DNA from: Celeribacter neptunius
GTDB taxonomy: Bacteria; Pseudomonadota; Alphaproteobacteria; Rhodobacterales; Rhodobacteraceae
DNA length: 64,000 nt
Reading direction: 5' to 3'
Assembly: GCF_900113955.1 (NCBI RefSeq)
Contig: NZ_FORH01000003.1
Location: 310,001 to 374,000 of the forward strand
The first letter of the stretch is position 1; every line of letters begins with the position of its first letter. The notes below the pieces were generated by a model. That model was not told the DNA's origin. It ran no database searches and worked only from the letters and a program-made list of their open reading frames with translations. The position numbers and the translations under genes were made by a program. This document shows positions 1-64,000 of this stretch, in pieces.

Positions 1-1
1 C

Positions 2-292
2 CCGGACGACGAGATTGAGGTCACACTGGAGCGTCTTCACCGGGAGCATCTGATCTTGTCGGAACAATTGCCCGCGATACGCAGGACATTGGAGGTGCTG
101 CATGATGCCCATCGCCGTGCGACAGAGCAGGAGCGAACAGAACTGCGGGCATTTTCCCATCAGTTGCGCCAGCACATCATCGTAGAAAACGCCCTGCTCC
201 TGCCCTTCGCAAAGGCGCGATTGACCGAAGACGACCTCACCACGTTGCGAAACAAAATGATCACCCGTCGAATTCAGACGATGGTGCGTTGA
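2..292 (+). CDS. Hemerythrin-like HHE domain protein, C-terminal part
   Basis: The reading frame is open from the first bases of the window, so the start lies upstream and only the last 96 codons are present. The helical segment has spaced His/Glu residues typical of a hemerythrin HHE fold: LHREH near the beginning, then LHDAHRR, then QHIIVENALLLPFA. Hemerythrin-like proteins bind a di-iron site. In denitrifiers, relatives act in NO or O2 binding or Fe-S repair, but the exact role here is inference. A TTG at 56 could also start translation, but that would cut off the first helix. The stop is about 24 nt before the preferred moeA start. Confidence 0.6.
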   Translation, partial: PDDEIEVTLERLHREHLILSEQLPAIRRTLEVLHDAHRRATEQERTELRAFSHQLRQHIIVENALLLPFAKARLTEDDLTTLRNKMITRRIQTMVR

Positions 293-315
293 GAACACTC
301 AGGCCCGGCTATCCA

Positions 316-1602
316 ATGATCCCAACACAAAAGTTCGAGAGCCTCGGATGTGGTTGTGACACATCCGAGGACCCCAATGGTCTACCGAGCATCGATACCG
401 CGCTTGAACGGATTGCATCCTTGTGCGGCCGGCCGATCGCGGGGACCGAAACCCTCCCGCTCGGCCAAGCGCATGGGCGTGTTCTCGCTGAGGCGATACA
501 TGCACAGGGCGCCACACCACCGTTCGATGCCTCCGCGATGGACGGATATGCGCTCTCCTCGAAAAGCCTGACCGGACAGGGACCGTGGCATCTGAACATC
601 GTCGACGAGGTAACGGCGGGAAGCCTCGGCGAGGGAAAGTCGCTGAGCCCCGGCGAGGCCAGTCGGATCTTTACCGGCGCCCCCCTGCCCCACGGAGCCG
701 ATACGGTGGTGATGCAGGAACGGATCGAACGGCAAGGCGACCGGTTCCGCCTCGATTTCAGGCCGCTGGTCGGGGAAAACGTACGCAAGCGAGGCGAGGA
801 CATGTCCCCCGGCGACATCATCCTTTCTCCCGGCAAAAGACTCGGTCCGCGCGAGATCGCGGCCCTGGCGGCCGCCGGGGCAGATGAGGTTATCGTCCGC
901 AGGAAACTCCGCGTCGCGCTGATTGTCACGGGCAATGAAATTCGCGAACCCGGCACGACCCTGGCTGCTGCGGAAATCCGCGACGTCAACACGCCGATGC
1001 TGCAATCGGCTCTGACCGATGCGCGCATTTCGCTGATTGCATGCCACAGAACCGGCGATGATCCGGACAAATTGCGCCGCCTCCTCGACGAAATGGCGGA
1101 TGCTTCGGATCTCATCGTCACCACCGGCGGCATTTCGGTCGGCGACAAGGACCATGTGAAACCGGCTATGCTCGAACTTGGCGCCGATCTCTGGTTCAGC
1201 GGCGTCGCGATCAAACCGGGAAAGCCGGTGACGCTCGGCAAACTCCGCCAGTCGATCTGGCTCGGCCTGCCCGGTAATCCGGTATCCGCGCTGACCACAT
1301 GGACCCTGTTCGGGCAAGCGCTCCTGGCACATTTATGCACAGAGGAGACGCCAAACCACCGCAAACGACATGTCGTCACGAGCGCCTCGCTGCGCTGCCA
1401 CGCCAGCCGCTGCGAACTGCGCCCGGCCCGGCTTGTCGGTTTCGACGGTGCCGGACGGGAACTGGTCACCTTTGACAGCGCAACGCATTCCGCGCGCGTC
1501 GCGGGCCTGCCGCAGGCCGATGGCTTCATCTTCATCCCCTCGGGACAAGACGCCCTACCCGCCGGAGCGGTGGTGGAATTCTTACCCTTTTGCGAGAACT
1601 GA
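316..1602 (+). CDS. moeA: Molybdopterin molybdenumtransferase MoeA
   Basis: The protein of about 428 residues matches MoeA, which inserts molybdate into adenylylated molybdopterin in the cytoplasm. Family hallmarks visible in order are PFDASAMDGYAL near the N-terminus, FTGAPLPHGADTVV, IVTGNEI, TTGGISVGDKDHVK and LPGNPVSALTTW. I chose the ATG at 316 over an in-frame TTG at 289 because the TTG overlaps the previous stop and has no ribosome site, although the site before the ATG is also weak. No molybdoenzyme is encoded in the window. Next to a denitrification locus, the likely client is a Nap or Nar nitrate reductase located elsewhere, which is inference. Confidence 0.85.
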   Translation: MIPTQKFESLGCGCDTSEDPNGLPSIDTALERIASLCGRPIAGTETLPLGQAHGRVLAEAIHAQGATPPFDASAMDGYALSSKSLTGQGPWHLNIVDEVTAGSLGEGKSLSPGEASRIFTGAPLPHGADTVVMQERIERQGDRFRLDFRPLVGENVRKRGEDMSPGDIILSPGKRLGPREIAALAAAGADEVIVRRKLRVALIVTGNEIREPGTTLAAAEIRDVNTPMLQSALTDARISLIACHRTGDDPDKLRRLLDEMADASDLIVTTGGISVGDKDHVKPAMLELGADLWFSGVAIKPGKPVTLGKLRQSIWLGLPGNPVSALTTWTLFGQALLAHLCTEETPNHRKRHVVTSASLRCHASRCELRPARLVGFDGAGRELVTFDSATHSARVAGLPQADGFIFIPSGQDALPAGAVVEFLPFCEN

Positions 1603-1614
1603 AAGGCTACAAAC

Positions 1615-2151
1615 ATGAAAATCGCCTACACGATGGCGCCGGGCCGCGGCGATATGGACGGCCTGCTGATTCAGGTTGCGAACAGACTGATGTCGCGCGG
1701 TTTCCGGCCTGCGGGCACGGTTCAGATTAATACCGACCGTCCCGGAGGCGGCCCGTGCGACATGGACATCAAGGTCCTGCCCCTGGGCCCGATCCTGCGC
1801 ATTTCTCAACATCGCGGCGCCCACGCCCGAGGATGCCGGCTTGATCCGAATGCCCTGGAGACGGCAGTGGCGCAGGTCTCCACCGACATCGCCACTGAAG
1901 AGCTCAGCCACGTCCCGGACTGTCTCATCGTGAACAAATTCGGCAAACACGAAGCGGAAGGCCGCGGCTTTCGCCCGGTTATCGCAGATGCCCTGATGCG
2001 GGAGATCCCCGTGCTCGTAGGGGTCAACAGCCTGAACCTCGAAGCCTTTCAGACATTTTCCGGTGGCCTGGCCGTTGAGGTCCCCGCCACTGTCGCTTCC
2101 ATGCTCGAGTGGTTCGATCACAGTCTGTCCTGTGTCGAGACTACCGGCTGA
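1615..2151 (+). CDS. DUF2478 family protein
   Basis: This 178-residue protein fits the DUF2478 family, whose members often lie beside molybdenum transport or molybdoenzyme genes and are sometimes described as NTPase-like. Supporting motifs are the glycine-containing N-terminus IAYTMAPGRGDMDGLL, the central ISQHRGAHARGCRLDPNALE and the strongly conserved IVNKFGKHEAEGRGFRPVI. It follows moeA by 12 nt and probably shares its transcript, which supports a link to molybdenum or cofactor handling. The biochemical function is unknown. A Walker A loop is not clearly present, so I do not claim ATP binding. Confidence 0.7.
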   Translation: MKIAYTMAPGRGDMDGLLIQVANRLMSRGFRPAGTVQINTDRPGGGPCDMDIKVLPLGPILRISQHRGAHARGCRLDPNALETAVAQVSTDIATEELSHVPDCLIVNKFGKHEAEGRGFRPVIADALMREIPVLVGVNSLNLEAFQTFSGGLAVEVPATVASMLEWFDHSLSCVETTG

Positions 2152-2457
2152 AACTACCGGACCGCGATCTGGCCCGACAGAGGCCCGATCGATTGCTCCA
2201 CCCTCGTCTTTCTTAACGAAAGTCAAGGCGATGACATCGCAAATCGGATCAGGTTTTCCCAGTCTCACCCACTGGATGGTGTTCGGAATTCCGAGCTGAT
2301 CGGGCCGATCCATCGACATGATATCCCGCTCCCGATCGCAAGATGGCGAGCACTCTGCCCCGCCGCACGCGATCCGGCGGACGGATCGGATATCGGTCAT
2401 CGCGCTTCGAGCCTCCATGCGTGCGACTTTGAAACCAAGTCGTAGCGGGACCGCGAT
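2152..2457. other. Leader region upstream of nirE
   Basis: This stretch of about 300 bases between the DUF2478 gene and nirE contains a perfect FNR-family box at 2213-2226, then about 230 bases of leader. The only ORF candidates are a 22-codon ORF at 2231 and a 47-codon Arg/Ser-rich ORF at 2318-2461 that overlaps the nirE start by ATGA. Neither has a convincing ribosome site, so neither is called. No terminator hairpin with a T-run was seen. Confidence 0.5.
2213..2226. promoter_or_regulatory. NnrR/Dnr-type box upstream of nirE operon
   Basis: The 14-mer TTAACGAAAGTCAA matches the TTRAC-N4-RTCAA form reported for NnrR-type regulators in alphaproteobacteria. The identical 14-mer lies upstream of norC in this window. 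It is 238 nt from the nirE start (box centre to ATG), much further than the other boxes here. Confidence 0.8.
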
Positions 2458-3273
2458 ATGAAATTCGAGCCAGTGCAAGACCAGCCAATTCCCCCTTCGC
2501 CGCATGGCAAGGTCATCCTTGTCGGGGCCGGACCCGGCGACCCGGATCTGTTGACGATCAAGGCGTTGAACGCCATTCGGAGCGCGGATGTCATCGTGTT
2601 CGACCGTCTGGTCAGCCCGGAGATCATGGCGCTGGTGCCACGCGGCACCCGGCGCATCGATGTCGGCAAAGCCCCGAAATGCCATCGCGTACCGCAAGAC
2701 GAGATCAATCGCCTCCTCCTGAGCGAGGCACGGCAAGGCCACTGTGTGGTCCGCCTCAAAGGCGGCGACCCGCTGATTTTCGGACGCGGTTCGGAAGAGG
2801 CCGCGGACCTGCGTGCAGCGGCGATTGAGGTGAGCTATGTCCCCGGCATCACCTCGGCCCAGGGCGCGGCCTGTTCCTCCGGCGTGCCATTGACCCATCG
2901 CGGTCTGGCGACGGGGGTGCGCTATGTCACCGGACATCGTGCCCGAGACGCGCATCTGGATCTCGACTGGGCCAGCCTCGCCAACGTCGACACCACGCTC
3001 GTCGTCTATATGGGGGCGATGAATGTTGCCGAGATCGCCAGCCGTCTCATCGCCCATGGCATGCCCGGCCCGCTGCCGGTAATGGCCATCGCATCCGCCA
3101 CGACACCGCGTGAGGCACGGCTGATCTCTTCCCTGCAAAACATTGCGATCGATCTCGAAAACAAGCCGCTCGACGGCCCCGTGCTCTTCGTCATCGGCCA
3201 TGTCGTCTCGCTTCACCCGGACCACGCCGCCTCTCTCGCCAACATGCAACCCAGACCGACCGCCGATGCCTGA
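2458..3273 (+). CDS. nirE: Uroporphyrinogen-III C-methyltransferase NirE
   Basis: This SAM-dependent enzyme of 271 residues methylates uroporphyrinogen III at C2 and C7 to give precorrin-2, the first committed step to siroheme and heme d1. Visible SUMT motifs are VGAGPGDPDLLTIKA near residue 22, VRLKGGDPLIFGRGSEE in the middle, VPGITSAQGAACSSGVPLTHR and the late VVYMGAMN. It lacks the dehydrogenase/ferrochelatase module of CysG, so it is a stand-alone methylase. The ATG at 2458 is the first start after an in-frame stop and has GGGA about 8 nt upstream. It is the first gene of the d1 operon and overlaps nirC by 8 nt. Confidence 0.95.
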   Translation: MKFEPVQDQPIPPSPHGKVILVGAGPGDPDLLTIKALNAIRSADVIVFDRLVSPEIMALVPRGTRRIDVGKAPKCHRVPQDEINRLLLSEARQGHCVVRLKGGDPLIFGRGSEEAADLRAAAIEVSYVPGITSAQGAACSSGVPLTHRGLATGVRYVTGHRARDAHLDLDWASLANVDTTLVVYMGAMNVAEIASRLIAHGMPGPLPVMAIASATTPREARLISSLQNIAIDLENKPLDGPVLFVIGHVVSLHPDHAASLANMQPRPTADA

Positions 3274-3589
3274 CCGTTTCCTGCTTCTCTTCTGTCTTGC
3301 CCTGCCCGGCGCCGGTTTTGCGGAGCCGCTGGTCGACACCGGACGGGCGGCCGAGCTCGAGCATATGGTGATCCAGGATTGCGGGTCCTGCCACGGGCTG
3401 ACCCTGAAAGGCGGGCTGGGCAGCCCGCTCACCCGCGCGGCGGTCGACGGGGTTCCGCCCGAGGTCCTCTCTTCGATCATCCTCGACGGTGTCCCGGAGA
3501 CGGCCATGCCGCCATGGCGCCCGATCCTGACCGAAAACGAGGCGCTCTGGATCGCCGAATTTCTTTTGAACAGGGAAGACGACCAATGA
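3266..3589 (+). CDS. nirC: Periplasmic c-type cytochrome NirC
   Basis: This small monoheme cytochrome c of 107 residues has a signal peptide ending near GAGFAEP and a CGSCHG heme site (Cys39, Cys42, His43). A methionine ligand is likely in the MPPWRP segment. NirC proteins donate electrons to NirS or take part in d1 heme maturation in the periplasm. The chosen ATG gives a proper signal peptide; a longer open frame upstream is a shadow of nirE. It overlaps nirE at its start and nirF by ATGA at its end, which indicates tight translational coupling. Confidence 0.92.
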   Translation: MPDRFLLLFCLALPGAGFAEPLVDTGRAAELEHMVIQDCGSCHGLTLKGGLGSPLTRAAVDGVPPEVLSSIILDGVPETAMPPWRPILTENEALWIAEFLLNREDDQ

Positions 3590-4737
3590 AACATTTCCTC
3601 CTGGCAACCGCGCTCGCGCTCCTGCCCGGGCTTGCCCTCGCCGAGGGCCCCTGCTGCGCAACGGGCGATCTCGGGCTGATCGTGGAGCGCGCCACCGGCT
3701 CCGCACTCGTGGTCGATCGCTCGGACCATGCCGCCATCGGTCGCGTCGAAGGGCTCGGCGACATGTCGCATGCGTCGATGACCTACAGCCCCGATGAGCA
3801 TTACGCCTATGTGTTCGGACGCGACGGCGGGCTCACCAAGATCGACATGCTGACCCAAAAGATCGTCGCCCGGACCATCCAGGCCGGCAATTCGATCGGC
3901 GGCGCGATTTCGGATGATGGCGAACTGGTCGCCGTCTCCAATTACACACCGGGTGGCGTCAAGGTCTTCGACGCGGAAACGCTCGAGCTGGTTGCCGATG
4001 TGCCCGCCGACGGCAAGACCATCGGCCTGGCCGACCTGCCCGGTCGCCGCTTCATCTGGACCGTCTGGGACACCGGCGAAGCCTTTCTGGGCGATTTCTC
4101 CGGCCCGGAACCGATGATCACCAATCTCGGTGTCGTCGGCAAGAACCCGTTCGATGCCGTCGTCACCGATGATGCCCATACCTATCTGATCGGGTTGTTC
4201 GGCGAGAAAGGCGTCACCGCCATCGATCTGTGGCAGACCCCGCCCGCCCCGCAACGATTCCTCGAAAACTACGGCAAGGATCACGAGGACATGCCGGTCT
4301 ATAAAATGCCGCACCTTCAGGGCTGGGCCTTCACCGAGGGGCAGTTCGTCCTGCCCGCGGTCGGGCAATATGCGCTTTTGTGGGTGGATCGTGAGACGCT
4401 CGAGGAAACCGGTCGCACCGAGATGCACGGCCAGCCGGTCTTCGTCATCTCGCAGCCCGCCTCCCCCTATGTCTGGGTCAATTTTGCCACCCCGCGCAAT
4501 GGCGTGGTACAGGTGGTCGACAGTCGCACCCATGAGATCGTCAAGACCCTGGAACCGGGCAAAGCCGTGCTGCACATGGAGTTTGCGCCACGCGGGGCCG
4601 AGGTCTGGGTCTCGGTCCGCGATGAGGACAAGATCGTCGTCTACGACACCAGGAGCTTTGAGAAAAAGGCCGAAATCCCGGCCCAGGCACCATCCGGGAT
4701 CTTTTTCACCGCGCGCGCGCATCAGCCGGGATTGTGA
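3586..4737 (+). CDS. nirF: Heme d1 biosynthesis protein NirF
   Basis: This d1-type beta-propeller of 383 residues is required for a late, still incompletely defined step of heme d1 synthesis in the periplasm. It begins with a signal peptide (MKHFLLATALALLPGLALA). Repeated propeller strands follow, such as MTYSPDEHYAYVFGRDG, AISDDGELVAVSNY and MEFAPRGAEVWVSVRDED. Unlike NirN and NirS it has no heme c domain. The mature N-terminus carries adjacent cysteines Cys23-Cys24, which I cannot assign as a lipobox. It overlaps nirC by ATGA and is followed 3 nt later by nirDL. Confidence 0.93.
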   Translation: MKHFLLATALALLPGLALAEGPCCATGDLGLIVERATGSALVVDRSDHAAIGRVEGLGDMSHASMTYSPDEHYAYVFGRDGGLTKIDMLTQKIVARTIQAGNSIGGAISDDGELVAVSNYTPGGVKVFDAETLELVADVPADGKTIGLADLPGRRFIWTVWDTGEAFLGDFSGPEPMITNLGVVGKNPFDAVVTDDAHTYLIGLFGEKGVTAIDLWQTPPAPQRFLENYGKDHEDMPVYKMPHLQGWAFTEGQFVLPAVGQYALLWVDRETLEETGRTEMHGQPVFVISQPASPYVWVNFATPRNGVVQVVDSRTHEIVKTLEPGKAVLHMEFAPRGAEVWVSVRDEDKIVVYDTRSFEKKAEIPAQAPSGIFFTARAHQPGL

Positions 4738-4740
4738 CCC

Positions 4741-5730
4741 ATGTTGTCCCGTCTCCCACCACTCGATCAATCCCTCCTGAACAGCTTCCAACGCGACTTC
4801 CCGCTTCATCTGCGCCCCTTCGCCTGGATCGCGGCACAATGCGGCAGCAGCGAAGCGGAGGTCCTCACCCGTCTCAGGGCCATGCAGGCCGAGGGGCGCA
4901 TTGCCCGGGTCGGCGCGACGGTGCGTCCGAACACCGCCGGTGCCTCGACCCTCGCCGCCATGCGTATTCCGGAAGAACGGCTCGAAGAGGTCGCCAACCG
5001 CATCTCGGAAGAACCCGGCGTGAACCATTCCTATCTGCGCGAGCATGAGTTCAACCTCTGGTTCGTCCTGACGGCGCCGAATACCGCTGAGCTCGAGCAG
5101 ACGCTGCACCAGATCCGCACGGACACCGGGATCGATGTGCTTGATCTGCGTCTGGTGCGCCCGTTCAACATTGATCTCGGGTTTGCCCTCGATGGTGCCT
5201 ATCACAACACTCCGCGACAGGCGGACCCGGATGTCTCGATCCTGCAACCGACCGACCGCCCGCTGCTTGAGGCGCTGTCACGCGGTCTCGACCTGACATC
5301 ACGCCCGTTTGCTGCATTGGCTCAGGCCCTCAACCGATCCGAGACAGAGGTGATCGCACGGATCGGCACCCTGCATGAGGCCGGTATCCTGACCCGGATC
5401 GGGATCATCGTGCGCCACCGCTCCATCGGCTGGTCCTCGAATGCAATGGTGGTCTGGAATGTCCCCGAGGACCGGATGATCGCGGCCGGGACCGCGCTTG
5501 CCGCCTGTCCGGGCATCACCCTGTGCTATCAGCGGCGCAGCATTCCCGGCACCTGGGAGTATGGCCTCTATTCCATGATCCACGCCCGCAGCCGGGACGA
5601 GGCGCTCGCGCTCCTGTCGCGCGCCGCCGCCCTCCCGGAACTGGCGGGATGCGCCCATGAACCGCTGTTCTCGGTGCGCTGTTACAAGCAGACCGGTGCG
5701 CGCTTTGCCAAGAATTCGAAGGTGGCCTGA
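4741..5730 (+). CDS. nirDL: Siroheme decarboxylase NirD-NirL fusion
   Basis: The protein of 329 residues contains two Lrp/AsnC-like units in tandem. The first starts at LDQSLLNSFQRDFPLHLRPF and the second at DRPLLEALSRGLDLTSRPF, near residue 172. This is the NirD-L fusion seen in Paracoccus. Together with NirG and NirH it forms the siroheme decarboxylase that converts siroheme to didecarboxysiroheme. Each half has a winged-helix part followed by an RAM-like part with conserved His/Arg segments (NHSYLREHEFNLWFV and CYQRRSIPGTWEYGLY). It does not look like a DNA-binding regulator in this context. Confidence 0.93.
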   Translation: MLSRLPPLDQSLLNSFQRDFPLHLRPFAWIAAQCGSSEAEVLTRLRAMQAEGRIARVGATVRPNTAGASTLAAMRIPEERLEEVANRISEEPGVNHSYLREHEFNLWFVLTAPNTAELEQTLHQIRTDTGIDVLDLRLVRPFNIDLGFALDGAYHNTPRQADPDVSILQPTDRPLLEALSRGLDLTSRPFAALAQALNRSETEVIARIGTLHEAGILTRIGIIVRHRSIGWSSNAMVVWNVPEDRMIAAGTALAACPGITLCYQRRSIPGTWEYGLYSMIHARSRDEALALLSRAAALPELAGCAHEPLFSVRCYKQTGARFAKNSKVA

Positions 5731-5731
5731 G

Positions 5732-6205
5732 ATGCGACGCGAGCCTCTTCCCCATGACGCCCTCGACACTGCCGACCGCACATTGATCAACATGTTGCAG
5801 GATGGTCTGCCGATCACCTCCCGTCCGTTTGCCGGCATTGCCGCCGAACTCGGCCTGACCGAAGCTGCCGTTCTCCTGCGCATCGCGCGTTTGCGAGACA
5901 TCGGCGCGATCACGCGTTTCGGTCCGTTTCTCGATGCCGCGGCCATGGGCGGCGCCTTTTGCCTCTGCGCCATGGACGTGCCGGAGCCTCGTTTTGACGC
6001 GGTCGTGACTTTGGTCAATGCCCACCCGGAGGTGGCGCATAATTATCAACGCATCCACCGCTTGAACATGTGGTTCGTTCTGGCCTGCGATCGGCCGGAA
6101 GGGATCGGACAAGTGGCGGATCGGATCGAAGCGGAGACGGGACTGCCGGTTCTGCGCTTTCCGAAACTCAAGGAATTTTTCATCGGCTTCAAGGTGACAG
6201 CATGA
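5732..6205 (+). CDS. nirG: Siroheme decarboxylase subunit NirG
   Basis: This Lrp/AsnC-like protein of 157 residues belongs to the siroheme decarboxylase complex. It shows the family start DRTLINMLQDGLPITSRPFAGIA and the late VAHNYQRIHRLNMWFVLA segment, with the His-containing motif thought to lie at the substrate site. The ATG follows the nirDL stop by one nucleotide; a longer open frame upstream is a shadow inside nirDL. The end overlaps nirH by ATGA. It is assigned as NirG from its position between nirDL and nirH. Confidence 0.9.
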   Translation: MRREPLPHDALDTADRTLINMLQDGLPITSRPFAGIAAELGLTEAAVLLRIARLRDIGAITRFGPFLDAAAMGGAFCLCAMDVPEPRFDAVVTLVNAHPEVAHNYQRIHRLNMWFVLACDRPEGIGQVADRIEAETGLPVLRFPKLKEFFIGFKVTA

Positions 6206-6687
6206 CCCTCGACGCGACAGACCGCAGACTGCTGAGTGCGACCCAGGCCGGTTTGCCGCTCTCGCCCAGACCTTTCGCCGAGATCGCTCGTGAGATCGGG
6301 GTGAGCGAAGACGAAGTCCTCAGACGTTTCGCGCGTCTGCAGGAAACCGGCGTCGTCCGACGCATCGGCGTCGCCCCCAATCACTATGCGCTCGGCATGA
6401 CCGCGAATGGCATGAGCGTCTGGGATGTCGATGACGACATGGCGGATGTGCTCGGCGCACAAATCGGTGCCCTGGCCTTCGTCAGCCATTGCTACCTGCG
6501 CCCGCGCGCCCTGCCGGACTGGCCCTACAACCTGTTTGCGATGCTGCATGGCTCCGAGCGCAGCGACGTGGAAGCGCATCGGCTCGAAGTGCTGTCGCTC
6601 CTCGGAGCAGCCTGCCGCAGTCACGACATTCTCTATTCCTCACGCATCCTGAAAAAGACCGGCATGCGTCTCAAAACGGGAGCCTGA
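6202..6687 (+). CDS. nirH: Siroheme decarboxylase subunit NirH
   Basis: This third Lrp/AsnC-like unit of 161 residues starts with DATDRRLLSATQAGLPLSPRPF and has a winged helix with IGVSEDEVLRRFARLQETGVVRRIG. The C-terminal part, SHCYLRPRALPDWPYNLFAML and SSRILKKTGMRLK, matches NirH/NirL-type subunits. It acts with NirDL and NirG in decarboxylating siroheme. It is coupled to nirG by an ATGA overlap, and nirJ follows after 3 nt. Confidence 0.9.
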   Translation: MTLDATDRRLLSATQAGLPLSPRPFAEIAREIGVSEDEVLRRFARLQETGVVRRIGVAPNHYALGMTANGMSVWDVDDDMADVLGAQIGALAFVSHCYLRPRALPDWPYNLFAMLHGSERSDVEAHRLEVLSLLGAACRSHDILYSSRILKKTGMRLKTGA

Positions 6688-6690
6688 CCC

Positions 6691-7908
6691 ATGTTTCGCC
6701 TCACCCAATACATGCGCGAGCTTGTCGCCCCGACCCCCGTGCGGACCCGCCGCGGTACGGGCGGCGTCAAACCCGTGGTCATCTGGAACCTGACGCGGCG
6801 CTGCAATCTGCGCTGTCGCCATTGCTACACCACATCGGCCGATGTGCAGTTTCCATGGGAGCTCAGCTCTGAGCAAGCGCAGGGCGTCCTCGACGATCTG
6901 AACAGCTTCGGTCTCCCTGCCCTGATCCTGTCGGGAGGCGAGCCCCTGTCACGTGCCGATTTCTTCGATCTCGCCGGCTACGCCCGACAGTTGAATTTCC
7001 GGCACTTGGCCCTGTCCACCAATGGCACCAAGATCAACCGGGAACAGGCCGACAGGGTCGCCGATCTGAACTTTGACTATGTCGGGATCTCGATCGACGG
7101 GCTCAAGGATTTCAACGACTGGTTCCGGGGTGGCGAAGGCGCATTCGATCAGGCCATGGCCGGCGTGCGCGCCTGCAAGAAACGCGACATCAAGGTCGGT
7201 CTGCGCTTCACCATCACGGAACAGAACGCCCATATGCTCGACGACATGCTGGCGCTCTGCGACAGCGAGGGGGTCGACAAATTCTATCTCTCGCATCTGG
7301 TCTATGCCGGGCGCGGCGACAAGAACCGCGGCGAAGACACCGAACATCTCCGGGCCCGCAACGCGCTGGACAGGCTGATCGAACGCGCCTGGGAGGATGT
7401 GTCGAACCATCGCCCGCTCGAGATCGTCACCGGCAATAACGACACGGATGCGGTCTATTTCCTGCATTGGGTGCGTCGGAACTTCGGCGCGGATCAGGCC
7501 GCACATGTCGAACATCATCTCGAAGCCTGGGGTGGCAATTCCTCCGGCCTCGGCGTCGCCAATATCGACCCGGTCGGGGACGTGCATCCCGACACTTACT
7601 GGTCCGCCTACAAGATCGGCAATGTCAAGGAAACGCCATTCACCGAGCTGTGGACCGGCGACGACCGGATGCTCGCCACGCTGCGACAGCGCCCCCGGCC
7701 GCTGAAAGGCCGCTGTGGCGATTGTGCCTTCAAACATGTGTGCGGCGGCAACACCCGGATCCGGGCCCTTCAGGTCTCCGGCGATCCCTGGGCCGAAGAT
7801 CCCGCCTGTTACATGTCCAACGTAGAACTCGGTATCGCGGATGCCGAGCGTCTCACCGTCACCCCGTTCAGAGGCAAGAGCCATGACCCCGCCTATCGCT
7901 TTTTCTGA
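6691..7908 (+). CDS. nirJ: Radical SAM heme d1 synthase NirJ
   Basis: This radical SAM enzyme of 405 residues replaces two propionates of didecarboxysiroheme with oxo groups in the heme d1 pathway. The CxxxCxxC cluster motif is at Cys38, Cys42 and Cys45 ([13 protein letters not shown]), followed by the SAM-binding [18 protein letters not shown]-like C-terminal region contains [15 protein letters not shown] and DPACYM for a second Fe-S cluster. The next gene, nirN, begins inside the last 26 nt, so the two are translationally coupled. All key cysteines are present. Confidence 0.95.
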
Positions 7909-9403
7909 TGTGTTTCGAACAGGGCGGCGCGCCGGCATCCTCGGCGCCACACTGGCCTTGCTCGCCAGCCCCGCCCTCGCCGACCCCGATGGCGCAGAGA
8001 TCTACATGGACCTCTGCGCCTCCTGCCACGCCGAAAGCCGATTGGGCGGCACCGGCCCGGCGCTGATCCCCGAAACCATCGGGCGTTTGCGCGGCAACGC
8101 TTTGGGCGAGACCATCACCAATGGTCGGGTGGCCACCCAGATGCCCGCCTTTCGCGACACTTTGAGCGCTGCGGAAATCGACGCCGTGGCGTCCTATGTC
8201 AAATCTGCCCTGCCCGACATCCCGCGCTGGACCGCCGATGAGATCGAGGCGACGCGGGCCCTGTCGCCCGACTACACGCCCGTCGCAGCCCCGGTCTTCT
8301 CAGCCGATCCGATGAACATCACGCTTGTGGTGGAGACCGGCGACCACCATGTCAGCGTGCTCGACGGCGATACATTCGAGGTGCTCGACCGCTTTGCCAC
8401 GCCCTTTGCCGTGCATGGCGGCCCGAAATTCAGCCCCGACGGCCATTATGTCTTCGTCATGTCCCGCGATGGCTGGGTCCAGAAATATGACATCTGGGCC
8501 TTGCAGGAGGTCGGGCGCGTGCGCGCAGGTGTCAACAGCCGCAACATCGCAATGAGTTCGGATGGCAAATGGCTGGCGGTCGCCAATTACCTGCCACATA
8601 CCCTGACGCTCCTGTCCACCAAAGACCTGAGCGTGGCCGAGGTCCTGCCGATCGACACCGTGAGCGGCGGCAGCAGCCGGGTCTCCGCCGTCTATCAGGC
8701 GCCACAACGTGCAAGCTTCATTCTCGCGCTCAAGGATTCGCCGGAAATCTGGGAGGTCTTCACCAAACCCGAAGCCCTGTTCGAACACCGCCGGATCGAC
8801 GTCAGCGCCCCGCTTGACGACTTTTTCTTTACCCCGGACTACGCCCATCTCATCGGCGCCAATCGCGGGGCGGAAACCGGTGTCGTCGTCAGCCTCGACG
8901 CAGGTCGCGAGATTGCCGATCTGCCGCTGCCGGGCATGCCGCATCTGGGCTCCGGGATCAGCTTCATGTCCGGCGGCAAACGCGTCATGGCCACGCCGCA
9001 TCTGAGCGAAGGCGTGCTCAGCGTGATAGACATGGACAGCTGGACCATCACCAGGGAAATCAAGACTGCGGGACCCGGGTTCTTTCTGCGCAGCCATGAG
9101 AACACGCCCTATCTCTGGGCCGATGTGTTCTTCGGGCCCAACAAGGACAAGATGCATATCATCGACAAGGAAAGCCTCGAGATCGTCAAGACGCTCGATC
9201 CGGCGCCCGGGAAAACCGTCGCGCATATCGAGTTCACCCGCGACGGGAAATATGCGCTCGTGTCGATCTGGGAGGATGACGGCGCGGTCATCGTCTATGA
9301 CGCCGAGACCCTCGAGGAGGTGCGCCGCCTGCCGATGAAGAAACCTTCGGGCAAATACAATGTCTGGAACAAGATCACCTTTTCCGATGGGACCAGTCAC
9401 TGA
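7883..9403 (+). CDS. nirN: Dihydro-heme d1 dehydrogenase NirN
   Basis: This periplasmic paralogue of NirS has 506 residues. It has a signal peptide, an N-terminal cytochrome c domain with CASCH (Cys45, Cys48, His49) and a C-terminal eight-bladed d1 propeller. NirN oxidises dihydro-d1 to heme d1 and passes it to NirS. Propeller segments include [19 protein letters not shown] and [19 protein letters not shown] chose the ATG inside the end of nirJ because it gives a sensible signal sequence, while the longer open frame would add 14 residues of nirJ shadow. Residues about 275-340 align with the small protein encoded after nirS. Confidence 0.93.
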
Positions 9404-9404
9404 C

Positions 9405-10112
9405 ATGACAGCTCAAAGCGTTCTGATCGTCACCCATGGCAGTCCCTCGGACCCGGAGCCGCAGGAGATGGCAGTCAACGCACTGGCCCGGCAGGTCGCG
9501 CAGAAGCGGCCGGATCTCACCGTCGCGGGCGCCACGCTGGCCGCTCCCGGGCAGTTCGAGGCGAGAGTAGCACAGCTGGGCCGCCCGCAGATCTTTCCCT
9601 TTTTCATGTCCGACGGGCATTTCATCCAGCATATTCTGGCCAAACGGGCCGCCCCGTTCGATCTGCGAATTCTGCCCCCTTTCGGGGTCTCACCGGAACT
9701 GCCCGGTCTGGTTGCCACCCGACTGTCCCGGGTTCTCGCCGCAAAAGGCTGGCGCAGCGCCGAGACCGGCCTGCTCATCGCGGCACATGGCGGTCAGACC
9801 TCGGCGCGCAATGCCACGACCACCCGCGATCTGATGCAACGGGTCGGGGCACAAATCGAATTTCGCGAAATCCGCGTGGGCTTTGTCGAAGAACCCCCTT
9901 TCCTGAACGACGTGGCAAAGGAAATGGGCCAGGCCATCTGCCTGACGTTCTTCGCCCAGCGCGCCGGACACGTTCTCGAGGATCTTTCCGCCGCCTTCAA
10001 ATGCAGCGGGTTCTCGGGGCTGATCCTGCCGCCCTTCATCGAATGGCCGGAAACCCCGGATATGATCGCGACGATCCTCGACGCTCACCCGGGCGAGTCA
10101 GACAGGCTATGA
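9405..10112 (+). CDS. CbiX/SirB-like sirohydrochlorin chelatase
   Basis: The 235-residue cytoplasmic protein has the two-lobed class II chelatase fold. Evidence is VLIVTHGSPSDPEPQEM at the N-terminus, FPFFMSDGHFIQHIL, LIAAHGGQTSARNA in the second half and FFAQRAGHVLEDL near the end, where the histidines are candidate metal ligands. CbiX/SirB enzymes insert Fe2+ or Co2+ into sirohydrochlorin. At the end of the nir operon it would supply siroheme from the precorrin-2 made by NirE, after oxidation by an enzyme encoded elsewhere. It starts 1 nt after nirN and converges with ubiV, overlapping by 6 nt. Metal specificity cannot be read from the sequence. Confidence 0.75.
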   Translation: MTAQSVLIVTHGSPSDPEPQEMAVNALARQVAQKRPDLTVAGATLAAPGQFEARVAQLGRPQIFPFFMSDGHFIQHILAKRAAPFDLRILPPFGVSPELPGLVATRLSRVLAAKGWRSAETGLLIAAHGGQTSARNATTTRDLMQRVGAQIEFREIRVGFVEEPPFLNDVAKEMGQAICLTFFAQRAGHVLEDLSAAFKCSGFSGLILPPFIEWPETPDMIATILDAHPGESDRL

Positions 10113-11006
10113 GGCTTCGGCGGACCATTCCGCCCCGAAGGCCCCGGTCAGAAACCCGTCGGACAGATCCATCGCCGGATCAAAAGCCTCGAGTTTGCTC
10201 ACCAGATCCTGCCCGGAAATCTTGCCGGAGAGACGATCGGCATAGCCCGACACCAAGCTGTCGAATGCTCCGATCTGCGGCGACAGCCGGATCGCGGAGA
10301 CTCCCGCCTCTTGCAATGCCGTGATCTGCATCGCCACCGTCGCGGTGCTGTGGCTCAGGGTCTGCACGCCGTTGACGACGAGGAATTTCTGATCGTCGAG
10401 CGTTTCCACCTCCCGACCGTCCGGGTCTTCGCCGCAGACGAACTGGCAATTGTCCTTGGCCCGGTCGTGCAGCCGTGCATGATAGCATCGTCCGGAGATC
10501 GCCAGCGGCAGCCGGCCATGGCCCCAAACCTCGACCGCGACACCGAGCTCGTCGCCAACCCTGCAAAGCGCCGCCACCGCCTCGATCGGCAATTCCGGCG
10601 GCAGACAGACCCGCGTGGCCCCGCGCCGCGCCAAAAACCGCAGGGCGCTGTCATTATAGACATTGACCAGCGGCCCCACCCAGAATTCCCGATCTTGGGG
10701 CAGCTTCTGCAAGGCCGAAAGATCGTTGATCTCGATCGGCAGCCCCATGTCCATCAGATCCGCCGTGAGCTTGCGTTCGCGCTTGAGCGTGATCAAGCCG
10801 AGGCTGGTCAGCGCGACCTCCTTACCCGCAGCCAAAAGCGCCTCGACGGCCTGCGGAATCTCCGCCTGCCAGAAGGGTAGTCGCTTCGAACAAACGACCT
10901 CTCCCAGAACGACACGTGTCGCGTCACTCTCAGCCAGCGCAGCATAAAAGGCGCGCTGCTGTTCTGCCTGCCAAAAAAACTGGTTCGGTCCAATGGTCAG
11001 ATCCAT
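10107..11006 (-). CDS. ubiV: O2-independent ubiquinone hydroxylase subunit UbiV
   Basis: This U32 peptidase-like protein of 299 residues is the partner of UbiU in the O2-independent hydroxylation of the ubiquinone ring. Conserved features are IGPNQFFW at the start, VLGEVVCSKRLPFW and the cysteine-rich CYHARLHDRAKDNCQFVC, which hold the ligands of a 4Fe-4S cluster in characterised UbiV. The ATG at 11006 has AGGAGA upstream; 27 extra in-frame codons before it overlap ubiU and are not needed. It is the last gene of the ubiT-ubiU-ubiV unit on the minus strand. Confidence 0.9.
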   Translation of the reverse strand: MDLTIGPNQFFWQAEQQRAFYAALAESDATRVVLGEVVCSKRLPFWQAEIPQAVEALLAAGKEVALTSLGLITLKRERKLTADLMDMGLPIEINDLSALQKLPQDREFWVGPLVNVYNDSALRFLARRGATRVCLPPELPIEAVAALCRVGDELGVAVEVWGHGRLPLAISGRCYHARLHDRAKDNCQFVCGEDPDGREVETLDDQKFLVVNGVQTLSHSTATVAMQITALQEAGVSAIRLSPQIGAFDSLVSGYADRLSGKISGQDLVSKLEAFDPAMDLSDGFLTGAFGAEWSAEAS

Positions 11007-11067
11007 CCGCCGTTCTCCTGCTCTCGTCCTGCTATTTTCCTCGGTTGCCACCGCCGATCGTCGCGGC

Positions 11068-12048
11068 CTATCGCCAGGTCTTGGCATAGGCGCCGGTGGT
11101 CGCGGCCTGACCCTCGGTCAGTTTGGCAAGCGCCGATTTCGGCAAGGGTTGACCGGCCGCCTGGGCCTCCACCGCGCCCCGAAAGGCCCGCACCACCTGT
11201 GCGACATAGGCCCGCGAGCGTTGCCGCCCCTCGATCTTCAGCGCCGTCACCCCGGCCTTGGCCAGTTGCGGGATCAGCTCCGTCGCGTCCAGGCTCACCG
11301 GATCTTCAAAGATATGGCCGGTCTGCGCCCCGGAGGTGAAACAGCCCTTGCACAGGGTCGGGTAAGGCGCCGGGGCGTCTTTGGGCCGACGATGGATCGT
11401 GTAGCCCCCGAGCCGCGCCGCCAGCTCGCCGCCCTCCTCGGCATAGACCACATGGCTCGCGGGCGAACAGACACCGTTCATATTGGGCGATTTGCCTGTC
11501 GCATAGGAGGACAGCGAACAGCGCCCCTCGGCCATGACACAGAGCCCGCCGAAGACGAACACCTCGGTCTCGACATCGATTTCCGAATTGATCGCCGCGA
11601 TTTCCGCCACGGTCAGCACCCGCGGCAGCACGACACGACGCACGCCAAAGGTCTCGGCATAGAAATTGATCGCATCCGGATTGGCCGCGGCGGCCTGAAC
11701 CGACAGGTGCCGGCGCAGCGCCGGGTGATGCTCCGCGGCATAGTCCAGAAGTCCGAGATCGGCGAGGATCACCGCATCGGCCCCGGCCTGTTCCGCGTCC
11801 CGCACGGCCGCATGCCAAAGCGCCTCGGCACCCGCGCGCGGGAACGTGTTGATCGCGACCAGCACTTTCGCGCCATGGACATGGGCAAACTGCACCGCCT
11901 CTGCCAGATCCTCGCGCGAAAAATTCAGCCCCGGAAAATTGCGGGCATTGGTTTCATCGGCAAAGCCGCAATAGACCGTATGAGCACCGGCCTTTACCGC
12001 CGCACGCAACGCCGCCGGGGTGCCTGCGGGACAGACAAGTTCCATCAT
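11068..12048 (-). CDS. ubiU: O2-independent ubiquinone hydroxylase subunit UbiU
   Basis: This U32 peptidase-family protein of 326 residues forms a heterodimer with UbiV. It begins ELVCPAGTPAALRAAVKAGA and carries the U32 signature cysteines in FVFGGLCVMAEGRCSLSS, NMNGVCSP and PTLCKGCFTSG, which bind a 4Fe-4S cluster in characterised UbiU. The complex hydroxylates ubiquinone precursors without O2, with prephenate shown as the oxygen donor in later work on E. coli. The ATG at 12048 overlaps the ubiT stop by ATGA and has GGAGAG before it. It is expected to be induced together with denitrification genes. Confidence 0.92.
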   Translation of the reverse strand: MMELVCPAGTPAALRAAVKAGAHTVYCGFADETNARNFPGLNFSREDLAEAVQFAHVHGAKVLVAINTFPRAGAEALWHAAVRDAEQAGADAVILADLGLLDYAAEHHPALRRHLSVQAAAANPDAINFYAETFGVRRVVLPRVLTVAEIAAINSEIDVETEVFVFGGLCVMAEGRCSLSSYATGKSPNMNGVCSPASHVVYAEEGGELAARLGGYTIHRRPKDAPAPYPTLCKGCFTSGAQTGHIFEDPVSLDATELIPQLAKAGVTALKIEGRQRSRAYVAQVVRAFRGAVEAQAAGQPLPKSALAKLTEGQAATTGAYAKTWR

Positions 12049-12581
12049 ATGAGCTCTCCAAAAGGATCGGTGCGGTGCAGATGCAGCCCGGTGAACCGCT
12101 CGGCGCGGGCACAGGCCTCTCGCATGGCAGAGGCAAACGGCCCTGAAAGCGCGGCCAGTTCCTCGGTCAGGTCCAACTCGGCATCATCCATCGCGTTGCG
12201 CAGGGCCAGAGCGGCAGAGGTATCGCCCTCCACGGTCAGATCACGCGAGAAGAACAGCGCATCGCCATCTTCGGCCCCGTGCATCATCGCCAGAAAATGC
12301 GACAGCGGCCCGGCCAGCCGCACGTCGTGCTCCGGGGCCGCACCACGCCGATGCGCGCTCATCCGCCCGGGCGCAGGGCAGAGCAGAAGCACATAGGGCA
12401 AATCGGTAATGTCGATCAGAAACCTGCGCCCGGCATAGTCTCCGAGACGCCTCAACATATCGGGGTGATCCTTGATCATCCGTGTCGTGACGCTCTGAAG
12501 AAACCGGCTCAGGGGCAGAAGCGGCAAAGGTCTCAGCGCCATTCCTACCGGGCGGGGAATGCGCGGGGCATCGCTGGGCAT
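12045..12581 (-). CDS. ubiT: Ubiquinone biosynthesis accessory factor UbiT
   Basis: This SCP2-like lipid-binding protein of 178 residues serves as the accessory factor of the anaerobic ubiquinone pathway, analogous to UbiJ in the aerobic one. The core includes LSRFLQSVTTRMI, a conserved GRRFLIDITDLPYVLLL strand region and VRLAGPLSHFLAMMHGAEDGDALFFSRDL. The start is supported by GAGGAG 8 nt upstream. It is the first gene of ubiTUV and faces ubiD, with one FNR-type box in the 114 bp between the starts. Confidence 0.88.
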   Translation of the reverse strand: MPSDAPRIPRPVGMALRPLPLLPLSRFLQSVTTRMIKDHPDMLRRLGDYAGRRFLIDITDLPYVLLLCPAPGRMSAHRRGAAPEHDVRLAGPLSHFLAMMHGAEDGDALFFSRDLTVEGDTSAALALRNAMDDAELDLTEELAALSGPFASAMREACARAERFTGLHLHRTDPFGELI

Positions 12582-12633
12582 GTGGGCTCCTCATGGTTCT
12601 CCCCCCTTCTATGTGGCCCGAGCGCCGCCGGGA

Positions 12634-12647
12634 TTGATTTTCGTCAA
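12634..12647. promoter_or_regulatory. FNR/Dnr-type box between ubiT and ubiD
   Basis: The 14-mer TTGATTTTCGTCAA keeps both TTGAT and GTCAA half-sites with the four-base spacer. Its centre is 59.5 nt from the ubiT start and 55.5 nt from the ubiD start, so a single site can serve both divergent promoters. The assignment to Dnr/NnrR rather than FnrL is inference. Confidence 0.75.
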
Positions 12648-12695
12648 ACCGGAGTGCGCCGCTTGCTGATAGCGAGAGAAAAAATCGAGAGACTC

Positions 12696-14192
12696 ATGCG
12701 ATCCCTACCCGTCTTTTCCGATCTGCGCGCCTTTCTTGACTGGGCCGAGGCCCAGGGCGATCTGCGTCCTGTACCGCACCCCGTCGCCGTCGAGCATGAA
12801 ATGACCGCCGTCCAGCTCGCCGCCTTGCGCCGTGGCGGCCCGGTTTTGCGCTTTGACCATGCCACGGTTCAGGGACAACGCACCGCCATGCCCGTCGTCA
12901 GCAATCTTTTCGCCACGCCGGAACGCGTCGCAGCCGGCCTCGGCCTCGGCCTTGGCGAAATACCCGAGTTGGGGGCGTTTCTCGCCGCCCTGCGCGCGCC
13001 GGCGCCGATCGAGGGGATGAAAGATGCATTGTCGCGCTGGCCAATGCTCAGGGCCGCGCTACGCACCCGTCCGAAAATCCGTCGCAGCGCGCCGGTTCAG
13101 GAGGTGGTGCGGGAAATCGGAAGCGGCGCCGATCTCACCGATCTGCCGGTGCAGACGCCCTGGCCCGAGGATGCCGGACCGCTCATCACCTGGCCGGTTG
13201 TCATCACCCGGCCGCAGGACAGCACGCAGAACCAGACCGCCCGCTACAATCTCGGCGTCTACCGTACGCAGGTTCTGGGGCCGGATCGGCTGATCATGCG
13301 CTGGCTCGCCCATCGGGGCGGCGCGGCGCATCACCGGACATGGCTGGCAGCCGGCGCGCGCATGCCGGTGGCAATCGCGCTCGGTGCAGACCCGGCAACG
13401 CTTCTCTCCGCAGCGCTTCCGCTACCCGAGACCGTGTCGGAACTGACCTTTTCCGGCGTGTTGCGTGGGGCGCGCAGCGAATTGGTGACGGCGCAGACCG
13501 TGCCCTTGCTCGTCCCTGCCCATGCCGAGATCATCATCGAAGGCTGGATCGACCCGACCGAGACCGCCCCCGAAGGCCCCTTTGGCGATCACACCGGCTA
13601 TTACAATTCGGTGGAATCCTTTCCGGTCATGCGGGTCACCGCGATCACCCATCGGCGCGACCCGCTCTATCTCACCACCGTAACCGGGCGGCCGCCCGAT
13701 GAACCCTCGGTGATCGGCGAGGTTTTCAACACGCTGTCTCTGCCGGTGATCCGGGCACAGATCCCCGAAGTGACCGACCTCTGGCTGCCGCCTGCTGCCT
13801 GTTCCTACCGCATGGCGGTGATCCAGATCGACAAGCGCTACCCCGGTCAGGCGCGGCGGGTGATGGCCGCACTCTGGGGCATGCTGCCACAATTCTCCTA
13901 TACCAAGATGCTGGTGGTGGTGGACCGCGACATCGACCCGCGCAACTGGGACGATGTGGCTTGGGCGCTGGCCACCCGCATGGACCCGGCCCGCGATGTC
14001 ATGATCCTGAAGGATACACCGATGGACTATCTCGATTTCGCCTCTGAGAAAGAGGGGCTCTCCGGTAAACTCGGCCTCGATGCGACAACCAAGATCGGCA
14101 CCGAAACCAGCCGGGACTGGGGCAAGGTGATGCAGCTCAGCCCCGAGCATGTCAGTCGCGCCGAGACGATCCTGTCGGAGCTCGGGTTATGA
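12696..14192 (+). CDS. ubiD: 4-hydroxy-3-polyprenylbenzoate decarboxylase UbiD
   Basis: This prenylated-FMN-dependent decarboxylase has 498 residues, the usual UbiD length. Motifs include TARYNLGVYRTQVLGPDRLIMRW in the prFMN-binding domain, EIIIEGWIDPTETAPEGPFGDHTGYY and ITHRRDPLYLTTVTGRPPDEPS with the catalytic acidic/Arg network. It removes the carboxylate from 3-polyprenyl-4-hydroxybenzoate in ubiquinone synthesis. The chosen ATG is preceded by a modest GAGAGA; an upstream TTG could add about 11 residues. It overlaps ubiX by ATGA. A catabolic UbiD homologue is possible, but the context with ubiX and ubiTUV favours quinone synthesis. Confidence 0.88.
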   Translation: MRSLPVFSDLRAFLDWAEAQGDLRPVPHPVAVEHEMTAVQLAALRRGGPVLRFDHATVQGQRTAMPVVSNLFATPERVAAGLGLGLGEIPELGAFLAALRAPAPIEGMKDALSRWPMLRAALRTRPKIRRSAPVQEVVREIGSGADLTDLPVQTPWPEDAGPLITWPVVITRPQDSTQNQTARYNLGVYRTQVLGPDRLIMRWLAHRGGAAHHRTWLAAGARMPVAIALGADPATLLSAALPLPETVSELTFSGVLRGARSELVTAQTVPLLVPAHAEIIIEGWIDPTETAPEGPFGDHTGYYNSVESFPVMRVTAITHRRDPLYLTTVTGRPPDEPSVIGEVFNTLSLPVIRAQIPEVTDLWLPPAACSYRMAVIQIDKRYPGQARRVMAALWGMLPQFSYTKMLVVVDRDIDPRNWDDVAWALATRMDPARDVMILKDTPMDYLDFASEKEGLSGKLGLDATTKIGTETSRDWGKVMQLSPEHVSRAETILSELGL

Positions 14193-14749
14193 GCCGGGTG
14201 GTCCTCGGCGTCTCCGGAGCCTCCGGCGCCATGCTGGCCCGTGATTGCGCCGCGGGGCTTTCCCGCCTCGGCGTGGAAATCGATCTGGTCTGTTCCCCCA
14301 TGGCGGCACGGACGTTCGAATTGGAGTTGGGGCCGGATGCGCTTGCACATCTGACCGCCAAGGTCGCGCGACGGCACACCCCCGACGATCTGGGCGCCAC
14401 CATTGCCTCTGGCTCTCATCCGGTTCATGGCATGATCATTGCGCCCTGCTCCATGCGCACACTGGCCGCCATTGCCCATGGGCTCGACGACAATCTTCTG
14501 ACCCGCGCAGCGGGGGTCCAGCTCAAGGAACGCAGGCCGCTGATCCTGTTGACCCGCGAGGCGCCCCTGACGCTGGCGCATCTGCGCAACATGACGGCGG
14601 TGACCGAAATGGGCGCCATTGTCCTGCCGCCCGTCCCGGCCTTTTATCTGAAACCGCAAAGCGTCGGCGAAATCAGCGCGCAGATCGCAGCACGGGCAAT
14701 CGATCTCCTCCAGATCGGCCCGGCTCAGGCACAGGCCTGGTCCGGGTGA
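14189..14749 (+). CDS. ubiX: Flavin prenyltransferase UbiX
   Basis: This 186-residue protein makes prenylated FMN, the cofactor of UbiD, from FMN and dimethylallyl phosphate. The flavodoxin-like start VVLGVSGASGAMLAR, the IIAPCSMRTLAAIAHGLDDNLLTRA core and the late LPPVPAFYLKPQSVGEI are typical UbiX motifs. It is coupled to ubiD by an ATGA overlap, so enzyme and cofactor maker are produced together. Its 3' end overlaps the convergent P450 gene by 25 nt. Confidence 0.93.
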   Translation: MSRVVLGVSGASGAMLARDCAAGLSRLGVEIDLVCSPMAARTFELELGPDALAHLTAKVARRHTPDDLGATIASGSHPVHGMIIAPCSMRTLAAIAHGLDDNLLTRAAGVQLKERRPLILLTREAPLTLAHLRNMTAVTEMGAIVLPPVPAFYLKPQSVGEISAQIAARAIDLLQIGPAQAQAWSG

Positions 14750-16176
14750 CGCGGGGTGAAACGCAACCTTATCCCGTCCCGGCCCCGCACGGTCAGTTGC
14801 GCCACCGGAACCGGCGGGTTGTCTTCATCCAGCGAGACACGGTAGCGCCGCATCAGCATCGCCAGAATGAGCGGCCCCTCCGTCATCGCAAAGGCCGATC
14901 CGGGACAGACCCGCGCGCCTTTCGAGAATGGCAGATAGGCGATGCGCGCGCTGTCGCGTCCCGCCGGCGTTTCCCACCGCCCGGGGTCGAACCCGTCGGG
15001 GTCTTGCCAGAACAATTCGTGACGATGCAGATGCCAGGGGCTGATCACCACCTGCGCGCCCTTCGGCACCGAGCGGCTGCGAAACCGCGTCGGACAGGCC
15101 GCCTCGCGCAGATACATCGGCACCGGCGGGTAGAGCCGCATCGTCTCGCGAAACACTGCACGCGCTGTTTTAAGCTTTGAAACGGTCGAGAAATAGATCT
15201 TTTCCGGGTCGATCGCACGTTGTGCCTCACCGGCCAGGCGATCCTGCCACTTCGGCGAAAGCGCCAGAAGATAAAGCGCCCAGGCCAGAGCGGCCGCCGA
15301 GGTCTCATGCCCGGCCAGAAGGAAAATCCCGACCTGATCCACCATCTCTTCGCGTGTGAAGCAGAACCCGCTCTCGGGGTCGCGCGTGGTCATGATCCGG
15401 GTCGCGAGATCATCAGGCGCCGTCCCGGTCGCGATCTGTTCCGCGCGGGCATCGACCAGCTGACGGATCAGATCGCGGATCTGCCACGCGCTTTCGCGGG
15501 TCTTGCGTGATCTGAGCCGCGGCACCCAGCGGGGCAAAGGCAGAAAAGACGCAGAATTGATCATCGGGCGCGAAGCCTGATGGGCCTTGAACGCGGCAAA
15601 CACCGCCTGTGCGGTGCTATCCTCGACCGGCAGGGAAAACAGGGTGCGGAAGATCACATCGAGCGCGATATGGCTCATCTGCGGCTCGACATCGATCACC
15701 CGACCGTCGGCCATCTCCGCCAAACGATCGCCCCCGGCCACAGCGGCATCCCACATGGCGGGGAACACCTCACGCAGGCGTCCACTCTCGAAGGCCGGAT
15801 CGATGATCCGGCGTTGCCGCTGCCATTCCGCGCCGTTGGTGATGAAAATCGAATGCCCCAGAAGTGGCACCAGCCCCTCGAACAAGCGGGTCGATTTCGG
15901 AAAATCTTCCGGGCGCTCGCTCAGCACCCGGTCGATGAGCTCCGGATCGTTGCACAGGAAAGAGCGAAAGAACGGCGTGCGAAATTCCGCCATCCAGGCC
16001 CGGTAGAGGCGCACGGGCTGGGCGGAGAGAATGTCTTTTCGAAACCGAAGGAGATAGGAAAACAGCGAAACCCGCTCGGGACGTGGAGCGGGTTTCACCG
16101 GTTTGGGACACATAGATGGTTGATGAGATGCGGCGCGGGGATTGTCGAACTTCATGCGCGCGCCATCGTCCTTCAT
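14725..16176 (-). CDS. Cytochrome P450
   Basis: This soluble-type P450 of 483 residues has intact signatures: the I-helix LLAGHETSAAALAW, the K-helix ETMRLYPP and the heme loop FSKGARVCPG with Cys424 as thiolate ligand. The I-helix acid-Thr pair indicates an O2-activating monooxygenase rather than the fungal CYP55 NO-reductase type. The ATG at 16176 has AGGAGA upstream, while a longer frame would run into the regulatory box. An FNR-type box lies 57.5 nt upstream, placing this gene in the denitrification regulon. Its substrate and redox partner are unknown, and no ferredoxin gene is adjacent. Confidence 0.9.
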   Translation of the reverse strand: MKDDGARMKFDNPRAASHQPSMCPKPVKPAPRPERVSLFSYLLRFRKDILSAQPVRLYRAWMAEFRTPFFRSFLCNDPELIDRVLSERPEDFPKSTRLFEGLVPLLGHSIFITNGAEWQRQRRIIDPAFESGRLREVFPAMWDAAVAGGDRLAEMADGRVIDVEPQMSHIALDVIFRTLFSLPVEDSTAQAVFAAFKAHQASRPMINSASFLPLPRWVPRLRSRKTRESAWQIRDLIRQLVDARAEQIATGTAPDDLATRIMTTRDPESGFCFTREEMVDQVGIFLLAGHETSAAALAWALYLLALSPKWQDRLAGEAQRAIDPEKIYFSTVSKLKTARAVFRETMRLYPPVPMYLREAACPTRFRSRSVPKGAQVVISPWHLHRHELFWQDPDGFDPGRWETPAGRDSARIAYLPFSKGARVCPGSAFAMTEGPLILAMLMRRYRVSLDEDNPPVPVAQLTVRGRDGIRLRFTPRHPDQACA

Positions 16177-16226
16177 TACTTCTCCTTTCGCTGCGTGAAA
16201 GGTGTCATTCTGCTCCGATTCGACCA

Positions 16227-16240
16227 TTGACTTTGATCAA
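16227..16240. promoter_or_regulatory. FNR/Dnr-type box upstream of the P450 gene
   Basis: TTGACTTTGATCAA has both half-sites and the four-base spacer. It lies in the 153-bp gap between the end of nnrU and the P450 start, both on the minus strand, so it can only drive the P450 gene. Confidence 0.75.
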
Positions 16241-16329
16241 GACTAAAACCGTAAGGCTTTCCCTCCGCGCGGAATGGCCGAGTGATTGTCTGCGCCATTG
16301 CTTGTGCGATTATCTGCGCGTTCTCGAAC

Positions 16330-17010
16330 TCAAGGCCAAACGACGACACCGATGACCAGCCCGTGCAAAGACAGCAGCGCGCCATAAAGTCCGATCCCGA
16401 TCAGCAGGCGGGCCAAAGCCTGCCCCCGCTGGTCCCGCGCCGGCCAAATCGTCCCCTTGCGGGTCGCGGCCCAAAGCGCCTCATGGTCCTGACCGCGCGC
16501 GCTCAATTCGCGGCGCTTGCGGCGATCGATCATGCGCCCTCCCATGAGCGCAAAGGCACCGAACGCACCGAACAGAATGACATGGGCAAGATCGCCGTTG
16601 GACAGGAGATGGGCAAAGGCCCAGAGCGCCAGCGCGAGCAAGAGCGGATGCCGGGTCAGTCGCACGACACCCGGATGCGCCGGATCGAACCGCGCATTCC
16701 GGGCGCCGCCGAAAGAGAACGGATTGGGCCTCGCAATGCTCGCAGCCAGCAAGAGACACACGAGGAACATCACCGTCAGCGTGACATGCGGCATCCATGG
16801 TGCCGTGTCCCAGATCGGGGCGAAGGGCGCCCGGTTGGCGGCCACGATGAGCCAGACGAGGATGGCGGTGGACAGGATCGAATAGGCGATCCCGAATCCG
16901 CGCGCTCCGACACGCGCCACGACCCAGGGTTTGACCGGCGGACGCACCGGAATGGCATGGCTGAGGAAAAACACCACAAAGGCCAGTATGAAAGATCCCC
17001 ATCCGGTCAT
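16330..17010 (-). CDS. nnrU: NnrU family membrane protein
   Basis: This 226-residue integral membrane protein matches NnrU, a denitrification-associated protein related to the NnrU/isoprenylcysteine methyltransferase-like membrane fold. About six hydrophobic segments are visible. The conserved VVRLTRHPLLLALALWAFAHLLSNGD contains the His-Pro motif of this superfamily, and the N-terminus has FFLSHAIPVRP. NnrU is needed for normal nitrite or NO metabolism in Rhodobacter, but its reaction is not established. It follows the peroxidase gene by one nucleotide on the same strand and is probably cotranscribed with it. Confidence 0.88.
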   Translation of the reverse strand: MTGWGSFILAFVVFFLSHAIPVRPPVKPWVVARVGARGFGIAYSILSTAILVWLIVAANRAPFAPIWDTAPWMPHVTLTVMFLVCLLLAASIARPNPFSFGGARNARFDPAHPGVVRLTRHPLLLALALWAFAHLLSNGDLAHVILFGAFGAFALMGGRMIDRRKRRELSARGQDHEALWAATRKGTIWPARDQRGQALARLLIGIGLYGALLSLHGLVIGVVVWP

Positions 17011-17011
17011 G

Positions 17012-18118
17012 TCATTGCTCCCTGGCCTTCAACAGATGTTCGTACCGCCGATCGGTGAGCGTTTCGAGAAAGGCGATCAACGCCTCGATATCCGCGTCGC
17101 TCAGCACCGGTCCCTTGATCAAGAGCCCGACCGACAGGGTTTCGGCCACAGCGACCTTGCCATAGCTCGCGCCGGTTTCCGGATTGGTTTGCCATTCAGA
17201 CTCCGTGCTTTGGTAGCGGTTGTAGAATCGCACCGCGGTTTCGAGATCTTCGAAAACCCCATTATGCATATAGGGACCGGTGATGGCGACATTGCGCAGC
17301 GAGGGGGTCTTGAACCGCCGAAGGTGCTTTGCTTCGCCGGTCACCTCCGCCAGACCGCCATCCTGCGACGCGGCGACGGGGTTTTCTGGCACCCCGGTGT
17401 TGAAATAGCGATAAGAGGTGAAAAGCTCGGGCTGCGTCCCGCTCGAATGGCAGGCGCTGCAGTTGCTTGCCTGCGGATCGAAGAACAGCTCTGCACCGCG
17501 CTGTTCAAGCGGTGTCAGGGCGGCTTCGCCCCGCAATGCGCGGTCGAATTTACTGTCGAACGGGGAAAAGGACGACCGCCTCTCGAAAGCGGCAAGGGCC
17601 TCGGTCATCGCCGCGAACCCGGTGTCTGTCCGGGTCAGAACCCCGGCATCGTAGAGCGCCGCGAACCTCCGTCGATACGCCGCATCTTCGTTCAGCCGTG
17701 CCACGACAGCCGCCCGGTCCGGCATTTGCATCTCATTGGGATCGAGAACCGGCCCGGCGGCCTGTTCGGCCAGTGTCGCGGCCCGTCCGTCGTGGAAAAA
17801 GCCGCCGATCAAATGCCCACTGGCGTCCGTGCTCCGCTCCGGCGTGAGCGCCGCATATCCCAGCGCAGGGGCATTGCGACGGCCCTTGGCAATGCCATCG
17901 GCACCGGTCGAAACCGCCCCCGAGGGATCGGCGAAACCCTGATCCGGGTCGTGACAGCTGGCACAGGATTGTGTCCGGTTGAGCGAGAGGTTCGGATCAA
18001 AAAACAACGTCTCTCCCAACTGTTCCAAGGCCGTCATCTCGGCGACGGCCTGCACCTCGGCAGGTTTGGGAGAGACCACGACAAATGCCGCAGCCGTCAG
18101 GAGAGCAAGGCGTTTCAT
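17012..18118 (-). CDS. Di-heme cytochrome c peroxidase family protein
   Basis: The periplasmic protein of 368 residues has a signal peptide and two c-type heme sites, CASCH near residue 52 and CSACH near residue 220, as in CcpA/MauG-type di-heme enzymes. The segment GPYMHNGVFEDLETAVRFYN, with a conserved His and Met, is typical of the family C-terminus. The bacterial peroxidase reduces H2O2 using electrons from small cytochromes c. An FNR-type box is 74.5 nt upstream, consistent with low-O2 induction. A MauG-like oxidative maturation role cannot be excluded. It is probably cotranscribed with nnrU. Confidence 0.88.
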   Translation of the reverse strand: MKRLALLTAAAFVVVSPKPAEVQAVAEMTALEQLGETLFFDPNLSLNRTQSCASCHDPDQGFADPSGAVSTGADGIAKGRRNAPALGYAALTPERSTDASGHLIGGFFHDGRAATLAEQAAGPVLDPNEMQMPDRAAVVARLNEDAAYRRRFAALYDAGVLTRTDTGFAAMTEALAAFERRSSFSPFDSKFDRALRGEAALTPLEQRGAELFFDPQASNCSACHSSGTQPELFTSYRYFNTGVPENPVAASQDGGLAEVTGEAKHLRRFKTPSLRNVAITGPYMHNGVFEDLETAVRFYNRYQSTESEWQTNPETGASYGKVAVAETLSVGLLIKGPVLSDADIEALIAFLETLTDRRYEHLLKAREQ

Positions 18119-18185
18119 TCTGTCGACATCGGTTCAGGACATGGGGTCTGCCGGCCGAGTGAAACCCGTTCAGCGCCGCAGGACA

Positions 18186-18199
18186 TTGACGATTATCAA
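18186..18199. promoter_or_regulatory. FNR/Dnr-type box between peroxidase and regulator genes
   Basis: TTGACGATTATCAA has perfect half-sites. The box centre is 74.5 nt from the peroxidase start and 97.5 nt from the start of the Crp-family regulator, so it could serve both, including autoregulation or FnrL control of the regulator. Confidence 0.75.
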
Positions 18200-18289
18200 G
18201 GCACCTGACTGAAAAGCTCGGGGAAAGGTTGTCATGGCGCAGAGCACTCTCTACGGTCGGCGCGACTCACGCACGCCAAAGGTCCCGCC

Positions 18290-18988
18290 ATGCGTCATGA
18301 TATCGCAAGCATTGCCAAAAACTCCCTGTTGCTCAAGAATGCTCCCGCGCAGTTGGTCGACCCGCTTCTCGAGGGGGCACGCGTCACGCAGCACGCACGC
18401 GGGGAGACAATTTTTATTCAGGACGACCCGGCGGATGCGATCTATATCGTCGCGCGCGGCTGGATCAAACTCTACCGCATCGCAGCAAATGGTTCGGAAG
18501 CGGTCGTCGGCACGTTCACCAATGGCCATTCCTTTGGCGAGGCGGTGGCGCTCCGTTCGGATCGCTATCCGGTCTCAGCGGAAGCGGTTACCGAGTGCGA
18601 ACTGATCGCAATCAACGCGCATACGCTCATCCGGCTTCTGGAGAGCAATCCCAAGATTGCGATTTCCATGCTGACGGCCACCTATGCCCATCTGCACAAT
18701 CTGGTCGATCAGGTCGAGCAGCTCAAATCCCGCACCGCGCCGCAGCGGGTCGCGGAATTCCTGCTCGAGCTTTCGGATTGCGACGATGGCGGCTGCACGG
18801 TGACTTTGCCCTATGACAAGATGCTGATCGCCGGGAGATTGGGCATGAAACCCGAAAGCCTGTCGCGCGCCTTTGCAAAGCTCAAGGAACAGGGCGTGAA
18901 AGTGCGCCAGAATGCCGCCGAGATTACCGATGTGGAAGCCCTGCGTGCCTATGTCGAAGAGGACCCCGCCGCCGCCTGGTCGCGCTGA
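18290..18988 (+). CDS. Crp/Fnr-family denitrification regulator (Dnr/NnrR type)
   Basis: This 232-residue protein has an N-terminal cyclic-nucleotide-fold domain (GETIFIQDDPADAIYIVARGWIKLYR, then GHSFGEAVAL) and a C-terminal winged helix with LIAGRLGMKPESLSRAFAKLKEQGV. It lacks the N-terminal cysteine cluster of FNR, as expected for Dnr/NnrR-type NO sensors that use heme. The recognition-helix sequence KPESLSR resembles Dnr. AAAGG precedes the ATG by 7 nt. It sits between the peroxidase and nor genes and is the best candidate for the factor that reads the boxes in this window. Its NO response is inferred from family and context. Confidence 0.85.
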   Translation: MRHDIASIAKNSLLLKNAPAQLVDPLLEGARVTQHARGETIFIQDDPADAIYIVARGWIKLYRIAANGSEAVVGTFTNGHSFGEAVALRSDRYPVSAEAVTECELIAINAHTLIRLLESNPKIAISMLTATYAHLHNLVDQVEQLKSRTAPQRVAEFLLELSDCDDGGCTVTLPYDKMLIAGRLGMKPESLSRAFAKLKEQGVKVRQNAAEITDVEALRAYVEEDPAAAWSR

Positions 18989-18994
18989 GACCGC

Positions 18995-19240
18995 TCAGCC
19001 GATGACCCCCAGGGTGATCGCGATGACGAACCAGAGGGCGACGGCCAGGGTGACGCCCGACAAGATGCGGGGGGCCTGCCGCAACTCCAGATAAGCTGCG
19101 AGGATCACCCGGCTTTTCACGAACGCCAACCCGAGCAGGACGGGGGCCAACCAGATCGTCTCGGGACCGATCACCGCCAATGCCGTGGTCGCTGCGGATG
19201 CCCCGACCAGGATGAGCCAAGCTGTGATCAGCTCTTTCAT
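18995..19240 (-). CDS. norF: NorF, small membrane protein of the nor operon
   Basis: This 81-residue protein has three hydrophobic segments and resembles the prokaryotic cytochrome oxidase subunit IV fold (IWLAPVLLGLAFVKSRVILAAYLELRQAP). In norCBQDEF operons it is NorF, an accessory protein that supports activity or assembly of NO reductase. The ATG overlaps the norE stop by ATGA. A longer open frame upstream is a shadow of norE. It is the last gene of the operon and ends 6 nt from the convergent regulator gene. Confidence 0.88.
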   Translation of the reverse strand: MKELITAWLILVGASAATTALAVIGPETIWLAPVLLGLAFVKSRVILAAYLELRQAPRILSGVTLAVALWFVIAITLGVIG

Positions 19241-19767
19241 GCCGCCCCCATCAGATAGATGACCGGAAAGACCGCGACCCAGACCAGATCGACCAGATGC
19301 CAGAACGCGACGCCGGCGGAGATTTCCGCGGATCGCCGACGCAGCGCAACGATCGCGAGGATCACTATTCCCGCCACCACATGCGCCGCGTGAAACCCCG
19401 TCAACAGATAGTAGAATGTGAAAAACGGATGGGTTTCCGTCGAGATTTGCGCCGCGATCAGACTGCTCCATTCGTGAGATTTCAGCCAGAGGAAGGCAAG
19501 CCCGCCCAGCGCAGCCAAGAGCAGCCAGCGCGCCGAGTTGCGCTGTGCACCGATGGCCGCGAACAGGCCGGAGGTGACCAGCAGGATCGTCCCTATTCCC
19601 GCCGAGACCGGGTGCAGATGCGTCGCCGCTTCGGCGAACCCCGGGGGATCGGTGATGCGCACCGCGAGAAAGGCCCAGAGCCCGGCGCCGAAGACCAGCA
19701 TCTCGGAAACGATCAGAACCCAGATCATCAGATCATGCGGCAGCTCTTCACGCGCAACCTGTGCCAT
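19237..19767 (-). CDS. norE: NorE, cytochrome oxidase subunit III-like protein
   Basis: This 176-residue polytopic membrane protein of the heme-copper oxidase subunit III family has about five transmembrane segments. Characteristic pieces are IVSEMLVFGAGLWAFLAVR, FTFYYLLTGFHAAHVVAG and FWHLVDLVWVAVFPVIYL. NorE is an accessory subunit that raises NO reductase activity or assembly. It starts right behind norD and overlaps norF by ATGA, consistent with the norCBQDEF order of Paracoccus and Rhodobacter. Confidence 0.92.
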   Translation of the reverse strand: MAQVAREELPHDLMIWVLIVSEMLVFGAGLWAFLAVRITDPPGFAEAATHLHPVSAGIGTILLVTSGLFAAIGAQRNSARWLLLAALGGLAFLWLKSHEWSSLIAAQISTETHPFFTFYYLLTGFHAAHVVAGIVILAIVALRRRSAEISAGVAFWHLVDLVWVAVFPVIYLMGAA

Positions 19768-21726
19768 TCAGTGCCCCACGATCTGCGCATAAATACGAGG
19801 CAAAGCTTCGGTCAACCGGTCCGGGTCCGGCACCAGCGCGAACCCGCCCTGCCCGAAGATCCGCGGGAACCAGGCCTTGCCGTCCCGGTCCACCGTGATG
19901 CCGAACACCGCATGCCCGGCGCGGCGGGCCTCGATCACCGCCATACGGCTGTCCTCAATGCCGTGCCGCCCCTCGTAATGGTCGAGATCATTCGGTTTTC
20001 CATCCGTGATGACCAACAGAAGCCGCCGCTTGCGCCCCTGTTCCGTCAATCCGGCGCTGGCATGGCGGATCGCGGCGCCCAAACGGGTGTAAAAGCCGGG
20101 TTTCAGCGCCGCGATCCGCGCTTCCACCCCCGACCCCATCGGCTCACCGAACGCCTTGGCCCCGGCAATGAACACCCGATCGCGCTTGATCGACGAGAAC
20201 CCGTGGATCGCGAAATCGTCACCGCAGGCGTCGAGCCCCCAGGCGAGCGCGGTGAGCGCCTCGCGTTCGATGTCGATCACCGGACGCCCGGTCCCCTGAT
20301 GACAGGTCACGGTCGCCTCGGTCGAACGCGACACATCCAGCAGGATCGACACCGCCAGATCACGCTTGAGTGGCCGGTTCTGACGCCAGACACGGGCATC
20401 GCTCTCGCCCGTCGCGGCGAAATCGGCCGCGGCTCGCACGGCGCGTTCGTCGTCCAGCTCATCACCGTCGAGATGCCCCACCGTCGAAATCATCGACGGG
20501 CGCAGCGCCTCGAACTGACGTTTGACCGCGCGAATGCGCTTGCGGGCGCGTTGATCGAACTCGGCCCCGGCGGTTCCGTCGGGTGCGACGGCATGGGCCA
20601 GAACACGGGTGTGATCCGGCAGGTAGACCCCGCGTTTCACGTCCCATTCCGGATAGGTGCTCTGCGCCGACAGGCGTTCGATTTCCGCATCCTCCGGAGC
20701 CAGATCGAGGTGAAGCCTGAGCCGGGTGGCCGGCGCTTTCTTGATCTCTCCCAGACCGATCTCCTCCTGATCGTCGGCGGCCTTTTTGGCACTGTCCTCG
20801 TCGTCATCCTCGACCCGGCGGTTGAGATTGATGAACTGCGCATAGGACAGGATCGCTTCGAATTTGTGCAGGATGAAACTGTCCTTTCGGTCGATCTGAT
20901 CGGAGCGCCGCCGACGCGCCCGCCGGGTCTTTTCATCCTGTTCCTCGCTGTTTTCCGGGACGGGTTCGGCCGGCTGTGTCTCGACTGCCCCCGCCGTCGA
21001 GCGCGCGCCGACCCGTGGCTCCACCCAGATCGGAACCGGTCGGAAGGGTCGATATTTGCGCGGCGCTTTCCAGATCGAGACATCGCCGCGCTCGACAGAG
21101 GCGAGCATCTTGTGGGCTTTGGGCACAAGCGGGGCGGGATCGCCGAGAATATGTCGGATCACCGCCTCGACAAGCCGCTCCGCCTCCGGCAGCTCCGGCG
21201 TATCCCGCAGCGACAGATGCAGCTCGGCGAGCTCTCGATATAGCGATTGCAATCCCGGCGCCTCGTCGAAGCTCCGCCCCAGCGCCTCCCGGATCGATCC
21301 AAGCGCCTGCAAATCCGAAACCAGCGGGTCCTCATGGGCCGTGGCGGCGCTGGTCTGCGACGCCATCGCCACCAGCCAGAGATAGGCCGAAGCATTCGCG
21401 TCTTCGAACGGAAAACATGCAAGCGTTGCGGGCAGACGCAATGCACCCCCGTCGAAACTCGCCCGCGGCAACTCTTCGGCATAGGTGCCCAGAGCCCGCA
21501 GGCGCGACAAGCGATGGTGAGAGATCTCGTCGGAAACCGGTTTGATCTCGACCGACGGATCGCCCCCCATCGCACGGAAAAATACGGCCAGCCGCCCGTC
21601 GATCTGCGAGAGATCGACCCGGGCTCCGTCATACGCCTCTGGCGCATCAAAGCGGCTGGCCAATTTGTGCCAAAGCTTCCCGACAGTCTCCTCGGGTTCC
21701 CATGGCTCAAATTCGATCTTGCCCAT
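19768..21726 (-). CDS. norD: NorD, von Willebrand factor A domain maturation protein
   Basis: This large cytoplasmic protein of 652 residues carries a C-terminal VWA domain with a MIDAS motif (SILLDVSRSTEATV, then LLLVITDGKPNDLDHYEGRHG). The middle part is charged and rich in Glu/Arg. NorD works with the AAA+ protein NorQ to activate NO reductase, probably by metal insertion at the FeB site of NorB. I chose the ATG with GTGAGG upstream over an earlier GTG that would overlap norQ. No truncation is apparent. Confidence 0.92.
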   Translation of the reverse strand: MGKIEFEPWEPEETVGKLWHKLASRFDAPEAYDGARVDLSQIDGRLAVFFRAMGGDPSVEIKPVSDEISHHRLSRLRALGTYAEELPRASFDGGALRLPATLACFPFEDANASAYLWLVAMASQTSAATAHEDPLVSDLQALGSIREALGRSFDEAPGLQSLYRELAELHLSLRDTPELPEAERLVEAVIRHILGDPAPLVPKAHKMLASVERGDVSIWKAPRKYRPFRPVPIWVEPRVGARSTAGAVETQPAEPVPENSEEQDEKTRRARRRRSDQIDRKDSFILHKFEAILSYAQFINLNRRVEDDDEDSAKKAADDQEEIGLGEIKKAPATRLRLHLDLAPEDAEIERLSAQSTYPEWDVKRGVYLPDHTRVLAHAVAPDGTAGAEFDQRARKRIRAVKRQFEALRPSMISTVGHLDGDELDDERAVRAAADFAATGESDARVWRQNRPLKRDLAVSILLDVSRSTEATVTCHQGTGRPVIDIEREALTALAWGLDACGDDFAIHGFSSIKRDRVFIAGAKAFGEPMGSGVEARIAALKPGFYTRLGAAIRHASAGLTEQGRKRRLLLVITDGKPNDLDHYEGRHGIEDSRMAVIEARRAGHAVFGITVDRDGKAWFPRIFGQGGFALVPDPDRLTEALPRIYAQIVGH

Positions 21727-21734
21727 GGCCGGCC

Positions 21735-22556
21735 TCACCCGAAAACGGCAGTGACAAGATCGAGGAGCCCGCGTTTGGTGTCCGCATCATCGCTGAGCGG
21801 CTCAATCATCGCGGTCAAGATGGCCCGTTCGATCGGCATGCCTCCTGCGATCAGCGTCGCGGCATAGACGATCAGGCGGGTCGAAACGCCTTCCTCGACA
21901 TCCTGTCCTTTCATCGCGCGCAGCTTGTTGGCGAGACGCACGAGCGGTTTGACACGGTCTTCCGGCAAGCCGCTTTCGGCTGCGACCACGGGGATCTCCA
22001 GCTCGGGCGCCGGAAAATCGAAATCGATGGCGAGGAAGCGTTGACGTGTCGAGGGTTTGAGGGTCTTCAAGATGTTCTGATAGCCCGGGTTATAAGAGGC
22101 CACGAGCATGAAACCCGGCGTGGCGGCGAGCTCTTCGCCGGTACGATCGATCGGCAGGATACGCCGGTCATCGGTGAGCGGGTGAAGCACCACGGTGACA
22201 TCCTTGCGGGCTTCCACCACCTCGTCGAGATAGCAGATCGCACCTTCGCGCACGGCGCGGGTCAAAGGCCCGTCGACCCAGACGGTTTCCCCACCCTTGA
22301 GCAGGTAGCGCCCGATCAGATCGGCGGCGGACAGATCGTCGTGACAGGCCACGGTGTAAAGCGGGCGCCCGAGCCGGGCGGCCATATGGGCGACGAACCG
22401 GGTCTTGCCACAGCCCGTCGGACCTTTGAGCAGGATCGGAAGATCATGTGCGGCGGCGGCTTCGAAAACCGCGACCTCATCGCCCTGAGGCAGGTAGAAG
22501 GGGGCGATGGCCGCCCCGTTCTGTTGATGTGTGTTCGCGTCTTTCATCTGGCTCAC
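21735..22556 (-). CDS. norQ: NorQ, MoxR-type AAA+ ATPase
   Basis: This 273-residue AAA+ protein has a Walker A motif (LLKGPTGCGKTRFV), a Walker B-like CYLDEVVEAR and sensor 1 VASYNPGYQ. It is the ATPase partner of NorD in the maturation of the norCB NO reductase. It overlaps the norB stop by ATGA, so the two are translationally coupled. Full length; all catalytic motifs present. Confidence 0.94.
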   Translation of the reverse strand: MSQMKDANTHQQNGAAIAPFYLPQGDEVAVFEAAAAHDLPILLKGPTGCGKTRFVAHMAARLGRPLYTVACHDDLSAADLIGRYLLKGGETVWVDGPLTRAVREGAICYLDEVVEARKDVTVVLHPLTDDRRILPIDRTGEELAATPGFMLVASYNPGYQNILKTLKPSTRQRFLAIDFDFPAPELEIPVVAAESGLPEDRVKPLVRLANKLRAMKGQDVEEGVSTRLIVYAATLIAGGMPIERAILTAMIEPLSDDADTKRGLLDLVTAVFG

Positions 22557-23923
22557 TCCGCAGCCTGTTCGACCACCGGGCCGGGTTTGATCACTTCACG
22601 ACGCGGAGCGACGATGGCGTAGATGAACAACAGCGCACCGAGGACCACGGCAACACCCGAGCCGAAGCGCATCACGTAGAAGATCCAGAGCTGATCCTGC
22701 ACATCCATGAAATATTCGCCGTTGACGCGTTGCAGGTGGGTTTGCACCGTACCTGCGAAGGTCAGGGTGAAGGTCATGAACAGCATGCCGCCCGACATCA
22801 GCCAGAAAGAGGCCATGTTGAGCACCTGATTGTACGGGTCACGCCCGCGCAGTTGCGGCATGGCGTAGGAAATGATCGCCAGATTGAGCGCCACATAGGC
22901 GCCGAAGAAGGCGAGGTGACCATGCGCGGCGGTGATCTGCGTGCCGTGGGTGTAGAAGTTCACCCCGTGCAACGTGTGCAGGAAGCCCCAGACACCCGCG
23001 CCGAAGAAGGCCAGCACCGCGCAGCCCAGCGACCACAGGAGCGCAGCCTTGTTGGGATGATCGCGACGGCCCTTCCAGACCATGACGAAGGCAAAGGCCA
23101 TCATCGCGAAGAACGGGATGACTTCGAGCGAGGAGAAGATCGAACCGATCCACTGCCAATAGCCCGGCGTGCCGATCCAGTAATAATGGTGACCCGTCCC
23201 GAGGATACCGGAAAACAGCGCGAGGGCCGCGATCACATACATCCATTTCTCGACGATTTCACGGTCGACCCCGGTGAGTTTCAGCATCAGGAAGCCGAGG
23301 ATGCCGGCCATGACCAGTTCCCAGGTGCCTTCCACCCAGAGGTGCACCACATACCACCAGTATTGCTTGTCGAGCGCCAGGTTCGACGGGTTGACGAAGG
23401 CAAAGAGGAACAGCAGCGCCAGGCCCCAGAGCCCCAGGAGCATGATATTGGTGATCGCGGTCTTGCGGCCCTTGAGCACCGTCATCGAGATGTTGAAGAG
23501 GAAAATGAGCGCGGCAACGACGATCCCCGCCTTGACCCATTTCGGTTGTTCAAGGAACTCCCGGCCTTCGCGGCCCAAGAGGAAATTGCCCTCGAACAGG
23601 TTGAAGAAATAGGTGAGCACCACGCCCAGCGTGCCGATCACGAAGATCGCCAGTTGAATATAGGCCAGCGTCGGGGAATGGATCTCGCGTTCGCTTTCCT
23701 CCGGGATGAGGTAATAGGCAGCGCCGAAAAAGCCCAGGAGAAGCCAGACGATCAGCGAGTTGGTGTGCAACATCCGGGCGACATTGAACGGCAGGATCTC
23801 GGTGAGGAAATTTCCGTCGACATAGATCCAGCCCATGATGAGGCCAAGCGTGACCTGAACGGCAAAGAGCGCCATCGCGGTCAGGAAATAGGCCAGAGCG
23901 ATTTTCTGAGTTTGATATTTCAT
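22553..23923 (-). CDS. norB: Nitric oxide reductase catalytic subunit NorB
   Basis: This 456-residue membrane protein of the heme-copper oxidase superfamily reduces two NO to N2O at a heme b3-FeB centre in the inner membrane. About 12 transmembrane segments are visible. Ligand histidines are in MLHTNSLIVWLL, HLWVEGTWELVMAG, GTGHHYYWIG and THGTQITAAHGHLAFFGAYVALN. The Glu residues near the HLWVEGTWE helix are those conserved in cNOR. The protein length and lack of an N-terminal quinol-oxidase extension indicate the cytochrome c-dependent type, matching the presence of norC. Confidence 0.96.
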   Translation of the reverse strand: MKYQTQKIALAYFLTAMALFAVQVTLGLIMGWIYVDGNFLTEILPFNVARMLHTNSLIVWLLLGFFGAAYYLIPEESEREIHSPTLAYIQLAIFVIGTLGVVLTYFFNLFEGNFLLGREGREFLEQPKWVKAGIVVAALIFLFNISMTVLKGRKTAITNIMLLGLWGLALLFLFAFVNPSNLALDKQYWWYVVHLWVEGTWELVMAGILGFLMLKLTGVDREIVEKWMYVIAALALFSGILGTGHHYYWIGTPGYWQWIGSIFSSLEVIPFFAMMAFAFVMVWKGRRDHPNKAALLWSLGCAVLAFFGAGVWGFLHTLHGVNFYTHGTQITAAHGHLAFFGAYVALNLAIISYAMPQLRGRDPYNQVLNMASFWLMSGGMLFMTFTLTFAGTVQTHLQRVNGEYFMDVQDQLWIFYVMRFGSGVAVVLGALLFIYAIVAPRREVIKPGPVVEQAAE

Positions 23924-23935
23924 GAGTGTCTCTCC

Positions 23936-24388
23936 TCAGCCCGCGTCATTCGGGGGCCAGTCCTGATTGCGAATCGAATCCGTCCACAGCAGGAAGTCGC
24001 TGAGCGCGCGATATTGATCATCGTCCAGCTCGAAAAACGGCATCTGACGACGCCCCTCGATGCCGGTCGGCATGGACATCATCCAGCCTTTGAGCCCTTC
24101 GAAGGCGGCATCAGGATCGTCCTTCACACCCCAGCGGGTCATGACATTGCCGAGTTCCGGAGCGAAGTATGCCCCTTCCCCGAGGATCGTATGGCAATTC
24201 ACACAGCCCTTTTCTTCCCAGAGATGTTTGCCCTCGATCACCGAGGCGGTGAGGGTCTCGGCATCTGTCGATGTGTTTCGGATATACAAGTGGCTATGCG
24301 CGGATAGCCCCAAAAAAATGAGGATGAAGAACAGGGATCCGCCGTAGAATACGTTTCGGGCCATGCTCTTCGTCATGACTTCTCGCAT
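23936..24388 (-). CDS. norC: Nitric oxide reductase cytochrome c subunit NorC
   Basis: This membrane-anchored monoheme cytochrome c of 150 residues has an N-terminal transmembrane helix (NVFYGGSLFFILIFLGLSAH), then GCVNCHTILGEGAYFAPELG with the CxxCH site, and a Met-containing MPFFELDDDQ region for the axial ligand. It passes electrons from periplasmic cytochromes to NorB. The ATG at 24388 has GGAGACA upstream; a longer frame would extend into the regulatory box. It is the first gene of norCBQDEF. Confidence 0.95.
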   Translation of the reverse strand: MREVMTKSMARNVFYGGSLFFILIFLGLSAHSHLYIRNTSTDAETLTASVIEGKHLWEEKGCVNCHTILGEGAYFAPELGNVMTRWGVKDDPDAAFEGLKGWMMSMPTGIEGRRQMPFFELDDDQYRALSDFLLWTDSIRNQDWPPNDAG

Positions 24389-24452
24389 GACTCTGTCTCC
24401 TTGGCTGAGCGGTTGGATATATCCTTCTTGCGGTGCTTGGCGTGTGACCTCC

Positions 24453-24466
24453 TTAACGAAAGTCAA
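24453..24466. promoter_or_regulatory. NnrR-type box upstream of norC
   Basis: TTAACGAAAGTCAA is identical to the box before nirE. Its centre is 71.5 nt from the norC start. It lies between nnrS and norC, both on the minus strand, so it serves norCBQDEF. Confidence 0.85.
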
Positions 24467-24473
24467 TCGCGCC

Positions 24474-25676
24474 TCATTTCACCGGTGGCGGACCGACCGG
24501 CGCGCGCGGCGGGCGCGGGCTGGTCAGGATCGGCCAGAAGGCCGCCGCCACCAGGGCGAAGGCCAGACACCAGATCAGGCCGGAGAGCAGCACAAGAGGC
24601 ACATATGCCGCGCCGCCGATCCAGCCGCCGGCCCAGCGCAGAAGCGCGCCACACGGCAACAGGAGATAGGCCAGCGCCACGCCACCTGGCGCGACCAACG
24701 GTCTCCCCGCATGTCCCAGCGAGGCGCGCGACATCACCGAGACGGTCATGCCTCCGACCCCGCCGATGGCCAGAAAATGCAGGGCGGCAACATCATCGCC
24801 GATCCCCATGAGGGCACCGCCCCAGAGCAGAAGCCCGAGGCCGACGGCGCCGTAGGACAGGTGCAGGGTCCAGAGAATCGGCTGCGTCCACTGAAACCGC
24901 GTGTGCCATTTGAGCCCCCGCAAGAGCACGAATCCCCCGGACAGGATCATCACGCTCCCCGTCCACCAGCTGTCCCCGAAGACCAGTTCGGACAGTGGCA
25001 GGACCAAACCGGCCGCAATGGCCAGAGGGGTGAAGATCTGTGGATCGCTCGGCATGTCCTTTTCGATCCCGGCGCGATGCATGGCATTGCGCGTGAACGC
25101 CGGCGCGACACGACCGCCAAGAACGATGATCATCGAGACCAACGCCAGAAGCCCGACCCGAAGCCCGGTGGCGGCATCGCCCGCTGGCAGGTCCAGCCAA
25201 TCGAGTTGCACCAGCAGGTCACCGGTCCAGAAGGCCGCCAGGAAGATCAGAAACACGAGGTTTTGCAGCTTCGGCTTCCTGATCAGCTGCAGCGCGATCT
25301 TTGCGCCGAGAAATGGCGCGAAGGAAAGCGCAAGAAGAGAGACGACGCCAATCGGAAGAAAATCGATGAAGAACACCGCCATACGGGCGCTGAGCCAAAT
25401 CGCCGCCGCTGTGCCGATATAGAGATGACGTGCCGCCTTCGCCCCGGTCCAGTTCGGCACCGCCGTCAGGAAGAACCCGGCAAGTGCGGCGCCGCCATAG
25501 CCGAACACCAGCTCATGCGCATGCCAATCGGTGGGCGGCAGCCTCTCCGGCAACAGGGCAAGCCCCCCGAAATAGGCGGCAAGCCAGAGAGAGAGAGCCA
25601 CCAAAGCGAAGAGCACCGCGATCAGGAAGAAAACGCGGAACCCTTCGCCCAGTAGCAGTGTGAAAAATCGTTTCAT
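24474..25676 (-). CDS. nnrS: NnrS family heme-copper membrane protein
   Basis: This 400-residue polytopic membrane protein with about 12 hydrophobic segments matches NnrS, a heme- and copper-containing protein that eases nitrosative stress and is often controlled by NnrR. Conserved motifs are PTDWHAHELVFGYGGAALAGFFLTAVPNWTG and FLAIGGVGGMTVSVMSRASLGHAGRPL, which supply His ligands. It is divergent from nirS and shares its box. The ATG at 25676 is preferred to a GTG one codon earlier; the ribosome site is modest. Confidence 0.93.
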   Translation of the reverse strand: MKRFFTLLLGEGFRVFFLIAVLFALVALSLWLAAYFGGLALLPERLPPTDWHAHELVFGYGGAALAGFFLTAVPNWTGAKAARHLYIGTAAAIWLSARMAVFFIDFLPIGVVSLLALSFAPFLGAKIALQLIRKPKLQNLVFLIFLAAFWTGDLLVQLDWLDLPAGDAATGLRVGLLALVSMIIVLGGRVAPAFTRNAMHRAGIEKDMPSDPQIFTPLAIAAGLVLPLSELVFGDSWWTGSVMILSGGFVLLRGLKWHTRFQWTQPILWTLHLSYGAVGLGLLLWGGALMGIGDDVAALHFLAIGGVGGMTVSVMSRASLGHAGRPLVAPGGVALAYLLLPCGALLRWAGGWIGGAAYVPLVLLSGLIWCLAFALVAAAFWPILTSPRPPRAPVGPPPVK

Positions 25677-25737
25677 CACTGGTGATCCTGTTGTTTGCGC
25701 GTCGAGGGCAGGATCTCAACCGCCCCGCGATCTGGCC

Positions 25738-25751
25738 TTAACAAAAATCAA
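25738..25751. promoter_or_regulatory. NnrR-type box between nnrS and nirS
   Basis: TTAACAAAAATCAA lies in the 136-bp divergent region. Its centre is exactly 68.5 nt from both the nnrS and nirS start codons, so one site is placed symmetrically for both genes. Confidence 0.85.
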
Positions 25752-25800
25752 GGAGGTGCAATCACAGACGCGTGAGGGTGTCCGTGGCCTCACCAGCTAA

Positions 25801-27570
<1,770 letters not shown>

Positions 27571-27616
27571 TCCCGAAACGAGATCGGGCTCACACTCTCC
27601 CGAACCCGATCGAGCG

Positions 27617-27654
27617 AACCGGCCACGTCCCCCCTACGTGGCCGGTTTTCATTT
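27617..27654 (+). terminator. Rho-independent terminator after nirS
   Basis: A perfect 12-bp stem (AACCGGCCACGT with its complement) closes a 7-base C-rich loop and runs into TTTT. It begins 47 nt after the nirS stop and is the clearest terminator in the window. Confidence 0.85.
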
Positions 27655-27668
27655 CAGTCGCGCGGCAG

Positions 27669-27682
27669 ATGACTTTGGTCAA
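27669..27682. promoter_or_regulatory. Probable Dnr/NnrR box downstream of nirS
   Basis: ATGACTTTGGTCAA has a full GTCAA half-site and a left half-site with one change (A for the first T). It lies between the nirS terminator and the next gene, with its centre 41.5 nt from that ATG. Confidence 0.5.
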
Positions 27683-27716
27683 TGCGCCGACCGCACGCTC
27701 CGCGCAGGTTGCAAGC

Positions 27717-28250
27717 ATGATGACACCCCGCCTCCCGCTCCTGCTCACGCTCCTTGCCGCCCATCTGGCGCAGCCGGCGCTGTCCGGCATCGTCAGCACG
27801 GACGGGCATTGGCACGCGGAAACCATCGCCGGAGAGTTGATCATCGCCTCATTGCCGGACGGACGCGAACACCACCGCCGGGCGCTCATGCCGCAGAGCG
27901 GAGAGCGCAGTGCCACCGCCGCGCTCCTCGCGCATCAGAATCCGCACGGGGTCCTGCTTGCGCTCGAGGGAGCCGCAGAACTCTGGTTCATCGCCCTCGA
28001 TGAGGATGCCGGCCCGTTTCATCAGGGCTTCGTGCATTCCTATATCGCCGGGATGGAAGAGAGCCTGGCCTCCGAATCCGGGCTGTTTGCACGCCAACGC
28101 ATCATGCTCGAGGCGCCTCTCATCCGGCTGCAAGATGAGCCGGACGAAATCTATATCCTGCAAGGCATCCGGACCGATGGCACCTGCGTGCGCATCCATC
28201 TGATCGCCAAGCGCGAGATTGGCCCCTGCCCCGAGGACCCCAGCCAATGA
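27717..28250 (+). CDS. Small secreted protein resembling part of a cytochrome d1 propeller
   Basis: The 177-residue product has a signal peptide (MMTPRLPLLLTLLAAHLAQPALS). The rest reads like one to two blades of a d1 propeller. Residues 62-95 (SGERSATAALLAHQNPHGVLLALEGAAELWFI) and 127-168 (QRIMLEAPLIRLQDEPDEIYIL then KREIG) line up with NirN around residues 268-345 and with NirS around 315-385. The His equivalent to NirS His362 is missing, and there is no CxxCH, so it is not a nitrite reductase. It could bind d1 or assist NirS, but no function is established. It overlaps the next gene by ATGA. Confidence 0.7.
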   Translation: MMTPRLPLLLTLLAAHLAQPALSGIVSTDGHWHAETIAGELIIASLPDGREHHRRALMPQSGERSATAALLAHQNPHGVLLALEGAAELWFIALDEDAGPFHQGFVHSYIAGMEESLASESGLFARQRIMLEAPLIRLQDEPDEIYILQGIRTDGTCVRIHLIAKREIGPCPEDPSQ

Positions 28251-28489
28251 ACGATGATCTCTTCCCCCATGCCCGGTGGTCCCGACGCAAGATTGCCGTC
28301 GTGCTCTATCCGTTCGCCGCCGCGGCCGTGGCGATCAATCTCTTTCTTCTGTCGCTGATGTCACAAGCCATCGGGCTGACCGCGCTGCCACCGGTCTGGG
28401 CCCTGATCCTGTCCATCCCCCTGGGTCTCCCTGCAACATGGGGCTTCGCGCGCTGGGTGGAGCGCCTTCTGGACGAGGCCGCGAAATAG
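28247..28489 (+). CDS. Small membrane protein, NnrT-like
   Basis: This 80-residue protein with two hydrophobic segments, VLYPFAAAAVAINLFLLSLMSQ and VWALILSIPLGLPATWGFARWV, starts with a charged cytoplasmic N-terminus and ends with RLLDEAAK. Small two-helix proteins of this type beside nir genes in Rhodobacter relatives are annotated NnrT; I recall this similarity but cannot confirm it here. It is coupled by ATGA to the d1-like protein gene, which suggests the two work together. Its function is unknown. Confidence 0.6.
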   Translation: MNDDLFPHARWSRRKIAVVLYPFAAAAVAINLFLLSLMSQAIGLTALPPVWALILSIPLGLPATWGFARWVERLLDEAAK

Positions 28490-28569
28490 AGCTGTAAGAA
28501 AAGCCGGAAGGGACCGCCCCCTGACGGGAAATCACCCGGCCGCCCCGGCAAACGCGCGCGCCCTATCGC

Positions 28570-31500
28570 TCACCTGCTGCCCCGACGCATATCATCCAGC
28601 ACCGCATAGAAGGCCGGCAACACCATCAACACAAGCACCGTCGCGGTCAGGAGACCGAAGACGACCGCGATCACCAGCGGCTTGAGAGTCTGCGCCTGGG
28701 TCGAGGTCTCGAGCAGAAGCGGCGCCATACCGATGATGGTGGTCGTGACCGAGACGAAGATCGGCCGAAACCGGGCGCGCACGGCCTCCCCGGCGGCATC
28801 CCTGGCCGGTAATCCTTCGGCGCGGCGGACCTTGATCACCCCGACGAGAAGGATTGCGTTGTTCACGACAATTCCGGCCAGGGACGCCGCGCCCACCAGA
28901 GATGGCATCGAGATATTGTAACCCATCAGCACATGACCCCAGATCACCCCCAGAAACGCCAGCGGAATGGTGAGCATCACGATCAGAGGCTCGGCATAGT
29001 TGCGGAACTGGAAGCTGAGCACGACGTAAACACCGACCAGCCCGATCAGAAAGCCCCGCAGGATCGAGCGGACGGTTTCCGCGGAACTCGCGGCCTGTCC
29101 ACCGATCTCGAAACCGAGACCGGGCGTCGCGGCGGTGAGACTCGGCAGGAAATCTGCGGCCAGCCGGGCGGTGATCACGTCGGCATTGCCGATACGCCCG
29201 TCCACATCTGCGGCGATGGTCAAGCTGCGCAGCCCGTCACGGCGGGCGATGCTGCCCCAGCCCCGCGCCTCTGCGAGCGTCGCGACGGAACCCAGTGGTA
29301 CGGTGCCGCCGCCAGGAAGCGCGATCTCGAACTCGGTCAGACCGGCCCGGGTGGCACGGTCTGCGTCGTCCAACCGAACCTCGAGTTCCCAGGCCAGATC
29401 GCCACGCCGGATCTCGGAGAGCTGTGTTCCGAGGAAGGCGGCGCGCAACTGGCCCGCAACATCGCTCGCCGTCAGCCCGAGCGCCTCGGCCCCCGGAGAC
29501 AGGCTCAGTTGCAATTCAGGCGTGCCGGGTCTCAGGTCCAGGATCGCGTTCCGGACCCCGGCGTAGGTTTGAAGCTCGGCCAAGGTCGCGCGCCCTGCCG
29601 CCTCGAGTATTGTGAGATCGGCATGGGTCAGACGCAGTTCCACCGCAATCCCCTGCGGACCGATCCCCGGTTCGGTCAGGATCAGCGAGGAGACACCCGG
29701 CAAAGGCCCGATTTCCGCGCGCCACAGGGAGGCGATCTCATCGAGCGTGCTTTTCCGCGTCTCGGCCCCCAGAAGGTCTACTCCGACGGTGGCGACATGG
29801 GCCCCGGCCTCTCCGGCCGACAGGTTGCGTCCCATGCGTGTGATCCGACGGATCACCAGAGGCTGTGCATCGGGTTGCTCTGGCGTGAGGCGCGCGTTCA
29901 CCCGCATGAGAGCCGCCTCCACCTGCGTGACCGCCTCGGATGTGCGTACCAAGGGTGTGCCCGCAGGCAGCATCAGCCGCGCCTCGAGAACATCCCCGTC
30001 GATCTCAGGGATCGCTTCACGCTTGACCACGCCACTGCCGAGCGCACCGGCGGTCAGGATCAGCGCCGCGACGGCCAGCCCCACCACCAGCCACCGCCAG
30101 CGAATTGCGGCATCCGCCAGGCGGCCCACCCCGCGTTCGCGCAGAGCATCGAACCCGGCATCGAAGCGGCGCCGAAAGCCCGAGGGAGCCGTCTCTTTCA
30201 CGCCCCCCTTCAGGTGATGCGGCAGAATCAGAAAGGCCTCGATCAGCGACGCGGCCAGAGCGGCCAGAAGCACGACCGGCAGGACCTCCAGCACGGCCCC
30301 CAGTTCGCCGGCAAGAAAGGCCAGCGGCAGGAACACGGCCAATGTGGTGAGAAAGGACGAGATGACACCGGGGGCCACGGCGGCGACCCCGGCGGCCACG
30401 GTCTCGACCGTTGCCCCCTTGGCAGCATGGACGGCGATCGAATCCGCGATCACGATTGAATCGTCCATCACGATCCCGATCGCCATGAGCAAGGCCACCA
30501 GCGTCATCATGTTCAGGCTGAGCCCGCTCAGCGCCATCCAGGCAAAGGCACCTGCGAATGCCACCGGCAGACCCATCGCCGCCCAGACCGCGAACCCGGG
30601 CCGGAAAAACAGGCTCATCACGATGACGACCAGCACGAGGCCGATCACCCCGTTCTGCACCAGCATCAACAGGCGATCGCGGATGATGGATGTCACATCC
30701 TGCACCACCTCGATCCTGATCGTGTCGGGCAGGATGCGCGTCTGTTCGGCGACCAGCGCCGTGACGTCATCGAGCACATGCAGCGCGTCGGCGTCGAGCG
30801 TCTTGGCAACGTCGATCAGGATCGCCGGGGCGCCATCGACAAAGGCGCGATCGTGGGCCGGATCAAAACTTTCCTCGATCACGGCCACATCGCCCAAGGT
30901 CAGGCTTGCGCCATTGGGCAACACCAGCACCGGGATCGCGGCGAGCGAGGCCACCGTGTCCCGCTCGGCGATGAGGCGCAGCGTCAGATCCGCCCCGGCC
31001 CCTTCCAGCGTCCCGGCGGGCAAGTCGATGTTCTGCGCGACGATAACATTCGCCAATGTCGCGGGCGTCAGCCCATGGCTTGACAGAACCGCGTCTTGCA
31101 CGGACACGCTGAACATCCGCGTCCCGAGACCCGAACGGATCGCCGTGGCGACGCCGGGCAGCGCAGACAGGCGGTCTGACAGACCTTCCGCGTAACGGTC
31201 CAGCTCGGCCAGAGGAAGCGCACCCGAGACCGCGACGGACGTCACCGGATCGGTCCGATGCAACTCTCGAGTAATGGCAGGATCGGCGCTTTCCGGGAAA
31301 GTGTCGATTGCCGACACCTCGGTGCGCAGGGAATTGACAAAACGCAGGGCGTCATTGCCCGGCGCCATCGTCGCCACGGCACGCGCACGACCGGTCTGCG
31401 CCGTGCATGTGAACGTCTCCAGCCCCTCGACGGGCTGCACACCATCCCAAAGCGGTGCACAGATCGCGCTTTCGACGTCAGCAGCAGAGGCGCCGCGCCA

Positions 31501-31644
31501 GGGCACCGTGATCTCGGCCTCGACGGCGCGAAAATCGGGAAAGGTCTCCCGCAGCAGGCCGGGCGCCGCCAGGACACCCGCGGCCAGGAACAAAAGTAGC
31601 AGGAGATTCCCTGCCGTCGGATGCCCGGTGAACCAGCGGATCAT
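28570..31644 (-). CDS. RND-family efflux permease
   Basis: This 1024-residue inner-membrane transporter of the HAE-type RND family has the classical layout of 12 helices and two large periplasmic loops. The transmembrane proton-relay motif LLMAIGIVMDDSIVIADS and the duplicated helix block near the C-terminus (SMPSLVGAASLAGIVVNNAILLVGV) are clear. It overlaps the membrane-fusion gene by 4 nt, so the two form a pump that would need an outer-membrane factor not encoded here. Substrate is unknown. It separates the nir/nor and nos gene blocks and has no FNR-type box of its own. Confidence 0.92.
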   Translation of the reverse strand: MIRWFTGHPTAGNLLLLLFLAAGVLAAPGLLRETFPDFRAVEAEITVPWRGASAADVESAICAPLWDGVQPVEGLETFTCTAQTGRARAVATMAPGNDALRFVNSLRTEVSAIDTFPESADPAITRELHRTDPVTSVAVSGALPLAELDRYAEGLSDRLSALPGVATAIRSGLGTRMFSVSVQDAVLSSHGLTPATLANVIVAQNIDLPAGTLEGAGADLTLRLIAERDTVASLAAIPVLVLPNGASLTLGDVAVIEESFDPAHDRAFVDGAPAILIDVAKTLDADALHVLDDVTALVAEQTRILPDTIRIEVVQDVTSIIRDRLLMLVQNGVIGLVLVVIVMSLFFRPGFAVWAAMGLPVAFAGAFAWMALSGLSLNMMTLVALLMAIGIVMDDSIVIADSIAVHAAKGATVETVAAGVAAVAPGVISSFLTTLAVFLPLAFLAGELGAVLEVLPVVLLAALAASLIEAFLILPHHLKGGVKETAPSGFRRRFDAGFDALRERGVGRLADAAIRWRWLVVGLAVAALILTAGALGSGVVKREAIPEIDGDVLEARLMLPAGTPLVRTSEAVTQVEAALMRVNARLTPEQPDAQPLVIRRITRMGRNLSAGEAGAHVATVGVDLLGAETRKSTLDEIASLWRAEIGPLPGVSSLILTEPGIGPQGIAVELRLTHADLTILEAAGRATLAELQTYAGVRNAILDLRPGTPELQLSLSPGAEALGLTASDVAGQLRAAFLGTQLSEIRRGDLAWELEVRLDDADRATRAGLTEFEIALPGGGTVPLGSVATLAEARGWGSIARRDGLRSLTIAADVDGRIGNADVITARLAADFLPSLTAATPGLGFEIGGQAASSAETVRSILRGFLIGLVGVYVVLSFQFRNYAEPLIVMLTIPLAFLGVIWGHVLMGYNISMPSLVGAASLAGIVVNNAILLVGVIKVRRAEGLPARDAAGEAVRARFRPIFVSVTTTIIGMAPLLLETSTQAQTLKPLVIAVVFGLLTATVLVLMVLPAFYAVLDDMRRGSR

Positions 31645-32939
31645 TCCGACACCTCGATGGGCAAGAGCGTCATGCCCGGGATAGCCGGTGCGATGTCGTC
31701 AAGGACCACGCGGTCACCTGGGGCCAGCCCATCGGCAATCACCACCTGCCCATCCTGGGCAAAGGCGACGGTAACGGTGCGCAATTCCAACAGGTTATCG
31801 GGCCCCGCAACACGCACCCTCCCGGCATGCAGGGCCGCCTCGGGGATCACGACGACGCCGTTTCGCGCGCCCCCCGTGAAATCAAGCTGGACCTGCATAT
31901 TGGGCAGCAGCGGCAGGCGGAGGGGCGGATCTGCGCCCGCATATGGATCCTCGATCTCGACCACCACGGGCACGGTGCGGGCACGCGGATCGAGGGCGCC
32001 TTCGATCCGGCTGACACGCGCAGGCCAGACCTGCGCGATATCCGACAAGGGGCTGAGCGACACGTCGATCTGCGTGGCGGGCAGATCGCGCATCATATCC
32101 TCCAGGGAGATCCCCCCGGACCGATCGGCCACGAGGCGACGAAAGCTGTCGATCGGCAGATGCGCCACGACCTCGGCTGTTGCGATACCATCGGCGCGGA
32201 TCACGACATTGCCCGGCGCGACGGTCTGAAAACGCTCGGCGCCCAGCTCGGTCACGCGCAGATCAAAGGGTGTCGTCAGCGTGGTCCGATCGAGCGATCT
32301 GCGCGCGCCGTCGCGCGCCGCCCGGGTACGGGCGATCTGCGCCGCGATCCGCGTCTCGCGCGACGGCATGAGGGCAAGCGCGTTTTCCAATTCCGCCACT
32401 GTGCGGCGGGCCAGAAGGGTGGCGCGCTCGGCCTCGTCCAGACGGGCCTGTGGAACCGTCCCCTGTTCCGTCAACCGGCGGGTTCGGTCCAGATCTCCCT
32501 CGGCCAGCGCCAGCCTTTCGCGTTCCAGCTCGAGAATGCGACCGGTATTGGCGCTCTCCGCTGACAGTTGCGCGGCCTCGGAGGCGAGGGCGTCGAGATC
32601 GGCCTCCGCCTGCGCCAGCGCAAGTTCGTAATCCGTCGGGTCGATGCGCAGCACCTCTGTCCCCGCCGCAAACAGGCGGCCCGGTTCCAGTTCGGGATGA
32701 CGCCAGATCACTTCGCCCTGCACCTCGGCCACGGCGACCCAGGTGTCGGCGGCGCGCAGGTTGCCCCAGGCGGTGGCGGTGGGACGGATGTCTTCCGCAG
32801 AGACCGTGCGCACACGGACAGGCTGCGCGGGGATATCGCCTTCGATCTGCGCGGGGCCGGGCGCCGATGAAATCATCCAGACCGCCGCGACGATCGCAAG
32901 CGCAACGGGAGGCACGGCGAGGAGAGGCGCGAGACGCAT
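31641..32939 (-). CDS. RND efflux membrane fusion protein (HlyD/AcrA type)
   Basis: This 432-residue periplasmic adaptor has an N-terminal membrane segment (LLAVPPVALAIVAAVWMIS). Then come a lipoyl/barrel half-domain (TAWGNLRAADTWVAVAEVQGEVIW), an alpha-helical coiled-coil hairpin rich in Ala/Glu/Arg (roughly residues 100-230) and C-terminal beta-barrel and membrane-proximal parts. The ATG at 32939 has GGAGGG upstream; a longer frame is not needed. It links the permease to an outer-membrane channel. A 59-codon ORF ends 4 nt before its start. Confidence 0.9.
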   Translation of the reverse strand: MRLAPLLAVPPVALAIVAAVWMISSAPGPAQIEGDIPAQPVRVRTVSAEDIRPTATAWGNLRAADTWVAVAEVQGEVIWRHPELEPGRLFAAGTEVLRIDPTDYELALAQAEADLDALASEAAQLSAESANTGRILELERERLALAEGDLDRTRRLTEQGTVPQARLDEAERATLLARRTVAELENALALMPSRETRIAAQIARTRAARDGARRSLDRTTLTTPFDLRVTELGAERFQTVAPGNVVIRADGIATAEVVAHLPIDSFRRLVADRSGGISLEDMMRDLPATQIDVSLSPLSDIAQVWPARVSRIEGALDPRARTVPVVVEIEDPYAGADPPLRLPLLPNMQVQLDFTGGARNGVVVIPEAALHAGRVRVAGPDNLLELRTVTVAFAQDGQVVIADGLAPGDRVVLDDIAPAIPGMTLLPIEVSE

Positions 32940-32943
32940 GGCC

Positions 32944-33123
32944 TCAGCCCTCCGCCCGGCGCATCCGCGCCAGAATGCCGTCGCGCCGGACGAACCGGGC
33001 GACCTGAAGATGCAGGGCCTCGAGGACATGGAGGCGGGCAGGAAGGACGATCAGCGCGAAGGCCTGCCAGTGCAGCGCAATCTGCGGGCGGGAATGGCCG
33101 GTCGGGACGGTCTCGGAGAACAT
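32944..33123 (-). CDS. Small ORF leading the efflux operon
   Basis: This 59-codon ORF begins MFSETVPTGHSRPQIALHW and ends RRDGILARMRRAEG, with the stop 4 nt before the membrane-fusion start. Codon third positions are strongly GC-rich, as in the real genes around it, and the spacing suggests translational coupling. The product is basic at the C-terminus with a short hydrophobic centre (FALIVLPARLHVLEAL). I do not recognise it. It could be a leader peptide, an amphipathic small protein or a chance ORF. Confidence 0.4.
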   Translation of the reverse strand: MFSETVPTGHSRPQIALHWQAFALIVLPARLHVLEALHLQVARFVRRDGILARMRRAEG

Positions 33124-33186
33124 GGCGGGGCCTTTCTGTCGGACCTATCCGACTCGGACTCGAGGTTGCGAGTGGTCAAACTATAT

Positions 33187-33206
33187 GTTAGTAAGCTATA
33201 ACTAAC
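33187..33206. promoter_or_regulatory. Palindromic operator between efflux operon and tetR gene
   Basis: GTTAGT and ACTAAC form inverted arms separated by 8 bases, in an AT-rich patch just upstream of the TetR-family gene and 64 nt before the small ORF that leads the efflux operon. The position and symmetry suit binding by the adjacent TetR-type repressor. Confidence 0.65.
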
Positions 33207-33219
33207 AAGAGGGGCAGAG

Positions 33220-33843
33220 ATGACCGGTCGCCAGAGCACAAAGGACCGAAAGGCACAAATCGTGACCGAAGTGTTGCGGCTGGCCGATGAAATCGGGCCG
33301 GACCGTCTCAGTACAACGGATGTGGCCAAGGCCGTCGGGCTCAGCCAGCCGGCGGTCTTTCGGCATTTCCCGACCAAGAGCGCATTGTGGCTGGCCGTGG
33401 CCGAAGACACCGCGGCGCGCCTGCGCGAAAGCTGGGCCGCCGCCGAGGCGCAAGCCGCCGAACCGCAGGCGCGCCTGAAAGCGTTGATCCGGGCACAATT
33501 GAGCGCCGTCGCCGGCACACCTGCCCTGCCCTCGATCCTGTTTTCGCGCGAATTGCAGGTGGAAAATACAGCGCTGCGGGAGGTGTTTCACGGGCTTCTC
33601 GCTTCGTTCCAGCAACGTCTTGTCACAGCGCTCCGGGATCAACAGGCTGCAGGCCTTCTGCAGCGCGAGGTCGCGGCCGAAGATGTCGCGATACTGTTGA
33701 CCTCTCTGGTGCAAGGCGTCGCGATCCGCTGGACCTTGGGCGCGCGCGGCTTTCCCCTTGTCGAGGAAGGGCTGCGGCTTTTCGATCTTCAGATGGCACT
33801 CTTGCGCACGCAGGAGGATGTTTCCGATGGGCACATCCAATAA
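33220..33843 (+). CDS. TetR-family transcriptional regulator of the efflux operon
   Basis: This 207-residue regulator has an N-terminal helix-turn-helix (LSTTDVAKAVGLSQPAVFRHFPTKSALWLAVAE, residues about 28-60) and an all-helical ligand-binding domain. It is transcribed divergently from the RND pump genes with a palindrome in the gap, the usual arrangement for local repression. AGAGGGG lies just upstream of the ATG. The following membrane-protein gene starts inside its last 17 nt, so both are probably made from one transcript. Its ligand is unknown. Confidence 0.88.
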   Translation: MTGRQSTKDRKAQIVTEVLRLADEIGPDRLSTTDVAKAVGLSQPAVFRHFPTKSALWLAVAEDTAARLRESWAAAEAQAAEPQARLKALIRAQLSAVAGTPALPSILFSRELQVENTALREVFHGLLASFQQRLVTALRDQQAAGLLQREVAAEDVAILLTSLVQGVAIRWTLGARGFPLVEEGLRLFDLQMALLRTQEDVSDGHIQ

Positions 33844-34213
33844 GGCCCGCCGCGTTGCGGGTCTCATCGCGATCGGTTTTGGCGCACTCTCACTCATCTC
33901 GGGTGGCACCACACTGCTTGGCGGGCTCGACATGGGGCGGGTCGTTCCCGTCGTACTCTGGTTCAACACGCTGGCAGGGATGGCCTATATCGCGGCCGGC
34001 CTTGCGCTCTGGCGCGGCAGGCGATGGGCCTTTGCCCTGTCACTCACCATATTTGCGGCAACATTGCTGGTCTTTGCGATCTTTGGTCTGCACATCGCAC
34101 AGGGCGGCGCATTCGAGATGCGGACCGTCCTCGCGATGACCTTGCGCTGCGCGATCTGGGGCATGATCGCATGTCTGGCGCATCAAATCCGAGTGACACC
34201 TCCCCGTGGATAG
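33827..34213 (+). CDS. Small membrane protein of unknown function
   Basis: This 128-residue protein has four predicted transmembrane helices: AGLIAIGFGALSLISGG, VVLWFNTLAGMAYIAAGLAL, WAFALSLTIFAATLLVFAIFGL and LAMTLRCAIWGMIACLAH. The ATG is preceded by AGGAGG within the end of the TetR gene, so it is translationally coupled to it. I do not recognise a named family. Its place suggests a link to the efflux system, for instance membrane stress, but nothing in the sequence shows that. Confidence 0.75.
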   Translation: MGTSNKARRVAGLIAIGFGALSLISGGTTLLGGLDMGRVVPVVLWFNTLAGMAYIAAGLALWRGRRWAFALSLTIFAATLLVFAIFGLHIAQGGAFEMRTVLAMTLRCAIWGMIACLAHQIRVTPPRG

Positions 34214-34251
34214 GGGCGCGGAGGAGCAATCCCTCGCTCGGGCGGTGTGAG

Positions 34252-34287
34252 TTCAGGCCCTGTTTCAGGCCTCATTTCAGGCCCCGG
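34252..34287. repeat. Three tandem 12-bp repeats
   Basis: TTCAGGCC occurs three times at an exact 12-bp period (34252, 34264, 34276), each followed by four variable bases. It lies in the 263-bp gap between the small membrane protein and the PepSY gene, which otherwise shows no ORF I can support. Confidence 0.6.
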
Positions 34288-34476
34288 AGCCATCTGCTCG
34301 GCGCCATCAGCCAGCACAGGGTCAGCCAACAGGGCAAGACATCCGCACGACGGCCTCACCTGCCGCGTTCAACCTGACGACAAACTGACAGTGGCGATCA
34401 GGCTGATATCAGGCGGCATGGTGCAAAAGGGGGCATCGGCGGCCATGGAGGCTGCCACCCAATCTGGAGACACCGT

Positions 34477-34791
34477 ATGAGACGCACCATCCTTTTCACC
34501 GCATCACTGGCCACCGCGGCCGGTCTTTTCGCACTCGGCGCGACCGCGCAGCAACAGGCCGGCAGCGGCCCGGTACCGACGCCTATGAGCATCGCCGAGA
34601 TCGCCACGCTGCTGGAAGGCCAGGGCTATACCGTTCGCGAGATCGAATTCGAACGTGACCGCTACGACGTCGAGATGATCGACGGCGCGGGCCGGCGGAT
34701 CGAAGCCTACCTGGACCCGCTGACGGGCGAGGTTCTTCCTTACCGCGATGGTCACGACGATGATGATCGCTACAAACGCTATGACGACTGA
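34477..34791 (+). CDS. PepSY-domain secreted protein
   Basis: This 104-residue protein has a signal peptide (ending GATAQQQ) followed by a PepSY-type domain: IAEIATLLEGQGYTVREIEFERDRYDVEMIDGAGRRIEAYLDPLTGEVL. The C-terminus is very acidic and charged (GHDDDDRYKRYDD). PepSY domains in the periplasm are thought to modulate proteases or sense envelope conditions, sometimes with two-component systems. GGAGA precedes the ATG. It stands alone, with hairpins downstream, and has no clear tie to its neighbours. Confidence 0.82.
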   Translation: MRRTILFTASLATAAGLFALGATAQQQAGSGPVPTPMSIAEIATLLEGQGYTVREIEFERDRYDVEMIDGAGRRIEAYLDPLTGEVLPYRDGHDDDDRYKRYDD

Positions 34792-34811
34792 TCGCCGAGA
34801 CGATTGACTTC

Positions 34812-34853
34812 GGCACCCTGCGGATCCGGGCTTTCCCGATCCGCATCGGTGCC
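34812..34853. terminator. Hairpin after the PepSY gene
   Basis: An interrupted stem, GGCACC with GGTGCC outside and TGCGGATC with GATCCGCA inside, lies 20 nt after the PepSY stop. There is no T-run, so termination is uncertain. Confidence 0.45.
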
Positions 34854-34910
34854 TGAGGCCTGTTGGCGGACTGAACCACAGGTATCTGCGACAGATCTCA
34901 GCCAATATAG

Positions 34911-34937
34911 GAAACAGCCGCGATTTGCGGCTGTTTC
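34911..34937. terminator. Strong hairpin between convergent PepSY and cytochrome c genes
   Basis: An 11-bp perfect stem (GAAACAGCCGC with its complement) around a 5-base loop sits between two converging genes. It can act in either direction and probably ends the nos operon transcript. Confidence 0.55.
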
Positions 34938-35012
34938 GGGTTTCGGACGCTATCGCCAGGGGCCGCTCGGGCGCCCCCTTTGCACCTGTATGTCGCGCGA
35001 AACCCGCGCGCC

Positions 35013-35423
35013 TCAACCGCTGACAGAAGCCAGATAGGCGGCCATATCCTCGGCGCCCTTGCGATGTTTATAGGTCATCTTGGTCTTGGCTTTCGCGTCA
35101 CCGGTCACATCCGCCAGGAACGCTTTCGGGTCTTGAATATAGGTCGCGATACTTTCTTCGTCCCAGACGAGGCCCGCCTCTCCGGCCGCCGCAAGGCTGT
35201 CACCATAGCGGAATCCCTCATAGGTCCCCGCAGTCCGCCCGACGATGCCATAGAGATCCGGACCGGTCTTGCCGCCCTTCTGGATCGCGGTGCCATCCTC
35301 CGCGGTGATCGCGTGACAGGCTTTGCATTTCTTGAAATCGTTCTCGCCCACCGCCGGGTCGCCGGCATGGGCGGCAAGGGACATCATCGGCAGGACCACG
35401 AGCGCAGCGCTCAAAATTCGCAT
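35013..35423 (-). CDS. Class I cytochrome c (c2/c550 type)
   Basis: This 136-residue periplasmic monoheme cytochrome has a signal peptide (MRILSAALVVLPMMSLAAHA), a CKACH heme site near residue 33 and TGPDLYGIVGR. The axial methionine is in KTKMTYK, as in cytochrome c2/c550. Such proteins carry electrons from the bc1 complex to NirS, NorC and NosZ. It starts 30 nt after nosX with no intervening promoter seen, so it is probably the last gene of the nos operon. A direct role as electron donor to NosZ is inference. Confidence 0.9.
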   Translation of the reverse strand: MRILSAALVVLPMMSLAAHAGDPAVGENDFKKCKACHAITAEDGTAIQKGGKTGPDLYGIVGRTAGTYEGFRYGDSLAAAGEAGLVWDEESIATYIQDPKAFLADVTGDAKAKTKMTYKHRKGAEDMAAYLASVSG

Positions 35424-35453
35424 GGGTATGTTCTCCGTATCATGGGTCTTCGG

Positions 35454-36362
35454 TCAGAGGATAAAGCTCTCGAGCCGGCTCTCCTTGACAATGCTCAAGA
35501 GGGTTTCGGCTTCGCTCCGGGTTCGGGTCAGGATCAATCCGGTCGACAGCCCGTCGGCCAGCGCCGCCGAGGGCGCGCTCACCGAGATCTGGCTGACACC
35601 TTGGGCCAGATCGCCAAGACGCGGGTCAAGGATGTGCCCCTGCCCCGGCGCGATTTCCGTCCCGGCAGAGGCCGATGTGGCGATGGCCCGATCCAACAAG
35701 AGCCATTTCCCCGCTTCCCGCGTGATACTCACCGGCCAGCCGCCCCGCCCCGGGCCCATGCCCATCGCCAGGATTTCTCCGGTGTCGATCAGCACGTCGT
35801 CGATGCCGTTCGCCCGCAGCAAAGCCGCCACGCGATCGGCGATATAGCCCTGAGCGATCCCGTTGAGCGTCAGGGCCTGACCGGGGGCCAGTTTCACGCT
35901 TGCGCTGTCGAACCGCAGCCGGTCGAAGCCGATGGCGCGTTTCGCGGCGGCAAGCCGCTCGGGCGCAGGCGCTCGTCCCGCGACCGCCGCCTCGGCGAGC
36001 GCCTGCCAGAGCGGCTGCACGGTTGGATCGAACCGCCCCTCGGTGACATCATGGACCCGCCGACACATCGCGAGACAGTCGAGCAATTCAAAGGCCGGAC
36101 CGTCCAGTCGCCCGGCGCGGTTCAACCGCGACAGTTCGGACCTCCGGTCGTAGAGGCTGAACACCGCTTCGAGCCGGGAGATTTCCGCCTGCGCCATGCG
36201 CGACAGCCGCGGCGCATCGGGATGATCGAGGATGATCTGCGCCCGCGCCCCAAGGGTGATCCCCTGCCAGCGAAACGCATGTGCCGGGGCCGCAGCGATG
36301 AGGCAGGACGCCGAGGCAATCGTGAGGAAGCGTCGCCGGCCGATTTGCCGTGTCTGTTGCAT
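35454..36362 (-). CDS. nosX: NosX, FAD:protein FMN transferase (ApbE family)
   Basis: This 302-residue ApbE-type protein with a Tat-like signal (GRRRFLTIASASCLIAAAPAHA) covalently attaches FMN to target proteins in the periplasm. In nos operons the target is the flavin-binding domain of NosR. Motifs are EISRLEAVFSLYDRRSELSRLNR, LTLNGIAQGYIADRVAALL and DTGEILAMGMGPGRGGWPVSI. The NosR in this window keeps an SGAT flavinylation site, which supports this partner. It starts 2 nt after nosL. Confidence 0.92.
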   Translation of the reverse strand: MQQTRQIGRRRFLTIASASCLIAAAPAHAFRWQGITLGARAQIILDHPDAPRLSRMAQAEISRLEAVFSLYDRRSELSRLNRAGRLDGPAFELLDCLAMCRRVHDVTEGRFDPTVQPLWQALAEAAVAGRAPAPERLAAAKRAIGFDRLRFDSASVKLAPGQALTLNGIAQGYIADRVAALLRANGIDDVLIDTGEILAMGMGPGRGGWPVSITREAGKWLLLDRAIATSASAGTEIAPGQGHILDPRLGDLAQGVSQISVSAPSAALADGLSTGLILTRTRSEAETLLSIVKESRLESFIL

Positions 36363-36364
36363 GT

Positions 36365-36931
36365 TCAGTTCCCTTTCTGCTTCTGCGCGGACAGAGCGCT
36401 CAGACGCGCTTCGATGTCGGATGTATTCTCGTCTGGGGGTTCAATTTGTCGCCCGTCGGGGCCGAGCGCCTCCGCTGTCGAGATATCCGACAACTCTTTC
36501 AGCCGACCACCGTGGTCGCGGACAAAGGCCTGCGCCGCGCTCGGGTCGGTAAAGGGCACGAACTCCGGTGCCCCCATGCCGCCACGCATATCGGAATCAA
36601 TCACATAGATCGGCTCGGACACCTCGACCCAGCCCCCCGGCGCGTCCCATGTCGCACCGCTCATGTCCTGCACATAGGTCGCCGTCACGGCATAGTTTTG
36701 CTCCGGCATCTGCAGATAGGCGATGGCGTCTCGCACCTGACTGAAAAAGATCGGTGCGGGCATCCCGTCGAGGTGGATCTGCGCCTTCGGCCCGGCATGT
36801 TCGAGCAGGGTCATCTGGCAATAGAAGCCGACCGCTTCCGGCGTCATCTCGACCGGATCGGGGCGCGCCAGCCGGTCATCGCGACAGGCGCCGAGGGCGA
36901 GAACGCTCAGGATCACAACGAGCCATTTCAT
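36365..36931 (-). CDS. nosL: NosL, copper-binding lipoprotein
   Basis: This 188-residue outer-facing lipoprotein has a lipobox at LGAC (VVILSVLALGACRDD). NosL binds Cu(I) and takes part in assembling the CuZ centre of N2O reductase. Methionine and cysteine residues near VGFYCQMTLLEHAGPKAQIHLDG and MSGATWDAPGGWVEVSEPIYVIDSDMRGGMGAPE fit copper binding. It overlaps the nosY stop by ATGA. The C-terminal tail is charged and longer than in many homologues. Confidence 0.93.
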   Translation of the reverse strand: MKWLVVILSVLALGACRDDRLARPDPVEMTPEAVGFYCQMTLLEHAGPKAQIHLDGMPAPIFFSQVRDAIAYLQMPEQNYAVTATYVQDMSGATWDAPGGWVEVSEPIYVIDSDMRGGMGAPEFVPFTDPSAAQAFVRDHGGRLKELSDISTAEALGPDGRQIEPPDENTSDIEARLSALSAQKQKGN

Positions 36932-37758
36932 GGTGTCACCCTCCCGAATGCGAACCGCGCAGCGAAAGCCGCCAGGACCGGCCAGAGCAGAAGCGAGGCG
37001 AGCGGCTTCCAGATCGCGATACTCGAGGCGGCACCGGCGAGCCCCGAGACCGCACTCACCGCGTCAGATGCTGCGAGATTGTAGATCCGAAAAGCATCGG
37101 CCGGATTGAGGATCAACGCCCAGGGGAAGATATCGGTGGTAAAGACCCCGCCATCGTCGGCCACGATCGCCGCAAGCAGACCGAGATCGTAGAGCACGAT
37201 CATGATCAGCCAGAGACCGATGGCCAGAGCCGCCGCGCCGGAGGGACGGCGTGCCAGCGCGGACATCATGTGACCGAGCGACAGAAATCCCGCGCCCAGA
37301 AGGGTCGAGCTCCAGATCAGCCGCCACAGGGCCGGAAGGCCGGCAAAGGCATCGCCCCCGGCGGTGAGAAACGCGTAGCCTGCCGCCAGCCCGTAGCCGG
37401 CGCCGACGGCAATCGCGACCACCGCAAGCTGTGCCGCGAGTTTTCCGAGCAACATCTCGGAGCGACTGAGCGGATAGGTCAGATGCAGCGGCAAGGTCCC
37501 GCGTTCCACCTCGCCCGCGATGGCATCGAAAGAGATCAGCAAGGCGATCAGCGGCACCAGATAGACCGAAAGCGAGGTCAAGCTCGCGACGGTCACCGAT
37601 AGGGGATCGGCGGCAAGCGATCCGGCGCTGCCCGCCCCAGCCAAGGACAGAACGAGCGAGAACAGCACCATCAGAACCACCCCGACAGCGACCCAGCGAT
37701 TGCGCAGCGCGATGGCAAATTCGATCCGGGCAGTGGACAGGATACGGGCAAACATCAT
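36928..37758 (-). CDS. nosY: NosY, ABC transporter permease for N2O reductase maturation
   Basis: This 276-residue membrane permease with six hydrophobic segments begins with FARILSTARIEFAIALRNRW, typical for ABC-2 type NosY. With NosF and NosD it forms the NosDFY complex that supports copper/sulfur delivery to NosZ. Segments such as LSVYLVPLIALLISFDAIAGEVERGTLPLHLTYPLSRSEMLLGK are characteristic of this family. It overlaps nosF and nosL by ATGA at either end. Confidence 0.93.
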   Translation of the reverse strand: MMFARILSTARIEFAIALRNRWVAVGVVLMVLFSLVLSLAGAGSAGSLAADPLSVTVASLTSLSVYLVPLIALLISFDAIAGEVERGTLPLHLTYPLSRSEMLLGKLAAQLAVVAIAVGAGYGLAAGYAFLTAGGDAFAGLPALWRLIWSSTLLGAGFLSLGHMMSALARRPSGAAALAIGLWLIMIVLYDLGLLAAIVADDGGVFTTDIFPWALILNPADAFRIYNLAASDAVSAVSGLAGAASSIAIWKPLASLLLWPVLAAFAARFAFGRVTP

Positions 37759-38657
37759 GCGGCCCTCCGGCTGATATGCGCGTAGATATCATCGAGCGAC
37801 GGCGGATGGATGTCGAAATCCGCGACGCGTTCGGTATTGGCCGCAAGCCGTTCCAGCACCTGCCCCTTGTCATCCGGCGCACAGGAGAACACCAGTGCGC
37901 CATGCTCTTCCTGGGCCTCCGGGAAGGCATTGGCGAGCGAGGCGCATTTGCCGAGCCGCGGGATCATCGACACGGTCAGCGGCAGGGCGGCGTGACGGCG
38001 CAGGTCGTTCAATGTGCCTTCGGTCACCTGTTGGCCTTTCGACAGGATCACGATCCGGTCGGTGCGGGCCTCCACCTCGGACAGCGCATGCGAGGACAGA
38101 AGGATCGCCGTGCCGTTTTCCGCCAGCTCATCGAGAATATCGTAGAACTCGCGGCGCGAGATCGGATCGAGACCGGAGGTCGGCTCATCGAGCACCATCA
38201 GACGTGGTGCCCCGATCAGCGCCTGCGCCAGACCGATGCGCTGACGCATGCCTTTGGAATAGGTGCCGATCCGACGCCCCGCTGCGCCCTGCAAGCCGAC
38301 CCTGTCGAGAAGCCCATCGGCCTTCGATGCCGCCTCGCCACGCAGGCGCAGGAAATGGCGGATCTGTTCACGTCCGGTGAGCGCCGGGTGAAATGCGGCG
38401 CTTTCCGGCAGATAAGAGCTCAGCGCGCGCGCCACCGGCGAGCCCTGCGCATGTCCGGCGATCGCGATCTCGCCGGAGCTGGGCGCGATCAGTCCCAGAA
38501 CGCATTTCATCAGGGTCGATTTCCCGGCGCCGTTGTGCCCGAGCAGAGCCACGCGCTCGCCGGCGGCGATGGTGAGCGACACATCGGCGAGCGCGGCGGG
38601 ACCCGTCGCGTGTCCGTCGTAGCGCTTAGTGAGATGCGAGAGAGTCAGAAGCGTCAT
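37755..38657 (-). CDS. nosF: NosF, ABC transporter ATPase
   Basis: This 300-residue ATPase has a Walker A motif (LLGHNGAGKSTLMKCVLGL), a signature motif variant (YSKGMRQRIGLAQAL), Walker B (RLMVLDEPTSGLDPISR) and the switch His (LLSSHALSEVE). It powers the NosDFY complex in maturation of the copper centres of NosZ. I chose the ATG with GGAGGT upstream; it lies 32 nt inside the end of nosD. It overlaps nosY by ATGA. Confidence 0.93.
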   Translation of the reverse strand: MTLLTLSHLTKRYDGHATGPAALADVSLTIAAGERVALLGHNGAGKSTLMKCVLGLIAPSSGEIAIAGHAQGSPVARALSSYLPESAAFHPALTGREQIRHFLRLRGEAASKADGLLDRVGLQGAAGRRIGTYSKGMRQRIGLAQALIGAPRLMVLDEPTSGLDPISRREFYDILDELAENGTAILLSSHALSEVEARTDRIVILSKGQQVTEGTLNDLRRHAALPLTVSMIPRLGKCASLANAFPEAQEEHGALVFSCAPDDKGQVLERLAANTERVADFDIHPPSLDDIYAHISRRAA

Positions 38658-39954
38658 CGCGACCTCCATTGGCCCAGAGCGGTGTGGCCTGGGCGAGGGT
38701 TTCATAGGGAGACGGCACCCGATGCACCGGTGCGGTGGTCAGCGGGTGGCTGTCGACGACACCGCCGGTCTGGGTGGCCGGGAATTGCGCCTGCGACCAC
38801 CGCACGAGCTGCACCGCCGGCGTGCCGAGCAGCAGTTTTGCCGCGGGTTGCGACCAGAGGATATGGTCCATCAGATCGTTCGGGCGATAGGCGCTGTCGG
38901 CGCGGGCATCACCATCGAGATCGAAGGCGGCGTGATCCGACCAGAAATTGCCCCGCCCCTCATAGGACCATTCGACATCGCGGGTGCCGACGTATTTGAC
39001 CTGGGTGCGGTTGCCGATAAAGGCGTTGCCGGTGATCGTGTTGCGTTCGGAGCCGGCGGTGAAATGCACCCCGATATCGCAGCCATCAAAGACATTCTCG
39101 GCCAGAAGATTGCGGTGCGAATTGTAGATGAAGGCGCATTTTTCCGTCCCGCCGGTCACCAGATTGGCAAAGATGTCGGATTGGTTGGTGTAATTCAGCA
39201 TGACCCCGTGATCGCGATCATTGATCGAGATATTGTCCCGCGCCACGATCCGGTCGGAATACATCATCGCGAAACCGAGATGGTTGCCGATCGAGATATT
39301 GCCTTCGACCGTGCTGTCGTTGGTGTACATGTAATGCACGGCAAAGCGCAGATCGCGGAACAGATTGCCGCGATAGGTGTTGCGCTTGGACGTGTTGGAG
39401 AAAATCCCGTCGCGACCGTAGCGGATCTCATTGCCTTCAACCACCGAACCCGGTGCATTCCAGACATAGACCCCGTTGCCGCGGTCATTCATCCGTGCCA
39501 GCCGCAGCCCCTCGATCCGGTTGCCTTTCACCAGCGCATCCCGCGCGCCGTGAATGTCGACCCCGACGAGATTGCCGCGAATGTCATTGTCGAGGATACG
39601 GGCCCCGCGGGCGGCTTTGGTCAGTTTCACGCCGGCATCAATGGTGTCGTGCGAACGTCCCGACCCGGTGATGGTCAACCCGGTCACAATGACATCGGGC
39701 GCATCGACGGTGATGACGGAGCCCTGCCCCGCAGCATCGATCACCGCACCGGATTTTCCGGAGAGCGTCAGCGGTTTGTCGATCACCACAGGACCGGCAT
39801 AGCGCCCTGCGGTCAGAATAAGATCATCCCCCGCCGCGGCCTGAGCCACGGCGGAAGACAGAGCACCCTCACCCGGCACAACCGTCACCCGCTCGGCACG
39901 GAGCGGCGCACCAAGTGAGAGAATGATCAGCAGGGTGAGAATGAACCGGTGCAT
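38626..39954 (-). CDS. nosD: NosD, periplasmic beta-helix copper-centre maturation protein
   Basis: This 442-residue exported protein has a signal peptide (MHRFILTLLIILSLGAPLRA) and a right-handed beta-helix built from many short repeats, for example GNVYVWN-like turns and the segments VVEGNEIRYGRDGIFSNTSKRN and TNDSTVEGNISIGNHLGFAMMYSDRI. NosD pairs with NosFY and binds NosL and NosZ in copper-site assembly. The start follows the nosZ stop region by overlap, with GGAGCC upstream; a longer frame is a shadow of nosZ. Confidence 0.93.
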   Translation of the reverse strand: MHRFILTLLIILSLGAPLRAERVTVVPGEGALSSAVAQAAAGDDLILTAGRYAGPVVIDKPLTLSGKSGAVIDAAGQGSVITVDAPDVIVTGLTITGSGRSHDTIDAGVKLTKAARGARILDNDIRGNLVGVDIHGARDALVKGNRIEGLRLARMNDRGNGVYVWNAPGSVVEGNEIRYGRDGIFSNTSKRNTYRGNLFRDLRFAVHYMYTNDSTVEGNISIGNHLGFAMMYSDRIVARDNISINDRDHGVMLNYTNQSDIFANLVTGGTEKCAFIYNSHRNLLAENVFDGCDIGVHFTAGSERNTITGNAFIGNRTQVKYVGTRDVEWSYEGRGNFWSDHAAFDLDGDARADSAYRPNDLMDHILWSQPAAKLLLGTPAVQLVRWSQAQFPATQTGGVVDSHPLTTAPVHRVPSPYETLAQATPLWANGGRDDASDSLASH

Positions 39955-39955
39955 C

Positions 39956-41893
39956 TTATGCAGGCTCCACCAGCATGCGGCCGCGCATTTCCATGTGCAG
40001 CGCATGGCAGAACCACTGGCAATAATACCAGTAGACGCCGGGTTTTTCGGCCACGAAGGTGGTCGAGGCCGTCGCCTGCGGCGCCACTTCCATCGCCACC
40101 CCGTGGTTGTTGAGCGTGAACCCGTGGGTCAGATCATCGATGTCATCGAGGTTGGTGACGATCACGGTCACCTCGTCCCCCTGTTTCACGGTGAATTTCT
40201 CCATCGCGAATTCCGGCGCCTGTGCCGACATATAGACCCGCACCTTGTTGCCGTCGCGGATCACCTCGGCGTGCCAGTCATCCATATCGACGCCATCGGC
40301 GAGACCCTGGTTGCGCGTATCGGCAAAGAACCGGTCCTCGCGGTTCCAGACGGAGACCGGGTTCACCACCGAACGGTGCACGATGATACTGTCATGCGGC
40401 TCGGCAAAGGTCGGGCCATCGTGAACCAGTTCCAGCTCTTCGCCGTTGATCGAGAAAAGCTGCTCGTTCTCGGGCTTCAGGGGACCGACATTGAGGAACC
40501 GGTCTTTCGAGAACTTGTTCATCGAAATGTACCATTTGCCATCGGCCTCGAGGGTTTCGCCCATGGAGGTGGAGTTATGGCCCGGCTGATAATGCACGTC
40601 TTTCTTGGTGAGGATCGGATCGACATCCTCGCCGGCATAGGCACGCACGGCTTTCTCGATGTTCCACATCACCACCTGGCTGTCCAAAAACAGCGTAGTG
40701 AGCGCGTTGCCCTTGCCGTCGAAACAGGTGTGAAGCGGCCCGAGCCCCAATTCCGGCTCCCCGACCACGGCGGAGCGCGGATCGACATCGCTTTCGAACA
40801 GCGCGTCGAGTTTGCGCACATCGATCACCGACACAGTGGGCGACAGTTTGCCGTTGATGCAGAGGTGGATCTTATCCGGCGCCATGTTCACGCCATGCGG
40901 GCTATTGGGGATCGGAATATAGCGAGTGTATTTCTTGTTCTGACCTTTGCGGCCATCGATCACCTTCACCCCGTTGAGTTCGATGAAATCTCCGGCGGCG
41001 ATGCCTTTTTCGATCTCTTCGAGATTGAACACCACCACATGGTCCATTTCCGCGGCCATCATCTCCGCGAGGTTCATGCCCATTTCCGAGTTATACGAGG
41101 TCGAGAAGGCATATTTGCCATCATAATCGCAATCGGTGTTGTCGAGATTGCCGGAAACCATCACCTGCCAGGCCACCTGCATCTCGTCGGCATCCACGGC
41201 GGTGAAGAAGTTGACGTATTTCTCCGGCTCGTCCAACACCGACCCGTCATTGACCATCGGCGTCTCGTCTTCGCCATTGGCAAACACGTAATTGGTGCGC
41301 GGCCATTTCTGCGGCCGCAGACCGTGGATCGCCTTGGCGTTGGGAATCTCGAGGATCTTGTCGCATTTCATGACATCGCAACGCACGCGGGCGACGCGGG
41401 TGTTGGCCTTGTCATTCATGAACAAGAAACGACCATCGTATTTGCCTTCGGTGAAAGACATGTGGACGTGGTGCAAATCACCGTTGTCATGCACTTTCTT
41501 ACCCTGGGCTTCGAGATAGGCCTTGGTCTCCGGCAGCATGTTCTCGGTCAACACCTTGAGGCTCTCGTTGGTGGCGCCCCAGCCGGTCGCCGAGCAGCGG
41601 TTGAACACCGGCACCCGCATGAATTCACGCATCGACGGAATGCCGAGAATGCGCATCTCGCCGGTCTGTCCCGAGGACCAGAACCCGTAATATTCGTCAA
41701 GCTCGCCCGGCCCCGGGATCGCGGCGTCATGACCCGATTGTGCAGCCGCGGAACGCGCGCCCGCTGCGGTCAGTGCGGCCGTGCCTCCGAGCAGGCCAAG
41801 CCGCCCGCCAGTGCCGCCGAGCAATGCAGCCCCGGTTGCCGTGGCGCCCATGAAGCCGCGCCGGCTCAGTCCTTTTTGATCCGTCTCAGACAT
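39956..41893 (-). CDS. nosZ: Nitrous oxide reductase NosZ (clade I, Tat-exported)
   Basis: This periplasmic homodimeric copper enzyme of 645 residues reduces N2O to N2. A twin-arginine signal (SRRGFMG, Arg11-Arg12) marks the clade I type. The N-terminal propeller holds the CuZ histidines, in segments such as [16 protein letters not shown] and [11 protein letters not shown]. The C-terminal cupredoxin domain carries the CuA site with Cys625, Cys629, His633 and Met636 ([12 protein letters not shown]). The ATG at 41893 has AAGGAAA upstream; 81 extra upstream codons read into nosR and are not part of it. It starts 14 nt after nosR. Confidence 0.97.
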
Positions 41894-41907
41894 GATGTTT
41901 CCTTTCT

Positions 41908-44145
41908 CTAAGTGCGGATGTTGGGATGGTTTTCGATCCCGGCGGTTTTCGCCGCTCTGGGAGCGTTGGAGAGATCCGGAGGGACATTGGAGCCGCTCGC
42001 CGTCGCGCGCCGTTTCAGCTTTTTGATGACGACGGGGCATTTGTCCCTGGATTGGTAGAGCACCTGACAATGCATGCAGTTCAGGCATTCGTTCGGGTTG
42101 ATCTCGCCGGTCGGGTGGATCGCCTGCACCATGCATTCATTGCCGCAGGTCTGGCAGGGGCTGCCGCAGTCCTTGTAGCGTTTCAGCCAATCGAACATGC
42201 GCAGCCGGGCCGGGATCGCCAGCGCCGCACCAAGCGGGCAGAGATAGCGACAGTAGAAACGCTCGACGAACAGCCCGGCGATCAACAGCGCCGCAGCATA
42301 GGCGACAAAGGGCCAGGCGCGGATGAATTTCAGCACGATCGCGGTCTTGAACGGCTCCACCTCGGCCAGGTGCTCGGCCTGCTCGATCGAATAGAGCGAC
42401 ACGGCAAAGAGCCCGAGGAAGATCATGTATTTCAACGCCCAGAGCCGCTCGTGCAGCCCCCAGGGCAGGGTGATCTGCGGCACGCCCAAACGCCGGGCGA
42501 TATGGTTCGACAGCTCCTGCAAGGCGCCGAAGGGGCAGAGCCAGCCGCAATAAGCCCCCCGACCCCAAAACAGCAGCGCAGCCGCGACCGAGAACCACAG
42601 GATGAAGGTCAGCGGATCGAGCAGGAAGGCCTGCCAGCTGAACTCTGTCATCAACGCCCCGAACAGGGCCATCAGGTTCACCACCGACAATTGCGCGTTC
42701 CACATCCAGCCAAGCGCCACCAGCGTCACGGTCAGAAAGGCATAGCGAAAGATCTTCGTTCCCCGAGCCGAACGGGTCAGCAGCATCTGGAAGAAAAAGG
42801 CCAGTGTCAGCACGGCCAGCATGCTGGCCAGCACCACGATCTGCGGCGTCTTGTCCACCCAGATACGTTTCCACAGCGCCGCTTGCGCTGCGGCTTCGCT
42901 ATTGTCCTCGGAGATCACCGCCGGTTGCGGTGCCGACACTGCGCGCAGATAGGATTTCGGCAGCTGATAGCCCAGATCGAAGGTGGTAAAGACCTTCTCG
43001 ATCGCAGCCACTTCGCGCTGCACCAAAAGCTGCAGGCGGAAAGGTTTGGTCGGATCGAACCCGACATCGGCGGGGATCTTGAACAGGTCGCGCTCGACAA
43101 ATTCCGGCGCATCCGCCGCTGCAATCACGCCCATGCGGCGATGACCCCGGTCCCGGAACCGCACGGAGACATCGTCCTGAATGAGCACGATCCGGTCGAA
43201 AATCCCGCCCCGCACATAGCCCGAACCTTTGAAGGAATAGAGACCGCGCCCGGTGACGGCGATCGCGTGCTCGCCCTCTTCGAGCCAGTCCTGCAGATTG
43301 CGGTTTTCGGCCTCGCCCAGAATGGCCTCGCCAATCCCCGGCACGGAAACCAGCGCCATCTGCATGTCTATGAACACGGTCTCCGGCGGCTCTGTGAGCG
43401 CACGTTTGGCGGCGCGCGGATCATCCATGGCGGCGAAGGCCGCGTTGATCTGTCCAACGTCGAGCGACATGCGGCGCACCGTGCCGTCGCCTTCCATGTC
43501 CATCCAGCTTGCGGGCGCCTGAACCGTGGCATCGACCTCGAACTTCGGCCCGGTATCCACTTCGGCATGGAGCCCGCCAAGACCGAGAGCTCGCGCAACC
43601 TTGAGACCGGAGCGGATGATGCTGTCGTCGATCACCATCACCGTCACGGTCGCCCCGGAGATGATGTTGAGATCATGCGAGGAGCCGCCGCTCTCGGCCT
43701 CATCGACCAGGCTCACGCCGCGGTAATCGGCGGCCATGGCCTTGATCTTCGTATCGGGAATACCGATGAGAACGATCGGTTCGGAATGTTTGACGAGTTT
43801 CACCCCGAGCACACGGGCATCCCCGTCAACCGCCACCATCGTGTGGATCGGCTTGCCCGAGTAGCCCGTGGTGCCGACGAAATCCGAGGTGACATAGACC
43901 CAGCCGAGTTGTTCTTGCCCCGCCAGAATGGGCGCAACCGGGATATCGTCGCGGATCGCCCCGAAAGCATCCGCCCCCTCGACAATCTCGCCGGGGGTTT
44001 CCGATTGCAGGAAGCGGGCGAGAACGGGCTGGGTCGCTTGTGCAGTCGCTCTATCCGGAGATAGGAGCCCTGCGAAAAGCAGCGCGATCAGAAGGCAGAA
44101 GAGCCTGCCGAAAGACGCAAAAGGATTTTCTGACAATCGCAACAT
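41908..44145 (-). CDS. nosR: NosR, membrane flavo-iron-sulfur regulator/electron donor for NosZ
   Basis: This 745-residue membrane protein has a signal peptide and an N-terminal periplasmic FMN-binding domain with the covalent flavin motif [12 protein letters not shown] near residue 160. Then come several transmembrane helices with HxxxCP-like cluster segments ([19 protein letters not shown] and [17 protein letters not shown]). The C-terminal ferredoxin-type 4Fe-4S motifs are [15 protein letters not shown] and [20 protein letters not shown]. NosR supports electron flow to NosZ and nos expression. It follows nosC by 3 nt. Confidence 0.96.
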
Positions 44146-44148
44146 GGA

Positions 44149-44529
44149 TCAAACCTTGCTCTGGCTGGGAGGACCACGGGACGGTCGCCAGATGCGTTCG
44201 CTGCGCTCCGGCAGGATGGTCAACGTGATGAAAACGGGTTTCCCCCGCACCGCGTTCAGGCACTTGAATTTAAACGCGAACAGTGCGGCCAGCGGCACGA
44301 GGGAACAGTCTGCGCAATGCGCGCATCCTTTGGTGTCTTTGGACGAGACGGGCTCGCCATTCGCATCCAATGTGATCGTTTCCGCCCCGGATTGGCCACA
44401 GATCACGATGCTGGTCTGACCCGCGCGGGAAAGAACATGCGCGGTTTTCAAAAGCCCCGACATCCCTGCCCCGGCCAACAGGCTAAGGGCGAGAAACGCG
44501 GAGATCACAAGAGGCACATAGCGGGTCAT
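44149..44529 (-). CDS. nosC: NosC-like small protein with CxxCxxC motif
   Basis: This 126-residue protein has an N-terminal hydrophobic segment (RYVPLVISAFLALSLLAGAG) and a CAHCADC motif (Cys69, Cys72, Cys75) after ITLDANGEPVSSKDTKG. NosC, the first gene of Paracoccus nosCRZDFYLX, is a small protein of unknown function with this CxxCxxC arrangement. The ATG at 44529 is used because the alternative start at 44565 falls in the regulatory box. The start codon is only 42.5 nt from the box centre, so the transcript may be almost leaderless. The motif suggests metal or redox binding, which is inference. Confidence 0.75.
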   Translation of the reverse strand: MTRYVPLVISAFLALSLLAGAGMSGLLKTAHVLSRAGQTSIVICGQSGAETITLDANGEPVSSKDTKGCAHCADCSLVPLAALFAFKFKCLNAVRGKPVFITLTILPERSERIWRPSRGPPSQSKV

Positions 44530-44564
44530 AGCCGCAGAAATGCGCGACACGCGGCGCACACTCA

Positions 44565-44578
44565 TTGACTATTATCAA
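44565..44578. promoter_or_regulatory. FNR/Dnr-type box upstream of nosCRZDFYLX
   Basis: TTGACTATTATCAA has perfect half-sites and the four-base spacer, directly upstream of nosC. It is the only promoter-like site seen for the nine-gene nos unit. Confidence 0.8.
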
Positions 44579-44751
44579 GAGCACGCGAAAGGCGCCCTTT
44601 TCACAAAAACATTCTTTAAATCGAATATCCTGCACCATGAGCTCCCCCCCGTATTTCGGACACTCACATATGCTACGATTTGCAATCTTCTGATCTTCGA
44701 CGAGAAGGAGACCGGGACCTTGTCCGCCATCGATCCGAGGACGATGGCCGA

Positions 44752-45177
44752 GTGGAGGCAGACTTCTGCGTCGACGCACTGAACGAGGCCATTCACAAGT
44801 TCAGACCGCCCGAGATCATGAATATTTCCCAAGGCCCCAGTTCACGTCCTTCGCCTGGACGGATCGGCTCCGCCGGTCTGGTGTGCGGATCTCCCTCTCG
44901 GCGATTACCTGCAATCGCCTGCCGGCAATGTTGGAATGGAAAAGGCCGGTTCCTCGACAAGATCTTCATCGAGAGGTTATGGCACACCCGGAAATACGAG
45001 TGTGTCTACCTCCATGTCTGGGAGACCGGTTCAGCGACGAAGGCAGCCATCCCGAACCGGAGGACCTTCCACAACCATCAGCGCCCTCACTCTGCCCTCG
45101 GCGGCAAGCCACCGGCGCTGGCCCATTGGCAGAAAAGGATATCAACCAACCCGATCAGCAGCGTCGAGCAGCTTTAA
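44752..45177 (+). pseudogene. Decayed IS3-family transposase (OrfB C-terminal part)
   Basis: The reading shows pieces of an IS3-type integrase core. VEADFCVDALNEAI comes first, then QFTSFAWTDRLRRSGVRISL in a different frame, then FLDKIFIERLWHTRKYECVYLHVWETGS and HNHQRPHSALGGKPPA back in the first frame. At least two frameshifts and a missing N-terminal half show it is dead. It resembles the IS407-like OrfB end. No intact terminal inverted repeats or target duplication were found. It lies at the boundary between the nos operon and the catabolic cluster. Confidence 0.8.
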
Positions 45178-45525
45178 TTATGCCAGGTCCTGTCCAAGAG
45201 ATGCGGCGTGGATCATTCTTCCCAGATCGACAAACCGATCAATCGAACGCAGTACGTGATCTTGGGGAACATGATCTTCCAGAGAGAACTTGTAGAAACA
45301 GGCTGACTACGCTTCCTGTCTCGGCCATTTCTGCTGAATGTGACGGCCGCTGAAATGGGTCGACTTAGGGCGATGTGACAAGACAGAACTTCAAACCCAA
45401 GCAGAGCCGTGGCGAGAAAGTTGGGAGAGAGATTTATCGTGCGTCCCGCAAACGGTATTCAACGGAACATGCTCTGCTGATTGGACGGAAAGGCAATTTC
45501 TCGCCTTTCCGTTATTCCTTCATGT
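45178..45525. other. Gene-free stretch after the IS remnant
   Basis: About 350 bases without a supported gene. A short frame reading YVILGNMIFQRELVETG followed by a stop may be the tail of another degraded mobile element, but I cannot identify it. The hairpin at 45486-45511 lies at its end. Confidence 0.4.
45486..45511. terminator. Hairpin after the CoA-transferase gene
   Basis: CGGAAAGGC and GCCTTTCCG form a 9-bp stem around an 8-base loop, 14 nt beyond the stop of the minus-strand CoA-transferase gene. A T-rich tail is present only on the plus strand. Confidence 0.5.
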
Positions 45526-46767
45526 CTAAATCGGATCTTTGACTGCGGTTCGACCGCCAATGACTGCGCGCCGCCGCAGCTGGTCGACCTTTTCCTCGGA
45601 ATATCCCAGTGCATCACGGAGAACTTCTAAGGTGTTTTCGCCCAAAAGTGACGGCGCTGTCGCCGGAACGGCTCCTCTTCCATCGAACTTTATGGGCCCC
45701 CGCACGACTTTCATGGCTCCGATTTCCAGGTGGGACACCTCTTCGACCAGCTGATGGTCCGCGACATGTTGCTGTTCCAAGGCCTCGCCAATGGACAGGA
45801 TCGGCGCATTGGGGACGTCGAACTGTGTCAGACGGTCCAGCCAATAGACGGTGCTGTCGCGGGTCATCCGTTCATGGAGGATGGGTTCCAATTGGTCGCG
45901 ATTGGCGAGCCGGGCCTCATAGAGTGCGAAACGCGGGTCTTCGATCAGATCGTCGCGCCCGAGGCATCGTGCGAAATTGTGCCAGAACCGTTCCGTCAGA
46001 CAGGCGACGATCACATGGCCGTCCTTCGTGGGAAAAGACCCATAGGGGACAATGCTGGGATGCTGCGTGCCAACCGGCTTCGGGCTCTCTCCGGTGACAA
46101 AATAGATTTGCGACAGATAGCCCTGCAACGCGATCAGGCTGTCGAGCATTGCGATTTCGACATGACGCCCGTGTCCGGTCACATTGCGCTCATGGAGCGC
46201 AGCAAGCACGCCGAACAGAGAGAAAATGCTGCCGGCCATATCCCCCATCGGGATGCCGAGCTTGTTCGGGGCCTGTCCGGGTTCGCAATTGATGCTCATG
46301 ATGCCCGAGAGCGCCTGCGCCACGATATCAAAGGCAGGTTTGTCTGCGTGGGGGCTGTTCTTGCCGAACCCGGTGATGGAGCAATAGATCAGCTTTTCGT
46401 TCACCGCTTTGAGGGTCTCGTAGCCGAGGCCGAGCCGGTCCATCACACCCGGCCGGAAGTTTTCGAGCACGATATCGCTCTGAGCCGCGAGGTCTTTGGC
46501 GATCTGCACGCCTTCGGGGGATTTCAGATCAAGAGCGATACTCTTTTTGCAGCGATTGAGCGCGATGTAGTAATGGCTCATTCCTCCGATGAAAGGCGGG
46601 AAATTCCGTGTTTCGTCGCCTTTTTCCACCGGTTCGACCTTGATGATTTCGGCGCCGAGATCGGCAAGCACCATGCTTGCGTAGGGGCCGGATAGGATGC
46701 GTGAAAAGTCGAGAACTTTGATGCCGGAAAGAGGGCCCTGATAGGTTGTGCGTTCGTGCTGGGTCAT
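45526..46767 (-). CDS. Class III CoA-transferase (CaiB/BaiF family)
   Basis: This 413-residue enzyme moves CoA between carboxylic acids in the cytoplasm. Family motifs are GIKVLDFSRILSGPYASMVLADLGAEIIKVEP, LDLKSPEGVQIAKDLAAQSDIVLENFRPGVMDRLGLGYE and GIPMGDMAGSIFSLFGVLAAL, where the Asp of GDMAGS is the catalytic acid. It follows the thioesterase gene on the minus strand by one nucleotide. With the thioesterase and the acyl-CoA synthetase it handles CoA activation in the IclR-controlled cluster. The donor and acceptor acids cannot be read from the sequence. Confidence 0.92.
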   Translation of the reverse strand: MTQHERTTYQGPLSGIKVLDFSRILSGPYASMVLADLGAEIIKVEPVEKGDETRNFPPFIGGMSHYYIALNRCKKSIALDLKSPEGVQIAKDLAAQSDIVLENFRPGVMDRLGLGYETLKAVNEKLIYCSITGFGKNSPHADKPAFDIVAQALSGIMSINCEPGQAPNKLGIPMGDMAGSIFSLFGVLAALHERNVTGHGRHVEIAMLDSLIALQGYLSQIYFVTGESPKPVGTQHPSIVPYGSFPTKDGHVIVACLTERFWHNFARCLGRDDLIEDPRFALYEARLANRDQLEPILHERMTRDSTVYWLDRLTQFDVPNAPILSIGEALEQQHVADHQLVEEVSHLEIGAMKVVRGPIKFDGRGAVPATAPSLLGENTLEVLRDALGYSEEKVDQLRRRAVIGGRTAVKDPI

Positions 46768-46768
46768 C

Positions 46769-47182
46769 TCATGCCGCCTTTCGGGAAATTTTCATCACCG
46801 CCGTGGCAAGGGCGATGACCTGCACGCCGTCAAGAACTTCCGCATCAAGGAACATCAGCGAGCCAGTGGTCTCTCGGACCGTCGCACGAGCTTGCAGACG
46901 TGCCCCGGGTTTTGACGCGCTGACGAAGCGCGTGTCCAATTGCACCGTGACACAAGGCGCGCGGTCGGCCGCGTTCCAGGCCTCAAGCGCAATTGCCTGA
47001 TCGAGCAGCGACGTGATGACACCGCCATGCACCAGCCCCAAGGCATTGCTATGATCCTTTGTGGTCTGCAGCGCGTAGACGAAACCTCCCAATTCGTTGC
47101 GCGCGGACATCAAAGGTCCGATCTGTTCCATAAGCCCGCCTGCTTTCAGTGGTTTCCATATGGTCTCCTCCCCAAGTGTCAT
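46769..47182 (-). CDS. PaaI-type hotdog thioesterase
   Basis: This 137-residue single-hotdog protein has the family signature ALGLVHGGVITSLLDQAIALEAWNA and the later TVQLDTRFVSASKPGARLQARATV. Such enzymes hydrolyse acyl-CoA thioesters and often serve to release CoA from dead-end products. It lies between the IclR regulator and the CoA-transferase gene on the minus strand and is probably cotranscribed with both. Substrate specificity is unknown. Confidence 0.85.
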   Translation of the reverse strand: MTLGEETIWKPLKAGGLMEQIGPLMSARNELGGFVYALQTTKDHSNALGLVHGGVITSLLDQAIALEAWNAADRAPCVTVQLDTRFVSASKPGARLQARATVRETTGSLMFLDAEVLDGVQVIALATAVMKISRKAA

Positions 47183-47188
47183 TGGCCT

Positions 47189-47974
47189 CTAACTCCCTGT
47201 CGTGATTTGCATGGTTTCAATCTCGTCGCGCACCGCCATCAATGCGGCAGCGAGTTTCGGAATTTCGCCCTCATCCAGCCGTTCGGAGATGCCGATGGCG
47301 ACGAGGGAGCGGATCATTTCCTTTCGTTCGTTAAAGATCGGCACCGCGACCACGGTGACACCGGAAATATAGGTGCCGGTATCCACGGCATATCCGCGTG
47401 TGCGTGCCTCTTCGACCTCATCGAACCAATCCTCGAAAGAGGGCGGGTGGTCCCAGACAAGCTTTGAGAACTCGGTTTTCAACTTCGTTTCGTCCAGATC
47501 ATTGAACGCCGCGAAAAGACGCCCGGTCGCGGAAATCAAAAGCGGGAAACGTGAGCCCAGATCGACCTGAAGCCGGAATGGCAACGAGGATTGCGAGAGC
47601 GCCACGACCACCATTTGGCCGGGTTCGGCGAGTTGGGTCGCGATGGCCGTCACGCCGAAACGAGAAGACAGTTCGGAGAGGCGTGGCTGGATCAGCACCG
47701 AGAATGTGTTCTTCTGAAGCGCGGACCGCGCTAGGGGCAGAATGCCGATTCCAATCGAATAGCGTTTCGTCTGCGAATCAAATTCGACCATCCCCTCGTC
47801 TTGCAGAACGCGCAGAATGTGCAGACAGGTCGAGGGCACCAGCCCCAGCTCCCGGGCGATCGGATTGACGCCCACAGGATCGCTGGATCGGGCCAAAAAC
47901 CTCATGATTGCAAGGGCACGCGTGACGGCTGGCACCTGCCGTTTCGTTGTCTGAGTGTCGTCCTTTTTGACCAT
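47189..47974 (-). CDS. IclR-family transcriptional regulator
   Basis: This 261-residue regulator has an N-terminal winged helix (VTRALAIMRFLARSSDPVGVNPIARELGLVPSTCLHILRVLQDEGMVEFD) and a C-terminal GAF-like effector domain (VVVALSQSSLPFRLQVDLGSRFPLLISATGRLFAAF and TGTYISGVTVVAVPIF). The ATG at 47974 has GAGGGTAAC upstream; a longer frame would run into the operators. It is divergent from the acyl-CoA synthetase gene with palindromes in between, so it probably controls both arms of the cluster. The effector is likely a pathway acid or CoA ester. Confidence 0.9.
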   Translation of the reverse strand: MVKKDDTQTTKRQVPAVTRALAIMRFLARSSDPVGVNPIARELGLVPSTCLHILRVLQDEGMVEFDSQTKRYSIGIGILPLARSALQKNTFSVLIQPRLSELSSRFGVTAIATQLAEPGQMVVVALSQSSLPFRLQVDLGSRFPLLISATGRLFAAFNDLDETKLKTEFSKLVWDHPPSFEDWFDEVEEARTRGYAVDTGTYISGVTVVAVPIFNERKEMIRSLVAIGISERLDEGEIPKLAAALMAVRDEIETMQITTGS

Positions 47975-48001
47975 GTTACCCTCTGGTTTTGCATCAAAAT
48001 C

Positions 48002-48038
48002 ATTGTCTATATACAATAATTATAGCGTATTGACAATA
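48002..48038. promoter_or_regulatory. Candidate IclR operators between iclR and acyl-CoA synthetase genes
   Basis: Two palindromes lie in an AT-rich patch: ATTGT-N6-ACAAT at 48002-48017 and the perfect TATTGACAATA at 48028-48038. They sit just upstream of the iclR start and about 85-120 nt before the synthetase start, which suits control of divergent promoters. Confidence 0.55.
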
Positions 48039-48122
48039 ATCTATTCACCTCCTTACCGTTGTTGTCAACGAGCTCGACGCCCCGGAAACGGGCATGACGG
48101 CTGGAATGGGAGGAAGAATAAG

Positions 48123-49682
48123 ATGGTCCGACTGACCGAATACACGTCCTACACGGACGCTCAGGCGCATTACTCGAAAGAGGCTTTGTGGGACTTGTTC
48201 GATGGCAGCCGCGAACGGTTCAACATTGCGCATGAATGTATCGACCGGCATGTGGATGGCGACAACGTGGCACTGCGGATCGCTCACGCCGATGGGCGGG
48301 ACGAGATCGTCACCTTTACGGAAATCTCCCGTCGGTCCTCGCAGATCGCGCATTTCCTGAAAGCGAAGGGCATCGAGAAAGGCACCCGCGTCGCGGTGAT
48401 GATCGAGCCGTCGCTCGCATTCTACTGTGCCATTTTCGGTGCGATCAAAGCTGGTGCCGTGGCGGTGCCGATGTTCACGCTCTTTGGCCCGGAAGGGATC
48501 AAGTTGCGGGTTGGCGATTGCAAGCCGGAACTATTCTTCACCAATGCCGAGAAAAGCCCCGAGGCCGAAGAAGGCGGGGCGAAAAACGTCATCGTCGTCG
48601 ATCAGGCCTTTCTCGACAGCCTGGCCGATCTGCCGGAAACCTTTGAGTGGGACACCAGCGGCAGCGATCTGGCCGTACTGCAATACACCTCCGGCACGAC
48701 CCGTGCCTTGCCTGCGGCGGTACATCACAATCACCGGTCCATCGTGACCCTCATGGTCGCGGCGCTCTACGCGACGGGTATTCGTCCGGGGGATCGGTTC
48801 TTCTGTCCGTCTTCGCCCGCCTGGGGGCATGGTCTTTGGCACGGCACGCTTGCGCCGCTGGCCATGGGGGTCTCGACCGGCACGTTTTCGGGCAAGTTCG
48901 ATCCGGTGCGCCTGTTGAAAGCGCTAAGTGATTTCAAGATCACCAACCTCACGGCCGCCGCCACGCACTACCGCATGATGCGCAATTCCGGCGCAGCCGA
49001 AGACTACAGCTATGCCTTCGACAAGCTGTCCTTCACCGGCGAGCCGATCGACAGCGAAACCGCCGCCTATGTCGAGCGGGTGTTCGGCACCAAGGTGCGC
49101 TCCATGTACGGCACCACAGAGATCGGCGTGATCATCGCCAACTATCCTGGCGCCAACGATCTTGAGGTGCGCGACGGGGCCATGGGCAAGGCCGTGCCCG
49201 GTGTCGAGGTCGAGGTGCAGCGCGATGACGGATCGCGCTGCGACCCCCTTGAGACCGGCGAGTTGATGGTCAAAAAGGCGGGAAAATGGTTCCCGACCAA
49301 GGATTTGGGCCGGGTCGACGCGGATGGCTATTTCTACCACGGCGGGCGTGCCGACGATGTTATCATTTCCGCCGGTTGGACCATCGGCGCCGTCGAGGTC
49401 GAAGATGCGATCCTGAGCCATCCGGCCGTCGCCGAATGTGGCGTGATCGGCGCTCCCGACTCTGTGCGGGGGCTAGTGGTCAAAGCCTATATCATCCTCA
49501 AGGACAAGGAGACCGACGGCCTTGCCCAGAGCATTCAGGACCACGTGCGCGCCAAGCTCGCGCGCCACGAATACCCCCGCCAAATCGAATTCGTTACCGA
49601 GCTGCCGAAAACACCGGCGGGCAAGGTGAACCGCAAGATCCTGCGCGATCAGCAGGCCGCCAAACTTGCCTCGGCCGAATGA
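48123..49682 (+). CDS. Acyl-CoA synthetase (AMP-binding family)
   Basis: This 519-residue adenylate-forming enzyme activates a carboxylic acid as acyl-AMP and then acyl-CoA. Visible parts are the phosphate-binding loop YTSGTTRALPA (residues 188-198), a MYGTTE motif, the hinge-region GGRADDVIISAGWTIGAVEVE and the C-terminal catalytic Lys501 (PAGKVNRK). The loop departs from the usual TSGTTGxPK, lacking the Gly and the Lys, although the rest is well conserved. GGAGGAAG precedes the ATG. It opens the plus-strand arm of the cluster and probably activates the acid imported by the TRAP system. Confidence 0.88.
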   Translation: MVRLTEYTSYTDAQAHYSKEALWDLFDGSRERFNIAHECIDRHVDGDNVALRIAHADGRDEIVTFTEISRRSSQIAHFLKAKGIEKGTRVAVMIEPSLAFYCAIFGAIKAGAVAVPMFTLFGPEGIKLRVGDCKPELFFTNAEKSPEAEEGGAKNVIVVDQAFLDSLADLPETFEWDTSGSDLAVLQYTSGTTRALPAAVHHNHRSIVTLMVAALYATGIRPGDRFFCPSSPAWGHGLWHGTLAPLAMGVSTGTFSGKFDPVRLLKALSDFKITNLTAAATHYRMMRNSGAAEDYSYAFDKLSFTGEPIDSETAAYVERVFGTKVRSMYGTTEIGVIIANYPGANDLEVRDGAMGKAVPGVEVEVQRDDGSRCDPLETGELMVKKAGKWFPTKDLGRVDADGYFYHGGRADDVIISAGWTIGAVEVEDAILSHPAVAECGVIGAPDSVRGLVVKAYIILKDKETDGLAQSIQDHVRAKLARHEYPRQIEFVTELPKTPAGKVNRKILRDQQAAKLASAE

Positions 49683-49718
49683 CGACCGGGCGCAAAACAT
49701 CTTTCAAGGAGGAATAAG

Positions 49719-50855
49719 ATGAACGATATGACTCGGAAGTTTCCGAAAATCACCGAGGAAGGTCTCGACGATCTGCGTAAGCGGATCGGCGTGAAGATCG
49801 AGAAAACCGTTGAGCCGTGGTGCTACGAGGCAACCCGCGACAATATCCGTCACTACGCCCATGGCATCGGCGACGACAACCCGCTGTGGTGCGACCCGGC
49901 CTATGCCAAGACCACCAAATTTGGCGATGTGATCGCTTGCCCGTCTTTCCTGTTTGCCACCAGCCGGATCATCTCCGGCTATGTCGGCGGTTTGCCGGGG
50001 GTGCATGCGATGTGGTCGGGCGCCAACTGGAGCTGGCACAAGACCATCCCGCGCAACACCGAGTTTCGCACCGAGGCCTATCTCAAGGACCTGATCGAGC
50101 ACGACACGCGTTTTGCCGGCAAAGCGATCCAGCAGATCTACCACGTCGATTTCTATGACGCCAAAACCGGCGATCTTCTGGCCGATGCCGACAGCTGGTG
50201 TTTCCGCACGGATCGTGACCAGGCCCGCGAGAATGGCACGAAATACACCGCCGCCAAGGAAAAAGGGCGTCGCGTCTACACGCAGGACGAGCTGAACGAA
50301 TACTACAAATATTACGAAAACGAGACCATTCGCGGTGCCGAGACCCGCTATTGGGACGATGTGAACGAGGGCGATGCGATCCCGACGATCGTCAAGGGGC
50401 CGATGACCGCCACGGGCTTTATCGCCTATGCGCAGGGCTGGGGCGGTCTTTACATCCGCGCCAATAAGCTGGCCTGGCAGCTTCAGCAGAAACATCCGTC
50501 GGCCGGGATCAAGAACCGCTTCGGGATTCCCGATTGCCCGGAACGTGTGCATTGGGAAGAGGAATTCGCGCTCGAAGTCGGCGCGCCGGGGGCCTATGAC
50601 TATGGTCCCGAACGCTCTTCCTGGCTGACACAGCACGTGACCAACTGGATGGGGGATGACGGTTTCCTTCGCAAAGCGAACTCGCAGGTGCGCCGCCATA
50701 ACCCGGAAGGTGACATCATTCTGATCAGCGGGAAAGTGACGCGGAAGTTCGAAGAAGACGGGCGCCATTTGTTGGAAATCGAACAGCGTGCCGAACAGCA
50801 GGATGGGGAACTTTCCGCCATCGGCTCCGCCGTCGTCGAGCTCCCCAAACGCTGA
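49719..50855 (+). CDS. Double-hotdog acyl dehydratase/hydratase (FAS1-like/MaoC type)
   Basis: This 378-residue protein is made of two hotdog units. The N-terminal unit has HYAHGIGDDNPLWCDPAYAKTTKFGDVIACPSFLFA, typical of the MaoC dehydratase N-terminal family. The C-terminal unit starts near residue 205, with EGDAIPTIVKGPMTATGFIAYAQGWGG and later TQHVTNWMGDDGFLRKANSQVRRHNPEGD. Such proteins hydrate or dehydrate enoyl/3-hydroxyacyl-CoA. In this cluster a plausible step is dehydration of a 3-hydroxyacyl-CoA to the enoyl-CoA used by the carboxylase; that is inference. It follows the synthetase by 36 nt. Confidence 0.8.
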   Translation: MNDMTRKFPKITEEGLDDLRKRIGVKIEKTVEPWCYEATRDNIRHYAHGIGDDNPLWCDPAYAKTTKFGDVIACPSFLFATSRIISGYVGGLPGVHAMWSGANWSWHKTIPRNTEFRTEAYLKDLIEHDTRFAGKAIQQIYHVDFYDAKTGDLLADADSWCFRTDRDQARENGTKYTAAKEKGRRVYTQDELNEYYKYYENETIRGAETRYWDDVNEGDAIPTIVKGPMTATGFIAYAQGWGGLYIRANKLAWQLQQKHPSAGIKNRFGIPDCPERVHWEEEFALEVGAPGAYDYGPERSSWLTQHVTNWMGDDGFLRKANSQVRRHNPEGDIILISGKVTRKFEEDGRHLLEIEQRAEQQDGELSAIGSAVVELPKR

Positions 50856-50902
50856 GGGACGCGCCGACGATTGTCTTGGACGTCAACCACTGGGAGGAAA
50901 GG

Positions 50903-51397
50903 TTGATCGTGTTAGGAACACTCTTGGAAAAACTGGAGGACACCCTGCATTTCGTGGGGTGCCTCGGCCTCGTGATCGTCGTTGCGCTGATCAATGCGGA
51001 CATCCTTCTGCGCCTGTTCTTCAATGAACCCGTGCAGTTTCAGTTCGAATTCACCGAACTCTACCTGATGCCCGCCCTGGCCACCTTGTCCCTGTCGCGG
51101 GTGTTCCGCGATGGAGGGCATCTGGCGCTCGACTTCGTTCCCGAGCACCTCCCCGGACTTTTGGGAAGAGCTGTCGCGAAACTGCGCCTGCTGCTTCCGG
51201 CCGCCTTCTTTGGCGCCGTCACCTATATGTCCGGCAAATTCGCCCTCCATGCGTTCTCGCAAGGAGATGTCGAATTCGGAGTGATCGACTGGCCGCTCGG
51301 GTGGGCCTATGCCGTTGTGCCTTTGGGCTGCGGCGTTCTGGCTCTGCGGCTGCTCTATGACACTTTTCAAAAAGAAGTGCTTGAGACGACCCAATAG
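50903..51397 (+). CDS. TRAP transporter small permease (DctQ type)
   Basis: This roughly 164-residue membrane protein has four hydrophobic segments: VGCLGLVIVVALINADILLRLFF, LYLMPALATLSLSRVF, LLLPAAFFGAVTYMSG and AYAVVPLGCGVLALRLLY. The pattern matches the small TRAP subunit. The start is uncertain. TTG at 50903 lies 5 nt after GGGAGG and GTG at 50909 lies 11 nt after it; an earlier TTG at 50876 would place that ribosome site inside the gene. It is followed by the binding protein and large permease genes. Confidence 0.85.
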   Translation: MIVLGTLLEKLEDTLHFVGCLGLVIVVALINADILLRLFFNEPVQFQFEFTELYLMPALATLSLSRVFRDGGHLALDFVPEHLPGLLGRAVAKLRLLLPAAFFGAVTYMSGKFALHAFSQGDVEFGVIDWPLGWAYAVVPLGCGVLALRLLYDTFQKEVLETTQ

Positions 51398-51422
51398 AAA
51401 CTTTTCAGGGAGGAGACTGAAA

Positions 51423-52424
51423 ATGACTATCGCGAAGAAAGCATTCGCCACCTTTGCAAGCGTGATGGCGCTTGGCGTTTTTGCCGCCCAGGCCGAGACA
51501 CTGAGCCTTGGGGACTTCCAGTCCACCAGCCATATCGTGTCGGTGGAAGGCACTGTGAAATGGATGGCTGCTGTCGAGGAGGCGACAGGCGGGGAACTCA
51601 CATTCGACCACTTTCCGTCGCAACAGGCGGCCAAGTCCAAGGCACAGCTCGATGCGGTGAACAGCGGCATTCTGGATGCGGCGCTTCTGGGCGCATCCTA
51701 TCACGCCGAGACCCTGCCGTTGAACTCGGTCGTTGGCTTGCCGGGCTACTACGGTTCTGCGGTGCAGGGCACAATGGCGCTTCAGGCGATGCTCAAAGAA
51801 GGGCCGCTACGTGAGGAGGTGCTTGCCGCCGGTGTGACACCGATTTTCGGGTTCACCTTGCCGCCCTATCAGGTGCTGGCCAAGGAACGTCTCGGCCTGC
51901 CTGCCGATTGGGAGGCGCTTGATGTCCGGACTTCGGGCGCCACACAGGCAATGACGGCGCGCGATCTGGGGGCCGTCGGCATTTCGATCCCCGGTCCCGA
52001 GGTCTACACCGCGGTGGAACGCGGGCGTCTCGATGCGGTTCTGTTCCCGCTGGCTTCTGTACCCGGCTACAAGCTGAACGAAGTCGTCAGCCATATTTCC
52101 ACCAACGGATCCTTCGGTGGCTACAGTTTCATCATGGTGGTCCGCAGCGATCTCTTCGACGCATTGGAGGCCGAAGCGCAGGAGGCGATGATCACGCTCG
52201 GCAATGAGACCGCCATTCATGTGGCCCAGGCTCAGGATGACAGTGTCGAAGATCTTATCGCACAGTGGAAAGCGGAAGGCATCGATACCTACAGCTTCAC
52301 CGAGGCAGAACTCGCGGGGCTCAAGGAAGCGATGGGACCTGTGACGGATGATTGGGTCACGCGGATGGGCGGTGAAAAGGCGCAGAGTGTTCTGGCGACC
52401 TATCGCGCGCTCACCAGCCAATAA
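51423..52424 (+). CDS. TRAP transporter substrate-binding protein (DctP type)
   Basis: This 333-residue periplasmic binding protein has a signal peptide (FATFASVMALGVFAAQAE) and the TRAP DctP fold: LGDFQSTSHIVSVEGTVKWMAAVEEATGGELTFDHFPSQQ, YYGSAVQGTMALQAM and AVERGRLDAVLFPLASV. It captures a small organic acid. The conserved Arg that normally binds the substrate carboxylate is probably in LDVRTSGATQAM. AGGGAGGAG lies upstream of the ATG. The ligand is likely the acid degraded by this cluster. Confidence 0.9.
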   Translation: MTIAKKAFATFASVMALGVFAAQAETLSLGDFQSTSHIVSVEGTVKWMAAVEEATGGELTFDHFPSQQAAKSKAQLDAVNSGILDAALLGASYHAETLPLNSVVGLPGYYGSAVQGTMALQAMLKEGPLREEVLAAGVTPIFGFTLPPYQVLAKERLGLPADWEALDVRTSGATQAMTARDLGAVGISIPGPEVYTAVERGRLDAVLFPLASVPGYKLNEVVSHISTNGSFGGYSFIMVVRSDLFDALEAEAQEAMITLGNETAIHVAQAQDDSVEDLIAQWKAEGIDTYSFTEAELAGLKEAMGPVTDDWVTRMGGEKAQSVLATYRALTSQ

Positions 52425-52492
52425 CCTGCAGCATCTTCCCGAAACATCAGGGCGGTCGATCACCCGACCGGCTGCCCTCAATAGGACTTCGC

Positions 52493-53791
52493 GTGCCATT
52501 CATGCTGACTTTCATTGCCATACTCGTCCTTCTGGCGCTTCTCATGATCTTCCGAATGCCAATTGCATTCGCCATGGGGATCACCGGCTTCGTGGGACTT
52601 TCTCTCCAGCTTGGTCTGCGCCCCGCATTGGCTGTGTTGGAACGGACATTCTTCGACAGCTCCGCCTCGTTCATCCTTGTGGCGATCCCGCTTTTCATCC
52701 TGATGGCGGAACTTTTGACGGCCGGAGACGTGACGCGTCGCGCGATCATTTCCTGCCAGGCCTGGATCGGACATTTCAAAGGTGGGCTTGCGATGGCCAC
52801 CGTCGGAGCCTCTGTCATTCTCGCCGCTCTGGTTGGCAGCTCGACCGCCTCCACCGCGGCGATGGCCGCTTCCGCCTTTCCGGAAATGCGCAACCACAAC
52901 TATTCGCAGCGCCTTGCCGCTGCTGTGGTCTCTGTCGGAGGAACCCTTGCGGTTGTCGTGCCGCCCTCGATCGTGCTGGTGGTCTATGGTGTGCTTACTG
53001 AAACGTCGATCGGCAAGCTGTTCATCGCGGGTATTGTCCCCGGCCTTTTGACAGCCACCGGGCTTGCCGTCGTGATCAAGCTCATCGCGCATACGACCGA
53101 TCAGGCCCCGAAGGGCGACCCTTTCGAACTCAAACGCGCCGTAAAAAGCAGCCGTCATGTGTTCCCGATGATCGTGCTGATGGTTCTCGTGATCGGCGCC
53201 ATCTATGGTGGGGTGGCCTCGCCGTCCGAGGCCGCAGCCCTTGGCGTCATGGGATCTCTGGTCATCGTGATCTTTCAGCGGACCCTGAGTTTCATGAACT
53301 TCAATCGCTGTGTCTCCGGCGCGATCCGGGCCACTGTGATGATCGTCGCCATCGTCGCCTGTTCCGCGATATTCTCGAACTACCTTGCGTTTACACGCAT
53401 CACCCATGCCCTTCTGGAATTCGTGGCCACGACCGACATGTCCCGTGGCACGATCATGGCGATCATGATCCTCACACTTCTGGTCATGGGAATGTTCATG
53501 GATCAGCTCGCGATCCTCTCGCTTGCCATGCCCTTGGCGTTTCCGACCGCCATGGCGTTGGATTTCGATCCGATCTGGTTTGGCATCGTCGTGACAAAAA
53601 CAGTGGAAATCGGCCTGCTCACGCCACCTCTTGGCCTCAATGCCTATGTCGCGGCGGCCCAGACCGGCGTCCCGCTCAGTAAAATCTTCCGGGGTATCCT
53701 GCCCTTTCTTGGCATGGAGATCCTGGTTCTGCTTTTGCTCCTCTTCTTTCCTCAGATCACCTTGTGGCTGCCAAGTCTGATGCTGCGCTGA
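52493..53791 (+). CDS. TRAP transporter large permease (DctM type)
   Basis: This 432-residue membrane protein with about 12 hydrophobic segments matches the DctM subunit. Evidence is MIFRMPIAFAMGITGFVGLSLQLG, ALVGSSTASTAAMAASAFPEM, TLAVVVPPSIVLVVYGVLTETSIGKLFIAGIVPGLL and GLLTPPLGLNAYVAAAQTGVPLSKIFRGILPFL. I used the GTG at 52493 because AGGA lies 6 nt upstream; the next ATG at 52502 is too far from it. It uses the ion gradient to import the ligand bound by the DctP protein. Confidence 0.92.
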   Translation: MPFMLTFIAILVLLALLMIFRMPIAFAMGITGFVGLSLQLGLRPALAVLERTFFDSSASFILVAIPLFILMAELLTAGDVTRRAIISCQAWIGHFKGGLAMATVGASVILAALVGSSTASTAAMAASAFPEMRNHNYSQRLAAAVVSVGGTLAVVVPPSIVLVVYGVLTETSIGKLFIAGIVPGLLTATGLAVVIKLIAHTTDQAPKGDPFELKRAVKSSRHVFPMIVLMVLVIGAIYGGVASPSEAAALGVMGSLVIVIFQRTLSFMNFNRCVSGAIRATVMIVAIVACSAIFSNYLAFTRITHALLEFVATTDMSRGTIMAIMILTLLVMGMFMDQLAILSLAMPLAFPTAMALDFDPIWFGIVVTKTVEIGLLTPPLGLNAYVAAAQTGVPLSKIFRGILPFLGMEILVLLLLLFFPQITLWLPSLMLR

Positions 53792-53826
53792 GGGCCGAAC
53801 TGAAAAACGAAAACAAGCTCCCCCGA

Positions 53827-53849
53827 CCGGTTGCCCCGTTGGCGACCGG
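53827..53849. other. Intercistronic hairpin between dctM and mccB
   Basis: CCGGTTGCC and GGCGACCGG pair with one wobble around a 5-base loop in the 93-bp gap. There is no T-run, so it may be an RNA-processing or attenuation element rather than a full terminator. Confidence 0.35.
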
Positions 53850-53884
53850 ACAGGAGAGGTGCGCCGATAAGACTGGAGAATGAC

Positions 53885-55492
53885 ATGACGATCTTGCACA
53901 GCAACGTCAGTATGGAAGCCCCCGAGTTCGAAGAGAACCGGAACGCAATGCAGGCACAATTCGACGAAATCGCAGACGAAGCCGCCCGTGTCATGAAGGG
54001 GGGCTCTGAAGCCTCCAGAGCTCGACACGAAGCCCGCGGCAAGCTTTTGCCCCGCGACCGGATCGCCGCTTTGCTGGACCCCGGCGCGCCCTTTCTCGAA
54101 GTAGGGCTGTTCGCGGCCAGCGGTCATTACAATGATGAAATCCCGGCGGCAGGCGCGATTGCCGGCATCGGACGGGTCGAAGGGCGCGACTGCATGATCC
54201 TGTGCAATGACGCGACCGTGAAAGGCGGCACATACTTTCCCCTGACCGTGAAAAAGCACCTGCGTGCGCAAGAGGTTGCGGAGGAAAACAACCTTCCCTG
54301 CATCTATCTTGTCGACAGCGGCGGGGCCAATCTCAACAATCAGGACGAGGTCTTCCCGGATCGCGACCATTTCGGGCGTATTTTTTACAATCAGGCCCGG
54401 ATGAGCGCAAAGGGTATTGCCCAGATCGCGGTGGTCATGGGGTCCTGTACGGCGGGCGGCGCCTATGTGCCCTCGATGAGCGACCAGACAATCATCGTAC
54501 GTGAACAGGGGACGATCTTCCTTGCCGGTCCGCCGCTTGTGAAAGTGGCGACGGGCGAAGAGGTCGACGCCGAAACTCTGGGTGGCGGCGATACGCATAC
54601 GCGATTGTCTGGCGTGGCGGATTATCTGGCTGATGACGACCAGCATGCGCTGGCTCTGGCACGTGAGATCGTGGCCAACCTGGGACCGGTGCCGCGCCCG
54701 AATATCGACCTGAAAGATGCGCGTGCGCCGCTCTATCCTGCCGAGGAGATCATGGGGATCGTCCCGGCCAACGACAAAACCCCCTTCGATGTGCGCGAGA
54801 TCATCGCGCGGATCGTGGACGGGTCGGATTTCGCGGAATTCAAACCGCGCTACGGCACCACTTTGGTCACCGGGTTCGCCCATATCGATGGCGTGCCTGT
54901 GGGCATCCTTGGCAACAACGGTGTGCTGTTCTCGGAAAGCTCGCTCAAGGGCGCGCATTTCGTCGAGCTGTGCTGTCAGCGCAAAATCCCGATCCTGTTC
55001 CTGCAGAACATCACCGGCTTCATGGTCGGGTCGAAATACGAGGCAGGCGGGATCGCGAAAGACGGAGCCAAGCTTGTGACCGCCGTTTCCACCGCCAATG
55101 TGCCGAAAATCACGGTCATCATCGGCGGCTCTTACGGGGCCGGGAACTATGGCATGTGCGGACGCGCCTTCGGGCCGCGTTTCGTCTGGATGTGGCCCAA
55201 TGCACGGATTTCCGTGATGGGGGGCGCTCAGGCCTCTGGCGTTCTGGCCAATGTGAAACGCGCCGGCATCGAGGCCAAGGGCGGCACATGGTCAGAAGAG
55301 GAGGAAAGCGAATTCAAACACCCGACCATCGAGATGTTCGACCGACAGTCCCGCCCGCTCTACGCCTCTTCACGGCTCTGGGACGATGGGATCATCGATC
55401 CGCGCAAGACCCGTGACGTGGTGGCGCTGTCGCTGCGCGCGACGCTCAATGCCCCCGTCGAAGAGACGAAATTCGGCCTGTTCAGGATGTAA
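53885..55492 (+). CDS. mccB: Methylcrotonyl-CoA carboxylase beta subunit (carboxyltransferase)
   Basis: This 535-residue carboxyltransferase of the biotin-dependent acyl-CoA carboxylase family has the length usual for MccB. Landmarks are [79 protein letters not shown] and [22 protein letters not shown]. It transfers the carboxyl group from biotin to 3-methylcrotonyl-CoA, giving 3-methylglutaconyl-CoA. GGAGA precedes the ATG. Geranyl-CoA or another branched substrate is possible, but the lyase and hydratase downstream favour methylcrotonyl-CoA. Confidence 0.93.
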
Positions 55493-55495
55493 GCC

Positions 55496-57487
55496 ATGAA
55501 AGCACCATTTGAAAAAATTCTGATTGCGAACCGCGGCGAGATCGCCTGTCGCGTCATCAACTCTGCCCGCGAGATGGGCGTGCGCACGGTTGCCGTCTAC
55601 TCCGACGCCGATCGCCAGGCGCTTCATGTCGAACTGGCAGACGAGGCGGTTCACATCGGGCCTTCGCCTGTCTCTGAAAGCTATCTCGTGGCGGAGCGGA
55701 TCATCGCTGCCGCCCTTGAGACGGGCGCGCAGGCGATCCATCCCGGCTATGGTTTCCTGTCGGAGAACCCGGAGTTCGTCGAGGCGGTCGAGGCCGCCGG
55801 TCTGACCTTTATCGGCCCGTCCGCGGCTGCGATCCGCGCCATGGGGCTCAAGGATGCGGCGAAAGACCTGATGCAAGCGGCGGGGGTTCCGGTCGTACCT
55901 GGCTATCAGGGCGAAAATCAGGACCCGGCGTTTCTTGCTGCCGAGGCCGATCGGATCGGATATCCCGTTCTGATCAAGGCGCGCGCCGGCGGCGGCGGCA
56001 AGGGCATGCGCAAGGTGGAGGATCCGGCGCAGTTTCGCGACGCGCTCGAGTCGGCCTGGCGCGAAGGACAGTCGTCCTTTGGCGATCCGCATGTCTTGAT
56101 CGAGAAATTCATCACCTCGCCGCGTCACATCGAGGTGCAGGTGTTCGGCGATGCGCATGGCAATGTGGTGCATCTGTTCGAGCGTGATTGTTCCTTGCAG
56201 CGCCGCCATCAAAAAGTGATCGAAGAGGCCCCGGCGCCCGGCATGACCGACACGGTGCGCGCGGCGATGACCGAGGCTGCGGTCACAGCGGCAAAAGCGA
56301 TCAGCTATGCAGGCGCAGGGACGATCGAGTTCATCGTCGATGGTTCGGGACCGCTGCGCCCGGACGGGTTCTGGTTCATGGAAATGAACACGCGCTTGCA
56401 GGTGGAACACCCGGTCACCGAGGCCATCACCGGCGTCGATCTGGTCGCATGGCAATTGCGCATTGCGGCAGGTGAGCCCTTGCCGGTTTCTCAAGACGCT
56501 CTGACGATTTCCGGTCATGCCTTTGAAGCGCGTCTCTATGCCGAAGACCCGTCGAACGGGTTTCTGCCCGCGACGGGCAAACTCGAGCACCTGTCGTTTT
56601 CGGGCAGCTCGCGCAACGACACCGGGGTGCGTTCCGGCGACACGATTAGTCCCTTCTATGACCCGATGATCGCAAAAGTCATTACCTCAGGCGACACCCG
56701 TGAGATCGCGCTTGCCCGTTTGGTCGCGGCACTGAGGGACACTCATGTGGCAGGCACCACAACCAACACCGAATTCCTCGCGACGCTCGCTTTGAACACG
56801 GATTTTCAACACGGGCCATTCGACACCGGCCTGATCGAACGCGAACTAGAGGGTTTGACCATGCCGACCCCTGTCTCTGAGGAACATCTGGCCTTTGCGG
56901 CTTTGACGGGCCTCGGCATTCGCCCCGACACGCCCCGTCTCGGTTGGCGTCTCTGGGGAGAGGCACGCCATACAGTCGCTCTGGCCTGCGGGCCCGACAG
57001 GTTCGAACGTCACCTGATCCTGTATCCGGATGGCGCCATCACTTTGACCGGTGGCGCGCGCGACGTGACCCTGCGCGATGTCATGATCGACAAAGGGCAC
57101 ATGCGCGCCACCACCGGTCTTCACAATGCGCAGATCGAAGCTCGGGCTGTTCACGCTCCTCGCCCTGACGGGCTTTTGATCTCTGTCCAGAGCGGAGGGG
57201 TCGTCCACGATTTCTCACTGTTCGATGCGCGTCTGGGCAGCGCCACGGTAGCCGACGAAGGCCATGTCGTGGTGGCGCCCATGACGGGCATGATCGTGTC
57301 CCTCGGCATTGCTGTCGGGGACACTGTGGAGCCGGGTATGAAGCTCGGTGTGATGGAGGCGATGAAGATGGAGACCTCCCTGATCGCGCCGCGGGCCGGG
57401 CGTATCGCCACTGTGCTCTGTGCTGCCGGGCAAACCGTCGAAGGCGGGGCGGTCCTGGTCACGCTTGAGGAGGAGGCCGCCGCATGA
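55496..57487 (+). CDS. mccA: Methylcrotonyl-CoA carboxylase alpha subunit (biotin carboxylase and BCCP)
   Basis: This 663-residue subunit has an N-terminal biotin carboxylase domain (FEKILIANRGEIACRVI) and an ATP-grasp glycine-rich loop (KARAGGGGKGMRKVE). A catalytic region follows with FWFMEMNTRLQVEHPVTEAITGVDLV, and then a linker. The C-terminal biotinyl domain carries EAMKMET with biotin on Lys624. It uses ATP and bicarbonate to carboxylate biotin for MccB. It starts 3 nt after mccB and overlaps the HMG-CoA lyase gene by ATGA. Confidence 0.95.
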   Translation: MKAPFEKILIANRGEIACRVINSAREMGVRTVAVYSDADRQALHVELADEAVHIGPSPVSESYLVAERIIAAALETGAQAIHPGYGFLSENPEFVEAVEAAGLTFIGPSAAAIRAMGLKDAAKDLMQAAGVPVVPGYQGENQDPAFLAAEADRIGYPVLIKARAGGGGKGMRKVEDPAQFRDALESAWREGQSSFGDPHVLIEKFITSPRHIEVQVFGDAHGNVVHLFERDCSLQRRHQKVIEEAPAPGMTDTVRAAMTEAAVTAAKAISYAGAGTIEFIVDGSGPLRPDGFWFMEMNTRLQVEHPVTEAITGVDLVAWQLRIAAGEPLPVSQDALTISGHAFEARLYAEDPSNGFLPATGKLEHLSFSGSSRNDTGVRSGDTISPFYDPMIAKVITSGDTREIALARLVAALRDTHVAGTTTNTEFLATLALNTDFQHGPFDTGLIERELEGLTMPTPVSEEHLAFAALTGLGIRPDTPRLGWRLWGEARHTVALACGPDRFERHLILYPDGAITLTGGARDVTLRDVMIDKGHMRATTGLHNAQIEARAVHAPRPDGLLISVQSGGVVHDFSLFDARLGSATVADEGHVVVAPMTGMIVSLGIAVGDTVEPGMKLGVMEAMKMETSLIAPRAGRIATVLCAAGQTVEGGAVLVTLEEEAAA

Positions 57488-58356
57488 CGGGTCAAGTGTC
57501 GGATCACGTTCGCATCTACGAGGTCGGTCCCCGCGACGGGTTGCAAAACGAAAAGCGCGTTATTCCTGCGGCGCAGAAGATCGAGTTGGTCAACCGCCTC
57601 TCTGACGCCGGGTTCGAAAAGATCGAAGCGACGAGTTTCGTCTCTCCGAAATGGGTGCCGCAGCTTGCGGATGCCTCTGACGTCATGGCCGGAATCACCC
57701 GTCGCGAGGGCACAGATTACGCCGTTCTGACGCCGAACCTGAAAGGCTTTGAACGCGCTCTGGAGGCCGGGGCCGACGAGGTGGCCGTTTTTGCCTCCGC
57801 CTCCGAAGGCTTCAGCCAAAAGAACATCAATTGCTCGATTGCGGAAAGCCTGACGCGGTTTGAGCCGCTGATGGAGGCCGCCGCGAGAGCGAGGATCCCG
57901 GTGCGCGGCTACGTGTCCTGTGTCGTCGCCTGCCCCTATGATGGCGAGGTGGCCCCAGGTGCTGTGCGCGATGTCGCCTCCGCGCTCAAGGACATGGGAT
58001 GCTATGAAATCTCCCTCGGCGACACAATCGGAGCGGGAACCCCAGAGACGATTGCCCGCATGCTCGAACGTGTCCTGACGTCTGTCCCGGCACAGGCGCT
58101 TGCCGGGCATTATCATGACACCGGGGATAAGGCGTTGGGCAATGTCGAGGCCTCGCTCGATCTGGGATTACGTGTATTCGACAGTGCCGTTGGCGGTCTG
58201 GGCGGATGCCCCTATGCGCCCGGGGCCAAGGGCAATCTCTCCACCACCGCGCTGGTCGAGCGGCTCGACCAACTGGGCTATCACACCGGGATTGATCGTG
58301 CCGCGCTATTGAAAGCCGAAACTCTTGTCGCCGCCATCGCGGCAGATACCCTGTGA
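57484..58356 (+). CDS. Hydroxymethylglutaryl-CoA lyase
   Basis: This 290-residue TIM-barrel enzyme cleaves HMG-CoA to acetoacetate and acetyl-CoA. Motifs are IYEVGPRDGLQNEKRVIPAAQK, ATSFVSPKWVPQLADA, the metal-site region AGHYHDTGDKALGNVEASLDLG and the catalytic loop signature GGLGGCPYAPGAKGN with the active-site Cys. It is coupled to mccA by an ATGA overlap. Together with the carboxylase and the following hydratase it completes the end of the leucine/methylcrotonate pathway. Confidence 0.95.
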   Translation: MTGQVSDHVRIYEVGPRDGLQNEKRVIPAAQKIELVNRLSDAGFEKIEATSFVSPKWVPQLADASDVMAGITRREGTDYAVLTPNLKGFERALEAGADEVAVFASASEGFSQKNINCSIAESLTRFEPLMEAAARARIPVRGYVSCVVACPYDGEVAPGAVRDVASALKDMGCYEISLGDTIGAGTPETIARMLERVLTSVPAQALAGHYHDTGDKALGNVEASLDLGLRVFDSAVGGLGGCPYAPGAKGNLSTTALVERLDQLGYHTGIDRAALLKAETLVAAIAADTL

Positions 58357-58366
58357 GGACAATTCG

Positions 58367-59155
58367 ATGACGTATGAAACGATCCGGATCGAGATCGACA
58401 CCCGCCAGGTGGCCACGGTAACACTGGCACGGGCTGAGAAACACAATGCGATGGACGCCGTCATGATTGCGGAACTCACCGCCGCCGCAGAGCGTCTTTC
58501 AAAGGATGACGACGTCCGCGTCGTGGTTCTTGAGGCCGAAGGGAAAACCTTTTGTGCCGGGGGCGATCTCGGCTGGATGCGCGATCAGGCCGACAAGGAT
58601 CGACAGGGCAAGATGGAAGAGGCCATGACGCTGGCACGGATGCTGGGACTGTGGAACGCCTTGCCCAAACCGCTGATCGGCCGGGTGCATGGCGCCGCTT
58701 ATGGCGGGGGGCTTGGCCTGATCTGTGTCTGTGACATCGTGATCGCCGAAGACACCACCCGCTTTGCCCTGACGGAAACGCGTCTGGGCCTGATCCCTGC
58801 CACCATAGGCCCGTTCGTGGTCGGACGTCTTGGCGAGGCCTTTGCGCGTCAGGTGTTTTTCAACGCCAAGCCCTTCGACGCCGCTTTTCTGAGCCGCGCG
58901 GGTGTCGTTGCGCGCTCCTGCCCGTCAGAGCAGTTGGATGCTTTCGTCGAAGAGGAAGTGACAGCCTTGCTGCAATGTGCTCCCGGGGCTGTGGCCGAGG
59001 CAAAGGCGCTCTGCCGAGCCTTGGCCTCGGCCGACCCGGTTGCCGCAGCGGAACTTTCAGCATCGGCCCTGGCCGATCGCTGGGAGACCGAAGAAACCCG
59101 TCACGGGATCGCCGCGTTTTTTGCCAGGGAAGAACCATCCTGGCGGAGCGGCTGA
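58367..59155 (+). CDS. Methylglutaconyl-CoA hydratase (enoyl-CoA hydratase family)
   Basis: This 262-residue crotonase-family protein has the oxyanion-hole segments AEGKTFCAGGDLGWMRDQADKD and GRVHGAAYGGGLGLICVCDIVIAEDTTRFALTETRLGLIPATIGPFV. By position after mccA and the HMG-CoA lyase gene it most likely hydrates 3-methylglutaconyl-CoA to HMG-CoA. A broader enoyl-CoA hydratase is possible from sequence alone. It starts 10 nt after the lyase gene and is the last gene of the operon. Confidence 0.88.
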   Translation: MTYETIRIEIDTRQVATVTLARAEKHNAMDAVMIAELTAAAERLSKDDDVRVVVLEAEGKTFCAGGDLGWMRDQADKDRQGKMEEAMTLARMLGLWNALPKPLIGRVHGAAYGGGLGLICVCDIVIAEDTTRFALTETRLGLIPATIGPFVVGRLGEAFARQVFFNAKPFDAAFLSRAGVVARSCPSEQLDAFVEEEVTALLQCAPGAVAEAKALCRALASADPVAAAELSASALADRWETEETRHGIAAFFAREEPSWRSG

Positions 59156-59747
59156 TCTGTCAGGTCTTTGATGCTTCGGACCAGGTCGGCAAAAGATCTC
59201 CTGCCTCGGCACGTGCCGCATGGCCCCCGCATGCAATGGCACGTGCGAGGCATACCGTGGCCACCACTCCGATCCGCACCAAAGCGATCCCATCGTGTGC
59301 CGCCTCCGCTGAAGTGATCTAAAAAACTGGGACCACTTCAAAGAGCAGCAGACAACAAATCGCAGCTTATGTCGGTGTCCGAATTTCGGGGGGCGCTCAG
59401 ATGCTCTTGGGCCGTCCATTGATGCGCCGTTGGTTCGAGCCTCATGAGCGACGATTTCCCCCATGCCGCCATCTGGCAGGGGGGCGTCTATGTGGCGAAC
59501 TAGCCTCTAAGATTCTGCTGTGGTCTATCGTCTAAAGTAAAAAGAAACGCAAACCGGTCATAAGAAGCGGAAAATAGCTCAACCCACAGTCGCACGGCCA
59601 GCGCAGCGTCGCGCACCTATGCACGGCAGGATAAAGAAGGCGATCGGAGCGGCAAAAGTTACAAAATTGAATTCAGGTCTTCCCTACAGAAAAGCCACGA
59701 AGCACACTGGTGTGATGGCGAAAAGCGTAGCGAGATTGAAAATCCGC
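59156..59747. other. Gene-free stretch between the two catabolic clusters
   Basis: About 590 bases with stretches visibly richer in A and T than the neighbours, especially 59510-59720. Open frames here lack ribosome sites and do not resemble any family I know. It may be scar tissue from a lost mobile element, but no transposase motif or inverted repeat was recognised. Confidence 0.4.
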
Positions 59748-60413
59748 TTATGCCTCTCCTAGCGCGAACCGCGCCGCACAGCCGGCACTGCAGAACGCAA
59801 CCAGCCCTTCGACGGAAGCCTGCGCCTCCAAGCTTTTCGCGAGCGCCGCGATCCGCCATTCCGATGTCAGGAAGGCCAGAAGCGCTGCCACCGAATAGAC
59901 AATTCCTTCTGCCACGATCACTCTGCTGACCTTGGGATAAAGCTCAGAGATCTCGTGTATGAAGCGCTGCACAGTCGGATCGAAGAGATCGGCCGAAATA
60001 TCGGCCCAGACTGGATCGGCTGAAACAATTGCCACGAGCCGCGCATACGCAAGCCATTGCGGATCGTTGCCCGCCGCCTTCTCCAGATAAGGCCGGAAGA
60101 AACAGTCCAGGATCGTGTTCAAATCGAGCGCCCCGCGCGATTTTGCCTGCGTCAACGCATCAAGACGCAGACGCGACAATTCTTCCGCCCGACGCTCGAT
60201 CACTTCGCGAAACAATGCCTCTTTCGAGCCCCCGTGATGGTTCACAAGACCCAACGGCACCTCGGCCAGAGCGGCGATGTCGCGGACCTTGGCGCCGTCG
60301 AATCCCTCGCGCGCGAACACCGTTTCGGCCGCATCGAGGATCCGAGAACGGCTCGCAATGGAGCGCTTAGATGGCGCCCTAAGCCTTTGTTTACATGTCG
60401 ACTTTTTTCTCAT
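59748..60413 (-). CDS. TetR-family transcriptional regulator
   Basis: This 221-residue regulator has an N-terminal helix-turn-helix (ILDAAETVFAREGFDGAKVRDIAALAEVPLGLVNHHGGSKEALFREVIERR) and a helical C-terminal domain of the larger TetR type (FFRPYLEKAAGNDPQWLAYARLVAIVSADPVWADI). It is transcribed away from the monooxygenase operon, with a perfect palindrome between the starts, so it is the likely local repressor. A GTG one codon upstream could also be the start. The ligand is probably the substrate of that operon. Confidence 0.87.
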   Translation of the reverse strand: MRKKSTCKQRLRAPSKRSIASRSRILDAAETVFAREGFDGAKVRDIAALAEVPLGLVNHHGGSKEALFREVIERRAEELSRLRLDALTQAKSRGALDLNTILDCFFRPYLEKAAGNDPQWLAYARLVAIVSADPVWADISADLFDPTVQRFIHEISELYPKVSRVIVAEGIVYSVAALLAFLTSEWRIAALAKSLEAQASVEGLVAFCSAGCAARFALGEA

Positions 60414-60433
60414 CACATCGGGGCTTGCTTATT

Positions 60434-60449
60434 TTGAACAATGGTTCAA
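60434..60449. promoter_or_regulatory. Perfect palindromic operator between tetR and the monooxygenase gene
   Basis: TTGAACAATGGTTCAA is a 16-bp inverted repeat with 6-bp arms. It lies 20 nt beyond the tetR start and 29 nt before the monooxygenase start. The arm spacing is two bases too wide for an FNR-type box, so the TetR protein is the better candidate. Confidence 0.7.
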
Positions 60450-60477
60450 TGTAATGGCAATTGGGAGGAGACGCAAG

Positions 60478-61797
60478 ATGACAACAATGAGGAGCACGTT
60501 CGCCTTGATTGGCGCGGGCCCGATGGGGCTGGCTGCTGCCAAAGTGCTGGACGAACAGGGAGTGCCGTATCAGGGCTTTGAGCTGCACAGCGATGTGGGA
60601 GGACTTTGGGATATCGAAAGCGCGCGTTCGACAATGTATGAAAGCGCACATCTGATTTCCTCGAAACGGATGACAGAATTCACCGATTTCCCGATGCGTG
60701 AGGAGGTCGCGGAATATCCCAGTCACCGCGAGATGGCGCAATATTTCCGCGATTTCGCCGATCATTTCGACATACGACGCAATTACCGCTTCGGCGCAGA
60801 AGTCACCAAGGTTGAGCCGCTCGGCGGGAATGGCGAGGGCTGGCGGGTCAGCTGGCGCGATGGCGAGGGCGAGCATTCGGAGATCTATGCGGGCGTGCTG
60901 ATCGCCAATGGTACACTCTCTGAGCCAAACATGCCGGACTTCCCCGGCCAGTTCGACGGCGAGGTGATCCATTCCTCGGGCTATCGCACCCCTTCGCAAT
61001 TCCACGGCAAGCGCGTGCTCGTCGTGGGTGCGGGCAATTCGGGTTGCGACATCGCGGTGGATGCGATCCATCACAGCGAAGGCTGCGATCTCTCAATGCG
61101 ACGCGGATATTATTTTGTGCCGAAATATGTCTTCGGAAAACCCGCCGACACGCTGGGCGGAGCGATCAAGCTGCCGATGTGGCTCAAGCGCAAAATCGAC
61201 GGCGCTCTGCTGAAATGGTTCGTGGGCGATCCACAGAAATACGGGTTTCCCAAGCCTGACTACAAACTCTATGAGAGCCATCCGATCGTGAACTCACTGG
61301 TCCTGTTCCACGCGGGTCACGGCGATCTGAAAGTGCGCCCGGACATCGCACGGCTCGACGGAAAAACGGTGCATTTCAAGGATGGCACGCAGGCCGAGTA
61401 TGACATGATCCTCGCGGCCACGGGCTACAAGCTGCATTACCCGTTCATCGCGCCGGAGCTGCTAAACTGGCAGGGCGATGCGCCACATCTCTATCTCAAC
61501 GCGATGCATCCCGAACGGGATGACCTCTTCGTGCTGGGAATGCTGGAGGCGAGCGGGTTGGGCTGGCAAGGGCGACACGAGCAAGCCGAGATGGTGGCGC
61601 GCTATATTCGCGGGCTACGCGACGGCGCCGATGGCGCAAAGCGCCTACAGGCGAAGAAGACAGAAACGTTCGAGCGTGCGACCGGCGGCATGGCGTATCT
61701 CAAGCTCGCGCGGATGGCATATTATGTGGATAAGACGACCTATCGCAAGGCAGTTACCGGCTGGATCAAGGCGCTCGGCGGGAAGGCGACCGCATGA
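60478..61797 (+). CDS. FAD-dependent monooxygenase (FMO/Baeyer-Villiger type)
   Basis: This 439-residue class B flavoprotein monooxygenase uses FAD and NADPH. Two dinucleotide-binding motifs are present: GAGPMGLAA at residues 12-20 for FAD and VVGAGNSGCD in the middle for NADPH. Between them lies the family fingerprint FxGxxxHxxxY, seen as FDGEVIHSSGY. A later ATGY motif (AATGYKLHYPF) is also typical. GGGAGGAG lies upstream of the ATG. It opens an operon with a transporter and two reductases, suggesting oxidation of a ketone, aldehyde or cyclic compound. The substrate is not known. Confidence 0.9.
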   Translation: MTTMRSTFALIGAGPMGLAAAKVLDEQGVPYQGFELHSDVGGLWDIESARSTMYESAHLISSKRMTEFTDFPMREEVAEYPSHREMAQYFRDFADHFDIRRNYRFGAEVTKVEPLGGNGEGWRVSWRDGEGEHSEIYAGVLIANGTLSEPNMPDFPGQFDGEVIHSSGYRTPSQFHGKRVLVVGAGNSGCDIAVDAIHHSEGCDLSMRRGYYFVPKYVFGKPADTLGGAIKLPMWLKRKIDGALLKWFVGDPQKYGFPKPDYKLYESHPIVNSLVLFHAGHGDLKVRPDIARLDGKTVHFKDGTQAEYDMILAATGYKLHYPFIAPELLNWQGDAPHLYLNAMHPERDDLFVLGMLEASGLGWQGRHEQAEMVARYIRGLRDGADGAKRLQAKKTETFERATGGMAYLKLARMAYYVDKTTYRKAVTGWIKALGGKATA

Positions 61798-62696
61798 CCG
61801 GGCTCGACGCGGTTCGGCTCAATTTCAGCCCCGACACCCTGCATCTGCTCAACGCGATCCTCGGTATCGTCATGTTTTCGGTCGCGATCGACCTATCCCC
61901 ACGCGATTTCCGCCCTCTGGTGCGCAAGCCTTGGGCGTTGATCGTGGGGTTCACCTCGCAATTTCTGGTGCTGCCCGCACTGACCTTCGGGCTGGTTCTG
62001 GCGCTACAGCCCGCCCCGTCGATAGCGCTCGGGCTGATCCTCGTGGCGGCCTGTCCGGGTGGAAATGTCTCGAACTTCTTCACCCATCGGGCGGGCGGGA
62101 ACACGGCACTCTCGGTCTCGCTGACCGCCTTCGCCACGGTGGGCGCGATCGTGCTGACGCCGCTCAATATCGCGTTCTGGGCCAGCCTTTACCCGCCGAC
62201 ACGGGCGCTGCTGCACGAGACCCATATCGACCCGGTGAGCGTGGCGTTCACCGTGGGCGTCATGCTGCTTTTGCCGCTGACCGCCGGAATTGCGCTGAAC
62301 CATTACCGATACGATCTGACGGCGCGCATTCGCGGTCCTCTGAAATGGATATCGATGGCGATTTTCATGGGGTTCGTGGCGCTCTCGCTCAGCGCCAACT
62401 GGACCTATTTCGCGCAATTCGTCGGACTGATCGCGGGGCTGGTCGTGCTCCACAACGCATTGGCGTTTGCGGGCGGATACGGCACCGCGACGCTGGCAGG
62501 GCTGTCGCCCTTCGACCGGCGCGCGATCAGCATCGAGACGGGCATCCAGAATTCCGGGCTCGGCCTCGTGTTGATCTTTGCCTTCTTCGGCGGCTTGGGC
62601 GGCATGGCGATCGTCGCGGCTTTCTGGGGCATCTGGCACATCATCGCGGGCTTCGCGATCTCAACTGTCATGAGACGAAAGGAGGCCGCGCGATGA
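61794..62696 (+). CDS. BASS-family (bile acid:sodium symporter-like) transporter
   Basis: This 300-residue membrane protein with about ten hydrophobic segments matches the bile acid/sodium symporter superfamily. Evidence includes LNAILGIVMFSVAIDLSPRDF, LILVAACPGGNVSNFFTHRAGGNTALSVSLTAFATVGAIV (with the Cys-Pro-Gly-Gly-Asn-Ser-like crossover) and ISIETGIQNSGLGLVLIFAFFGG, where ETGIQNSGL is the second crossover signature. It probably takes up the substrate of this operon as an anion with Na+. It overlaps both neighbours by ATGA. Confidence 0.9.
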   Translation: MTGLDAVRLNFSPDTLHLLNAILGIVMFSVAIDLSPRDFRPLVRKPWALIVGFTSQFLVLPALTFGLVLALQPAPSIALGLILVAACPGGNVSNFFTHRAGGNTALSVSLTAFATVGAIVLTPLNIAFWASLYPPTRALLHETHIDPVSVAFTVGVMLLLPLTAGIALNHYRYDLTARIRGPLKWISMAIFMGFVALSLSANWTYFAQFVGLIAGLVVLHNALAFAGGYGTATLAGLSPFDRRAISIETGIQNSGLGLVLIFAFFGGLGGMAIVAAFWGIWHIIAGFAISTVMRRKEAAR

Positions 62697-63631
62697 CCCG
62701 GATCCTGATTACCGGAGCGGGCGGCATGATCGGCCGCGTGCTAACCGCTGAACTGGCCGCAAGCGGACACGAGGTCATCGCGACCGATCTGACTGTGCCG
62801 AAGACCCTACCCGACACTGTGCGCTTCGTGGCGATGGATGTGACCTCCGACGCCCCCGGCAAGGTCATCGCCCGCGAACGGCCCGAGGTGATCGTGCATC
62901 TCGCCTCTATCGTGACCCCTGGCCCCGGCATGGGGCGCGAGCTGGCCTACCAGGTCGATGTAGAGGGTACGCGCAAGGTGCTGGAGGCGGCCCTTTCGGC
63001 CGGGGTGCGGCGGCTCGTCGTGACATCCTCGGGCGCGGCCTATGGCTATCACGCCGACAATCCCGTGCCGCTGCGTGAGAGCGATCCGGTGCGCGGCAAT
63101 CCAGAGTTCGCCTATGCTGATCACAAACGACAGGTGGAGGAGATGCTGGCCAAAGCGCGCACCGCCCACCCGGTGCTCGAACAGGTCGTGCTGCGGGTCG
63201 GTACGGTACTGGGCAAGGACACGAACAACCAGATCACCGCGCTTTTCCGAAAGCCGCGCCTGCTCGCGCTGAGAGGCTGCGAGAGCCCCTTCGTCTTCAT
63301 CTGGACCCACGATCTCGCGCGCATCCTGATCCGTGCCGCGACCGATGGCCCGCCGGGCATCTTCAACGTCGCGGGCGACGGCGCTTTGGGTGTCTCCGAT
63401 CTGGCGCAGCGTCTGGGCAAACCGCTGCGTCGCCTGCCCGCGCTTGGCATCAAGGCCGCGCTCGCCCTCGCCCATCCTCTGGGGCTGAGCCGCTACGGAC
63501 CAGAGCAGGTGCGCTTCCTGCAATACCGCCCCGTACTCGCCAATGACGCGCTGAAGGAGGTGTTCGGCTACACGCCCGAGCTGACCAGCGCGGAAGTCTT
63601 CGACCTCTGGGCGCGCGAGGCCGGACTATGA
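62693..63631 (+). CDS. NAD(P)-dependent epimerase/dehydratase-family oxidoreductase (extended SDR)
   Basis: This 312-residue extended short-chain dehydrogenase has an N-terminal Rossmann motif (ILITGAGGMIGRVLTAELA), a catalytic region with TSSGAAYG and the YxxxK pair in FAYADHKRQ, and a C-terminal domain typical of epimerases or 3-beta-hydroxysteroid dehydrogenase-like enzymes. It could oxidise or reduce an alcohol or ketone in the pathway begun by the monooxygenase. Exact substrate unknown. It starts inside the end of the transporter gene (ATGA) and overlaps the next SDR. Confidence 0.88.
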   Translation: MTRILITGAGGMIGRVLTAELAASGHEVIATDLTVPKTLPDTVRFVAMDVTSDAPGKVIARERPEVIVHLASIVTPGPGMGRELAYQVDVEGTRKVLEAALSAGVRRLVVTSSGAAYGYHADNPVPLRESDPVRGNPEFAYADHKRQVEEMLAKARTAHPVLEQVVLRVGTVLGKDTNNQITALFRKPRLLALRGCESPFVFIWTHDLARILIRAATDGPPGIFNVAGDGALGVSDLAQRLGKPLRRLPALGIKAALALAHPLGLSRYGPEQVRFLQYRPVLANDALKEVFGYTPELTSAEVFDLWAREAGL

Positions 63632-64000
63632 GTGCGCGCGTCGCGGTGATTTCGGGCGGCGCCGGGGGGCTTGGGCAGGCGCTCTCGGCGGGGCTGCGCG
63701 CCGAGGGCTGGCAGGTCGTTCTGCTCGACCGGGACATCACCGGGCTGACGACCAAGCCAAACGAGGAGGCCGTCGCCTGCGATCTGACCGACGCGGATCA
63801 GCTAGGCAGCGCCTGCACAGGCATCCTGACGCGCTATCCCCGGATCGATCTGGTAATCTACAACGCAGGCATCACCCAGATCGGCCCGTTCTCCGCCCTG
63901 ACCCAGGCCGCACATCGCAAAGTATTCGAGATCAATTATTTCGCGGCGACCGCGATGGCACGGCAGTTCCTCGAACCCGTGCGGGAAAGCCACGGCACGC
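63628..64000 (+). CDS. Short-chain dehydrogenase/reductase, 5' part only
   Basis: The first 124 codons of a classical SDR are present; the gene runs off the window. The cofactor loop VISGGAGGLGQALSAGLRAEGW (a variant of TGxxxGxG) and the NAG motif (VIYNAGITQIGPFS) are clear. The catalytic Tyr and Lys lie beyond the end. It overlaps the epimerase-like gene by ATGA and belongs to the same operon as the monooxygenase and the BASS transporter. Confidence 0.87.
   Translation, partial: MSARVAVISGGAGGLGQALSAGLRAEGWQVVLLDRDITGLTTKPNEEAVACDLTDADQLGSACTGILTRYPRIDLVIYNAGITQIGPFSALTQAAHRKVFEINYFAATAMARQFLEPVRESHGT

Follow-up and report, generated by a model that had tools for sequence, protein, structure and literature searches.

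O2-using enzymes encoded in an anaerobic regulon raise the question of what they hydroxylate and where their O2 comes from. A 64,000-nt stretch of the Celeribacter neptunius genome (contig NZ_FORH01000003.1; hereafter, the window) contains a cytochrome P450 gene in a nir/nor island that also harbors ubiT, ubiU, ubiV, and ubiD (Table 1). An earlier note on this DNA had placed the P450 gene between ubiX and nnrU, which is borne out by the matches of the neighboring genes, and had regarded it as part of the denitrification regulon. Here, we consider which process the gene accompanies, how it may be controlled, and which chemistry its product would perform.

The P450 gene and its island

The P450 ORF is open and intact, running from an ATG at 16176 to a stop codon at 14725 (483 aa), and overlaps the ubiX ORF tail to tail by 25 nt (14725-14749). 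On the nir/ubi side, NCBIfam and Pfam matches identified a nirE-type methyltransferase gene, two more cytochrome d1-type genes, which we take to be nirF and nirN, AhbA/AhbB-type genes, nirJ, ubiV, ubiU, ubiT, ubiD, and ubiX. The nor side contains NnrU, a MauG-type di-haem gene, a Crp/Fnr regulator, nor genes, NnrS, and a nirS-type cytochrome d1 gene; norC and norB were called by cytochrome c and COX1 matches, while the names norD and norQ are in part presumed.

Table 1. Positions of the P450 gene, its sequence elements, and selected neighbors in the window
Feature	Position	Strand	Basis or remark
Cytochrome P450 (form B), 483 aa	14725..16176	minus	PF00067, E 6.6e-73; second copy besides the core P450 on contig C5
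Ribosome-binding site GGAG of P450	16182..16185	minus	Sequence
I-helix AGHETS, O2-activating Glu-Thr pair	15298..15315	minus	AGHET invariant in 20/20 form-B P450s
Codon of haem-ligand Cys424	14905..14907	minus	Cys invariant in 20/20 form-B P450s
FNR-type box, TTGATCAAAGTCAA on P450 strand	16227..16240		7 such boxes in the window vs 0.82 expected
TTGA-N6-TCAA box between ubiT and ubiD	12634..12647		Pattern match
TTGA-N6-TCAA box between MauG-type gene and Crp/Fnr gene	18186..18199		Pattern match
ubiV, ubiU, ubiT (O2-independent ubiquinone hydroxylation genes)	10107..12581	minus	NCBIfam equivalogs above cut-offs
ubiD and ubiX	12696..14749	plus	UbiD-family and UbiX-family matches
nnrU	16330..17010	minus	PF07298, E 8.9e-52
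MauG-type di-haem gene	17012..18118	minus	PF03150, E 8.9e-48
Crp/Fnr-family regulator	18290..18988	plus	Family match

The encoded protein has the motifs AGHETS, ExxR, and FSKGARVCPG. Its PF00067 match, ExxR motif, and Cys haem ligand place it in the cytochrome P450 superfamily, and its I-helix acid-alcohol pair is that of O2-activating monooxygenases. AGHET, ExxR, and the Cys ligand are invariant among 20 aligned P450s of the window's type (form B, see below), so that the O2-activating I helix recognized in the earlier note is a real feature. A loss of this motif in the Rhodobacter members was considered and ruled out, as their sequences read AGHETG and thus keep the acid-alcohol pair. In its catalytic residues, the protein matches a normal O2-activating P450.

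Among the matches listed, the best PDB sequence match was 7WZL, annotated as a "putative cytochrome P450," followed by CYP97 and CYP4B1. The structure model (mean pLDDT 74.9) was nearest to CYP97C1, P450 BM3, and CYP4B1 at 22-26% identity, among the best 50 of 1727 matches in a fold search. Among the matches listed, the named P450s of solved structure that come closest in sequence and fold are thus CYP4B1, CYP97, and P450 BM3 (CYP102), which are alkane, fatty-acid, or carotenoid hydroxylases. Members of one CYP family share over 40% identity; the window P450 therefore does not belong to CYP4, CYP97, or CYP102, has no fused reductase, and resembles these enzymes only in how it may work. No redox partner gene for the window P450 was recognized.

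Two forms of a widespread Rhodobacteraceae P450

The C. neptunius genome contains eight places that match PF00067, some of which are parts of one gene. One of them (G000:C5:585382-586731) encodes a core P450 that is 60% identical to the window P450 over most of its length and has the same motifs. This core copy follows a gene for a 405-aa hydrolase-like protein and lacks a strict FNR-type box, while the window P450 has one. We call P450s of the core type form A and those of the window type form B, labels that rest on the neighboring genes within 1.5 to 10 kb. The window P450 is a second, divergent copy of a P450 that is widespread in Rhodobacteraceae. The idea that it is the core P450 of the family moved to a new place was ruled out, as the genome keeps the core copy on contig C5.

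All 20 genomes examined from the genus have a match to this P450, and a form-A copy was present in each of the 19 in which the context was read. In a sample of 394 genomes of the family, 328 have a P450 relative at an E value of 1e-130 or better. Form A is present in most of the family and form B in few genomes. Form A follows the 405-aa hydrolase-like gene, often after a CcdA-type or M48-type gene. The 405-aa protein (L043, 6163-7380, and relatives) appears as a conserved membrane hydrolase-like protein with a GHSSGAH motif; its gene precedes the P450 in 54 of the 79 named loci, and three members that were scanned gave no Pfam match at 1e-5.

Two trees have a branch that sets form A apart (supports 94/70 and 90/84). 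No such branch unites form B, which consists of two or more lineages beside form A, and the P450 of genome G377 (locus L126) shifts between the trees. Form B is a class of genomic context more than a single clade. The window P450 belongs to a lineage with those of L122, L124, and L125 and with Rhodobacter P450s (100/100 in the second tree).

Genomic company and predicted control of form B

A first set of 20 form-B loci comprised the window, those of genomes G007 and G377, and 17 found through an AlkB survey. As 17/20 are AlkB-linked by the search route, the presence of AlkB in 18/20 of them is a biased count. Among 25 form-B loci collected solely by P450 search, AlkB lies directly downstream of the P450 in 20, and ubi genes occur in the stretch examined in 13. 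At 11 of 18 junctions in the first set, an in-frame ATG of AlkB overlaps the P450 stop codon (ATGA). The AlkB of L125 matches the solved alkane monooxygenases 8F6T and 8SBB. AlkB is absent from the window's island, where no remnant with a convincing score was found; the genome has only a core AlkB-type gene (58% identical), on C14. In the window and in G377, the P450 stands by ubi genes without AlkB, and the G377 P450 follows ubiD-ubiX on one strand.

The ubiTUV genes are close to the P450 in 11/20 loci of the first set, supporting a recurring place beside anaerobic ubiquinone genes, and a divergent Crp-type gene is found in 11/20 as well. Aside from nnrS in the window itself, NnrS-like matches were seen in five of the 18 stretches L109-L126. 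The window's arrangement of nnrU ahead of the P450 has one counterpart, in L125, where the order is NnrS, NnrU, a SLAC1-type gene, P450, and AlkB. The P450 has norB within 25 kb in two cases only, the window (at 6 kb) and G332 (at 22 kb), although most assemblies are in contigs. Of the conserved synteny sought in related denitrifiers, the recurring order with ubi genes held up, while proximity to nir/nor genes was confined to the window and G332.

Several further features of these loci were observed. A DUF2478 gene in the window (1615-2151) adjoins moeA, and several form-B relatives also have DUF2478 or similar genes next to AlkB and UbiV. An aldehyde dehydrogenase gene adjoins AlkB on the opposite strand in L120, a single case. 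In Rhodobacter capsulatus DSM 1710 (L129, 7918-11762), two form-B-like P450s flank a Crp-type gene and follow genes of the MsrB, thioredoxin, and MsrA types; of the two, the second groups with the copy of G007.

UbiU is present in 20/20 form-B genomes of the first set (18 above the curated cut-off and two just under it) and in 8/8 of a named set. A cNorB match was found in 11/20 and 4/8, respectively, leaving 9/20 of the first set with none, and cNorB was not found in R. capsulatus DSM 1710. In the 394-genome sample, UbiU at one cut-off occurs in 15/19 form-B genomes versus 53/375 others (Fisher, p = 2e-9), this cut-off missing four form-B genomes that do have UbiU; the corresponding values for cNorB are weaker, 10/19 versus 92/375 (Fisher, p = 0.013). 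For these tests, every genome that was not read went into the group without form B; reading covered the top 30 P450 places and the 17 AlkB-B places, which makes 19 form-B genomes a lower bound. Since form B tracks UbiU better than cNorB, it appears as an accessory of a low-oxygen regulon more than of denitrification; its tie to O2-independent ubiquinone synthesis is closer than that to NO reduction. Known form-B carriers account for 10 of 102 cNorB genomes and 15 of 68 UbiU genomes, both lower bounds (92 and 53 are not known carriers). Form B is needed for neither NO reduction nor O2-independent ubiquinone synthesis, and with so few cNorB genomes known to carry it and so many carriers without a cNorB match, membership in the denitrification regulon as such, as proposed in the earlier note, was not upheld.

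The box upstream of the window P450, TTGACTTTGATCAA (16227-16240), has two perfect half-sites, and its center lies 57.5 nt from the P450 ATG, confirming from the sequence the FNR-type box reported at that distance. The distance refers to the ATG with a ribosome-binding site; the script that chose the start codons of the relatives takes an inner ATG in the window, which gives 78.5 nt. The number of TTGA-N6-TCAA boxes in the window was reached in 0/100 shuffles, although some of the seven look nonregulatory (10783 inside ubiV, 22057 inside norQ, and 35485 inside an ApbE-type ORF). Between nnrU and the P450, which are oriented alike, 153 nt separate the two genes, and the P450 box sits in this gap; no divergent gene therefore accounts for the box, and its assignment to such a gene was ruled out. 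The box between the MauG-type and Crp/Fnr genes could also serve the genes from the MauG-type gene to the P450.

Strict boxes occur within 260 nt upstream in 12/20 form-B and 0/43 form-A loci of the first set. In the named set, they occur within 300 nt in 17/24 and 0/54, against chance expectations of 0.08 and 0.18, and a relaxed pattern occurs in 18/24 and 3/54; the count covers 78 of the 79 loci, L145 being left out for its short upstream DNA. Among the 25 form-B loci of the named set, six (L138, L149, L151, L157, L158, and L180) lie on contigs that, by their length, are those of first-set loci; 13/18 have a strict box after their removal. No strict box was found within 260 nt upstream in L122, L124, and L125, the nearest kin of the window in the first set, while 4/5 Rhodobacter P450s of the same lineage have one, and R. 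capsulatus has a version with one end base changed. The box characterizes form B without being present throughout.

Downstream of 20 form-B boxes, the match to TATAAT peaks at a distance of 21-23 nt (2.85 versus 2.06; 1/5000 plain base shuffles as high, relatedness of the loci not being corrected for), which is where activation from -41.5 would place a -10 element. The set thus supports an activating placement of the box, although the window's own -10 match is weak. Since form-B relatives often carry boxes and ordinary copies do not, the FNR-type control postulated in the earlier note is likely for the window P450. The genome encodes an FnrL orthologue (451.9 bits versus a cut-off of 300), and a single base distinguishes the window box from the FnrL site of R. 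capsulatus ccoN given in excerpts of PMC4634722. According to the same excerpts, R. capsulatus ubiD has an FnrL site with unchanged expression. A Crp/Fnr or Dnr-type regulator could bind the P450 box instead of FnrL.

The boxes near nirE, norC, and nirS (2213, 24453, and 25738) start with TTAAC, unlike those of the P450 and ubi genes, which are of the TTGA type. We had considered the TTAAC boxes to be NO-type boxes, which was dropped, as their Dinoroseobacter shibae counterparts are termed Fnr/Dnr sites in excerpts of PMC5398030; given this naming, different regulators cannot be assigned to the two kinds of boxes. Of the 20 form-B boxes compared for a -10 element, 9 run on into TGAC, which gives an overlapping GTCA-A-TGAC palindrome; a second, overlapping site may be present.

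Source of oxygen and possible role of the P450

The nearest folds are alkyl-chain hydroxylases among others, and AlkB is the common partner of the relatives, so that an alkyl-type substrate is favored; both point to hydroxylation of a long alkyl-type chain by the window P450. We therefore favor, tentatively and with a probability of roughly 0.45, the reading that an O2-dependent P450 was recruited into an Fnr-type low-oxygen regulon, where it would hydroxylate a hydrophobic alkyl, acyl, or isoprenoid chain with scarce O2. Under this reading, falling O2 would lead an FNR-class activator (most likely FnrL) to bind the predicted box and switch on the P450, and the same activator probably switches on the O2-independent ubiquinone genes, as suggested by the boxes, the gene order, and the relatives. 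The enzyme would then draw its electrons from a partner encoded elsewhere and run on the little O2 available. In relatives, the genes of the P450 and AlkB often form a tight pair, of which the window has the P450 alone. The O2 would be the residual O2 of a microoxic zone, which is the simplest answer to the question of its source.

Another source is suggested by a single relative. In L116 (G085), a box is followed on the same strand by the P450 gene, AlkB, and a gene for a 791-aa qNOR-like protein (12324-14699), the three genes being separated by 52 and 82 nt. In putative NO dismutases, a coordinating His is replaced by Asn and the catalytic Glu by Gln, and the quinol site, for which His328 and Asp746 are named, is lost (Ettwig et al. 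2012; excerpts of PMC3413370). Compared by eye with Geobacillus qNOR (3AYF), the L116 protein has H560N, E581Q, H328T, E332R, and D746G, that is, changes of all these kinds, and is a putative NO dismutase that could supply O2 within the same gene run. It recalls the intra-aerobic denitrifiers M. oxyfera and HdN1, in which denitrification-side genes accompany O2-using hydrocarbon oxygenases (excerpts of PMC3413370). It is quite unlikely, in our estimate, that form-B P450s, with AlkB, generally work in full anoxia on dismutase-derived O2, as proposed for strain HdN1. The gene row of L116 and the frequency of NnrS or cNorB in the same loci or genomes speak for this, but L116 is the only such locus: neither the other loci examined nor additional sequence from seven other form-B genomes contained a dismutase-like gene, and the nine first-set genomes without a cNorB match argue in the same direction. 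The window's genome, listed as 99.99% complete, has four COX1-family genes, none of them dismutase-like, and only cNorB matched a dismutase query, at 24%. A bolder variant, to which we grant a slightly better but still low chance, is that form-B P450 and AlkB, two unrelated oxygenases, belong to the anaerobic ubiquinone regulon as a dedicated module for "oxygenation without air," fed by trace O2 or by O2 that a dismutase encoded in their operon makes from NO, and that the window P450 is a stripped-down version living on O2 traces or the O2 of neighbor cells.

The P450 may also serve ordinary oxic metabolism, with the box repressing it in anoxia or being unused. Its O2-dependent chemistry, the lack of a box in the nearest kin, and the weak -10 match of the window are in keeping with this, as is the FnrL repression of some R. 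capsulatus genes (excerpts of PMC4634722), but the -10-like peak after the form-B boxes fits activation, ordinary copies have no box, and the place by anaerobic ubi genes recurs; we consider this unlikely, yet less so than any of the other alternatives. A role in the ubiquinone pathway itself, for instance as an O2-dependent ring or side-chain hydroxylase at the oxic-anoxic change, would explain the recurring ubiTUV/ubiDX neighborhood, present without AlkB in the window and G377, and the constant presence of UbiU; it is made doubtful, somewhat more than the dismutase-fed reading, by the 53/68 UbiU genomes of the sample that are not known carriers, by the usual AlkB partner, which fits alkyl chains better, and by core copies that sit elsewhere. 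The earlier note had also suggested that the enzyme consumes NO or uses peroxide, neither of which we favor, given the intact Glu-Thr pair and the common AlkB partner. Known peroxygenase P450s (CYP152) lack the acid-alcohol pair, which is invariant in form B, so that a peroxygenase using H2O2 is very improbable despite the MsrB-, thioredoxin-, and MsrA-type genes ahead of the R. capsulatus P450 and the MauG-type di-haem gene near that of the window. Least credible is a P450nor-like NO reductase acting in denitrification, to which the nir/nor island would be a fitting place; CYP55 has an altered I helix without the Glu-Thr pair kept in AGHETS, no CYP55 appeared among the matches listed (60 of 153 by sequence and 50 of 1727 by fold), and carriers without cNorB exist.

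A search of the open-licence PMC literature yielded no recognized description of this type of P450 in anaerobic metabolism, in line with the earlier note, which knew of no role for it in denitrification. Judging by its title, a 1993 paper by Tully and Keister reportedly provides a precedent for anaerobic or microoxic P450 expression. P450s of the Bradyrhizobium gibberellin operon are switched on at low O2; they are of different families, act in a diterpenoid pathway, and, in excerpts of PMC7273348, apparently do not lie by ubi or nir/nor genes. The P450 gene cpx is predicted to belong to the NifA regulon of several Rhizobiales (excerpts of PMC4999443). Hyphomicrobium denitrificans likewise clusters O2-independent ubiquinone and nor genes (ubiXDTUV-nor) with lipid-metabolism genes next door; excerpts of PMC12423496 mention fatty-acid synthesis genes and no P450 there, and place the P450 Hden_0697 in a sulfur-oxidation locus. 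Excerpts of the main texts of the RedB and R. capsulatus FnrL papers name no P450. As low-O2-induced P450s are known elsewhere, this kind of P450 is not new, whereas its partners are. The association of an O2-using P450, often with AlkB, and FNR-type boxes beside O2-independent ubiquinone genes is real, and we found no paper describing it.

The two such P450s of R. capsulatus, a standard laboratory organism, make direct testing possible. If the L116 gene encodes an NO dismutase, intra-aerobic metabolism would extend to Rhodobacteraceae, with the P450 as a suggested user of the O2. Should form-B P450 and AlkB indeed form a module of the anaerobic ubiquinone regulon, Rhodobacteraceae would carry out oxygenase chemistry during denitrification.
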